Below, piece by piece: positions 1-64,000 of a stretch of 64,000 nucleotides of DNA; position 1 is the first letter of the stretch; each line of letters begins with the position of its first letter. Source of the DNA: Capsaspora owczarzaki ATCC 30864 (taxonomy: Eukaryota > Opisthokonta > Filasterea); the NCBI RefSeq assembly GCF_000151315.2, contig NW_011887304.1, forward strand, positions 541,690 to 605,689. Direction: 5' to 3'. The notes under the pieces were generated by a model. It searched no databases and had not been told where the DNA came from. It saw only the letters and a list, made by a program, of their open reading frames with translations. A program made the translations under genes and the position numbers.

Positions 1-3000
1 GCGCCGATGGCAGCACAAACTGAAAGCCTGGCTGAACATTGGAAATGCCAAGAGACAAGCGAATATTGCACAACAGCACCCATCGCCGAAATTGATGCAG
101 CTTGGTCGTCTGTGGCGTGTCCGCAGCCATGGCATCCGCCTCCGAGCGTGTTGATGGGAAAAATGCATCTGCCAGCGGACTGACGCAGACGGGTGCACCG
201 CCAGAACTCGCCACCACAGGAACAGCTCGAACCAGCTGCCATGTCGCCTCGTCCGGGCAATCGAGGTGGGATTGGATGAGCGTCGCCACCGTGCGATGCA
301 AGAACGCGTCGTTGACAAAGTCCAGCTGTGCTACTCCAGTGAATATTCCACGCAGGCACGCCAGACGCGAGCGCAAAAGCTTGAGCGAAGCCCCCTGAAA
401 GCCTGGTAACGTAAAGGAACGAATGAGCGTGGCAAACACGTTCGGGTTGCTATTGTTGTTGTACGCCAGCGTCGGACAATGCTGGAAGAGTACGGCCGAA
501 ATGGCCTGGCAAATCAGCGAGTATCCCTCGGAACTCTCGGGCAGCGTGGTTTCGAGCTCGTTCCGGCACCGTGCCAGCGCTTGGGACAATGGTAACAGCA
601 GGGCGTTGATGGCAACCGCACGAAACTCCTCCACCTTCTCGCCCAGAGCAAACCAAGCAGCCGAGCCTGGGAGTGGTGCATCCTGCGGAGCCGAAAGAGA
701 AGTTGGAACGCGAGGAGTAGACACGCGGGTCTCGTAATGCTCGTGAAGCCTTCGGAAAAACAGAGCCAGCAGTGCAATGCGAGCGGCCTGGAAGTCTTCC
801 AGCGAGGTGGCGGCTGCAGATGGAATGTCAGTCGACGCCAGAAACCGAGCCATCGCGGGCAATCTGGTCAGGCGCAGAGTGAACTCTGGCTGCACCGTGA
901 GGTGGTGCTCGACCGCCGAGGTGATCCACAGCCGGAGCAGACCGTACTGCGCAGCTGACGAGATGCCGACAGCATCTCCCGCAGACTCCTCACAAGGCAG
1001 AATGGCAAGCGTGTGGTTTGCAAATCGCAGCGCCAGCTGTCGCTCATCGGTGCTGCCCTCCCACAGCCGTGACTGGACTGCGAGCTGCGACTGTTGCTGC
1101 GCCGTTGCTGCTGGCGGAGGTGGCGCGGATGCTCCCGAGAACGCCGAGCGTGGCATGTGGTTGGTCGATGATGGAGAGGAGGCACTGTGCACGCAACCAA
1201 AGGCGGACCAGATCGTGTCCCACGCCTCCAGGCCATGCTCGGCCAGAACGAGACACAGCTCGCTCAAGCACTCAATGCCTTGCGCAAACAGCTGAAAGCT
1301 TGTGGCCTGCACACCGGAGGAAGTGGACGAGGCGAACGGAAGCACGACCGAAGAAGTCAAACCCCCAGAGCTTTGGCGAGGAGGTGACCGACTGGCGTGC
1401 ATGGGCGCCAACGTTGCCTGAGCTGGTTTGCGAAAGCGTGATTGTACCAGCTGCTGGAGAGCGCGAGTCACGCCAGAACGATGGATGAATTCGACAAGAG
1501 CGCGGTCTTGCTCGTACGCCAAAACGAGGACTCGGCGCGCTTCGACGGCATACTGTTGGCGCCTGCGCGCAGCTCGGGACATTGCCACGCTGGCCGGAGC
1601 GGGAGCTGAAGCCCCAAACACAAGGTCGGCTGCATCCAGCGCCGCAAACAAGGCGTTGTCACGCGCGTCATCTTCTCGATCAAAATACGACTGTGACTGA
1701 GACTGGCTGTCAGAGGACGCAGCAGGAGCGCGGTTGGCATCCGGATGCGCATGGGCGAAAGTTGGAGGGCCAGCAGCGAAAAGCGATTGCGATGCCGGGG
1801 CAAAAGGGTCCACCATGAGTGAGGCAGACTCGCCTGGCAGCGCGAATCCGCCATCAGCGCCCTCCACTTCCATGGCAGCAGCTGAGGCGGAAGCCAGTGG
1901 TGGCGCCGAAGGAGGTAGGCTGTCATGTGCTTCTTCGTGGTTGAAATGAAGGTCAAGCTCGGGCTCCGGCTCGGGCAAAACAAGAGGTGTTCGGCGTTGG
2001 CGAAGCCAGCTCGATAGCAGTGCAATGGCTTCAGCTTTGATGGGCTCTTTGAAGCCGGCGTCGGGTGATAGAATGCTGGCCAGAGCTTCGGGCAACAAGG
2101 CAAACTCGGAGGCAACCAGACCGGAGCGCAGCGAAACGATGCTGGACGACAGCTGCCGCACCTTCATTCTGGTTTCGTCCCAGTCGTCCTCGATCTCACC
2201 TCGTGGCAAGGCATAGGACCGAAGGGCGTGCAGGGAGACTGGGACGCGGCGCACGACGCGAGAGATGGTACTGAGCAACTTTTGCATGGCTTCCTCGAGC
2301 GCGAACAAGCGTCGGCGGGATTTGTAGGACTCGAGTGGCGTCGCAAGCGACGAAAAGTCGTGAGACGATGATGCAGTGGCAAAAACTGGAGCAAGCACGG
2401 GCTTGCTTGCCGTCTCGAGAACAGCGCGGTGCTCTTGGCCGACCCGCGTCACAACGCGAGTTACCAGAGAGGCAAGCTCGGAAATATCGCGATGTTGCTG
2501 CTGAAGGAACTCAATCCAAAGAAAGATTGCGTCCACGACGGCCACTGTCGAAGCCAAGCTACTCGACGTGATGTCGACAAGCGTGCAAAGGCGATGTGTC
2601 GCAGCATCCTGCTGGTCGGCCGGAAGCAGAGCTGCCAGCACAAGCGCAAGGCTGGCATAGTTGATGACGGATGCCGTCGTGTGCTGGATGGTGTCCACAT
2701 TGATGGATCGAGTGTCCGATTCGTCGTCGGTTTGTTCAACAACCACCTGTTGAGGAAAGGAAACGAAAAACTTGGATGCAAGCTTGACAAGCACCTTGAC
2801 GTCTGCGGCGCGCAAATCCGCGGATTGGAGAGCCTCGGCGCATGGCGCTGTTGCGTGCAGCGGCACAGAAGGAAGCCCGACAAACAGCGTTGGGCAGCAC
2901 GAAGAAAGCTGAACGAGCAGCAACTTGATGAAGAGGTGAAAGCTGGTATCAGCAGCATTTGGAATGAGTGCTGCTGAGGCTGTGGTGAGCGACGAGGAGG

Positions 3001-5446
3001 ACTCGCCAGCAGTCGCGGCAGTCACAGCAGGTCGAGCGCAAGCCGATTGGAGGACTGCGTTCAAAGGCAGGGAAGTCGACAAGCTGGTTGCGCGCTGGGC
3101 AGCCATCTCTGCCAGGAAAACCGGCAACAGTGCGGGGAACTGCAGGGTCGGATCCACGAGCTTGGTCTTTCGAAAGTAATTCCAAAACGCAAGCAGCATG
3201 TATTGGTGCCCTGGCCAAACATGGGACAGAATCAAGCAACGGGACTGCAGCTCGACAAGAAAGCGAACAGCGCCTCGAGAAGGTGCGGCAGAGGACCCGA
3301 ACGCAGCCTCAAGCAAGCGAGCTCGCATTTGCTCTGCGATGGGCATGTCGGTCGGCTGTAGTGCCATGGGTGTTGCTCCGAACGTTTGGCCATCAGTCTC
3401 GGTGGCCAACGGCGTGAACGAGAGGAGCAGCAGAACGAGAGGCCAATTCCCAGTAGGCTCGCACGAACTTGGTGGAAGAGCGTTTGCTTCGATCGCAGCG
3501 AGCGGCAGCAAGAGCTTCCAGAGATGCTCAAACACAAACCAGAACGATGTTGGCTGCGCAAACGCCATGGCATCATCAATGTGGACAACTTGAGCGAGAA
3601 ATTGGCTCGGACGGGCCAAGAGCTGATGGCTGACGCGATTGAACGTTGCCCAGAATTGTCGCGTTTCGAGAGGGACGGCTGAATCTGCACCATCTGCTCT
3701 CAGGGTATCTTTGCAATAGAAGGGTAGCCGCAAGTCGGGCTGAAGCGCGTGCGCCTGGTTGCACAGCAGTTGATAGCGGTCGAGAGCGCCGAATAAGAGC
3801 TGCCACAACTCTAGCACTGGGCTGTGTCGCTCGACATAGCTGGGAGCAGCTGTAATCTTACCATGCACTACATGAAGCCGAACCAGGCAAGCGACCAGCT
3901 GGGTGGCAGCTCGGTTGTAGGCATGACTCAGCGACACGACGGCATTGGCGGCAACGGCCTTGATTTGCCTGGTTGCTATCGTGTCGGACTCAACCAAACA
4001 GACGCAGCAAGAAAAGGCGACGTGCACCACGTGAAGGCTGTCCAGAAGCAAATCCAGCAGGCGCCATCGCACATCCAGCTGGAGCTGAAAGGTGCTAGCT
4101 AGAAAACGCCGCTGCTGTTGTGCAAACTGCGGCAAGCACAGGTCTGGGAATCGCGCAAACAGGCGATCAATCTCATCAGCGATGGCCAGTGCCACTCGGG
4201 TAGCCAGTTCCGGCGATGAGCACCACGCAGGCGGTGGTGTTGTACCGCGATCGGGGCGGCGGTGGTCTGTCTCTAGCTGGTTGGTATGGTTTTGCGCAAC
4301 AGCACCTCCGAGATGAGAAGAAAAGTCGACTTGCATGCCAAAGTGCAACGGCAGAGATGAGGACCAAGAAGAGGAGTTGGAGCTATTGGTCGAAGCGGCG
4401 GCGGTGGTGCCAAGCGTTGCGGCCGCGAGATGCAAACACCAGCGCATATAGTCCAACACGTCAAGGCATTCGTCGTGGGACGAGTTCATGTCAGCCGTGC
4501 TTGCTTGGTGGAGGCTTCCAGTGGAGGCACTGTGACTACTAAGACTGTGGTGGTTGTTGGCGGTTGAAGCAAACGAGTGTCGGTTTGAGTGCGTCCCAGC
4601 AGCAGCGCTCGAGACCAGACTCCCATGGCTGGCCGACGCCTTGTCCGTGGCAGTGACGTGTGCTAGCCGCTGGGTCAAGATGAGAAAGAGTCGCGAGACC
4701 CACAGCGGAAAATCTTGGAACGGCGGAACTGGCGTTGCGGCCAGCAAGATTGGAAGTCTGAGTGGCTGAACAGCCGGTGATAATGTCCGCGCATCTAGCG
4801 ACGTTGTTGTTGTGAGTGGCACATGCCGTGCGTTTGTCTTGTTGTTGATGGACCACGATCGAGGGACGGTCCCAGTGGTAGTGGTCGCGTCCGTCAGCAG
4901 CTGCGCTTGGGCAATCCACTGCTGCTTGACATATCCACGCCTCAGCCCGTCACTTTGAAGTGGTGGTGGTGGTCTTGATGCGTTTTGCATTGCTGGATGA
5001 GGGATGTCTCCCTGATCGTGGCTGGCCTGTGAACTTGAAGCGGCAGCAGCAACAGAAGCAGCAGCAACATCGCTTTGCTTGAAACCAGCAGCGACAAAGT
5101 GCGGCAGCCCAGCGACCGACGGCAGCTGCTCTGGCAGTGCATAGCAGGCAGCTGCAGCAACAACCGACGCGACGGCAGACATGGCTGACGACGACGACGA
5201 CGACGATGGCACACGCGGCTGTTGAAACGCGCTGTTTCCCGCCAAATCTGAACCATTCCCGCCAGCAGCGCGAGTCTGACTGCCGCTGCTGCCAGCGTGC
5301 GCCGTGTGGCTGTGACGACCTGGTCCCGATGATAGCACGACGCGATTGCTGTTGCTGTGATCGCCGGAGCCAGATCCGAGGGCCGCAGCATGGGGCGCTG
5401 GCGGCGGGATTTGCGTTGCGAGCGATGCGCGAAACGTCGCAGCCAT
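1..5446 (-). CDS. MMS22L: MMS22L-like replication-fork repair protein (C-terminus cut by window edge)
   Basis: One uninterrupted minus-strand frame runs from an ATG at 5446 to the first base of the window, about 1,815 codons, with no intron and no stop. The first ~320 residues are Ser/Ala/Gln-rich low complexity. After that, several stretches match MMS22L in order: FQLQLDVRWRLLDLLLDSL near residue 455 (family: LHLHLDIHWLVLEILY), ELWQLLFGALDRY near 548, YMLLAFWNYFRK near 747 (family: VTILWEYYSKN) and FHLFIKLLL near 835. A second half contains QYAVEARRVLVLAYEQ and the region near 1500-1700. MMS22L works with TONSL at stalled replication forks to load RAD51 (family knowledge). The human protein is about 1,240 residues, so this one is much longer, mainly through the N-terminal tail and linkers. 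The family call rests on scattered motifs read by eye, not an alignment score. Confidence 0.75.
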   Translation of the reverse strand, partial: MAATFRASLATQIPPPAPHAAALGSGSGDHSNSNRVVLSSGPGRHSHTAHAGSSGSQTRAAGGNGSDLAGNSAFQQPRVPSSSSSSSAMSAVASVVAAAACYALPEQLPSVAGLPHFVAAGFKQSDVAAASVAAAASSSQASHDQGDIPHPAMQNASRPPPPLQSDGLRRGYVKQQWIAQAQLLTDATTTTGTVPRSWSINNKTNARHVPLTTTTSLDARTLSPAVQPLRLPILLAATPVPPFQDFPLWVSRLFLILTQRLAHVTATDKASASHGSLVSSAAAGTHSNRHSFASTANNHHSLSSHSASTGSLHQASTADMNSSHDECLDVLDYMRWCLHLAAATLGTTAAASTNSSNSSSWSSSLPLHFGMQVDFSSHLGGAVAQNHTNQLETDHRRPDRGTTPPPAWCSSPELATRVALAIADEIDRLFARFPDLCLPQFAQQQRRFLASTFQLQLDVRWRLLDLLLDSLHVVHVAFSCCVCLVESDTIATRQIKAVAANAVVSLSHAYNRAATQLVACLVRLHVVHGKITAAPSYVERHSPVLELWQLLFGALDRYQLLCNQAHALQPDLRLPFYCKDTLRADGADSAVPLETRQFWATFNRVSHQLLARPSQFLAQVVHIDDAMAFAQPTSFWFVFEHLWKLLLPLAAIEANALPPSSCEPTGNWPLVLLLLSFTPLATETDGQTFGATPMALQPTDMPIAEQMRARLLEAAFGSSAAPSRGAVRFLVELQSRCLILSHVWPGHQYMLLAFWNYFRKTKLVDPTLQFPALLPVFLAEMAAQRATSLSTSLPLNAVLQSACARPAVTAATAGESSSSLTTASAALIPNAADTSFHLFIKLLLVQLSSCCPTLFVGLPSVPLHATAPCAEALQSADLRAADVKVLVKLASKFFVSFPQQVVVEQTDDESDTRSINVDTIQHTTASVINYASLALVLAALLPADQQDAATHRLCTLVDITSSSLASTVAVVDAIFLWIEFLQQQHRDISELASLVTRVVTRVGQEHRAVLETASKPVLAPVFATASSSHDFSSLATPLESYKSRRRLFALEEAMQKLLSTISRVVRRVPVSLHALRSYALPRGEIEDDWDETRMKVRQLSSSIVSLRSGLVASEFALLPEALASILSPDAGFKEPIKAEAIALLSSWLRQRRTPLVLPEPEPELDLHFNHEEAHDSLPPSAPPLASASAAAMEVEGADGGFALPGESASLMVDPFAPASQSLFAAGPPTFAHAHPDANRAPAASSDSQSQSQSYFDREDDARDNALFAALDAADLVFGASAPAPASVAMSRAARRRQQYAVEARRVLVLAYEQDRALVEFIHRSGVTRALQQLVQSRFRKPAQATLAPMHASRSPPRQSSGGLTSSVVLPFASSTSSGVQATSFQLFAQGIECLSELCLVLAEHGLEAWDTIWSAFGCVHSASSPSSTNHMPRSAFSGASAPPPPAATAQQQSQLAVQSRLWEGSTDERQLALRFANHTLAILPCEESAGDAVGISSAAQYGLLRLWITSAVEHHLTVQPEFTLRLTRLPAMARFLASTDIPSAAATSLEDFQAARIALLALFFRRLHEHYETRVSTPRVPTSLSAPQDAPLPGSAAWFALGEKVEEFRAVAINALLLPLSQALARCRNELETTLPESSEGYSLICQAISAVLFQHCPTLAYNNNSNPNVFATLIRSFTLPGFQGASLKLLRSRLACLRGIFTGVAQLDFVNDAFLHRTVATLIQSHLDCPDEATWQLVRAVPVVASSGGAPVCVSPLADAFFPSTRSEADAMAADTPQTTKLHQFRRWVLLCNIRLSLGISNVQPGFQFVLPSA

Positions 5447-6080
5447 TGCACCAAGAGGCCACGTCCCAGCCAAACAGAACTGAAGACTGGATAAAATCGT
5501 GTGAATGTATAAATTATGGAAGAATTCAAAATGGGGTGGTGTTGATGATTAGAGAAAAAACCAAGGGTCAAACGGTCAGAATCGCAAACGAAGCACAGAC
5601 TCTGAAAACTTGAAAGTGAGTCGCCGAGTTCCAACATGTCGTAGACTTTTGTGTCGGCTGTTCATGCACAGCGTTGCTATTATTGGTTCAAAAGGGGGCG
5701 GCGGTGCACTTGCAGGTTTTGACTCGCGTCTTTCACGTCTCAACAAGGTGCGTTTGTCGTGGGAGAGCGGACAATCCAAACATCACGTCTCATATGACGA
5801 TTCTAGAACCATCCTGTGGCAAAACACGGTCGTTCTGAGGGTCATCTACGACGCTTTCCGGCAAAAACCGACAGCCGGTTGGTATCCGCCAAAAGCCGCC
5901 ACTCACGCCCCCGCCGCCGGCGTTGTCGTTGTCCCTTGTGTTGGTGGGTCAAGCATCATGCCGACAAGCTCACCCCACTGCACTTGAGGCCTCCAGACTC
6001 ACAGCCAGCAAGCAATCAAGCCATTGATCGCGACTGAAACGACACAAATTCGCCTTGTGTGAGTTTCCTTCTTTGCCGAT
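5447..6080. other. Intergenic region between CDPF1 3' end and MMS22L-like start
   Basis: 634 bp upstream of the MMS22L-like ATG and downstream of CDPF1; both genes are on the minus strand. I see no conserved coding stretch. It probably holds the MMS22L promoter and 5' UTR plus the CDPF1 3' UTR. AT content is higher around 5490-5600 than in the flanking exons. Confidence 0.6.
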
Positions 6081-6679
6081 TCATTCAGCAGCCTGAGAGC
6101 GTGTGGAGGTACTTGAGCTGCTACCGTGGCCTTCCCGCAGTCGCTCGAGGTCGGGCTTGAGCTGGCTTGGGAAGCAGTTCGCCCACTGCTTTGCGCAGAG
6201 TGCACAGAATCGCTTCTGATAAAACAGACTGCAAGTGGCTTGCATGCACACAATACGATTGCACTCTGCACAGCGCGCGCCCATTGCCAGACAGCGCTTG
6301 GGTAAACTTGCCGCTGCGAGCGACGCCGTCTGAGCAGCTACGGCAAACGGATCGCGAATGGCAAACACGTCCTCCAGAAATCTAACCACCACCACCAACA
6401 ACAACATCATCATCATCATGTAGAATCATGTTAGTAGTCGCATCCAGAGGTTTGTTGGTTGCTGAGGCTTTGCGCTTACACGACACGAGGCGCGAATGGC
6501 GGCGTCTTGCCAGTGTAATCGTATGGGACTGGGTGTGCGCACAGACTGCACTGGGTTGACAATCGCTCTCCCCTCTGTTGTTGTTGCTGAGGCTGCTGCT
6601 CTAGTGTTGATGATGATGGTGGTGCAGCAGAAGCAGACGAAGAAGCGTCGGATTGGCCAGCCATCATTCTAGCTTCCAA
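6081..6679 (-). CDS. CDPF1: CDPF1, cysteine-rich DPF-motif domain protein
   Basis: Two exons: 6679-6480 and 6381-6081, separated by a 98-bp intron (donor GTAAGC, acceptor TTAG, with a textbook TACTAAC branch point). The product is 166 residues. Exon 1 ends in CSLCAHPVPYDYTGKTPPF and exon 2 carries AIRDPF, then CAECNRIVC and CSLFYQKRFC. This reproduces the vertebrate CDPF1 pattern of four CxxC pairs around the DPF motif, followed by the conserved 'FP...K.DLE' end (here CFPSQLKPDLERLR). The cysteine pairs probably bind zinc; the cellular role is unknown. The N-terminal ~35 residues are Ser/Gln-rich and variable. It is divergently oriented to the bZIP gene, with about 320 bp between the two start codons. 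Confidence 0.88.
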
Positions 6680-6998
6680 ACAAAAACAAACGACTGGACT
6701 TTTCTGAGAATCGCTGGATTTGGGTTTTATTTGCTCGAGTCATTTCGAATAGAATCTCTTCTTCTTAGATTTATCATCGGTCAACCAAAACTCAGTCTCT
6801 CTTTTTCATTGATCGTCATTGTTTGATTTTTGGCTGAACTTCCATTACAAATCCCGCCGCATACACACCACATCCCATATCCCGGTCTTCATATCAACCA
6901 AACAACCCCACCAAAAAAATACCGTAGATTATTGCTGTTTTTCAGCCTTCTTGATTCCTTGCCTGCTGGCTGGCTGCCCCCCCCCCCTCACAACGACG
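6680..6998. promoter_or_regulatory. Shared divergent promoter region CDPF1 / bZIP gene
   Basis: 319 bp between two start codons pointing away from each other. The sequence is AT-richer than the exons and ends in a pyrimidine-rich stretch with a C10 run (about 6977-6986) just before the bZIP ATG. No specific factor site can be named with confidence. Confidence 0.45.
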
Positions 6999-9574
6999 AT
7001 GGACGCGTTCAGCAGCGACGATCCGTTCATCGACCATCTCCTCGAGCTGGCGTTGTAAGTCGAATTTTGTTTTGCCTCGCTATTTTTCAAAGGTGGATGA
7101 GTGAGATTTGTGGGTTTTTGAAGAGGGAAGTGCGATGATCCAGCTGTTGGACTGAACTGAACTGAACTGAACTGGAGATGAGGAGCGGAGGAGGGCGAAG
7201 AGTTGGAAAATAAAGCGCGCTTGAGATTGGCTGAAAATGACGCTCCAATGCAACGCCAGCCAATTGTCCAAGTCAGCCGCACTCCACTCACCACCACCAC
7301 CACCAACCCTGACTGATCGACTGATGATTGTGCTGCTCTCACCTTCGACTTGGTTTTTGGACCTTGGCTTTGGGCAGTGGCGTGGACACGTTCGCTCTGC
7401 TCGACCCGAGCGAGATGCACATTCTGAGCGCGCCGTCGCTCTTCCCGACCATGCACCCGTCGTCCCTCGGAGCAAGGTAAAAACGAAGGAGACAATGCAA
7501 AAAAGCGCAAACTCAGTTGGTAGTCTCACACACGACTGGGAGCAGCCGGACAAGCATGAGTGGCCCTGCATTGATGACCACCAGCCCTGACCAACCACCA
7601 ACCGTCATGGTGTCCCTGCTCACCGAGCACTCATTGTTGTTCGTGTGTGTGCTTGTCTGGGGATTTTGGTCTGATCATCGCAGCGTCGATCCGTTCGCAG
7701 CCGCTCGACCACAGCAGATTGCCGCTCCTGCTAGCAACAACGAATTCTCCGTGCTGTACTCGACCACCACCACGACGACGGAGGGGGTCCCAACGACTAC
7801 GAGTCCTATTGCTACCAACAACTCGAGCCAGCTGCCAGCGGATGATCACGAGCGAAAGAGCCGTGGCAATGCAGCAAGAACTCGTCGTGACAAATCGCGC
7901 GAACTGCGTGTCGGAAGCGCGTCGTCCGAAGCTCGCGGGACTTCCGGGACTTCCATCGGGATGAACTCGACGACGACGACGACGACGACGTCGAAAAACC
8001 CGGAGCCAGCGTGGATTGAGGGCTCTGTGGTTGAACCGTCCGAACAATCTCGCTTGCTCGTCGACCCATTTCTTCTGAGTCAATACGGCGAGCGGCCAAC
8101 TACTTCTACGAGTGTCTCAGGAGCGGATGCCACCACATCGCCGACCACCACCACCACCACTACCACCTCCACCAAGTCGCAAAACTTTCAACAAGCAAAC
8201 ACGCCCGGTTCGTTTGTCGACTGGCTCAATGCTACCAGCTCTCCCGCCACCGCAACAGCGCTACTACCAACAGCAGACCAGAGCGACACGAGTGCAGAAG
8301 ACTTGTCGCAAGTGGAAATGCTATTACAGTTCCAGCAGCAAATGAAGGAACAGCAGCGGCAGCATCAGATTCATCAGCAGCAAGTCCGACAGTCGTCAAC
8401 GTCACTGCCCGGCTCGACCGCCATGAGCCGTTCCCACAGCCAATCCAATTTGTTTCAAGCAGCAGAACCCACTGCGTCGGCGCCGCCACCCACCACCATC
8501 AACCAGCTGGATCCGCAGCAACGCGTCTTTTTCGACTCGATTCCGGCGCCAGGCACGGCCACGTCGCGCTCGTCGCGCCTCTCGTCACCGCGAGACTCGC
8601 GGCCATCCACGCCGCGAGGAGCAAAGCGAAGACAGAGCGAAGCCGAGTTGGCTCCACAGCAACAACAGGAACACCGTCAGGCGAATCTTCAACAGCAGTT
8701 GCTTAGTATAACAACCTTTGAAAATGCATTCCCAACGACGCGTGGTTCTATTGTCGATCCGTTCGCAGTGGACCAAACGCGGTCTGTGGCAGCACCGAGC
8801 GCGACCGCCGTTCCCTCGGCGCCCTTCCTTTCCTCTGCTGCCGCTGCAGCCGCTGTTGCTGCTGCTGCTGCTGCTCCTGCTCCTGCTCTTGCCCCAATTC
8901 CTGCGACCACATCCTTGCCACCAGTAGTTCCCCCTATCGCCCCGGCCGCCTTTCCATTCTTGCCGCCGCCGCCTCTGCCGGCTGCTGTTGCTGCTGCGGA
9001 TCCAAATGCGGCCAATATGGCCGCAAACCCAATGTTCGCTGCCATGGTCGCTGCCGCCACCGCCAGCCCGGCGTTTACCACGTACCTGGCATACTTCCAG
9101 GGCATGATGGCCCAGCAGGCTGTCACCGCTGCGGCCACGTCGAGCGCCACGACCTCCGCAGGTGGATTTCCCGCGATTCGGCCGGCGCTCCCAGCGTTTT
9201 TGGGCGGAATGCAGCCGGCTGCACCACCTACCGCAATGGCCACCCCGCTGCCCAGCGGCTCTGCGCGAAAGCGCGAGGTGGATCCCAACGAGGATGCTGA
9301 GCTGCGGGACAGACGCGAGCGGAACAGTGCCGCCTCGGCGCGGTTTCGTGCCAAGCGGCGCCAAGAGCTGCTTGTTGCCGAGCAGAAGGCTTCGCAGCTT
9401 GGCATTCGGTACAACGAGCTGCAGTCTCGCATTGCCTGGTTGCGATCTCAAAAGGAGCAGCTACTGGCAACGCTCGCTGAACTTGGTGGACCCGCCGCCG
9501 CTTTGGAGCCCATCCCTCCAAGGCCTATTCCCCCGCAACCGTCCGCGACGCCGGTTGCAATCTCTCGCGCTTGA
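6999..9574 (+). CDS. bZIP transcription factor (ATF4 / fungal Cys3-MetR-like basic region)
   Basis: Three exons: 6999-7054, 7378-7476 and 7684-9574; 681 residues. The ATG at 6999 opens a short exon whose GT donor is followed by a 323-bp intron. The basic region RRERNSAASARFRAKRR lies near residues 592-608 and has the invariant N-x7-R. The wording NSAASARFR is closest to fungal Cys3/MetR and ATF4-type bZIPs, which govern sulfur or amino-acid stress responses (family knowledge). A leucine-zipper-like coiled coil follows to about residue 645. The rest is low complexity: poly-Thr, Gln-rich 275-310, Ala/Pro-rich 430-560, typical of an activation region. The motif (V)DPF occurs four times (residues ~8, 53, 178, 408), one directly across the exon 2/3 junction. 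The target pathway is inference only. Confidence 0.85.
7151..7174 (+). repeat. (ACTGA)n pentamer array in bZIP intron 1
   Basis: About five head-to-tail copies of ACTGA (read on the other strand, TCAGT). The same pentamer, in opposite orientation, recurs at 51930-51968. Confidence 0.8.
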
Positions 9575-9737
9575 ACGAGCAGATGAGAGCATTCATTGTT
9601 ATGCAACATTGTTAAAATTTCGTTTCTACTTGATTTTTTTTTTTTTTTGGTTGTTGATTGTTTTCACATCTCGATTCACACATGGGCGGGAGCTCCACAT
9701 CTAAGCGTCCAACAGACTCGGCTTGCAAACACGTAAT

Positions 9738-10890
9738 TCACACACGAGGCAGCTTGAGAGCCGATTCCCTCACGTGCAACAGGCGGGCGTTGAGGTCGTC
9801 GTCAGAAATGTGTGGGAAGGCTGCGAGCACAGAGTTTCGCCAGGCTGCGGCAGCGGGATAGGTTGCCGACTCGCTCTCGATGGGCGTGAAGCCGATGATG
9901 GCGAGCTGCGAATACTCGCAAAGCGCCGACAAGTCGGCGATCGAAGCCTTGTTTCCAACCAGGAAAAGCGCACTGGCGGTGTGGTTTGCGCTCGTGAGCT
10001 TTGCAGCCAAGTGCCTCTCCAGCGCTTCAATGGCAAGAACGACCTATGAAGCGCGAGCGAGTTGAATGTTTGAATTCAACGCAGAACAAAAACAAAAACA
10101 AATCTCGAGATTTGAACACTTACGCGCTCGCTCACGGTAGCGACTGCGGCGCTGTCGATGGGAGTCGAGTTGATGAGCGGCAGAAAGTACGCAGTACGCA
10201 TGAGCAGGGACACGTGCGGTCGCAGCTGGCGGAAATCGAAGCAAATGTAACAAGAAGAAATTGCGTCAACGTCAAATTGATCAGAGTCCAGGCAAGAGAT
10301 CCTTGGCTGGATCGAAGAACCAACATGGCGCTTACCGCACTAATCGTCCAATCGAGCCATTGGTCAATCTGAGCGCGTCGGTACGGATTTTGCTCGATGC
10401 TCGGGTACAGCGCCTGATCCTTGAGCGGGCGTGTCGTAGCGACATGGCGAATAATGGTGTTACTGCTCAGCAGTTCAAAGGGTAAAGTTCAGGGTTGTAT
10501 GCAGTGAGAACATAGCCCTCTGAGAGAGTCTGAGACTGGATTTCCCAATGCAGTGGATTGCAATTTGATTCATCGCGGCTCAATCACAAACCTCTCAAAC
10601 AGGACAAAACCACCCTCGGCGGCGCTCGGCGGGATGTCAATCTCGGCCCCAGGTGCTGGGACGTCTGCGCTGACGGCGCGCTTGGCTGCGTCTGAGCGGT
10701 CGACGAGCGTCGGCACTGTCATGTTGGGATTCAACGCAACGTACGTCGGCGACGTCCGGTTTTCACGCCGAAGCAGATCGAACGCGCGGTATTCATAGGC
10801 AATGTCATTGTGCCGGAGGAAGATGGCCACACGGCGAACGCACTGCGAGAGAAAGTCGCCGTAGAGCACGAGCTCGCTTTGGCCAGACAT
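9738..10890 (-). CDS. Glutathione S-transferase, theta-like
   Basis: Four exons: 10890-10592, 10462-10336, 10225-10124 and 10043-9738; 277 residues with consistent phases. The N-terminal thioredoxin-like domain begins LVLYGDFLSQCVRRVAIFLR. Compared with human GSTT (LYLDLLSQPCRAVYIF), the catalytic Ser position is Ser15. NPNMTVPTL carries the cis-Pro, and ESNTIIRH across exons 1/2 is the glutathione-binding E-S motif. The C-terminal helical domain includes LVGNKASIADLSALCE, with the conserved N-capping box (S-x-x-D). The enzyme conjugates glutathione to electrophiles, probably in the cytosol. The exon 2 acceptor is a NAGNAG (gagcag), so an extra Ser is possible. An in-frame ATG 48 bp upstream (10938) could add 16 residues; 10890 fits the family start better. 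Confidence 0.88.
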
Positions 10891-11655
10891 GGAGCGGTAC
10901 CGTTCGGAAATTGAGAAGTGAGGGACGTCCGCCCGCATTTATCAGTCGAGATGTCCAAATCACTGGTATAGGGATTTACTGTTGGGACGGATGATGCGAG
11001 GGACCTTCGAGGGCGAAGGCAATGTTTGGTGCTGCAAAAGCGCTTTCGGATTGCTTTCATAATTTGGCTTGACGACGCCAGCATTTGGATTTGCCTGTTC
11101 TTGCTCTCATGCTCATCATGGCGGTCGTGCACTGCCGAGTGAGTTGCAAAACGGGTCACACGATGTGACTCATACCTGTCAAAGATCATTTTGTGTTGTT
11201 GTTATTGTTGTCGCTTGCTGTTGTTGTTTTTCCTCCCAAACCTCCGTCCGTTCGCTCGCACCTCCACTGGAACACCTGCTCTTCCTCCCACCAGTCCTCC
11301 TCTACCGCCCCCAACCCACCCCCACTCGTCTAGGATGTACACGCGGTGCTTGCGGCATGTGTAAAAGCGTGATAAAACGCCAACTCGTGTCGAATGTCAC
11401 CCAACCGTTGTCCTCCCCCAACTCTCCCGTCAGTACCACCACCTCACCCCCTCCTTTCAGCTTGCTCTCTCCCCCTCTACGTCTCTGGTCGTCGCCGTCT
11501 CCTGCCTTTGAACCTGGCTGACTGGTCTTCACCATTTTGTGTATTTTGCATGTTTTATTTTTTGTTTTTGTTTTTATGTGATCAAACAGTTTCCATTTTC
11601 GTATTTCCATTGTCACTCCTCCTTTTGACTTTTAAATCTTTGCAAAACTCTGCCA
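10891..11655. promoter_or_regulatory. Divergent upstream region GST / ammonium transporter
   Basis: 765 bp between opposed start codons. From about 11230 to 11520 the plus strand is strongly pyrimidine-rich (runs of CTCC, CCCACC), grading into T-rich sequence just before the transporter ATG at 11656. No protein-coding signal was recognised. Confidence 0.45.
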
Positions 11656-14600
11656 ATGTCGCTCAACCCCGGTGATACCGCCTGGGTCCTCGTTTCGACT
11701 GCCTTGGTGCAGCTCATGACGCCCGGCCTCTCGTTCTTCTACGCCGGCCTGGTCAACTCGCGCAACGTCGTTGGCACCCTCATGCTCAGCTGTACGCTCC
11801 ATTTTATTATTTATTGATCTCAACTCTTTGCGTTACCCGCTTGCATTTTATACCGCTCCACCGCACCACCAACATTCTCCTTCTCTCCTTTTCCATCCAC
11901 TTCTCTATCAACAACTCTTTTGCGTCGTATCTTCTGTATTGAAGAGCCGAGAAAGCGACCGCAGCGAATTTCGCCGAGAAGTGAGCGGGGTACCGCACAC
12001 TTGACATTTCGCTTTCAAAACGCGCTTTTGAGTAGTGCTCCCGTTCCACCTCTGCCGTACTTTCTTCGTTTCCCTGTCGTTCTCTCTCCCACTTTCCACT
12101 CTCTGCTACGTTGTGCATCTCGTTTCCAACCGGCGCAAACAAGTGTCTCATGCTTTCTTTTTTTTTTTAATTTAAAACTTGTGGTAGCATGCGTCTGCCA
12201 TATTTTATTTTATTTTTTTATTATCATGATTCATTTTCTTTTACCTCTCTCGGTTTTTCGCGCGCTTTTGTCTTTTCTTGATTCCCGTTCCGCCGCGGTT
12301 TTTTTCTTTCTCGTGTCATATGATGCTGGAGTTCTTGTCTGTCGTCGCGGAGGTAGTTGTTTCAAGAGCGGCAGCCGAACCAGTTAAAAAATCCAAAATC
12401 AACATCTAAAAGGTGGCAGCAAGCAAAAAAAATCGGAATAAAATAAAATAAAACAATCCGGCAAACTGTGTAGAATGCACAACGTTGAATGTAGTTGAAT
12501 GAGGAAGAAGAAGAAGAAGAGGGTTTGTAAGCCGATCGACAGTTGGAGGTAGTTTGGACTTTTCCCACCCCCATGCGAAAAAAAAACCACCCTCCTTCCC
12601 GACGTACCTCGCTCGACGTAGCATCTCCCCGTGCTCTGCTTCCTCGGTTGGACTCTGTGCACGGCGTTTGCTTCGTGGAATGAAAGAGACGCGTGGGGCG
12701 GGATTTTTTAGCAAAAATGAAACAAAATGGTCGGTTTTTAATCGTTAAAACGCGGCACCAAAAAAACACAAACAAAAGGCACAACTTTTTGGCGCGTTTT
12801 TATTGGTTTCGATCACGGAAGCGGAAGCGAGATTGTTTTTTATGTTTTTAAAACGAGGATGCCGAGAAGTGAAAAGGAAAAGGGAAAGACGTTTGTGAGC
12901 AGTGAGAGGCGTGTGTTGCGTATGAGTGCGTACCGTGCATGAAGGAGCAGCGAGAGAGAGAGAGAGAGAGAAAGAGAGAGGAGACAAAGCGAACGATTTA
13001 AAATACAAAAAGATCAACGCTCAAAATGAAGGCCTCAGTTGTGCGTGCGTCACGAGGGAGGAAGGGAGGGGGGCTTCGTGTGATCACAGTGAGGGAGCGA
13101 AAGAGCAAACCCTACTGCGAATGAAGTGACACAGTGAAGAAGGGTGATTGAAAATAAAAATGCGTGGTAGTGATTCGCGGTTTTTTTTTGGTTTTGGTTG
13201 AGAATGGAAACAGCCACATTGAGAAAAGCGAAACAGCGAGGGTTTTGGGGGGTTGAATGACCAGCCACTCGACATTGCCATCCGTCATGGATTGATGATT
13301 GATGATTGCTGGTGAAGGCGGGGGGGGGACGAAATGAAGCTTCGGTATCAGTGTGACCTCGGGGAGCAGAGGTAGGATTGATTTGATGGGAAGGACGTTG
13401 ACACCGCAAATCACGCTGTGGGTCCCGCCCCTCCTGTGTCGCACCACCACCACCACCGTCGCCATCACCACCACCGTCGCCATGCTAATGAAGACGATAA
13501 CAAACCCACAGTGCACGGTACACAGCATACCGCAAAACAATCCAAAACAAAACAAAAAAAGCACAAGACCCGTTGATGTTGTTGCTGTTTTTACCACCGT
13601 GCCGTGCTCACATGCTCATAGACCGCAAGGGAAACAAGGAGGGCTGGGGGCGGGCTCTTTTGACAGCTGCACCACCACCGTTCTCAGCAGCACGAATTTT
13701 TGACAGGCCACATCAAACCCCCCCCCCCATACAATTCATCAAACGAACCAACGAAACCAACTCGAACTGTTTGACAGCAGCAATCCTGACTCACCTCGCT
13801 TCTGGTTGTCAAACAACAGACGGCGCGATGGGCGTCGTGACCTTCCTGTGGGTCATTATCGGCTACTCGGAGGCGTTCGGACCCTCAACAAACACACACG
13901 TTACCGGTGGTACCGAAAACCGCGCTCTCGAAGGCCTCGTTGGAGGCATGGTCGGCGACCTGCCGGCCCTGGTCTATGCCATGTTCCAGCTCATGTTTGC
14001 CATTGTCACTGCTGCCATCATCTCCGGCTCCGTTGCGACCCGTATGCGCTTTATTCCGTTCATGACGTTTGTTGCCCTGTGGCACTTGCTCGTCTACTGC
14101 CCGCTCACCCACTGGGTCTGGACTGTCGGCGATGGCTGGATTAACGACTATGGCGCGATCGATTTCGCCGGCGGCCTCGTCGTCCACGTCTCGTCTGGTG
14201 TCTCTGCCTTTGTCGCCGCTTTCTGGCTCGGTCAAAACCCCCTGCGTGACAACGTCCACGAGCACAAGCCCCACAACGTCCCGTACGTCATGCTCGGCGC
14301 CGCGCTGCTCTGGTTTGGCTGGTTTGGCTTCAACGCCGGCTCTGCTCTGACTGCCGGCCAGCTCGCCGGTCTTGCGTTCGCCAACACTCAAATCGCCGCT
14401 GCCGTGGCCATGTTCACCTGGAACCTCGTCGAGGTTATTTGCGGCGGAAAGGGCTGGTTCAACGGCCGCCCCACCGCCGTCGGTGCTGCCATCGGCGCTG
14501 TTGTTGGCCTGGTCGCCATTACTCCTGCCGCCGGCTTTGTCACCCCGATGTGGTCCATCTTCTTTGGCGCCTTCACCTCGCCCGTCTGCTACCTTGCTCT

Positions 14601-15102
14601 CAAGCTGACCAAGCGCTCTCCCATCGACGATACTCTTGACACCTTTGCCGTGCACGGCGTTGGCGGTGCTGTTGGCTCCCTCCTGACTGGTCTGTTTGCC
14701 ACCACCGAAGTCGGCTCGCCCGTCGATGGCAGCTTCTACGGCGACGGTGGCGAGCTCTTTGGCAAGCAGATTGTTGCCTTGCTGGCCACGATCGCCCTGT
14801 GCCTCGTGATGACCTCGCTGATCATGCTCTTCCTCAAGGGTATGGCCAAGCTCCTCCACACCGACATCCGCATCAGCGCCGACGACATGGCTGTTGGTGT
14901 CGATGGTATTGACCACGGCGAGTCTGCCTACGGCCACGCCGATATCGAGGCTGTTATTGCTGCCCTCCAGCGTGCCAACCAGCAGGGGCTTCTCCAAAAG
15001 GGCAGCACCTTTGAGTTGGTTCCCACCAGCGCCCCTAAGAACAAGCGTGACTCGTACCCCGTCACCCAGTTTGATACCGCCACAGCCCAGCAGTCTGCCT
15101 AA
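11656..15102 (+). CDS. AMT: Ammonium transporter (AMT/Mep/Rh superfamily, AMT type)
   Basis: Exon 1 (11656-11791) encodes [20 protein letters not shown] and the first membrane helix with [12 protein letters not shown]. Exon 2 (13820-15102) completes a 472-residue protein with about eleven hydrophobic helices. Splicing restores [21 protein letters not shown], the family's helix 2. The twin pore histidines are present: His168 in VVHVSSG and His324 in FAVHGVGG, as is the WNLVEV helix. It moves ammonium across the plasma membrane. The C-terminal ~60 residues contain the cytosolic allosteric tail. Codon use is very C-biased, suggesting high expression. The intron is 2,028 bp, far longer than the 60-150 bp norm here. 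The gene is convergent with the ZnT6-like gene. Confidence 0.95.
11792..13819 (+). other. 2,028-bp first intron of the ammonium transporter gene
   Basis: Donor TGTACG at 11791/11792 and acceptor CAACAG before 13820. The interior is T-rich at its 5' end, then has A/T homopolymers, a (GA)n run near 12953-12979 and a (CACCAC)-rich patch near 13442-13482. I found no conserved exon on either strand. A downstream promoter or non-coding RNA is possible, but nothing in the sequence shows it. Confidence 0.7.
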
Positions 15103-15390
15103 ACGATGCTCGTTAACAATTTTGATCCTTGATAGAGGAAGTGTATGAATGTGTGTATGTGCGTTGTTTTTTGTTTTTTCTTCATGTCGCAAAAAGCCCC
15201 TTTTTTTGCTGGATGAAATCTAGCTCTCTTGTTACGGGAGAGGTGGATGTTTTGTCATGCATGCGCAAATTGTGCCAGTAAAAGTGTCTTTGTGCTCTCT
15301 TTGAAGAGGCCGGCAGGCCAATTGCAGCGACTTGTAGAAAAAGCAAGGAATGACAATTTTAATTTGCGTTGGAAACAAAAAACAAAGGTA

Positions 15391-17613
15391 CTACAACGCC
15401 CCAACCACACTCCAGTCGTCCTTGAATACTTGCACGCTCAGCTTGCTGACAATGGGTGCAAGCTTGGCATGCAAGTGAGCAAGCACGAGTTGTTCGTTGG
15501 CATCACGGCGAACTCGGACGTGGAGCGAGCCCACAACGACGCCGTACGATTCCGTCCAAAAGTGCTCGTTTCGGAATTCGAGGATTCCCTCAAAGGTGAG
15601 TGCCTGAGGGGAAGCCAACCGTCGAAACGAATGAGTTGATGGTAACGCCAAAACAAAACAAATGAAAAGCATGCAAAGCCCTTTTCTCCGCATACCTCCC
15701 GAAGACACTTGTCCAGTTGGCCCAAAACATGCGGTGGCATGGTCTGCAACAGCATTTTGCCGTTAAAGAGCGCGATGGGCATGATGGTGGCGAGCATCAT
15801 GATGGAAATGAGAATGGCGACGATTGGGTCTGCAGATTCCCAGCCTCTGCAACAAACGAACAACGAGAAATAGGGCGAGGGGCAGAGAGAGTTAAAAGTG
15901 AGACGGGAAGAACGGGCGCAACGGTGGCAAGCAAGCAATAAAAATATCTAAACTTTTCATACTCGATGCCGGCGACAAAGGAAGAAGCGATGATCAATAG
16001 TGTGGCGGCAATCCCGGCCAGAATGTGAATGTTCAAGGGCTTGCAGCTCAGGGCCAGGCGGTACAGTGGCGAAGCAGAGCCAAAGACAGACCGGACTGAG
16101 GAAGCGACCAGCTGCTTGAACGCAATGGAGGTGGATTCTACCGCATCAGAGCAATGATAGCCATTGGGTTGAGCAAATCAGGACAACACCATCAGCAACA
16201 GCAACAACAACAACAACGACTCGAACAGCATGGGACAAAGCACCAACGACAAACCTGCGGCTGTGTGCCCATTCGAGTGCTTTTCGATTTTGAAAATGTT
16301 GTAAATGTGCAAAGCGAGAGCAAGCACGGCGGCAATCGCCATGTAATCTCTAAAGCAATGGGCGCGGCAATCAATCCAAAAACCCAAATGAGCGAAAATG
16401 CAAAAACCCCAAACCAAACGAGTGAACATTGTAACGTTTTTACCCTTCAACGGCTTCAGGAATAATCAATCGCTCGCTGCTTTCCTTGATTGTGTAAAAC
16501 GCACAAAAGATCAAAGTCATCGTGTTGGCGAATACAACAAGAACTTCGACACGCTCCAGCCTGGCAATGGTTCAAAACGGTGAGCAAAAGCCGACATTTC
16601 CAACAAAAACACTGAAACGCAAACGCACGCACGCACCCATAGGAAAACTCAAAGGAGGCCTTTTGCTTGGAAATCCACAGCGAAACAAGGCATGTGAACA
16701 GACACAGCGTGTCATACAAGCACAAGTACGCGAGAGCGAGGAGTGCTGCACAACCAAACCAGAATATCAGTACGCTCACCACCGCCCAACCCAAACCACA
16801 AAATAACTTACAAAGACTCTCGCTGAAATGGCCCGCAATCAGAGGAAGCAGAAAGCCAACAACAGCGACAGTCATGCGACCCAGAGCTCCGATGGCGCGT
16901 CGGTCGGCGAGAACCAAGCCGACGTTGTGTGAAACGAGCCGAATCCAGCTCTGTCCGGGCGCCTTGGGCTTCTTGGTGCTTGCCCCGTGGGAATGACCGT
17001 GATGATCGTTCTGGCCGTGGCTGTGTCCGTGGTGATCGTTGCGACCGCCGTGGCTATGCCCGTGATGATCGTGTCCATCGTCGTGGCTGTGGCCGTGAGC
17101 AGCAGCGGCATTGGCATTGGCACTGGCATTGGCATTGGCAGCAGGTCCGTGGCTATGCCCATGATGACCTCCAGCACCACCACTTGCATGGTTTGGATGG
17201 CTTGCATGGTTGACGGGCGCTTGAGCGATTCCGGTCAGTCCGTTGAGCTTTGGGTCGGCCGTGGATGGCGGGATTGGGCCCAGCACATCAAATGGCGACG
17301 GTCCAGCCAAAGGAGCACTTCCCGCGCTTGCGAGGTTGATGAGCTGAGGCGACGACGCCATCAGCATTGCAGCCGAAGCCGCGCCAGCAGAGCCAGTTGC
17401 ATTGAGCGGAAACGCGGCCGATCCGCCTGGGATCATCGAGCTCGTCCACTGGGACTGAGACTGAGACTGGGACAGAGACTGGGACTGGGACGCCACTTGG
17501 CTTGGTGAGGTGGCAGAGGCCAGCGTCGGCGTCGTCGGGATGGACGAACTGTCGCCGTGGCTATGGCCGTGGTGGAGTGATCCCGGGCCGTGCGAGTGGC
17601 CGTGGTGGCTCAT
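15391..17613 (-). CDS. SLC30A6: ZnT6-like zinc transporter subunit (cation diffusion facilitator) with His-rich N-terminus
   Basis: Seven exons: 17613-16812, 16745-16637, 16560-16444, 16349-16255, 16137-15963, 15846-15696 and 15603-15391; 553 residues. The first ~200 residues hold many HGHSH-type motifs and low-complexity Ser/Ala. The membrane core then matches ZnT6 point by point: LVLADRR before helix 1, FTCLVSLWIS, FSYGLERVEVLVVFANT, IKESSERLI, LLQTMPPHVLGQLDK, EFRNEHFW, RRDANEQLVLAH and VQVFKDDW. In ZnTs, helix 2 normally carries HxxxD. Here the stretch LCLYD has Leu at the His position, exactly as in vertebrate ZnT6, which works as the non-transporting partner of ZnT5 in the early secretory pathway (family knowledge). 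The His-rich segment is N-terminal instead of in the helix IV-V loop. It is convergent with the ammonium transporter (288-bp gap). Confidence 0.9.
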
Positions 17614-18461
17614 TGCGTGGTGTTTGCTTGCTTGCTTGCTTGCGAATGGACGTTCAGCAGTTGTTGGGTTGGGAGGAGGGTAGAGTATACCAACAATAAA
17701 ACAAGACTGCCCTCATGCTCTTTTGGTCCCAAAGCAATGACTAGGTCTCAAGAGATCAGCACTCAAAAGCAGCAGCCGATAACTCGAGTAGACGGGGGAA
17801 AAGGTCGTTGTGAGTGAAAAAACGCCGGGAAGCGATGCTGCTGCGAAGGGAAGGGCGTTGAACACAACGATGCAGAAGAACAAAGGAGGCTGTTTGAGGG
17901 AGAACGCTGTTTGGGCGCCGCGTCCTTTTCGATGAAAGTTGCTTTGGATTGAAGAAACTTGCCATCGGAGATTCGTTTGTGGAGGTTTGTTTGCTGTTCG
18001 AGTTCGAGCGAGGTGGGGTGACTGACTTGTCAACTGGTGAGTGCTGGGATCAAAAACAGCACTTGAGCCAGACTGGAGCAAGTTCGATTGAGAAGACTTG
18101 TATAGAGTTCGATTGGGAGTGGAGTTGAAGCGAGGCAGATGAAACGTTGAATGGAAGCAAAAGGGTAGCGCGGGGGGGGGGCGGAGAGAAAAAACACAAC
18201 CTGGGGTTGTGGTTGCTTGTTTACACAAAAAGGAAGAGACAGGCGACACAACAAAATGACATTCAACAAGAAGAGTAGTAGTAGTAGACATGACGGACAG
18301 AGACCAAGACACGGATGCAATCAAGTGCACTTGAGCGGTTCGAAGAGTGGAAGGAAAGATTTTTTCTCAAAAAAAAAAAGCGAGCTCACTCTCGCTCTCT
18401 CTCTTCTTCAACTAGCCCAACCGACAAATACACGTGCTACAAACGACATCAAGCCGCGTGC
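17614..18461. other. Intergenic region upstream of the ZnT6-like gene
   Basis: 848 bp between the ZnT6-like start and the COX5B stop, both on the minus strand. It contains a short (TTGC)n run at about 17626-17644, a G9 run near 18172-18181 and a (TAG)n patch near 18273-18288. No coding signal was recognised. It presumably holds the ZnT6 promoter and the COX5B 3' UTR. Confidence 0.5.
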
Positions 18462-20062
18462 TTAGTGGTGAGCAGCATGGTCGTGCTCAGCGTCGGGATC
18501 GGCGACAACCTGGAGGACAAAGCACTGCGCGCAGTGATTGCAGCGGTGCATGACGCCCTTCAGTGCGACAAACCAGGCCATGTCGTGGGGAGTGCCCTCG
18601 GTTCCTGCAACGACGGGGACAAGTGACGACGGGCAAAGTGAGAGACGACAAGGCAAGGTTGGTTTAGAAGTGCTCAACAGCACACTCACCCATGCAAGCC
18701 GAGATACGGTAGTCATAGTGGGAAGGAATAACGATGGGGTTGGTCTTGGTGCCAAGCGGGCCAGTAATGTGCTACAAGACAACACAAGCAAGCAGGAAGA
18801 CGGCCAAGTCAGCCTCCAAAAAACCTCATCAAAAGTACAAATCACAATCAATCGAGCACACTGTTACCTCTCGGCCGAAGGGGTCCTGGGTACCGTGGGG
18901 GTGGTGAGCGAGGAAGTCCATCTCCTTGCGCTCGGGACCAGTTGCTTGTTGGTCGTTGGTTGGGAGCTCCTCGATCGAGAAGTTCGGGTTGGCGGGGATC
19001 TTGCCAGTGAGGGAAGCTGCGTGCATTGCGATCGGCATCAAAAGACACAAAGGCACACAGATGCAAGTCAGTTTCAAGTTGATAAATGGTTGAGTGAGTG
19101 AATGAGTGAATGAGTGAATGAGTGAATGAGTGAGAGAGCATGATGATGAAACACGAGATTTTCAATGGAAAAGTCAATACAAAAAAAAAAAAAAAAAAAA
19201 ATTCAATGAAAAATCCTTTTTTTCTATTGAGTTTCCATTGAATCGATTTTTTATGGTTTTTATGGTTTTTTTTTTTTTTAATGTTGGTTTTTTGGTTTTC
19301 GTGAACTCGCGTTTGTTTTTGACACGAGATCAAAAACAAAGCTCGAAGTGAGAGTGAAAAAGATGAGGAAAACGCAGCAAAAACACAAGAAGAACGAGAG
19401 CGAGAGAACGAGTGAAAAAAACGATGAAGACGAAAAAAAAAAAAAAAAAAAAAGAGAAGGGATTTTTGTCGCACTGTTTTCTGTTGAAAGCGAGCAGATC
19501 CGCGATGCAGTCCGTGGTTCAGAGAGTGTGGAATGGAGTGATGGAAGAGTGACACGGAGAACGAGGTTGGGAGGCGGTCGGAATGGTGAAACAGAGACCA
19601 CAGAGAGAGAGAGGAAAGAAAAAAAAAAAAAAAGAGAAGACCGCTTTTTTTTTTCTTTTTTTTTTTTTTGGTCTTCTAGCACTTGTCCAGCTTTCCAGTC
19701 AAGCAACGAGGGAGGGAAGGGGAAGCAACTGTTCGACAAAGTCAACTCAATCCATCCAAGACTGGTTGCAAGGAAGCGGAGAACGAGCGCGGATCGACGA
19801 TGGAAAAACACACAAGAAAGAAAGAAAGAAAAAAAAAAAAAGACAATGTGGGGATGGATTGCTTTTTTTTATTCTTTTGCTTTGAGGCGACGTCTGCTAC
19901 GAATGCTGGTTGATGATGGTGATGGATGGTGATAGGGGGATTAGATGGCTTGGGGGTTTTACCGTGGCGGACGGCGGCGACGGCAGCGCGGGCACCAGTC
20001 GCAGGGGCAGCGAGAGGAGCGCGGATGGCAGCGAGGCGAGCAAGCGAACGAGCAGCGAACAT
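18462..20062 (-). CDS. COX5B: Cytochrome c oxidase subunit 5B (fungal Cox4) precursor
   Basis: Four exons: 20062-19963, 19016-18868, 18771-18690 and 18604-18462; 157 residues. The start MFAARSLARLAAIRAPLA is an amphipathic Arg/Ala presequence for mitochondrial import. The mature part has RKEMDFLAHHP, DPFGRE, then GTKTNPIVIPS, RISACMG and the zinc-binding end RCNHCAQCFVL. In COX5B/Cox4 proteins, the Cys of the 'xxCxG' motif and the later CxxC coordinate zinc; all are present here. The subunit is nuclear-encoded and sits on the matrix side of complex IV. The C-terminal tail ends in HDHAAHH, a short His-rich extension I do not recall from the family. Intron 1 is 946 bp and rich in homopolymers; the others are 96 and 85 bp. 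Confidence 0.9.
19017..19962 (-). other. 946-bp first intron of COX5B, homopolymer-rich
   Basis: It holds an array of GAGTGAAT-like units (19091-19133), an A19 run near 19182-19200, T/A runs near 19268-19280, 19432-19453, 19620-19634 and 19647-19670, and A-rich purine tracts. No coding content is visible. Such tracts make this stretch prone to sequencing-length error. Confidence 0.7.
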
Positions 20063-20406
20063 GATTGAAGAAGAGAACAAAATGAAAGAGTGAGGACGAT
20101 CCGATGCTGGATGAGCTCCTGTTGGATGTGGAAAATGCTGGGAAATGTGAATGTCGTGAATGAAGGGTTTGTGCGATGAGGAAAGACGCAGTCCACACGT
20201 TTGGGAGCAAACACAAAACCGTTCGTTCTCTCCAACACGTCTCAGCTCTTGTTCATCGTCCATCACGGTCCTCCTCAACAAATGACAAGTCATGTAAAAA
20301 TCGATGTTGAAACAAGAAAAACAGTGACACGACAAAACACTACAAGACGACAAAAAAACAAAAACAAACAACTCTCATAAAAACACAAAGGAGCCAACTT
20401 TTTGCT
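20063..20406. other. Intergenic region between PRP8 stop and COX5B start
   Basis: 344 bp with both neighbours on the minus strand. It should contain the COX5B promoter and the PRP8 3' end. No feature was recognised. Confidence 0.5.
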
Positions 20407-23400
20407 TCACGCAAGAACATCGTCGCGATCAGCTCCGGCAGTCGCATCATCAATGCCAGCAAAGCCGGAAAAGTGCGTTGGTCGATGCACTTCGTGGTAA
20501 AACTCCTTGGGATTGGCCAACTGCAGGTCGTAGCGCATGGATGGCGAGTGGCTGACGCCCATAAAGTTGTAATTCCACGAGCCTTCGGCGGGCACCATGA
20601 AAAAGCCGAGGAAGCGATCGGACAAGAGCATCTGGACGCGCTCAAAGAAGCTGGGCTGGTAGCCGGCGGGGTTGATGCTCGTGTCCTTGTTGTTGCGGCC
20701 CCAGTCAAAGCCGGTGGGAGTGAGCTTGTACGCCGTGAGCGAGCAAGAACCAGGGGTGAAGGAGCAGGTAATCACGATCGTCTTCTCGCCGTCCCAGGCT
20801 TGGTTGTCGGCAAGGATCTTGGCGTGGGTGGTCACGTCTTGCGGCGAGAGGTGTGGCAGCTCGTTGGGCTGGGTGTGAATCCAGCCAAGCGGCTCGTAGT
20901 CCTTCAGGTACTCGTTCTGCGGCAACTGGTGCGGCAGGTGGACGACCTGGTGGGTGCCCCACTGAGGAACCATCACGATGCAGCGCACCTCGAGCACCTT
21001 TGGGTTGTCGGGCGGGGACACGCCATACATGTAGCCGGCAATCTGCGTGCGCAGGTCAGAAATCGTGATAAAGCGCTTGAGCACGTTCTTGGGCAGAATG
21101 TACGTGTAGCCAGACTCGCGAATGTCGTCCGAGTTGACGTAAATGTGGTTGGTGCGCAAGTGCAGGTTGGTGGACGAGATGGCACGCACACGCCACTCGG
21201 TCTTGGTCGAAAAGTTGCGCGACTCGTAATTGCTGGTGGTGGTCACGATAATCTCGTCGCCATGCTTGTTCACCGAGCGCGTGGTGGTCGCGGTCAGCTG
21301 CGACTGCTCCTTGGTCTGCTTCTCGACCTCGGCAATGTCGCGGCGTTGCTGCGACGGGGCGGCAATCTCCATACCGAGAATGATGTCGCGAATCTCGGAC
21401 TGCGTGAGCGAAGCGACATTGACGTTCTGACGACGGCCAAAGTCGGCCAAAATCAAGTCCTTCAGCGCCACTTCAACCTTAATCCACTCTTCGTCGCTCA
21501 GCGTGGGCCACACGTGGTGAGGCTGCGTGATGGTGTTTCGGTTGGGCTTGAGAATGAGCTTGGCGCGGTCAATGTTGACGTGCAGGGCGCGCGCAATCAG
21601 AATGAGGCGACTGAACGCCGTGTAGGACGAGATGGTGCCGAGCCAGTCGTCGTAAATGTTGGCCAAGATGAGCTTTGGCTCGGTTGCCTGCATGATAATG
21701 TCGCCAAACTTTTCCACCTTCATGATGGCTTGGAAGGGCAGTTGCAAATCCGAGCCCTTGAGGACAATGTTCGGGAAGTCGAGCATGTGCACCTCGAGCG
21801 GGTCGAGCATGCCCTTGCGCGTGACAATGATCTGCTTGGGCTGTTCTTCCACGGGCAGCGAGCGAATGAGCGCAGCCACTTCTTCGGCCGTCTTCCACTT
21901 GGCCAGCTGGCCAAGACGCTTCTGGCCCGCCCACACGGACGTGTGAATGACCTTGAGGAAGAGCTGGCCCGTGCGCGGGTTGAAGATGAAGATGGCACCG
22001 TTGATGGGCTTGGTCGTCAAGTTGCCCTCAAAGGTCTTGTGGATGGTGACGCGGTAGACGTTCGTGTCGTCGACAAACCAGATAATCTGGTTGGAGAAGA
22101 GCTCGGCATAGTTTTGCGAGGACAGGTAGGGCTCGGTCGGCTCGGACGAATACAGCTGCAGGGCCTTGCGAATGCGCTCGCGCAAGACGTAGAGCGCAGG
22201 GTTGGCCTTGCTGACCTTGCCGAGGGCTTGCTGCATCAGGGGCTTCATGCCAGGAATCCAAGAGCCGTAGGCAGCATACAGGTTGTAGGCCAGATCGAAC
22301 GCAATCAGCACACCGGTGGGCGACGGGTACAGCGACATGTTGTCGGTCGTGTTTCCGACGATGATTGGGCGCGACGCCTCGACGACGACGCCGCTGTGGT
22401 TGCGCTCCAGCACACGACGGAACATGATCAGGTGCTCTTTCGTCGGCACTCGCACGCACCACACCGTGCCGCTGCGCGTCACTTGCGCGCACTCGGTTGC
22501 GACGGTGAGTTTCGGTAGCGCAGACTTTGGCGTGTCGCTGAAGTGCACCTCCCACAGGTCCGACTTGTACGTGCACTGCACTCCGTGTACGTTGACACCG
22601 CCGAGATCGCCAGCCTGGTTCTTCATCACGCACCGTGCGCTGTAGCCTGCGTGCAGCGCCGCACGCTGGGATCTCGTCGCGGAATCGCGCCGACCCAGTG
22701 GCGATCCAGCCCCCGTCCTGCTGCGACGCCGCTGCCTGTGACTGATTGCCATCAGCGACGCGCAGGCCGGCGATCAGCGCGCGCGCACCCGCAAGCCCCA
22801 CGCGGCGCCAGAACCAGTGCCAGATCCACTTCGCTGAGTCGATGTCCTCGGCATCCGGAGGCTGCGGCTCGTCCGTGGCGCCCTGCTGGCGCGCGAGCGC
22901 GAGGATGGCCTCGGCCGTGGGCGATGCCACCAGTGCCGCCTGTTCCACCGAGGGCAGGTGGCCAGCGCAGTGATGCGTGTGCATGTTCATGCTAGACCGC
23001 GTCGACGCCGGCGTGGGGCCTCGCGCCGGCTTCACCGGGACGGCGTCCGGCACGTAGCGCTGTCCGTCACCGGGGGCGACGTCAGCGACTGCGTCAGCCA
23101 CCGAGCCGATGCCCGATGTCAGCAGGGCGCTGTAACGCGACGCCACGCCCGTGTACGGACGGCGGGGAGCCGGCAGCACAGACGCGCCACGCCGCAGCGC
23201 GCCGATCAGCACATCCACCTCAAACGCGCCGCCGTACTTGTGGCCGTACTGCTGGGCGAAGTACTGCACCCAGTGCGAGGACGTGATGAAATACGTGCGT
23301 TGCGGATTGGCCTGATGCGCGGCGCGACGCTGGTCACGCGCCGCCTGCTGCTCCGCTGGCGACAGTGTGTCATCACTCAGCGTCTGACGCCAGTAGCCGT

Positions 23401-26400
23401 GTGCCCCCTGCGTGGCGGACTCCAGGCGAGGTAGGGGCAGCCGCGCCAGCAGCGCGTCGAGGTACGCCCAGTCCGCCGGCTTGCTCGGACCGAAGGCGAT
23501 GCTGCGGTGGGTCGAGTCCAGCCATCCGTCGCCGAGGAAATAACCGTACAGCTCCAGGAAGGCCAGCTCCTCGTCTGCGGTATGCAAATCCAGCTCGCGC
23601 ATGAACGGCGCGGGTCCGCTGGGCGTGACACCCGCTTCGAACATGCCGGAGAACTGCACCACCGTGCTGCGGTCTGCCGCACCAGCCGCCAGGATGCTGC
23701 CGGCAGTGTGCTTTTCGAACGCAGGAGAGCCCGAGAACACGCGGTTGGCACCCGTTGCACCCAGCCGAGCCCACATGCGGTGGTTGTCGGTCGGGCACAG
23801 GGACACGCCGCTGTCGTCAGCAGCGCGCATCTCGACGTGCGTGTGCTCGCCGGTGTGCACGTACAGCGCCCCGATGTCGATGGAATGGTACTGCAGGGCG
23901 CCGTCCACCCAGCTAGCGACGTCGAGCGTCCCGTGGGACGCGAGGTGAGCTTGCACGCCAGCGAGATCCATGAAGCCGTGCGCGGTCAGCACCTCGTGGT
24001 CCTCGGCAGGGAAGCAGTAGTCGAGGAACTTGGCGCGCGCGTAGCGCTCAGCGTCGTGCGAGTCATAGTCGCCCCAGCGCAGCTGGACGTCAACCCAGTA
24101 CTTTTGGGTCGGGTGGGCATCGATGGCATCGCGCTGGTCGGCAAGGAGCGACGGCTTGGACACCTTCCAGTTGTAGGCCGCAAAGAGAAGCACGTCGGCG
24201 CAGGAAGAGTTCATCTTGTACGACTTGCGCGGGTGGACGGTCTCCTTTTGCACCGTCTCAATCTGCAGCTGGTCGGTCACCTGGTCAAAGACCTGGCACA
24301 AATCCATCACGATCGACTCGTGAATCTTTTGCCACAAGTGGGCGCGGAAGATTTGCACGTAGGAAATCTTGAGCGTGGGCAGCTTGCCGTGCAACATGAT
24401 GCCCGTCAGATCGAGCTGCACCTGGAAACCAACGTAGACGTTGGCGCGGTTGATGGTGGGCGACCACCACAGCGTAAAGCGACGGTTGGGAATCTGGCTC
24501 AAACCAGAGCGCTGCGCGTTGGTCAGCTTCTTGTACGCCATGGCCTCTTCGAAGCCAGATGCCTTCTCCCAGAACAGACCCTCCCAGGTGACGTGGGCCG
24601 TGCCCTTGAAGAGCGTGTGCTCGAGAATGCCCTCCACACCACCGAGCGCCTGGATGACGTCTGCGCGGTAGTTGTTGAGCGCCCAGAGCTTGCCGTCGTG
24701 ACGAGCGTTGGTCCAGTGGAAGGGGTTGTACTTGGCGACCTGGTACTTTTTGAACTCGGTGCGAACGCGCCAGCCCTTGTCGTAGGCAAGCGTGTGGCGG
24801 TCTTTGGTGAAGAGCGAATTGATGCGCGGTAGGCCTCGGTCCCACGAGTCCTCCAAGTCGTCCAGCGTGATGCGGCGGTTTTGAGCGAGGGCCTCCTGGC
24901 GCTTGAGCGTGTACTCGGCCCAGACGCGGACAGAGTCGGCAAACTCGCTCTCCCACGGCTGAATGTAGCGATACAGGTTGGGAATGAGCTGGTCCTCCTC
25001 GTGCGTCATGCCAGAGCGGAAGTGGGTGATGCCGCCCATGTCCGTTTGCTTTGACCAGCGCTTGTCCGACTCTGGGATGAGCACGTGGCCCATCGAGAGG
25101 AAGCCAAGGCCACCGAGCTCCTTGGGCGTGTTGTGCGCAACGAGAAAGTCGGCGAGGCAGAAGAGCGGCGACTCGCCAGGCGCGACCGCAAAGCCGACGT
25201 ACTCGCCGTCGGCCGCGGCAGGCACAATCTCAAAGCCGCGCACGCGCTGCTCCACGGCGTGCGTCGGTCCCGTCGAGCGCTTGCTCGGCAGCACGACGGG
25301 GAGGAGGTGTGTGTCGCCGGAAATGAGCGTCTGGTGGCGCCAGAAGGTTGGCGCAGGCGCATCAGCGGTGCCATCCTGCACGAGCTCCTTGCGCGACAAC
25401 GTGAAAAGGCCGAGCGAGCGCGAAATGTCGTGGAAGAGGCGGACGATGGACGCGTGTCCTGCGCGCTCCGACTGCGAGAAGGCAATGTGCTTGGCAGCGC
25501 CGCTGGCCGGGTCGAAGGCCAGGTGCCCGGCCGATTCAATGAGGCCAGCGAGCAGGTGCGCGCGCACGTCGCTCGACTCGCCCATGAGCAGCTCTGCGGC
25601 GCTGTCGCTCACGTGCTTGGCGTCGAGGACACCGAGGGCGGTAAGGACGCGAAGGAAGGTGTTTGACGCTGTGGGCGACGTGATGGTGACGCGGCCGCGC
25701 TCTTCCTGCGGGTCTTTGGTGAGCATGACATCGAGTCCGCACGCGCTCGCGACAGCCTTGAGGCGCGGGACAATGTACGGCTCCTCTGACGTGCCGACAG
25801 AGATGCGCGCGACACGCACCTCCCCAGCTGCTCCGAGCCACAGGCCGACGAGCCAGGCCATCATCGCTGGCGTGACGGAGGGCAACGTGTTGTCACCGCC
25901 AGCGACCTCGGCGACGATGGTGGCGAGGGAGCGGCGTCCGGGCCGCTGCTCTGGCCACTCCGCCACAGCCGCGCCGTAGCTCATGTTGAGCGGCACGAAG
26001 GGCACGTCCGGCATTGCGCAGTAGCGGCGGTAGACGTCGAGCGAGACGCACCACTGCGTCGCGCTCAGCGTTGCGACCAGGGCCAGCGCGCGCTCCTTGG
26101 CCGCGGCGGCTGTCGGATAGACCTCGCAGCCAGAGGTTTCCAGCCACTGCGGGCCATAGAAAAAGGTGCGCGAGATCGACGACTTGTCGTAGTCGTTCGG
26201 GTGCATCTTCAGCCCTGGCGTGACGCGAATGCGCCCGTGCGCGACGTCGTGACTCAGCGTGACCATGCCAGAGCTCGTGCCAAGCGCCGCTTCAATCTGC
26301 GCGCGGCAGGTACTGGCGTACGCCTCGGCCGCTGCCATGGCGCGCGAATACCCGTCCGCGTAGCGCGCAAAGTTTGCAACATTCCACTGGACGCGCTTCT

Positions 26401-29400
26401 CGACCTCGTACGGCCGCGGCGCGCCGAGGGCAGCGTCGACCTTGAGCACCGTGTAGCGCGCCGCGTAGGAGCCGCGGGCGCCCGCTTCGTCGTCCGCGAC
26501 GCGCAGTCCTGCGCCGGGCGCGAGCGAGATGACGAGGATGTGGTTGCCGTTGCACTCAAACCCGTCGTCGTACAGAATGTCGCCGCACTTGTTCTCTGCC
26601 GGGCGCACGCGATACATGGCGGCACGGCCAGAGTGGACGTGCGCCGCCGTGCGTGCCGTGCCGTCGTGACCGAGCACGCGGTCGCCGACACGGATGGCGC
26701 CCATGGCGCGGACTGAGCCGTCCGCCATGCGCACGAGCGTGTCTGGCGCCGTGCAGTAAAAGACGACCGGCGGGAAACGGCTGGGCATCTTGGAGTTGAG
26801 GCCAATCTTGATGCGGGTTTGCATCTTGTTCTCGGCCTTGACGAGCAGATCGAGCAGCTCGGGCGTGTTGACGACCGCCTCGCGGTAGTACGTCATCAGA
26901 CCAATGAGCAGCGTGTTCCAGCGCGAGGCCACCTTCACGAACGGCGCAGAGCCACTCGACAAGAGCACGGCACGCGCGCGGTTGTTGAAATGCGTGATGC
27001 CTTCCTCCGACACGCGCAGGTACGCCTGGGCGGTGCGCTCTTTGGTCACCTCGTGCTGCAAGTTCCAGACGCCATCGCCGTGCGCCAGCTCCTCGCCGGT
27101 CGAGCGGATCTTGGGCTTGATGCGCACCTCAAAGCCGCACATGTCAAAGAGCACGTTCGGGTTGTCCTTCGAGTACACGGACACGAACGAGTCCTCCCAC
27201 TCGATGGTGGTGATGGAGCGCGGCAGGCGGTTTTTCATGTCCCAGAACACGGCGCGGCCCAGGTGCACGTCCTGCTTGAACAGACGCATGCGCGAGTCGC
27301 GCGGCCAGCACTTTTTGTTGTTGTAGCCCACCACGTTGGCACCCGTCGGATCCGGGTTGTTGGTCAGGTAGCGCTGAATCAGCTCGCGCGCCTCGTCGGC
27401 AGTAAACCGCAGGAACATGTGGATGCGGTCGACGTTGCGCGAGTACAGGCGAATCGGATGGCGTGACTCGACCTCGGGCGACGGGAATTGCAAAAACTCG
27501 TTGGGCATGTTGGGCGGGCCAGCCAGCTCCGTGGCGCGCTTCAAGCCCAGCAACAAGATGTCAATGACCAAGCCATAGTACTGCGCAATGAAGGCCGAGA
27601 ACTGGAGACCGCGAATCAGACCGTACGAGTTGGTGTGGTTCATGTCCTTAAAGTTGATCACAATGTTGTTCTTGGCCGTCATGTAGTCGGCAATGTTGTG
27701 GTCGACGATGAGGCGCAGCAGGCGATTGAGCACGGTCAAGTCAATCTTTTCAAACAGCTTTTGCAGCGTCGTTTGCATCATGACGTTGCACTCGCCGTCG
27801 GCCGTAATCCAGACATCCTGGAGGTTGTTGATGCCCTGGCACCACTTGTACACGAGCAGCGGCGGAACTTCGGCGTCAGAGGGCTTGATCCACGCAGGGA
27901 ACAGGCCACGCTTGCTGGCCTCGTAGTGCAGGTAGGCGTCGAGGTAGGCATCGGTGATCTTCTCGAGGGGCTCGATGGCATAGACGGGCAAGAGATGCGA
28001 GTACATGTCCATGAAGTCAATGCCGGCCTCCTTGAACGAGCGCTGGGTGAGCAAGTGGCGCTTGATGCGCGCAAGCACAACGTTCGGGTTGTCGAACGCA
28101 TCTTCAATGAGACCGAGCTCCTCACGTTGCTGCTGGTTGAGGCGGGCCTTGACAGAGTACGCCTCGCGCAGCTGTTCCAGCGCAAGAATGAGCAGCTTGA
28201 CGTCGTGCTTGTAGTTGAGCGGCGGGAAGGGGATGGGCGAGAAGCGGCGCGACTCGAGCCAGTGGACGGTCGTCGTGTAAATGGCCACGGCCTCCTCGGC
28301 AGACACGTACGGGCCGTCCTTGAGGTAGTTTTGCTGGCGCTCCTGCTCGGCCTTGAGATAGAGACGAATGAGGCGACCCAGGTTCTTTTTGATGGCGGCC
28401 TTGTCCACGGTGGCACCGCGACGAATACGCTCGCGATTGAAGTGGGCGGCGTTCGTCCACCAGTCGGCCTTCAGCTTGACATAGCGCAAAATCATGTTCT
28501 CGATCGGCACGGGCATGCCAGGCACCTTCCAGGCAATGTTGGCCTTCCAGCAGTTGTGCACAACAAGCCAGTTGTCGAGAAGGAACAAGGGCGAGCCGTC
28601 AAGCTCAAAGCCGACGTACGGGCCGCTCTCGCTGACGCGTGAGACAGTGAACTTGACAAAACGCCGCTCCCGCGCCTCGGCGCATGTGTGCTCGGCCATC
28701 ATCGGCTTTTGCTTGCACGGCAGCAGGTGGATACCGTCGCCGGACAGGCGACAGGTAAGCCGGCGGAGCGCCTGCGACGATGCAGTGAAGGAGGCAGTCT
28801 TCCGCGCATACACGTTGCAGAGCAACCCCAGACTGCGCGCAACATGCTGGATGAGCCGGAGAATGTCGCCATGATGTGCAGAGCGGGCTGCTCCAACTGC
28901 TTGCACCGCGCTGTAAGCGCATGCAGAGCCGCATGAGTTGCAAGCAACCAGACTGCCCTCGCCATCGAGGAAGCCAGCCAGCACGGCACGGCGCACTGAC
29001 ACGCTTTGCGTCAGAACATTGCGTACAAAGCTGGCGGAAATGTCCTTGACAGGCTTGCGCAAGTAGCCAAGACCACGGAACGCAGCCAGCAGGGGGTTTT
29101 GCTTCTCAGAGCCAAGAGCGCGGGTGAGGGAGACTTCGTACATGTCAGGTTGGGACACGCGATGCGAGACAAGGCCGAACTGCGGGGCGACCTCGTCCAA
29201 GTAGGCGAGAAGCGATGACTCTGCATGGCCAACAAAGAAGGAAGCGCGCTCAGCGCTGCCGTCGGCAAGATGAAGGCCCAGCAGATAGCCGAGGGTTTCA
29301 GGAGTTGGCCGCGGCTCGTTGCTGCTGATGGCAGGGACGACCTGCTCGATAACCTGGCTCAGGTCGACGGAGGCCGGCACCGGCCACTCGATACAGCCAC

Positions 29401-32400
29401 TCCGAATCATGCGCATGTGGCCAGCTTGAGTTGGGTGCGCAGCAGCAAACCGGACGAACGCAGCTGTGCCGACAGTCCAGAGCACGGGTTGAGCAGCACG
29501 GCACTCGTTGGCAAACGTTGTGGCGGCATCACGAGCGGCTGTCTCGGTTGCAAACCGACGGTCATTCTCGGCTGCGACAAAGGTGGCGGAATACGAGAAC
29601 GTGCTGGAAACCTGCTGCATGCTCGTCTCAAGACCTTTGACAGGACCAGAGTACTTGCGAAGCGCTGCATGACGCACCGTGAACGTGCGTGAGGCAGCGT
29701 CGTGATGGACATGCACCGTGTCAATGTGAGGACAAGCGAGGACAAGGTCGTGACGTGAGTTGCACGTAAAGCCCGACTCGGAGGGCTGCCATTCAGCGTC
29801 CTTTCGCTGGGCTTTGCTCTCCGGCGGAGTCACGATGCTGATCTTGTACATGGCATCCCTGCCGGCCATAGTGCGCTTGACCGGCAGGCTCCGGCCATCG
29901 GCGCCAAGCACGCGGTCGTTTTGGGCAATGGCGTCGGCGCGCTTGACCGAACCGTCAGCCATACGCACAGGCGTCTCGGGGGAGAAGCAGCGCCACGCCT
30001 CACTCAAGTGCTGCAGAATCAAGCGAGCCTTGTTTTGACGGATGCCTTCGGGCATCATGTCGAGGATATCGTGCATGACGGAAGCACGCAGCTCGAGATC
30101 AAAGTGGGACTCGACACGTTGCTTGGTCACTGTCAGAGCGACGCCCTTGTGCAGGCGACCCTCGAACTGACGCGCGAGCAAGTTGCCCAGCCAGCGCTCA
30201 AGCAGCGGTACCACGCCGCGCATAAAGAAGAGCCAGACACGCCACGAAGGCGCCCAGAAGCCCACGCCTGGACCCTTGCCGACCGTGCCAGTGTTGAAGC
30301 GGTAGTAAATGACGTGTTTGAGATCCTTGCATTGGCGAACCTGGCGCATGAGCTTGTACTTGTAACGGTACATGCCTGTGAGCTGGCCAATGTGGTTGAA
30401 AATGTAGTTGAGACCGTCGGCGAGCTGGTACGCGTCCGCGTTGCCAAGGCGGTACTGCACGTGCGAGTCAACCACGAGCTTGGTCAGACGCAGAATCTCA
30501 CGACACAGGTGGTACGAGTTGCCCATGCGGGACTTTTTGCGCTCCTTGGTGGTGAGCGTCTTGACGGGCTTGAGGTTGAAGTTGTAGTCGAGGTGCAAGT
30601 AGTGCAGGCCCTTGCGGTGAATGAGCAAGTTGAGCATGTTCCAGCCCTGGCGACACACCTGCAGACCGGCTTCGACCCAGTCGAGCTCTGTCTGTTGGAA
30701 GAACTTTGTGTTTTTGAACGAGCGGAAGAGGTAGCGCTTGTTCATGGCCTTGGGTGCGCGGTGGCGCAAGGCGTTCAGGACGTAGTTTTTGAGCAGCTTT
30801 TGGTAGGACACGCGGACCTTCTGGGGCTGGCCAGGCGGGCAGTGCTCCAGGTACCACTTCTGGACGAGCGGCACGTCCTCGGCGCGGCGCGTGTAGCCCG
30901 AGCGCAGGTTGAATGGTCGCGGCGCCCAAAGCAAGGCAATGCCGTCCGCCGTGTTGTCAGTGTAGACGGGGCACTCGCCGAGCAGCGGTGCAACTGATTC
31001 AGGCAGGACAAACGACTCGAGCGTCGGCAGGGCCGTGCTGTAGCTTCCACCCGTCGCTTGGTCCTCGGCGTCCTCCATGTTGGTCGGATCAAACTCGTCG
31101 AGCTGGCTCATGAGGCGCAGCAAGTCGACCGAAGTGCCGTTGCTCGTCGCTGAAGAGCCCTTCTGCTGCACGCTCGCATCCGAAAACTTGGCAGTCGTGG
31201 CCGACGATGCCGTGGTGGCGGCGTGGCGGTGCGTGATGGGGTTGATGAGCGGGTCAAAGTAAAAGGCGGGCAGATCGGGGTCTTCCGTCTTGATAAACTG
31301 CACCAGCGGCGAGTGGTACTGGGCGAGCTCGACGGCGCGGACGCGGTTGTTGTACAAGAAGGGGAAGGCGATGCGGTATTCCGTGCGGATGGGCTGACGC
31401 ACGATAATCTTGTTGACGTCGTTAAACTCGTTCCAGTCCTCGTCGACGTGCTCCTCGTCCCGGAAGAGCGGCTCAAAGCGCGGGCCACCAGGAATGGCCA
31501 TGTTGAGGGCCTTTCCGGTGAAGAACGACTTGAGGTCAAACAGGTAAAAGTAGTTGGGGTCGACGAGATCGGACAAGAGCTGCGACGCGAGACGGAAGAG
31601 GGTCGAGCGGATGGGCAGGTCGAGCGTCCAGGTCTTGTAGCTCGCGCCGTTGACGCGCTTGAGGTCGTCGCTGAGCGGCTTGTGGTCGTAAAACCAGTCG
31701 ACCACGGGCGCGTCTTCGGATGGATCCAAGTCCATCTGAATGGCCTCGAGCGGCTCGACATCGACGAGGTTGTCGCCATAATCAAGCGGCATTTCCTCGT
31801 CGTCAAAGGGCGGGAGACGCAGGCGCTTAAAGTGGCGGCGATCGCGCTTCTCGCGGCGCATCATAATCCACATGGTTCCCCACTGCGCAATGTACACTGG
31901 CTCAATGACACGCGGGATCTCGTTGACGAACGTGATGGCGCCCGTAATGTGGTAGATGGTCTGGACCTCGCGGACCTGCTCCCACGGCATTGGCATGTTT
32001 TCGAGCAGCTTGAGCACGGCGTGCGGCACGTACTTGAGTGCGCCCAGGTAGACGCGCTTGTCGTGTCTGTACTTGCGACTCGTCATGTCGCCGTGGTCGC
32101 GCATAATCTTGCGCAGGTGCTCTGCAGGCATGTTCTGCTTTTGCGTCTCTGCAGCAAAGCCAAACTTGCGCTTGTCCGAGTATCGCTTGCTCTGCAGCTG
32201 CTGCCACTTGCGCGCTGAGGTAGGAGGGGCGAAGGGGGGGGTTTCCAAAACGAGCACACAGCAGGTTAGTATTCAGAAAGCGAGGGTTAGGGGGTCGAGG
32301 GGTCGAGGGGTCGGTCGAGGGGTTGAGAGGGTTGAAACGAGAGATCGCAGGATCTCGCTGCTTTTTGATCCAAGCGCACGCGTTCCCCTTTCCCCTTCTC

Positions 32401-32755
32401 CCCCCTCCCTCCTTCGCTCGCTCGCTCCGTCTCGTGCTCGTGCTCAATATCAAAGTGTGAGTGCTGAGGACACATCGAGTGTTGAGGAACGAGGCACCAA
32501 ACTCAAAAACTCAAAGCCAGAGAGACAAAAATAAAAAGAAAAAAAAAAAAAAGGAAAAAAATCGACCGCGCAACGATCGCAACGGAAACGCCATACAACA
32601 AAGCGAAAGGACGACGACGAGGACCAATCTCAGTGTGATTGAAGATGGGGATGAGGATGAGGATGAGGATGAGGATGATGAGGGGTGGTGAGGGCGGTAC
32701 CTTTGTCTTCGAGCTTGTCTGCGGACAGCCCCTGAGGAGCAGCAGCAAAGGACAT
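20407..32755 (-). CDS. PRPF8: PRP8, core U5 snRNP splicing factor, interrupted by three inteins
   Basis: Exon 1 is 32755-32701 ([18 protein letters not shown]); a 486-bp intron follows, then exon 2 from 32214 to 20407. The extein is near-identical to human PRP8 throughout: [38 protein letters not shown], the reverse-transcriptase-like and endonuclease-like core, the RNase H-like domain starting [13 protein letters not shown], and the C-terminal Jab1/MPN domain ([19 protein letters not shown]). PRP8 forms the scaffold of the spliceosome's catalytic centre. Three in-frame inserts (28553-29989, 25130-26755 and 22351-24016) fall at Arg^CysTrpLys, Tyr^ThrProLys and Tyr^ThrThrAsp. The third contains a +1 base at 22668-22670, so the frame of the last ~785 codons differs from the frame upstream. 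It shares a divergent promoter with the ankyrin gene. Confidence 0.95.
22351..24016 (-). mobile_element. PRP8 intein 3 (1,666 bp, ~555 residues, ends in Gly-Asn) with apparent frameshift
   Basis: Inserted between extein KFLDY and TTDNMSLY, directly before the RNase H-like domain. It begins [15 protein letters not shown] (Cys1), with block B as PTDNHRMW (His79). Two LAGLIDADG motifs keep their acids: YGYFLGDGW near residue 163 and [10 protein letters not shown] near 422. Block F is [13 protein letters not shown]; the end is RPIIVGN, so the usual penultimate His is Gly, followed by Thr+1. The overall build differs from inteins 1 and 2. The span is 555 codons plus one base. The reading frame shifts at a CCC run (22668-22670) just after FRDEI, and continues in the other frame as [13 protein letters not shown]. 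Either a sequencing or assembly error, or an inactivated or recoded copy. Confidence 0.9.
25130..26755 (-). mobile_element. PRP8 intein 2 (542 residues, VMA-type, endonuclease acids lost)
   Basis: Inserted between extein PPVVFY and TPKELGGLG. It starts [15 protein letters not shown] and ends FLVAHN, followed by Thr+1; block B is [13 protein letters not shown] (His72). So the splicing residues Cys1, His72, His541 and Asn542 are all present. The homing-endonuclease domain is still full size, but the two LAGLIDADG motifs read [10 protein letters not shown] and LAGLIESAG. Against yeast VMA1 intein (LLGLWIGDG, LAGLIDSDG), both catalytic Asp positions are Ala (residues 309 and 409). Splicing probably works, but DNA cleavage probably does not. 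Its best relative in view is intein 1 of the same gene. Confidence 0.92.
28553..29989 (-). mobile_element. PRP8 intein 1 (479 residues, VMA-type, endonuclease motifs intact)
   Basis: Inserted between extein LSEAWR and CWKANIAW. It starts [15 protein letters not shown] and ends [10 protein letters not shown], followed by Cys+1. Block B is [12 protein letters not shown] (His80), near-identical in layout to the yeast VMA1 intein block (FTCNATHELVVR). LAGLIDADG motifs are LLGLHLADG (Asp243) and LAGFLDGEG (Glu344); an Asp/Glu pair is compatible with activity, as known for some intein endonucleases. Between them, [20 protein letters not shown] also echoes VMA1. All splicing and cleavage residues look functional, so this copy may still be mobile. 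Confidence 0.93.
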
Positions 32756-33201
32756 GATTGAGAACAAGAGAAAGAGAAAAAAAAAAAAAAAAAAAAGATG
32801 AGACTGAGACTGACTGAGACTGACTGAGAATGTGAGTAAAGGTTGAGAATTGAGTGTTTGAGTGCTGGGATTCAGTATTGAGTGCTGAGAATGGAGATGT
32901 CGAGCCTTTTTTGCTCTCAATTCTCAAAACCTCAACATTCAATGGATCCGTTGAGCGTTGAGGTGCTCCACTCGTCGCCGGTTCCATCAGAACACTCGCC
33001 TGGGCTTCATGTCGGATTACACTTGCCTACATTTTGCAAAGACTTGACGAGAGCTGTAGAATGGCATTGAAAACCCCCCAAAAAACAAGTACTCCACCTT
33101 TGTTTCCGCCACCCATTTTCTGAGAACTGCTTCACTCTCACTCTCTCTCTCTCTCTCTTCTTTATTTTGTGTCTTTTGTTATTCTCTTTATTTTTGTGTG
33201 A
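32756..33201. promoter_or_regulatory. Divergent promoter region PRP8 / ankyrin gene
   Basis: 446 bp between two opposed start codons. It contains an A/G-rich stretch next to PRP8 (32776-32798), repeated TGAGACTGAC-like words (32800-32830) and a (CT)n tract at about 33141-33160, 40 bp upstream of the ankyrin ATG. Probable bidirectional promoter; no specific site is assigned. Confidence 0.5.
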
Positions 33202-36200
33202 ATGTCCAATCTGAGCAACGCTGCCAGAGCGCTGCAGCAGCCGCGGATTGTCTCGCCAGTGAGCGCGCGGCGGCAGCCCCTGGACGGCGTGCTTCTGATG
33301 AGTGGCATTGATCCTACGAGTGCTATTCATCCGAGTAGCAGCAGCAGCAGTGCGACGACTAGCAGTAGCAATGGTGGGACTGCATCGCCACCAGGTGGAG
33401 CTGACAATGCTGCTGCTGCCGCTGCTCTCCCGTCGTCGTCGTCGTCGTCGTCGTCGGTGCCTGGCGCAATCTCTGTCGTGATGGCAGGGACGCACGTCTT
33501 TGAAGCCGCGGCGCAGTCGTCCGCCGCCCTGCACGCGGTGCTCGAGGCGCTGTGGAACCGGCATGGCCTGGGCATTGACGCGCCGGACGCCAAGTCTGGG
33601 CTGACTGCCGTCCACCACGCCGCCAAGCACAACGCGCTGGTTGCGTTGCTGCGGCTGTTTGACTTTAACGCGCGTGGTGGCGAGATTGCCGACGCCGTGG
33701 GCATGACGCCGCTGCACTGGGCCTGCTGGCACCGCTGCGATCGCATTGCGCTGGCTTTGATTCAGCGATCTCCAAAGATGCTCGTTGCGCAAGACCACCT
33801 CGGGAACACGCCGCTGCACTTTGCAACGCGGGCTCAAGCATCGCTGCTCGGAAGCATGCTCGTCAACCAGCCCGCCCTGTGCGTGCCCAATGCAAATCCG
33901 TCCGCAAGGCAACTCGTCAATATCGCTGACAACGAAGGCGCAACCCCGCTCCACTGGGCCGTCGGGCACGGGCTGATTGACTTGGTATTAACGCTGCTGC
34001 TTGCGGGTGCGGATGTCAACGCTCGGTCCATTTCGAACGGCCGGACGACGCCGCTCGGCTGGGCAATCATGGCAGACAAGCTCGAAGTGGCCACCTTGCT
34101 CCTGCAGCGCGGCGCCGACGTGAACTTTCGCGATAACACTGGCAAGACACCACTCCACTGGGCTGCGTCCACATGCAACAGTGGCATGGCCGAGCTCTTG
34201 CTCGCCTTCAGTGCCGATGCATCCGCGCTCGACTCCACCGGTGCCTCGCCTCGCGAGTATGCTGGAGCGCTTCCAGCGCTGCAACAGCGTCTCACCGAGG
34301 CAGAGGCAGGTGCCTCCATCCCCGCGATCGCACTCCAGAGCAGAGCCATGGCTGTTTCGGCAATTGCGGCGTACCGCGATTTCGTGGACAATTTCGTTGC
34401 TCCTCCGCCTGCAGCTCAGCCTGTTGCTCACCCAATGCAGCAGCAGCAGCAACAGCCGCAACAGCAGCAGCAGCCGCAACCGCAGCAGCCGCAACAGCCA
34501 CAGCGACCAACACCAGCGGAACCAACCAGCGCCACCAAGTTACCATCCTGGGGTTCGCTGCCCCCAATGACTGGATTCCTCGCTCCGGCAATCACGCCAA
34601 CACAAGCCGCAGTGTCCAGTGCTTCGGTCGCCGTGGAGCCGATCAACCAGGAACAGAATGGCATTATTGCAGACCAACCCATTTCGAGCAAACCTGCCGC
34701 CACTGCATCCACCGCGCCCGCTGCCACCCCCTCCTCTACCCCTTCTACCACCTCCACCTCCACCATGAGCAAATCTCAGCGAAAGAAGGCTGCCAAAGCG
34801 CAAGCCGCAATGGCCGCTGCGATGTCGGACGCCGTTCTCGAGCCGGCTTCTCCTGGTGGCGCGCTCGCCAGCGCCGCCGATGCGCAGGTGGACGAAGTCG
34901 AAGAAGGCAGTGCTGATCCGCAGACTGAAAGTCCCGAGGGAGAGGCCCCAGAGGCAGCAGAGGTCGACCAGTCCAGTCGAGGACTGGCTCTGCTTGAAGC
35001 GGCACGAGCCGGCAATGCGCAGCTCGTGGCCGAATTGGCCGAGGAAGACGGCGCATTTGACATTATCATCAAGGGCGAGCTCCATCACACGCCGCTCATG
35101 CAACTCGTTGTTGACGGCGACTCGAAGGCAGCCAGCCTGCTGATGGCGGCGGGTGCGAGCATGAGCGGAATCGACTCGCGAGGTCGCAATCTCCTCCACC
35201 TCGCTGCTCTGAATGGCAATCTCTTGACGATTGAAGCGCTGGTGCACTTTGACATCACAGATCACTTGCAGGTCGATTCGGTCGACCAATTCGGCAAAAC
35301 GCCGCTTGCGCTTGCTGCTGGCCGTGACCATATTGCCATTGTCACCCAGCTGCTGCAGCTGGGGGCCAACCCAGCAGTGTGCGATGAGAACGGCCGCAAC
35401 GTTCTGCACAACGCCGTGGCCTCCGTCGAAAGCTTCAGGGCGATTCTGGCACACGCTCGTGCCAACAAAACGTTGAATACTGACAAGACGCCCGCGTCTG
35501 GATCTGCAACACCAGCCCCGGCCGCTTCTGCCGCAGCGCCAAAGTCCAAGAACAGCAAGAAAAAGGCAGCCAAGAAAAAGGCAGCGTCCAGCACGCCTCA
35601 GCAGCCGCCATCGGCATCCACGCTTTACGTTAACGCCGTGGATGACAAGGGTCAGACTGCCCTGATTCTTGCTGCGCAGGGTGGCTTTACGTTCGCGGTG
35701 AAAGAGTTGCTGGCGGTTGGTGCCGACCCCGCCATTCGCGAAACCGCGTCCAATCGCACCGCGCTGATGGCGGCTGCCAGCTCCAGCAAGCTCGAGGCGG
35801 TCGCAGCTCTGATTCCAGTCACGCCAAACCTCCACGCCATCGACGCGAACGGGTTTACGGCGCTTCACTACGTCGCCAGGTGGTCGATTGAGCGCATGCC
35901 TCGCGCGCGTGTCGTTGAGATTGTGGTTGCACTGACCAACCCACCCTTCTCCGCCGACCCTTCCGTGTGCCCAGCCACCCCGCTGCATGTGGCGCTGGAC
36001 GCATCCAGAACCGATATGGCCATTCTTCTCGCCGAGCACGGCGCCGACATCCACAACCGTGCCGGACGCAACGTCTCCCCGCTCGAGTCTGTGCCCGACA
36101 AGGACAAGGCCCTCCGCAAAAGTCTGGCGGATGCGTTCAACAGCTGGCGTCTCGCCCAAGAGAAGGAAGCCGCTGCCGCTGCGAAAGTTGCTGCCGCCGC

Positions 36201-36579
36201 CGAAAAGGCCCAGGCCGCCGCAAAAGCTGCTGAGGCGGCCGCAAAGGCTGCGGCGGCGGCTGCCAAGGCTGCCAAGGCCACGAAAGAGAACGTGGCAACC
36301 AAGCCTGACCACAACAGCGTCAAGCCAACTTCAGCTGCGACGCCTGCTCCCGCCAAGACCCCGACACCCCCACCGCCAGCTCCTGCACCCGTTCCGGACC
36401 AAAAAGCGCTTGAAGGCAATCTTCGCGAGCTGCTCTCGGTGCTCGAAGCCTCCAAGTCTCAATACGACCAAGCAGTCCGTTCGGATGCCCAGTTGGTCGC
36501 TGCAGCCAAGACGGCGATTGCCGAAGCTCAAGCCGACTTTGAGTCCTGGAAGACCAAGGTGAATCGGCTCCGGCGATAA
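33202..36579 (+). CDS. Ankyrin-repeat protein, single exon, two repeat blocks
   Basis: 1,125 residues from ATG 33202 without introns. Block 1 (about residues 130-355) has at least six repeats with clear signatures: GMTPLHWACWH, GNTPLHFATRA, GATPLHWAVGHGLIDLV and GKTPLHWAAST. A Gln/Pro-rich linker (about 413-440) and Ser/Thr/Ala-rich sequence follow. Block 2 (about 590-960) has weaker repeats: GRNLLHLAALNGN, GKTPLALAAGRDHIAIV, GQTALILAAQGGF and TPLHVALDASRTD. It is interrupted by a Lys/Ala-rich insert near 755-795. The C-terminus has an Ala/Lys-rich helix (about 985-1035), a Pro-rich spacer and a final coiled-coil-like segment. Ankyrin repeats bind proteins; there is no enzyme domain, signal peptide or membrane segment. 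I cannot name an ortholog. Confidence 0.85.
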   Translation: MSNLSNAARALQQPRIVSPVSARRQPLDGVLLMSGIDPTSAIHPSSSSSSATTSSSNGGTASPPGGADNAAAAAALPSSSSSSSSVPGAISVVMAGTHVFEAAAQSSAALHAVLEALWNRHGLGIDAPDAKSGLTAVHHAAKHNALVALLRLFDFNARGGEIADAVGMTPLHWACWHRCDRIALALIQRSPKMLVAQDHLGNTPLHFATRAQASLLGSMLVNQPALCVPNANPSARQLVNIADNEGATPLHWAVGHGLIDLVLTLLLAGADVNARSISNGRTTPLGWAIMADKLEVATLLLQRGADVNFRDNTGKTPLHWAASTCNSGMAELLLAFSADASALDSTGASPREYAGALPALQQRLTEAEAGASIPAIALQSRAMAVSAIAAYRDFVDNFVAPPPAAQPVAHPMQQQQQQPQQQQQPQPQQPQQPQRPTPAEPTSATKLPSWGSLPPMTGFLAPAITPTQAAVSSASVAVEPINQEQNGIIADQPISSKPAATASTAPAATPSSTPSTTSTSTMSKSQRKKAAKAQAAMAAAMSDAVLEPASPGGALASAADAQVDEVEEGSADPQTESPEGEAPEAAEVDQSSRGLALLEAARAGNAQLVAELAEEDGAFDIIIKGELHHTPLMQLVVDGDSKAASLLMAAGASMSGIDSRGRNLLHLAALNGNLLTIEALVHFDITDHLQVDSVDQFGKTPLALAAGRDHIAIVTQLLQLGANPAVCDENGRNVLHNAVASVESFRAILAHARANKTLNTDKTPASGSATPAPAASAAAPKSKNSKKKAAKKKAASSTPQQPPSASTLYVNAVDDKGQTALILAAQGGFTFAVKELLAVGADPAIRETASNRTALMAAASSSKLEAVAALIPVTPNLHAIDANGFTALHYVARWSIERMPRARVVEIVVALTNPPFSADPSVCPATPLHVALDASRTDMAILLAEHGADIHNRAGRNVSPLESVPDKDKALRKSLADAFNSWRLAQEKEAAAAAKVAAAAEKAQAAAKAAEAAAKAAAAAAKAAKATKENVATKPDHNSVKPTSAATPAPAKTPTPPPPAPAPVPDQKALEGNLRELLSVLEASKSQYDQAVRSDAQLVAAAKTAIAEAQADFESWKTKVNRLRR

Positions 36580-36821
36580 AGCAACATCAACATCAACAAC
36601 TCGTTCGTTGACTACTGGAGCAGCTGCATTGCATTTTTATGTACACTAGAATACAAAAATCCTTTTCAAAAGATTCAGTTGATGTCATTCGATTTATTGA
36701 AACTTTTGTTTCACTTTTTTTTTCTTTTTTTTTTTGTTTCAGTCTTTTTTTTTCTTTTTTTTTTTTCTTTTTTCTTTCGTCTCTTCCCCCCCCCCTTCAA
36801 ACTCGGAATCCTTTTCAAACC

Positions 36822-39800
36822 ATGGCTGCACCAGAGGAAGAAGACTTTTCAAAGCTCTCCTTGGAGGACCGCTTGTCGCACAAGGTACATTGGCAATGAA
36901 AAATCAACTGGTTTGAGTTTTTGGCGCCAAATCCCAAACAGTTTGTTTCAAAATGGAAGCGGCGGCGTTTCTTTGCACTTGTGAAGGCTGTTTGCGCTGT
37001 CGTTGCCTGCCATGTTGAAATGTTGAAGCTTGGCGAAACTGCTTTGCTTTTTGTTGAGTGCAAGCATGTCCGTTTTGTGGCGGCACTCTGACGGAGCATC
37101 AGAGCGAAGATGGGGGGGAGTATGGAAAAGGCTGATGCAAGCTTGGCTTTGGACTCGGACTCGACTTCGAGGGCCCCGTCAGAGTGGTGCTTCAGAAGTG
37201 TTTGATATCTTTATCGCTGTGGCAATCGGGACATTCGGAGGGGGGGGGAGTGGAAGGGACGGTTGAGCGAGAGCGCAATGGGGAAATGGCTCAGTAGTGA
37301 GAACGACGCTTGGCTGTGCCCCCCGAGCTCCCTCCCCACAGTGTCTGTGATGCATGACTCACGATGATGGAATGGCTTGCGTTTGCTGTTTTCAGAGCTG
37401 GAAGTGCCGACTGCAGGCGTACGAGGAGACAACCAAGCTCATCTCGCAGATGGACGACCCTGCGTCAGACAAGCTCGCTCGGCTGCTGCCAGCCATCCGC
37501 AAGATGCCGCTGGACGCCAATGCTGTGGCGCAAGAGAAGGCCATGGACACGGTGTATGCCTTTGCCGAGTTTGCCGCGTGCGCGCCTCAGGCGACACAGG
37601 AGGTCGTCCAGGGCATTGCGAAAAAGTGCCTCAATGCGCGCGAGAAGACCAAGCAACGCGCCATCGAGTGCTGCCTCATGCTGATTGAGGTCGACAAGAG
37701 CGCAGATGCCGTCGTCACAGAGCTGCTGCCGGCACTCGCGGACAAGCTGCCAAAGACGGTGGCGATTGCCGCGTCCGTTCTCGCTCGTGCGCTGCGCGAG
37801 TTTGGACCCAAAGTCGTGCCATTCAAGCCTCTTATGCGTGAAGCTGCCAAGCTGTTTGATCATGGTGATGGTTCCGTGCGAGCGGAGGTGAGTGCATTTT
37901 GTTGCACTCAGTGATTGTTAAAGTCGAGTTTATTGTGCTCCCACATCATTTTTGGTTTGCTCACCCCGGCCTGAACGCTATTGTCCCATCGCTCATCTCT
38001 TCGCTATTAGGCGAAAGCGCTGGTCATTGAACTCTACCGGTACCTGGGCCCGATGGTAATCAAGCCCGTCATGGAATCGCTCAAACCCGTCACGGTGAAA
38101 GAGTTGGAGGCCGTCTTTGAGGACATGCCGAAAACACCAGCTGTGCCTGAGCGGCTTTTGCGGGCGGAACAGGCCAAGCGCCAAGCGGCAGCTCCGACGT
38201 TGGCTGCTGGAGACGGCTCGGACGGAGCAGACTCGAGCAGCAGCAGCAGCGCCGAGCCTGCCCCGCTGGACCCTTACGACCTCATGGACCCCGTTAACGT
38301 GCTCGAGAAGGTGCCACCCAACTTTTTCAACGACATGGGCGAGAAGAAGTGGCAGCTCCGCAAGGAAGCGTTGGAGGCCTTACATCAGGTCGCATCGTCG
38401 CCCAAACTTGCTGTCGCTGATTACAACGAGATTGTCCGCACGCTCAAGACTGCCATCGGTGACATTAACGTGCTCGTCGTGGCGCTGGCGGCGACATGCA
38501 TTGCAGACCTTGCGACTGGACTCCGTTCTAATTTTGCGCCGTACGCGCCAATGCTCGTTGCCGAGCTGCTCAACAAGTTCAAGGAAAAGAAGGCAACGGT
38601 CGTGACGAGCGTGCGCGCCGCTCTCGACGCCCTCTATCCGAGCATGTCCATCCCCGACCTCCAAGAAGACATTGCGGCCGCAGTGGATAACAAAAACCCC
38701 TCTGTCCGCAGCGAAACGCTGCTCTGGGTGGCCCGTTTCGCGACCGTCACGAATGCCAATGCAGTGCCGAAAGCTGCAATCCGTCCGTTTATTGCAACAC
38801 TATTGAAGGTAGGGGAGTGTCGGGGTTTGTATAAAGGGTGTGTGTGGTTTGGATGTTTGTTGTTGGTTTGTTTGTTTTGGGGGGTGGTGTCGCGCTTTTG
38901 TTTGACTCTCATTATGAATTTTGTGACTTCCCATGCGCAGGGTGTTGATGATAGTCAAAACGAAGTGCGTGAGGCCGCCATGGAAGCAGTGGGCACCTTG
39001 CTCAAACTGTTTGGAGAGCGCGCCTTGGGTCCCTTGCTCGAGCCGGTTGACTCGATCAAGCGCAACAAGATCAATGAGTTCTGCCAGAAGGCCGAGGTCA
39101 AAGGAGGCGCCCCGGGATCCGCCCCCAAGCCTGCAGTGTCCGCTGCATCCGCGCCACCAGCAGCGTCGACTTCTTCGGCAGCCGCAGCCGCAGCCGCAGC
39201 TCCAAAGGCACGCTCGGCACCCGCAAGTGCCAGTGCGCCGCGATCATCCGCCACTGCTGCCAGCACATCGGCTGCTGCCAAGCCTGCCGCGGCCAAATCA
39301 ACGACTTCTGCGGCTGCTTCGTCGGCTTCTACGGCCGCCCCTGGCAAGCGAGCCCCTGCAGCAGCTGCAGCGCCAGCAGGAGCAAAGAAATCTGCTGCCG
39401 GGGGTGCTGCTGCTAGCGCGTCAAAGGATGACCTGACGCTGGAAAACGCTCTCAGTCCCGAGCAAGTGGAAGAGATGGCCACAACGCTGCTACCAGAGGC
39501 CATTCGAACGCAGCTGGTCAGTGCGAACTGGAAGGAGCGGTTGGAGGCTGCTACCAATCTTGAGCAGCTCGTCCAGACGATGGCTCCTGCGGACATTCAG
39601 GCAGAAGTTGTCACACGGTTTGTCGACAAGAAGCCCGGTCTCAAGGACGTCAACACGTTTGTCCTTGCGAAAAAGTTTGATGTGCTGGCGGTGTGTGCGC
39701 AGCGTGCTGCCTCCTTCACCCGGCGAACCGTTACGTTCGGCATGGAAGCACTGGTGGAGAAGCTGTCCGACGTGAAATGCCGCGCCAGCGCTGCAAACTG

Positions 39801-42800
39801 TCTGACCGCGTATGCCGAGCGCACCTCCTTGAATCTTGTGAGCCAGCAACTGGCCGGTGTCGCCATTGCACACAAAAACCCCAAAGTCTCGGCGGAAGCT
39901 CTGCTGTGGCTCTCCACCAGCATCAACGAGTTTGGCATTCAGCAAGTCACGGTAAAATCCATGGTCGAGCTGGTCAAAAAGAGTCTCGCCAACGCCAACC
40001 AGGCCGTGCGTGCCTCCGCTGTCCAGCTGCTCGCGACCATGCGCGTTTGGTTGGGCCCGGACTTGCGTGCGTCGTTTGAGGAGGAAAAGGGGGCGCTGCT
40101 CACGACCATTGATGCCGAGTTTGCCAAGGTGGCAGATCAGCGTCCTCCAGCTCCCACTCGCGGGCCGCGCGCCAAAAAGGTTGCTGCCCCAAGTGCATTT
40201 GGCGAAGAAGCCGAGGGAGGCTCTGGCGCTGCGGACGACGGCGCCGAGGACGGCGGTGTCGAGGATTTGCTGCCCCGAAACGACATTTCTGGGCAAATCA
40301 CGGCCGCCTTGCTGACCAATCTCGGCGATGCGAACTGGAAGGTGCGCGGCGAAGCCCTCGAGCAAATTACGCAAATCCTGCAGCAAGCGCAACGACGAAT
40401 CACTCCCGACATTGGCAGCCTCCCCACTGGATTGAAGGCTAGGCTGTCCGATGCCAACAAGAATCTCGTCACCATTACGTTGAATATGCTGGGCGTCATT
40501 GCAACCGCCATGGGCCCCGAGATTGAACGACACATGCGCATTCTCATGCCTTCCATGCTCAGCACCCTGTCGGATGCCAAACCGCAGCTGCGACAGGCCG
40601 CCATCACCGCAATCGATGCGTGGGAGCAGCTGATTGGTCTGGATCCGTTCATTACGGGCCAGTACATTTCCTCTGCGCTTGCAGGAGACGCCCCGCTGCT
40701 GCGCAAGGACTTGCTCAGTTGGCTCGAGCAAAAGCTGACTGTGCTCAACGAGAATGTTGCGAATCGAGTCAAGCCCAAAAAGCGTTCCGCTCATTCACCG
40801 AAGGCTGTCGCGAAAGATTTTGAAGACCTTGCTCCTGCAATCTTCTCGTGCCTCGAAGACCGTTCGCAGGACGTGCGCAAGGCGGCGCAGGCAGCTCTCG
40901 GCCAACTGATGGTGCTTCTTGGTTATGATTCTCTCGTTCGCGCCACTGGAGGACTCAAGCCTGCCAACAAGACCAGTGTCATGCAGCTCCTGACCAAGCT
41001 CAAGAGTGAGGTGAAGCTACCTACTCCTGCCGCTGCTGTTGTGGCCGAGCCCGCTGCTTCTTCTTCTGCCTCTGCTTCTTCTTCTTCTTCATCAACTTTG
41101 TCTGCTAGCGCTCCCGCAGCGAGCTCTCCGGCCAAACGAGGTGCAGCAGCAGCACCTGCGGCGGCAGCCAGCGAGGCTCCGCCGGCTGCGCTCAAAAAGA
41201 GCAGTGCCTCCACTGCTGGCTCTTCCTCCGCAGCTGCTGCCTCGAGCGGCGCTGCGACTGCACTGGCTGCTGGCAGTGGTCCAGGCGTGCCTGCGTCTCT
41301 TGCAGCTGCCGCGGACGAGAACGCACCGCCGCTCCTGCTCAGCAGCGAGAAGGACGCTCGTCTCGAGAAGGATCGAAAGGCGCGATGGACATTTGAGAGC
41401 CCTCGCCCAGAGTTTGTTGAGCTCCTCAAGGAGCAGTTGCAGCCGATTGTGTCCAAGGCAATCTTCACGCAGCTCCTCAGCCAAGACGCCAAGCATCATA
41501 TGGTTGCTCTCAATGTGATTTGCGACTGCATCCGAGCTCCTCCTCCGCGCCCTGACGTTGCCGAAGTCACACACAGCCTGTACGAGAAGGAAGCCATCAA
41601 CGCTGCAGACGTTCTGTTCAAGTACGCCAGTATTCGTTTCTTTGACAACAACACGACTACCTTCCTCAAGCTTCTCGAGCTCATCCAGTTGGTCATTGCC
41701 AACATGGACGCAGCCTCGGTGATGATGACTGATTACGAAGCGGGCGTATTGTTGCCGTTCTTGGTGTTCAAGGTGAGCATTCGAACTTGTGTCATCGATT
41801 TGAGTGGCGGGATTGTTGGTTTTTGTTGTCCCCAGGTTTGATTAACTTTTCGCTCTGAACGCATCTTCCATAGATTGCCGATCCGAAAGATTCCGTGCGC
41901 AAGGAGATTCGTGGCATCTTCCGCCAGATCTGTAACGTCTTCCCGCCATCCAAGCTGTTTGCCAACTTGATGGAAGGCGCCAAGTCTAAGAGCTCGATTG
42001 TGCGCCGTGAATGTCTCGAGGAGATTTGCCAGCTCATTCAGCGAAACGGAGTGACTGTCTGCCATCCATCGCACACCAAGGTCCTGCCCATGCTGGCTGG
42101 CCACATTGCCGACCGTGACAGCAATGTTCGACTTGCAGCTCTGAATTGCATTGTTGAAGCGCACTTGGCGCTGGGTGATGGTATTTGGAAGCTGCTAGGC
42201 GACATTTCGGCCAAAGACAAGGCCATGCTTGAGGAGCGCATCAAGCGTTCCGGATCGGCCTCGGGTGCTGCTCGCCCTGCCGCCGCTGCAGCCACTGGTC
42301 GCACTGCCGCAGCAGCTGCAGCTGGTGTGAGCAGTAGTGGATCGCCGTCCAAGTTGCGTGCTCCAGGCCATTTGGCTGCTCAAACGGGCGCTGCTGGCAC
42401 CAAGTCTCCAAGCAAGATTCCCACTCTTGCTGGTGGGGCGTCGGTCGCCGCAAAGCAACCGTCTCTCTCTTCTTCTTCCACCGCAGCTGCTGCTTCTGTT
42501 GCAGCCATTCCATCGAGCTCTCCTGCGAAAAAGCGGGAATTTTCTCTCGACTTGGATAAGCTTGGTTTGGCCAACGGAGTGCCTGAGGCCTTGAAAAAGA
42601 TGCCAGTCCTGGCCCCGACAGCCGATGCTGCTCGCGATGCCCTGTCGGCCCCAGTTCCGACTTTGCCGACGCGCTCACGCCCACTCAGCTCCGCGGTGCC
42701 CGCACCAACAGCCCGCTCAGCCTCGACTACTGCCGGTTCAACATTGCTTGCTTCGCGGCTGGCGCGTCCTCCCATGGCAAGTTCCATTCGCGCGCCTGCC

Positions 42801-44721
42801 GGGTCGGCAGCTGGTGTTCGCAAGCCCACTCCTACCACCACTGCCACGACGACGATGCGCCCAGCTACTGCCACTGCCACAGCGGGTGCAGCAGTCGCAG
42901 CACCAGCTACCATCAGCGCTCACCTCGTCGGCCCCATGCGCGATATGACCAGCTCTGATCTGAACGTGGGAGTGAATGCCATGAAAGTGTTTGAAGGGGT
43001 GCTCAAAGATGCAGCGACTGCCACCAAAGAGCTGAGCTCGCCTGCCACTCTGGACGGGTTTGTGACTGCGGCCACGATGCAGCTTCGCCTGACATTCACC
43101 ACTCACCTGGGCAGCAAGCCAGGCGATGCTGTGTTGCGCTCGTGCAAGCATTTGCTGAACGCTCTCATGCTTTTGTCCGCCATTCCCCAGCTCATGTGCA
43201 AGCTCTCTCGCGAGGTCTTGTACGGCTTGGTGCTCGAGCTCACGCACCGCATGCTCGACGAAAAGCGTCTGTTGGCGATTGACAACGGGCAGCCGTCCAT
43301 CTCCAAGGCCATGAACGTGCTGACCATCAAGACGCTCGACAACTGCGACCAGACGCTCTGCTTTGGTGTGCTTCTGGACATTCTCAAGCTTTCCGTGACG
43401 CAGGACACCTCCAAGGAAGCCCCTCTGACGCAGCTTGTCATGAAATGCCTGTGGAAGCAAATCAAACTGCTGGGAACGCTGCTGCCCAAGATGAACACGG
43501 ACCAGCTCTTGCTAGATTTGCACTTGTTCTTGGTGGCACATCCCCCAGCCTCGTGGAAGCAACGCGCCGACGACACCCCGCTCCGCACTGTCAAAACAGT
43601 GCTGAATGGCATTGTGAAGAGCCAAGGGGCCGCGGTCTTGGAGCACCTGACTTTGATTCCAGACCGGGAGCACAGCCACGTCACGACATATCTCATGGCC
43701 ATGCTGGCTGCTGCCAACATTGCAGTGACAGGACTTCCTCCGCTCCCTGCCGGCGTTGTTTTGAGCTCCAATGAGCCCGCCCAGCCAACCGAAGCCACGC
43801 GAGCAGAGAATGTGAGTGCTGAACAGCACGAGCTTTTGGTGCGCTTGGTCGATCAAGCATCTGTCGAGAGTTCTTCAGAAGATGTGAGTGGGTTGTTGTT
43901 GTTGTTTTCTGTCGGTTGGTTGTTGGTTGTCACGGGTGCTGACGCTTTGCGGTTTTCTGAACCCGATTTCATTGCGCATCAGGCCTTGCAACAACTGGCC
44001 TCGTTCCAAGCTGAAAATCCCGGCATCAGTCTTGAACCCTACCTCGCCACTAAATCCGAGATTGTGCGCGACTATGTGACCCGCAATGTCGCTGAGCTGC
44101 AAATGTCGGAAGGTGTGCAGGAACCGACTTCAACCATTTTGCCTCCCATCGAAGTCGATGCCGTTCCCGCGACCGAAAATGTTGATAGTACGTCGTTATT
44201 TTTTGGTGTGCTGAGCTCGTGTTTGGTGCGATGCCAAGTACTGACCACGACCCACGGTGAATAGCTACTCAAGAATCTGCCTCCTATCTCGAGCGGCTGC
44301 GAGCCCTTCAGCAAAAGTTGGGTGTCCACGTCGAGCCTGCATCGGTAGGTCGTCCCTCTTTTTTTGATTACCAATTCGTGTTGCCAGTTTCAGCTGTGCC
44401 TTTGCTCATCTTGACCGTCCTGTGCACAGCCCACGCTGCCGACCGTTGTTTCTGCCACTTCTGCGTCCCTTTCGCCCGTCAGGGTATGGGAAAGCACTGC
44501 CTTTTTGTGTGTTGCAAAGTGGTAATGTGTTTTCTCACGGCTTATCGTCATGATCGCATTGTTCTTGGTAGAAGCCGACGTCTTCAGAACCCAGCCAGAC
44601 TGGCGCCGTCCCATCAACCACCTCGACCACGACCACCACCACCACCAGCACAGATTCAGAATCGATGCAATTGTTGAAGCGAAGGTTGGCCCAAATCAAG
44701 AAGGGCACTCCTTCACAATAA
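36822..44721 (+). CDS. CKAP5: XMAP215 / ch-TOG microtubule polymerase
   Basis: Nine exons: 36822-36884, 37396-37887, 38011-38808, 38941-41772, 41874-43883, 43983-44187, 44265-44344, 44430-44483 and 44572-44721; 2,227 residues, phases consistent. Five TOG domains are recognisable: TOG1 (KCRLQAYEETTKL, ~1-240), TOG2 (~272-510, MGEKKWQLRKEALEAL), TOG3 (~617-850, SANWKERLEAATNLEQL), TOG4 (~895-1130, LPRNDISGQITAALLTNLGD) and TOG5 (~1264-1500, KARWTFESPRPEFVELL). A C-terminal helical domain (~1742-2080, VMKCLWKQIKLLG) and the final SMQLLKRRLAQIKKG (human DDLKKRLERIKSS) complete the match. Linkers are long and Ala/Ser-rich, with KKR patches. It binds tubulin and speeds plus-end growth and spindle assembly. 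Intron 1 is 511 bp; the others are 75-132 bp. Confidence 0.96.
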
Positions 44722-44862
44722 TTGTGACGAAAAAGAATTGAAACCGTTGATTGTTGTTGCATGTTGATTCTTGTTGATTTACCAAAAAAAAATGAACCAA
44801 ATTCACTTTGTTTCTGCTTTGGACGACCATTCGTGTGATCTGCGCATGAACAAAAGCATCCG

Positions 44863-46851
44863 TTAATTGCGAATGCCAGCGCGCGCCAGAACCTTCTCGG
44901 CCCACTTGACAACTGTCCAATTCCCACAGAAAAGCAGGTGTTAGCATGTGAGGATACAAGCTCGAACCTAACACTGGTGCACACCAAGAAAGCTCCCCCT
45001 AAACCTTACCTGGCAAATCAATCACCTGACCGTCCAAATCAAAGGCACCAACACCCTTGTCAGTCACAGCCTTGTAGCCCTCCAGAATACGCGTCGCCTT
45101 TTTAATAGCTGGATGGGGCATCACGAGGCACAAGTAATGTTAACGAAGGCCGAGAATTGCGGCAAAAATGAAGTGCTCTTCGATTCAGTCTACCTGATGC
45201 TGGCGGTCGGAACTTGTCATTGACAATCGGAATCTGATTGGGATGGATGGCTTGCTGTGCGGTTCAAACCCAATGACAACGCGGGCTGAGCAATCGGCTT
45301 TCATCAAAAAGGTCGCATGCTGATGATTTTTTGCAAGAAGAGAGTACCTTGCCAGTAAAGCCCATTTCAAAGCCTTCCTCGCACTCTTGGCTCAGACGCT
45401 GGTTGTCTTTGAATTCCATGCAGACCATATCAATGGCTTGAAGACGGTGGGCCACGGCGTGGACGACAGTCGACGAGCGTGCAAACAGCAGCTCGCGGGC
45501 CCCAGCAGTGCGTGTGATGCCTATTAGAAGTGTTATGGATGAGAGCATAAGGACAACGATGAGTCGAAAGAAATGGATGAGTCCAAACGAAACGAGATTG
45601 GCGTTTACCCATGTCAGCGCACAAGTCTTCAGAGGCAAACTGTCATCAAAAATAAGCACAAAACAACAAGACGATGAGATGAATCAACCCGAGCCGCGTG
45701 CACCTCAACTAATCACGCTTGCTCATACAATCAGCGCATCAAGGCGTGGACACGAGGCTGCAATCTCGCGCAGATTGAGCAGTCCGACTGCGGATTCAAT
45801 GGCAGCCAGCAAGCGGATTTCGCCTCGTGAACTGTGGCAGCGCGCGGTTAGGGTGGTGAGATGAAAGGAGATGGGTCGAGTGAACGAGACTGATGTAGAA
45901 CAGAGGGGTCCAGAGCGCGCATGTCGATGGCACTTACGACGCAGGAGCCACAGAGTTGATAAACTCGCTCACAAAAAGCACGTCAGAAGCGTACTCGACC
46001 TTCGGAATCACAATTCCCTGGAGCTTGGGAGATTGGAGCACGGCAGTCAAGTCCTCGACAGCAAGACCTACGCGAGCGCGAGGGCATGTTAGGCACGAGC
46101 GTACAACTACTACTTATCGTGCAAGTATGCGTTGCAACTTGCCTGAGCGGACATCGTTGATGCGGACGCAACGCTCTGCGGCACCAAAATCGATCGTCTG
46201 ATCCAAAGAAAAACAGTTGAGACAGAGAACTTGGCGTCCGATTCACCGAGATCGGCTGCATTCTGAGCTGCTTACGTTGAGCGCGTTCAGAACCAGTTTA
46301 CGCGCTTCTGCCTTGCGATTGCGAGCGACGCCATCCTCCTGCCCAAACGCAAATTAGCCAAAATAAGCCAAGAAAAATTCTCAGCAAGTCCGATCAGACA
46401 GACGTTCTCTGCCATTTCAGATGCTGCTGCTCAAACGTCAAATCAATAAATCGATGGTGGACGTCGTTACCAAATCAAGCACAATGGAATCGGCAGTCAG
46501 CGTGGACGCCTTTGCAATCTTGCGCTCGTCCGATCCGGGCACTGCGAAATTGAACAAAAGGTGATTGAATGACAATAATCGTAGCAACAAAAACAAAAAG
46601 TCAGTTCAACAATCGGTTCTCAAGTTGGAAGAACGAACGAATGCGTGATTTTTTGGGGTTTCGATGAATGACTTTCCATTGAAGAGCGTTCGTCGAAGTC
46701 GCTCTTCGCGCACTGCGAATCCCGAAGCTGGAGTCGCAGAGGGAGCAGCAGGAGCAGCAGGAGCAACAGATGCGCCGAAGTGGCGAATGGGCAGCGTGGC
46801 GGCAGCGAGACGCGTGCATCGCGAGGATTGGCGAACGCACTGGCTCAGCAT
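44863..46851 (-). CDS. CLYBL: CLYBL, mitochondrial citramalyl-CoA lyase-like (CitE family)
   Basis: Eleven exons: 46851-46677, 46541-46471, 46338-46276, 46197-46143, 46067-45938, 45831-45729, 45639-45609, 45520-45348, 45254-45194, 45108-45010 and 44912-44863; 336 residues (human ~340). An Arg/Ser presequence (MLSQCVRQSSRCTRLAAATL) suggests mitochondria. Core motifs in order: RRTLFNVPGSDERKI, LDLEDGVARNRKAEAR, CVRINDVRSGL, IVIPKVEYASDV, IESAVGLLNLREI, FASEDLCADMG, MEFKDNQRL, MGFTGKQAIHPNQI. The Arg, Glu and Asp that bind substrate and Mg2+ in CitE proteins are present. CLYBL cleaves citramalyl-CoA in itaconate/C5 metabolism. Two introns are non-canonical: intron 1 appears to begin GA (GAAAGT) and intron 4 begins GC (GCAAGT). 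Convergent with CKAP5 (141-bp gap). Confidence 0.92.
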
Positions 46852-47133
46852 TGGATGAGTGAAACAAGAAAGGTAGAGTGGACTTTGACTGCTTCTATTA
46901 AAGAACTGAGTAGATACTTGTGGCAAGCTACTCAAGTGTGTCAGAATGTTGGTGATTGGATCGCAGATGTACAGTATCTACAAGATTGACAAGACCGGCG
47001 AAAACTAGATTTGTGCGATCAGAACTTTACAACTTTACTGCTGAAGGAACATGGCATTGCAACTCACAACGACGTTTCAAAAAGGCACCGCTGCAACTTG
47101 CGGATGCTTCTCTCAGAGACACGGGATTGTAAC

Positions 47134-50100
47134 TCACGGCTGCTGGTCAAGACTCAGGTCAGCATACTGGGGCTGGTGGGAATTCGCATACTCGATCGGG
47201 GCGGCGACTTGGGACTCGCGCCAGGCGGCACCCACGGTGGTATAGGCAGTCAGTGTCGGGTTTGGCTGGGCGTACGTGTCGCTGGGTTGTTGTGGCTGGT
47301 CGGCCGGCGTGTTCAGATGATCGTACTCGCTGTCGAACAGCGGGTTGGCAATCACGGTGCCGGGGTGCAAAGGCTGTCGAGCGATACTCGGATCGGCATA
47401 CGTCGGGTCCGAAGAATTCAGGCTTTCGTACAGACCGGCCTCGATGGCTTTGTTCGAAACGTGAGGGGCGACTGGGACTCCCGTCAGCTGGTCGTAGAGC
47501 TGGACATCCGACCCATGTTGCCCATTGAGAACGTCGTAAGTCGGGTTGGCTGGGTGTGCGTGAGAGAGCGCAAGCGGATTCAGCTGCATTTGCGTGTGCC
47601 AGGCAGCGGACGTTGACAGAGTCTTGCGCTTGCGCCGGCGCAGGACCACCACAAGCACAACGAGAACGACGAGGACGATGATTGCTCCAACAGCTCCGCC
47701 AATAATGGGAGCCACTGCTGCAGAACTGCTCGGCGGCTGTGAGGTCGGTTGCAACGAAGCAACGGAAGCGGCAGATACAGAAGCAATCGATCGAACCGAG
47801 GCGACTGAAACGGACGAGACAGATTTCACAGATGCAGATTCGATCGATATCGGGACCAAGGACGCCGATGCAATTGAAGCGGATACAGCGGAAGCAGAGG
47901 ATACAGAAGCAACGCTTGCCCTGGAGGCAACCGATGCTGAAGACTGCACAGATGTGGCCGAGGCCGCCGATACAGAGGACAGTGATGCAACAGATGCGAC
48001 TGACTCGACCGATGCGGCCGACAGAGCAGAGGTGGCCGACAACGCGGATGCCGATGATGCGGAAACAACGCTTGCACTGGATTGAACCGATGCTGCGGAC
48101 AGTGCGGATGTGGCCGACAATGCGGAGACCGACGATGCGGAAACAACACTTGCACTGGATTGGACAGATGCTGCGGACAGTGCAGACGTTGCAGAAGCCG
48201 CAGACGCGGAGGACAGGGAAGCAACCGACGCGACCGATTCGCTGGATTGGACCGACGCGACTGACTGAGCAGAAGTGGCAGAGGCTGCCGATGCGGAGGA
48301 CAGGGAGGAAACGGATGCCACTGATGCGCTGGATTGGACCGAAGCGACTGACTCGGCAGAGATGGCGGAGGCCGCAGAAGCAGAGGACAGAGAAGAAACG
48401 GATGCAACTGATTCGCTGGATTGGACCGAAGCGGCCGACTGAGCAGAGGTGGCAGATGCGGCAGAAGCGGATGACACTGAAGCAACAGATGCGACACTGG
48501 CAATTGATGCGGCCGACGTAGCTGACTGTGCAGATGTGACAGAGGCGGCAGAAGCGGATGACGCTGAAGCAACGGATTCGATACTGGCAACTGATGCAGC
48601 CGATGTAGCAGAGAGGGCAGATGTGACAGAGGCGGCAGATGCGGACGACACTGAAGCAATGGATGCGACGCTGGCACTTGATCCCTGTCCTACCGATGCA
48701 ACAGATGCTGCCGATTTTGCAGAAACCGTAGCGGCTGACGTTGCAGCAATAACTGACGCTCTGGAAGCGGAGGAGTCCATCGATGCTACGGATGCTGCAG
48801 AGTTCGCAGAAACAGTAGCAGCGGATGTTGCCGATTTCACAGAAACCGTAGCGGCTGATGTTGCCGCAATCACTGACGCCCTGGAAGCGGAGGATTCCAT
48901 CGATGCTACGGATGCTGCCGATTGTGCAGAAACAGTAGCAGCTGATGTTGCTGATTTCACAGAAACCGTAGCGGCTGATGTTGCCGCAATCACCGACGCC
49001 CTGGAAGCGGAGGACTCCATCGATGCTGCGGACAAAGCCGATTTCGCAGAAACAGTAGCAGCTGATGTTGCCGATTTTACAGAAACCGTAGCGGCTGATG
49101 TTGCCGAAGCAACTGAAGCCTTGGAAGCGGAGGACTCCATTGATGCTGCGGACAAAGCCGATTTCGCAGAAGCCGTTGCGGCAGATGTTGCCGATTTCGC
49201 AGAAACCGTAGCGGCTGACGTTGCCGATTTCGCAGAAGCAATGGAGAGGGAGGATTCCATCGATGCTGCGGACAATGCCGACTGCACAGAAATCGAAGCG
49301 GCAGATGTTACTGATCGGGCAGAAACCGTAGCGGCTGACGTTGCCGATTTCGCAGAAACAATGGAGAGGGAGGATTGCACCGACGCGGCCGACACTGCAG
49401 ATCGTGCAGAGGCAGAGGATGCCGACACAGCGGATGTAAATGACACCTTGGACATGAAGGAGGCGACAGAATCAGCTGAAGCTTGCGACACTGAACTGGC
49501 GGAGGCGAGAGAAATGGAAGCACGCGACGCCGAAATGGTGGCAACGGACGTTCGCGAAGCAAACGTGCACTCGTCAATGACACTAATCATCCAAGTTGTC
49601 GCTCCTTGAGCGGTGGCATACGGACAGAAAATGCCCGGAGCCGAGTCGGCAGACTTGAAAGTGGAGGGCGTGGTGAGGCGCGCGGCGTCGCTCGTAGTCC
49701 ACAGAGCCAATCCGGACGCGGACTCGATATCAATGTCCCAGTTGCGCGGTGTTGTGAAATTCTGGCCGGAAGATATCATGTTATAGATCAACACTCTCGC
49801 AAAGCCAGTTGTAGAAAGCCAAATGCTCGCAGTGTCGGCAACATTCTCGGTGTCGACATTGCCGGTAAACGTGCTTTGATAAATCACAAGTGTAGTCTAT
49901 GTTTCACAGTTTCGGGAGGGGGGGGGGCGGTAAGATTCATCTTCTTCCAGGAAAAGCATGGTCTTGTAAAAGCAATACGTACAGTCTGGCTGTCAGAAAA
50001 AAAGGCGTGACCACTGTCTTCGGCAATATTGCCTGAGAACGTGGACTTGGAGATAGCCACCTGGACGCCGGTCATATGCTCCGTGATGCCAATGGCACCT

Positions 50101-50965
50101 CCATTTTCGGCCGTGTTATTAATAAACTAGAGACAATGACACGAGTTTCACATGAGGCACAACAAGCGAAACGAAAGCAACCATTGCGTCGACATAGTGT
50201 CTCTTGGCAGTGCTTACCGTGCATCCAGTTATGGTTACCGTGCTGTCACTTCCGGAAATAGCGATCGCGCCACCATACCCTTCTGAAAAACTCGAACTTA
50301 GATCTCCCGAGTTGCCGACGAAAGTCACGTTCGTGAGTTGAACGTTGCTTGCACCGGCCACAATCATGCCACCGCCATATTCTATCAACGTTCCAAAATT
50401 GAATAATTCATCGTTCAGTGTGTTCTCATCCAGCACATCACAATGAGCTCTCACTCAATGTATGGAACTTACCATAAGCGGCATTGCTGGAAATGATAGA
50501 GTCCGTAATACTGATTGTGACGCTGCTGCCAAGGTGGATGCCAGCGGCTTGTCCGGATGAAGTTTGCGTGTTCGAGTCCACAATGAGGTCTGAGATGATT
50601 ACATTAGCGGCATTCGTCACAACCAGGCCAGTTTCACCGCCGGACAGTCGGAAATTGCTCAAAGTGACAGGCTGCATGGAATTCACGTTAAGTACGTTGC
50701 CGTTGCCAGCATAATATGGAGTGATGACTACATCCCCAGGGCCTGCTCCCAAACCGCGAACTGTCCTGCTGACATAGATCATAGGGTTGTTGAGTGCGTA
50801 TGTTCCTGGCTGGATGCACACGACGACATCGGTCGTAAAACCGCGCAGTGCCTGGTCCAAGTCGGCCGCTGTGGAGACGGTGGTTGTGCAGTCTTGTCCC
50901 AAAACAAACGGTAGAAAAGCCGCAAGAGCGGCAAGGGCGAGCAGCGAAACCCTCCCGACGCGCAT
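47134..50965 (-). CDS. Receptor-like membrane protein: beta-helix ectodomain, Ser/Ala stalk, tyrosine-rich tail
   Basis: Four exons: 50965-50473, 50381-50218, 50126-49983 and 49896-47134; 1,187 residues. The signal peptide is MRVGRVSLLALAALAAFLPF. Residues ~25-380 look like a right-handed parallel beta-helix (pectin-lyase fold): CIQPGTYALNNPMIYV, then serial coils such as NVIISDLIVDSN, NVQLTNVTFVGNSG, VAISKSTFSGNIAEDSG and LVIYQSTFTGN. Residues ~395-960 are almost only Ser, Ala and Val with sparse charges, encoded partly by 120-bp tandem repeats. A hydrophobic span (~997-1019) is followed by RRRKRK, giving type I topology. The 168-residue tail has nine tyrosines, five as YxxL (YDVL, YDQL, YESL, YDHL, YADL), one NPTY and one YAN, which resemble PTB/SH2 docking sites. 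Adhesion or signalling role is inference; I know no named ortholog. Confidence 0.82.
48700..49380 (-). repeat. 120-bp tandem coding repeats in the stalk of the receptor-like gene
   Basis: Consecutive units keep the same wording at a 120-bp (40-codon) spacing; for example gcggctgatgttgccg recurs at intervals of exactly 60 or 120 bp between about 48729 and 49345. Copies are near-identical at 48720-49080 and diverge at both ends. The period is a multiple of three, so the reading frame is kept. Confidence 0.85.
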
Positions 50966-52245
50966 TGAACAATCACGAGAAAAATCCGGACCAAGAGGCG
51001 GGCACTGATTGCGACTGGAGAACGAAAAAAAAAAAAAAAAAGCCTGTTCCTGACGAGCAGTATGCGCACTTTGAAAAGGACCTGTTGGGGCAAGTCGCTG
51101 AACGAGTACACCGATCGAAAAGGATGAGGAGTGAGCTGGATTCCGCATTTGGACATGCCTGTTTGCATCCCAAAATGGATTTCCCAGGCGATGCTTGCGG
51201 CTCGTTTCGCGCGCGCATGAGTCAAGCGACGGCGCGGCAGTCTAGGAGCTCCGTGTGCGAGTGGCAGGGTATCAAGTGCGTTTGTGTGTGTATGCGTATT
51301 CGTCTATACAGCAGGGTTGGGTGTGGGGAAGGTGATGGGGAGGTACGAGAATAGGTGATTTGATTGCGAGTGTGATGCCAACCCGAAATAGTTTGTTTGT
51401 TGTTGTTGGGTTTTTTTGGGGGTTTTTATCGCTGTTTTGCATTTTTTGCGGCAAGCAGCTCGCAGCGGTTTTTTTTTTTTTTTTTGGGTTTTTTTGTTGG
51501 GTTTTATCATGATTGAGTGGATGCCTGCCTTTTTGTAATTATCGCACATCTACAGCAATAAAGCCACAGGGGACTCAAACATGCGAGCCAACACAAACAT
51601 AGATTTTCGCCTCAAAAATGTAAACAAACAGCCCGTGCGCGGCTGACGCGGTTGCCGCGCGCCCACCAACCTCCGAACAGCTCACTCTTTTGTCGTTTGC
51701 GTTGTCTATGCGTCGAAAAGGGGGGGGGCGATACTGACTTGAGTCGCTGCCCCCCAAACGGTGCAAAGCCGTTTTGGATCACTTTCGCGCCGATGCGGTC
51801 GCCTCTTTTCCGGTCTGCCGTCCATTTCGAGGTGAACGAACACCCGACCAGGTTTATTTCGAAAAGCAAGAACTAGCTTTCGACTCCAGGAATGGGGTCG
51901 GGTACCCTCCATCTTAGTTCAGTTTCTTGAGTTCAGTTCAGTTCAGTTCAGTTCAGCTCAGCTCAGTCTTTTTGATTCGCTTTACCCTTTGCTTTGCCTT
52001 TGGCTATTCAGTGCTATTCGTTCACGATTATCACAATTCGGCTCGGAACTTTTGGACGATTAACTGGTTGCATGTGTGCCGCGATTCTCAGCCGCTTCGC
52101 GCCATCCAGTCTTGCACGCAACTTGTCATCGCCCAGCCATTCAGCAGCCATCGTCCTCGTCCAGCGCCTGTCTCTATCTCTGCCTGTGCCGCTGCCACAC
52201 TTCAAGCCAAAACGCTGTCTTGCGCAACGCAGCCAGCCAAGCGCA
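50966..52245. promoter_or_regulatory. Divergent upstream region receptor-like gene / TDP1
   Basis: 1,280 bp, the largest intergenic gap in the window. It holds an A17 run near 51026-51042, T-rich tracts near 51410-51500, a G9 run near 51720-51728 and the TTCAG pentamer array at 51930-51968. An ATG at 52072 is in frame with TDP1 and could start a longer form of that protein. No other coding signal was recognised. Confidence 0.5.
51930..51968 (+). repeat. (AGTTC)n / (AGCTC)n pentamer array upstream of TDP1
   Basis: About seven pentamer units, the first five AGTTC, the later ones AGCTC. It is the reverse complement of the unit at 7151-7174 in the bZIP intron. Confidence 0.8.
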
Positions 52246-54903
<2,658 letters not shown>

Positions 54904-55014
54904 TTGTTTCGCGCGGATGGGCCTGTCAGACTGACTGGAGTTGTTTTTGTATTTATTGTACATTATGTTCATTTTCACGCACTACTTTGCTCGCAATGCT
55001 GCACCTGCACAACA

Positions 55015-59837
<4,823 letters not shown>

Positions 59838-60016
59838 TGCAAACAAGAATGACAGCTTCCAATTTGGGAATCCTAGCGGATTTGCGTTGGGGGTTTTATT
59901 TTTTCAGGATTATTTTGTGCTTTGTGTTGGAAGCGTCCGTAACAATGAAATGAATATCACGCAGGTCGATTTGTTTGGCGAAAAAGTACAACCAAAGCGT
60001 CAAAAACCAAAAATCA

Positions 60017-63000
60017 TCATTCGTGCAGGCTGCGAAGCTGGTTGAAAATGTCTCGAACGCGCTCATCCACATCATCCGTAAAGACGAGCATTCGCAACCG
60101 CTCTGCAAAGGCGGAGATTTCCTCGTGATACTACGCAGGACAAGGCACAAAGTCAGACACGGAGAGACAACGACACGACGCCAAAAATACAACAAAAAAT
60201 TCACATACCTTGCGTCCAACATCTAACAGACGTGCCACAGTGTGGTGAAACCACGGTGTGTTGTACGCAGTGTCATTCTGACGCGCGTTGCTCAGGTGAT
60301 CTGAAATAACGACTTGGAAGCGCTGTTCAACCCAATTCGCCTCTCCTAGAATGAGAAAGAGTGTCTTGCCGAGCACCAACTCGCAACACGCGCATGACCT
60401 CAAGAACGGCAAAAAGCAACAACGAAAAAAAAACTCTCTCTCCCTCACCGTGAACAACTGAAGGAAGACGGCACGGAAATCTGTTTGGACAGTATCCAGA
60501 TGAGACTCGAGCGCTTGAAGTCGCTCATCTTCTTGAGATTCTTCGGACATGATTCCTCGCAAGCGAGTTTGCAGCTTGCTGACCACCATGGTGGCGGAAT
60601 CGGAGAGGGTGCTGCCCATTCCGGTGAGCTCCTGAAGCTGCTCGTTGAGCAGAGCCCGCTCTTCGTTCCGCTTGCGCATGGTGTCATCGAGGTCGAGCCG
60701 TGCCTTGTTGTAAGCTTGGCGAGCCTGTTGGCTCTTGAACTGCAGCTTGCTCAGCGAGTTGATGACAATCTCCCAGTAGTAAAACCGGTGGAAGTTGACC
60801 ACATTCTCGGACAAAAACAGCCATTCCACGACCGTGGAGGGCGTGAGCAGACGCAGGGTGATGAGTTTGTCAATCAGAATGATGAGCATTTGCTCGTTAT
60901 CCTTCCAAAACTCGGTCAGAATCTTGATTGTGTCAAAACGCAACGATTCAGCTGCGCTGTCGTCGCCGCCGTACATTTGCGTAAAGTCATCAAATGCTTC
61001 GATATAACGCTCAAGTAGCGTGGAAATGTGACTCAGAGACTTGGAGCCCGCCTGAAGCAGCGAGAACAAGAAGAGTCGGAACCTGGCCTGCGCCAAAGTG
61101 AGCTCCGGATTGGATGACTCTTCGACCATGTTCAGCACGTTCAGCACGTTGGCTTTGGACTCTTTGTTCAAGTAAGAAGTGACCAGGGCCTTCGCAACGC
61201 TGGCATCTTGAGTAGCTGTCGAAGTTGAAAGATCAAAATCACCAGACAAAAAAAAACGTGAGCCTTTCAATCCAGGAGGCGTGAAACCAAGCCTAGTTGC
61301 CCAGCCACACACCTTCAGTCTCCTCGAACGGGTAGGACGGCAATGGCGGTGCCGGAAGAAGCGAGTGAAAGTCTTCAGGTAGCATCTTGATCAGACGCTC
61401 GTGGAAGCTCAACCGCCGCACGCGCAAGAGCGTCTCGTTGAAGAAGATGACTTTAGGATGAAGCGGATCCAGGGTAAGGATTTCCGACCTGGACAGACAT
61501 GTGGTGCATGGGATTTGATGCAGAAAAAGTCAGTGACGACAGTCGGGCGCTCGCTGCAAAAGCACTCGACCATGACATGCACGTACCAGCGATTCCAGTC
61601 CCACTGGAAGCCGCCATTGTTGAGATACATGGCAAACCATTCGCAGAATCGGTTTACACAAGCAACATCCATAAACTCGAGTCGCTCGTAAATGCGCTGG
61701 ATTGCTTGTTGCAGCTGGCAATGCAGACAGCAGATGCACAGACTCAGCCAAATGCTTCAAAAGGCGGGGTGGGGGGGGGGCGACGTCGACAACCAGCGCA
61801 AGCTCAACATACCACTTCGTCCAAAGTGCGAGAATCGCGAGTATACTCAATAAGAAGCGTAGAATAGTAGACCTCGCGATGCGGAGGGTTGGGGAGGGCG
61901 AACAAATCGGCAAAGAGCGACTGCATCCAATAAACAATCGCACCAATAAACAATCGCAAAAAACAAAAAAAAAAAAAAAAAAAAAAAAAGGTGAGAAAAG
62001 GCCCCGTTCGCTTCAAGCGCTTCAAGCCCCACGACTCCAACAAAGCCGCGCACCTCAATAATCATATGATCCACGGGGTATTGGCCGGCAGGGATTTGTG
62101 ACAGTGACCGGAGACACTCTTTGCGGTTGGGCTCGTAGAAGAAAACCAAATCCTGAATCATGTCGCCGAATGTGAAACGGTCGATAGAGTCGGCCGCCGG
62201 CAAGACAGGAGGCTATCCCGACAGAAACAAAACAACAGTACAAAGTTAAAGCTCAGAGGCCCGTAAGAAAGCCTGCGCGTTGTTCAAGCTCCAACTACCC
62301 ACCTCTGGTGTATCTTCGGCGGTGAACAGGCGGAAGATGACTTGTGGAAGCGGGTAGGACGAGGCCAGTGAATGAGCTGGCACAGTGATGGGAGTCAGGG
62401 GGCTCTGTGGTTGATCAAATCCCCATGAGAAATTAGAATCAAAGAGTTGGCAAGGCAGCAAAACACTCCAATGCAACCAAAGACATGCCGCTGTACGTAC
62501 CGGAACACAATGATCAAGCTGCTCGCTGAACGTCATGTACGGGCGCAGAATCACACTCTCGTCCCAGTTTGTGGCACGGAGATTGACAATCTGGTTCCAC
62601 AAGCTGATGAGATATTCTTCCTGGGGCAAGCCGTCCACGGACGTCCACACTCGGATGGCGTCCACAAACAGTTCGCTTTCCCTTCTCCGCCTAGACAGAA
62701 GGTAGATCAGAAAATCACAGTGAGACGCGTCGGAACGTGACGATCGAGAAAATGCCTGATCTTGCCAACTGCACAAACTTACTGGATGAAGGTTTCGCAA
62801 AAGGCAATCAGGCGCGCAAATTCGTTGGGTCGCGACACATTCAGGAAAGGCCCGGCCCAGGGAAGGGCAGAGAGTACCAAAAACACGTAGTAATCGGCAC
62901 GACGCTGGGTGACTTGCGGCTCGTTGGTCACGGCCAAGAATGAATCGAGCAGTACCAGCAATGAGCTGGGTTGCACGACACGCACATTCACCAAATCCGC

Positions 63001-63303
63001 CAAAAAGCGGACGGTGAGCTTGGCGTGCCGGTGCAGACTGTGCTCGAGGCAGAATTGCAGGCGCTCGCAGCAACGCTCAATCAGCTCGGGAATCAAGGTA
63101 ATGTCCAAGCTGCACAACAGACCCGCCAAAGTCGAGTAAATGGTTGTCTTTTCCGGCAGCTCGGAAATGCACGAGATGAGAGTGCGCACAATGTGCTCGC
63201 GGAGTTCGCGCACGCTCAAGTCGGACGCCAGCAGCAAGGTGATGCGATGGAGGTTGTATTCAATCGACCTTGAGGACTTTTTTTGTTTGTTTGTTGGTTT
63301 GTT

Positions 63304-63336
<33 letters not shown>

Positions 63337-64000
63337 TTGCCCCAAAACGGAAAACCCAAGAGAGTGAGAACACGGTGAGAACCAAATGTCTCAGATGTCT
63401 GAAAAAGTGACACAAAACAAAAAATCTCTCAGAATCTTCTTTCTCTCACCTTTTCGCCAATGCGCACAATGATTGACCGCAGTTGCGCCTTGTTCTCGGC
63501 GGCATTTGCAAGCGGCCGTGCCGAGCCCGCCTTTGCTGGTGCAAGCTGCTCAAACACAAAGCCACCGTTGGGAGCAGGTGGAGCAGTATTGCTGCGATCT
63601 CCGCTACTGCTGCCACTGTGATTGTGGCGATCTCTGCTTTCACGGTCGCCTCGCCCGTCGCGGTCGTCGCGGCTGCCCCGAGAGTCGCGGCTGTCTCGGG
63701 AGCTGCCGCCACGGCGGTCGCCAGCGGAGGATCGGCCCGCCCGCCCCGAGGACGAGCCCGAGCCCGAGCTCCCGTCGCCAGAGAGCGCCCGTTCACGCTC
63801 TGCCGAGGCCTCCTCGCGCTCGCGGGCCTCCCGCTCCAGCTCTGCTCGTGCGCGATCGCGTTCACGCAATGCAAGGTCGCGCTCGCGTTCGCGGGAGTTG
63901 AGCGAGCCGCCCATCATGGACGACGAGCCGCCACTGCTGCTGCTGCCTCCACGACGGCCATACCGGCGATCGTCGTCGTCGTCCGATCCACTGTCATAGC
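60017..64000 (-). CDS. NCBP1: NCBP1 / CBP80, nuclear cap-binding complex large subunit (N-terminus beyond window)
   Basis: Eleven exons in view: 64000-63450 (partial), 63276-62783, 62690-62501, 62404-62303, 62212-62054, 61920-61813, 61714-61587, 61488-61313, 61215-60449, 60340-60209 and 60130-60017; all phases agree. The first ~150 residues are Asp/Ser/Arg-rich (RERERD, RDSRGSRDDRDGRGD). An MIF4G domain follows: LPEKTTIYSTLAGLL, KLTVRFLADLVN, LVLSALPWAGP. A middle domain has PQEEYLISLWNQIVNL, PYMTFSEQLDH, YPLPQVIFRLF and PPHREVYYSTLLIE. The C-terminal MIF4G-like domain contains FKSQQARQAYNKARLDLDD and NTPWFHHTVARLL. With NCBP2 it binds the m7G cap of nascent RNA in the nucleus. The open frame reaches the window edge (YDSGSDDDDDRRYG), so the start codon lies outside. 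The intron-1 acceptor follows an (AAC)n tract and lacks a good pyrimidine run. Confidence 0.94.
63296..63335 (+). repeat. (GTT)n tract in NCBP1 intron 1
   Basis: About 40 bp of mostly GTT on the plus strand, (AAC)n on the sense strand, placed 20-60 bp before the exon 2 acceptor. Confidence 0.9.

Follow-up and report, generated by a model that had tools for sequence, protein, structure and literature searches.

The PRP8 gene of Capsaspora owczarzaki, a single-celled animal relative and a model for animal origins, very probably specifies a single precursor protein containing three non-allelic inteins, each with a homing-endonuclease domain. The anatomy of the sequence, the insertion sites, the family trees and the single copy were observed directly; protein splicing, homing, transfer between lineages and the nature of a frame break in the third intein are predicted from them. 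In the window (the whole stretch of 64,000 nucleotides that was analysed) the gene lies on the minus strand and is composed of four extein pieces and three inserts, as follows.

32701..32755, minus strand: PRP8 exon 1, start ATG at 32755, N-terminus as in the NCBI record P0003
32215..32700, minus strand: spliceosomal intron at the 5' end of PRP8, 486 bases, GT...AG; the NCBI model begins alike
29990..32214, minus strand: PRP8 extein 1, exon 2 up to EAWR
28553..29989, minus strand: intein 1, 479 aa, R|CFSPETP...VVHN|C, +1 residue = human C719
26756..28552, minus strand: PRP8 extein 2, 599 aa
25130..26755, minus strand: intein 2, 542 aa, Y|CTAPDT...VAHN|T, +1 residue = human T1318
24017..25129, minus strand: PRP8 extein 3, 371 aa, including the uninterrupted A|SGFEE at about 24559
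22351..24016, minus strand: intein 3, about 555 aa, Y|CFPAEDH...IIVGN|T, +1 residue = human T1688
22665..22675 (about 22670), minus strand: one-base frame break in intein 3
20407..22350, minus strand: PRP8 extein 4, 647 aa, with PRP8 domain IV, JAB/MPN and PROCT; stop at 20407-20409

The exteins were identical with a bird PRP8 (P0032) at 1864 of 2319 aligned residues over the four pieces (80%). The C-terminal extein had a single match in the genome, and the two pieces of intein 3 had one genome match each. An alignment with human PRP8, which the first-pass annotation had proposed as a check, covered both flanks of inserts 1 and 2 and extended as far as insert 3; the insertion points lie before human C719, T1318 and T1688. 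The annotation's claim of three inteins in one PRP8 gene held, each insert beginning with Cys and ending with Asn exactly at a break in the PRP8 match. The common fungal site (A|SGFEE) was uninterrupted, as it had stated, and the inserts precede the three human residues instead; the PRP8 intein family of site a (before SGFEE) was considered and rejected, the Capsaspora site being uninterrupted. The gene does contain the spliceosomal intron it mentioned (32215-32700, GT-AG, 486 bases), at a position outside the interval 22351..29989 given for the whole feature. The insert sizes of 479, 542 and about 555 residues were all confirmed, except that the frame of intein 3 is not continuously open, its 1666 bases being 555 codons plus one base.

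Inteins 1 and 2 are exact in-frame insertions in a conserved protein, removable without loss of a residue, and their termini are C...HN|C and C...HN|T. The Pfam family Hom_end_hint (PF05203, cut-off 32.1 bits) matched intein 1 with 71.6 bits (E 1.3e-19) and intein 2 with 56.7 bits (E 4.6e-15). PI-SceI was matched at E 1.9e-20 when the whole gene was the query, the strongest part of the match being the second half of intein 1, and at E 1.1e-07 when intein 2 was the query. The Pfam profile Intein_splicing gave no matches in the whole genome, not even to these PRP8 inteins. The viral contigs, searched with single-protein queries that find close relatives only, contained no relatives of intein 1 or of the larger piece of intein 3. 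That the three blocks are not inteins but in-frame extensions retained in PRP8, or spliceosomal introns, is scarcely credible, given the Cys start, the Asn end, the +1 Cys or Thr, the N/TxxH of block B and the LAGLIDADG motifs; the reading frames of inserts 1 and 2 moreover run unbroken for 1437 and 1626 bases, and other phyla have inserts at the first two sites.

In the predicted pathway, an acyl shift would occur post-translationally at Cys1 of each intein, followed by transfer to Cys719, Thr1318 and Thr1688; cyclisation of Asn would then release each intein, and the four extein pieces would be ligated to a normal PRP8 of 2377 residues. Three protein-splicing reactions would be needed before any Capsaspora spliceosome works, and Capsaspora may serve as a non-fungal host for asking whether PRP8 inteins regulate RNA splicing.

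The LAGLIDADG motifs are in different states. Intein 1 has LLGLHLADG (29258-29284) and LAGFLDGEG (28955-28981) with the acidic residues kept in both motifs (18 residues together), as in an active LAGLIDADG homing endonuclease. The motifs of intein 2 are degenerate: a first motif of ten residues (25823-25852), with one extra Ala compared with the relatives, and LAGLIESAG (25526-25552), so that both motif acids are gone from these 19 residues. Among seven relatives of intein 2, both acids were kept in four, one in two and none in one (P0012). Intein 2 probably represents the decayed stage of the homing cycle, with the splicing residues retained and both LAGLIDADG acids lost. In intein 3 the motifs LYGYFLGDG (23525-23551) and IAGLRVADG (22748-22774), 18 residues spotted by eye and then located, each keep the acid at their end, and the frame is broken downstream of them; its block B is PTDNH (23780-23794).

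Intein 1 belongs to the family inserted at EAWR|C (site 718) and intein 2 to that at VFY|T (site 1317), and the hosts of the two families include fungi, green algae, an Acanthamoeba-like row and other eukaryotes. The inteins of Coemansia, Batrachochytrium (site 718) and Auxenochlorella (site 718) share insertion point and clade with Capsaspora inteins 1 and 2. The rows of the trees were those that the searches returned, an uneven sample; for the intein trees a first Cys and a last Asn were required, and this filter removed chance rows such as P0074, P0137, P0206 and rows of P0129, P0131 and P0132. In a quick tree, all 14 site-718 inteins fell in one clade, and 19 of the 20 common-family inteins at site 1317, Capsaspora's included, in another; P0124 has a further insert at site 1317, the 21st, which belongs to the other family, that of the intein 3 type. 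The extein tree, which leaves out P0125 and P0128 (too little extein), placed Capsaspora with animals (support 100/98). In an AU test, uniting the Capsaspora site-1317 intein with 11 Coemansia-type ones gave p 0.0045 against, for a grouping picked after a tree had been seen. Since the VFY|T intein tree disagrees with the host tree, it favours transfer between lineages over inheritance from the opisthokont ancestor. In the site-718 tree Capsaspora is near Coemansia and Auxenochlorella, which, taken alone, would not demand transfer.

The two inteins resemble each other (28% identity over 366 aligned columns, 44% over the first 85) and the tree joins the families of the two sites as sisters (92), as might be expected if they were a recent duplication within the gene and not separate acquisitions. 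We consider this highly improbable, because each groups with the inteins of its own site from other phyla (SH-aLRT 96-99), so that any duplication predates their acquisition by Capsaspora.

Intein 3 is of another kind. Its termini are C...GN|T with a +1 nucleophile, but its two pieces matched no Hint or intein-type profile in Pfam or NCBIfam, the larger piece had no match in PDB, and four of its relatives were likewise without any Hint or intein profile match. Relatives of the form CFPxxDH...SRPxxVGN|T were found in PRP8, Pol delta, RPB2, dynein and 5-oxoprolinase, and their position at exact sites in unrelated conserved genes supports reading intein 3, too, as an intein. Relatives beginning with Cys and ending with GN before T, S or C were present in PRP8, Pol delta, dynein, oxoprolinase and an EF-hand protein. 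Within PRP8, inserts of this type occupy sites 617 and 1812. Intein 3 was about 27-46% identical in the main N-terminal matches to the inserts of PRP8 617/1812, Pol delta, dynein and 5-oxoprolinase; in an alignment with whole host proteins, its last third was misplaced. It shares the block motifs and the GN|T end with its CFPxxDH-family relatives and differs from them in its insertion point, FLDY|TTDN, occupied in Capsaspora alone among the proteins compared, and in being frame-broken in this assembly.

By profile comparison (hhalign), the likeness of intein 3 to other inteins had a probability of 2.7%. A second comparison of the intein 3 family with the others gave 14.5% (P 0.0019) at the LAGLIDADG motif, and by halves the values were 1.9% (N-terminal) and 0.4% (C-terminal). 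Intein 3 is best read as belonging to a distinct and highly divergent intein family whose members occur in unrelated genes. We might more tentatively speculate, at somewhat less than even chances, that it represents a eukaryotic intein class largely unseen by profile libraries, with block motifs of its own, which jumped among several sites of PRP8, Pol delta, RPB2, the dynein heavy chain and 5-oxoprolinase, and that FLDY|TTDN is a site not catalogued before. If this class is real, eukaryotic inteins were undercounted by earlier surveys. The block motifs that we propose for it are CFPxxDHxxLTxxGF, PTxNHRM, VWCVxVP...RRV and ASRPxxVGN|T.

The frame of intein 3 is interrupted by the one-base break near 22670, and the NCBI protein model P0003 is out of frame past it. 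The public Capsaspora PRP8 protein is therefore wrong at its end, with the last 213 residues out of frame and 647 conserved residues absent. The most likely cause of the break is an error in the public assembly: with a real break, an essential protein would lose its C-terminal 647 residues, a part that was found once in the genome and is 83% identical to bird PRP8. A real break would have to be bypassed by ribosomal or RNA-level frameshifting, or intein 3 would now be a natural split intein, in which the upstream frame and a frame from the ATG at 22752 give two proteins joined by trans-splicing. The downstream frame is indeed open from ATG 22752 through the entire C-terminus. The break falls close to the end of the endonuclease part, and split inteins known so far are broken within the endonuclease region. 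The break is also identical in the public record and in this window, but the two probably come from one assembly and are hence not independent. The break amounts to a single base, comparison with the relatives shows neither a gap nor extra sequence, and the genome yielded no further copy of either half, which leaves a real break unlikely.

An ordinary intron, or part of one, is formally possible at this position: a mechanical scan returned 49 GT-AG stretches, 3n+1 long and of 20-399 bases, that keep the frame open. However, the residues flanking the break abut directly in the inserts of four relatives (P0018 twice, P0124 and P0127), and the insert of P0126 also fits abutting residues. This leaves no room for an intron, and one of at least 20 bases would remove aligned residues, which makes an intron very unlikely. 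Assembly error remains the preferred reading of the break.

Compared with known systems, PI-SceI (the yeast VMA1 intein; PDB 1dfa and relatives) has a Hint splicing domain and a LAGLIDADG endonuclease and matches inteins 1 and 2 in sequence, but it differs in host gene and site, and the larger piece of intein 3 does not match it. The PRP8 inteins catalogued at sites a-g (PMC6805012) share with those of Capsaspora the Cys1, the N/TxxH of block B, the terminal Asn, the +1 C/S/T and the host PRP8; Capsaspora is distinct in having three in one gene and none at site a.

Any notion that three inteins in one gene are exceptional did not hold, as other public PRP8 proteins carry more: at least seven in one (P0022), the most found, and five in a Coemansia. 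The PRP8 intein set is more divergent than domain libraries reveal. A fourth Capsaspora intein was found in RPB2. Seven insertion sites in PRP8 (a-g) were catalogued in 2019 (PMC6805012); across the proteins compared here, at least 16 positions were occupied, a count that omits the position at about 1545, near which the bird reference P0032 deviates.

In the 27.46 Mb genome of the filasterean Capsaspora (29 contigs), the PRP8 gene was located on the minus strand and contains the following features.

20407-32755, minus strand: PRP8 gene, ATG at 32755 and stop codon ending at 20407
32215-32700, minus strand: GT-AG spliceosomal intron of 486 bases, with exon 2 from 32214
28553-29989, minus strand: insert 1, 479 aa, between EAWR and CWKAN
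25130-26755, minus strand: insert 2, 542 aa, between VVFY and TPKEL
22351-24016, minus strand: insert 3, 1666 bases, between FLDY and TTDN

Through protein search, the translated gene showed 100% identity with the NCBI entry P0003 (P numbers designate database proteins), 'pre-mRNA splicing factor prp8 [Capsaspora owczarzaki ATCC 30864]', of 3413 aa. The four extein pieces sum to 2377 residues and agree with a bird PRP8 at 1864 of 2319 aligned residues (80%). The three inserts and the spliceosomal intron claimed in the first-pass annotation were located, the inserts at breaks in conserved exteins, and the site before SGFEE, which we take to be site a used by most fungal PRP8 inteins, was unbroken, as had also been stated. 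Residue ranges from the solved-structure search place the +1 residues at C719, T1318 and T1688 (human numbering) for inserts 1, 2 and 3. In Pfam, insert 1 marks the end of one PROCN stretch and insert 2 the end of one U5-snRNA-binding domain stretch, and insert 3 is flanked by the U6-snRNA-interacting domain and domain IV. Long plus-strand open frames are also present in the window (20473-22518, 33202-36579 and 38053-41841); that at 20473-22518 overlaps the PRP8 C-terminus in antisense and is probably a chance product of GC-rich coding DNA.

Inteins 1 and 2 matched Pfam Hom_end_hint with 71.6 and 56.7 bits (cut-off 32.1). As a query, the whole gene matched PI-SceI at E 1.9e-20, the best stretch lying in the second half of intein 1, and intein 2 by itself did so at E 1.1e-07. 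The inserts drawn from 208 database proteins occupy 16 positions of PRP8 in bird numbering, and a quick tree was built of 82 inserts, all with Cys first and Asn last. The inserts group by site: all 14 site-718 inteins form a single clade (SH-aLRT 99), and 19 of 20 site-1317 inteins form another (SH-aLRT 96), P0201 falling elsewhere, the two clades being sisters (92). Capsaspora intein 1 lies inside the former and intein 2 inside the latter, so both have allelic counterparts in other phyla. For site 718, more than one history would fit the tree. In the site-1317 clade, the Capsaspora intein joins those of P0005 and P0012 (99), and in the extein tree (47 rows) these two hosts lie outside the group of Capsaspora, animals and some EukProt rows (100/98), the last taken, by position only, as choanoflagellates and other holozoans. 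Uniting the Capsaspora site-1317 intein with 11 Coemansia-type inteins, a group picked after the tree was seen, was rejected (AU p 0.0045). This rejection and the conflict between the trees favour a between-lineage transfer of the site-1317 intein.

In LAGLIDADG enzymes the final acid of each motif is catalytic. Both motifs are retained in intein 1 (LLGLHLADG, LAGFLDGEG) and intein 3 (LYGYFLGDG, IAGLRVADG), and those of intein 2 are a motif of ten residues and LAGLIESAG. From its motif state in an alignment with seven site-1317 relatives, the intein 2 endonuclease is predicted to be dead, a state also met elsewhere: four relatives (P0005, P0013, P0015, P0044) keep the acid in both motifs, two (P0008, P0022) in one and P0012 in neither. 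By homology, each of the three inteins would splice autocatalytically. Inteins 1 and 3, if intact, could still be capable of homing; intein 2 would be a passenger, persisting because its conserved site tolerates exact loss only.

None of the Pfam and NCBIfam intein models recognised the intein 3 pieces, the smaller of which had a single, unrelated Pfam match below threshold, and no PDB chain matched the larger. The case for a putative intein here rests on relatives, found by querying with the intein 3 region and with the insert closest to it in the tree. These form a divergent family of CFPxxDH...SRPxxVGN/T inserts, present in PRP8 at positions 617 and 1812 (in P0124 also at 1317, the 21st insert of that site, and probably at 1685), and outside it in DNA polymerase delta (P0123), dynein heavy chain (P0131, P0132, P0216), 5-oxoprolinase (P0126, P0211-P0214), an EF-hand protein (P0215) and RPB2 (P0217-P0219). 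In the flanks listed (C-terminal matches alone for RPB2; two starts and three ends for P0123), all starts are Cys and all ends are GN, or GQ in RPB2, followed by T, S or C. At least 80% of 25 members keep CFPxxDHxxLTxxGF, PTxNHRM, GxVWCVxVP...RRV and ASRPxxVGN. In a 22-row tree the sister of intein 3 is the insert in oxoprolinase (87/87, not starred). Capsaspora is the sole case of a Cys-initial insert after FLDY in the set of 208 database proteins, some of which are not PRP8 or do not contain the site. Profile comparison of the family with other PRP8 inteins was weak: one run gave a probability of 2.7%, another 14.5% (P 0.0019) at the LAGLIDADG motif, and the N-terminal halves reached 1.9%, the C-terminal ones 0.4%. 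A Pfam scan admitting E values up to 1 revealed no intein or endonuclease domain in the whole proteins P0126, P0123, P0214 and P0218. For P0217 and P0219 the precomputed Pfam lists contain LAGLIDADG_3, or Hint and Intein_splicing, in the divergent-family insert or another, and these entries count against invisibility of the class.

Intein 3 has a length of 3n+1 bases, its two halves lying in different frames with the junction at about 22670; in P0003 the last 213 residues are consequently out of frame and the 647-residue C-terminal extein is absent. An intron at the break was rejected, since the flanking pieces map to neighbouring residues of relatives: in BLAST the end of the upstream piece adjoins the start of the downstream piece on four relatives' inserts (P0018 twice, P0124, P0127), and P0126 agrees, so that a single base is at issue. 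A real frame break that is bypassed, or a split intein, is possible. Because PRP8 is essential and the extein beyond the break is identical to bird PRP8 at 535 of 647 residues, the break is very probably an assembly error. The C-terminal extein and each intein 3 piece have a single genome match.

Public PRP8s hold more inteins than that of Capsaspora. Strict counting in 19 selected proteins yields lower bounds (Capsaspora scores two, as its third is frame-broken) and gave at least seven in P0022, six in P0125 (incomplete), five each in P0014 (Coemansia biformis, partial) and P0124 (partial), and four each in P0008 and seven Coemansia records. At least 16 PRP8 positions are occupied among the proteins fetched, counting Capsaspora's third; the consulted part of a 2019 catalogue lists seven (PMC6805012). 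For Auxenochlorella protothecoides nuclear DNA, one intein is named in the consulted part of PMC5784728, and the Auxenochlorella record, a hybrid, has two PRP8 inteins, one of the divergent family. In the open-access literature we found no report of these inteins. No paper joined inteins with both Capsaspora and PRP8, the Capsaspora papers listed did not by title concern inteins, and nothing came up on oxoprolinase inteins or on dynein heavy chain inteins with homing endonucleases; for Coemansia inteins the match listed was by title unrelated.

Genome searches with PF14890, PF05203, PF14528 and PF01079, which miss inteins like intein 3, revealed one more intein outside PRP8.

Contig 17, G000:C17:695410-696438 (L010, L013): RPB2 intein, 518 aa, GEMERD/CLHGD...AVHN/CMIAHG

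It is surrounded by Rpb2 domains 6 and 7, scores 31.3 bits against Intein_splicing, under the cut-off of 35.8, and has the terminus HN/C.
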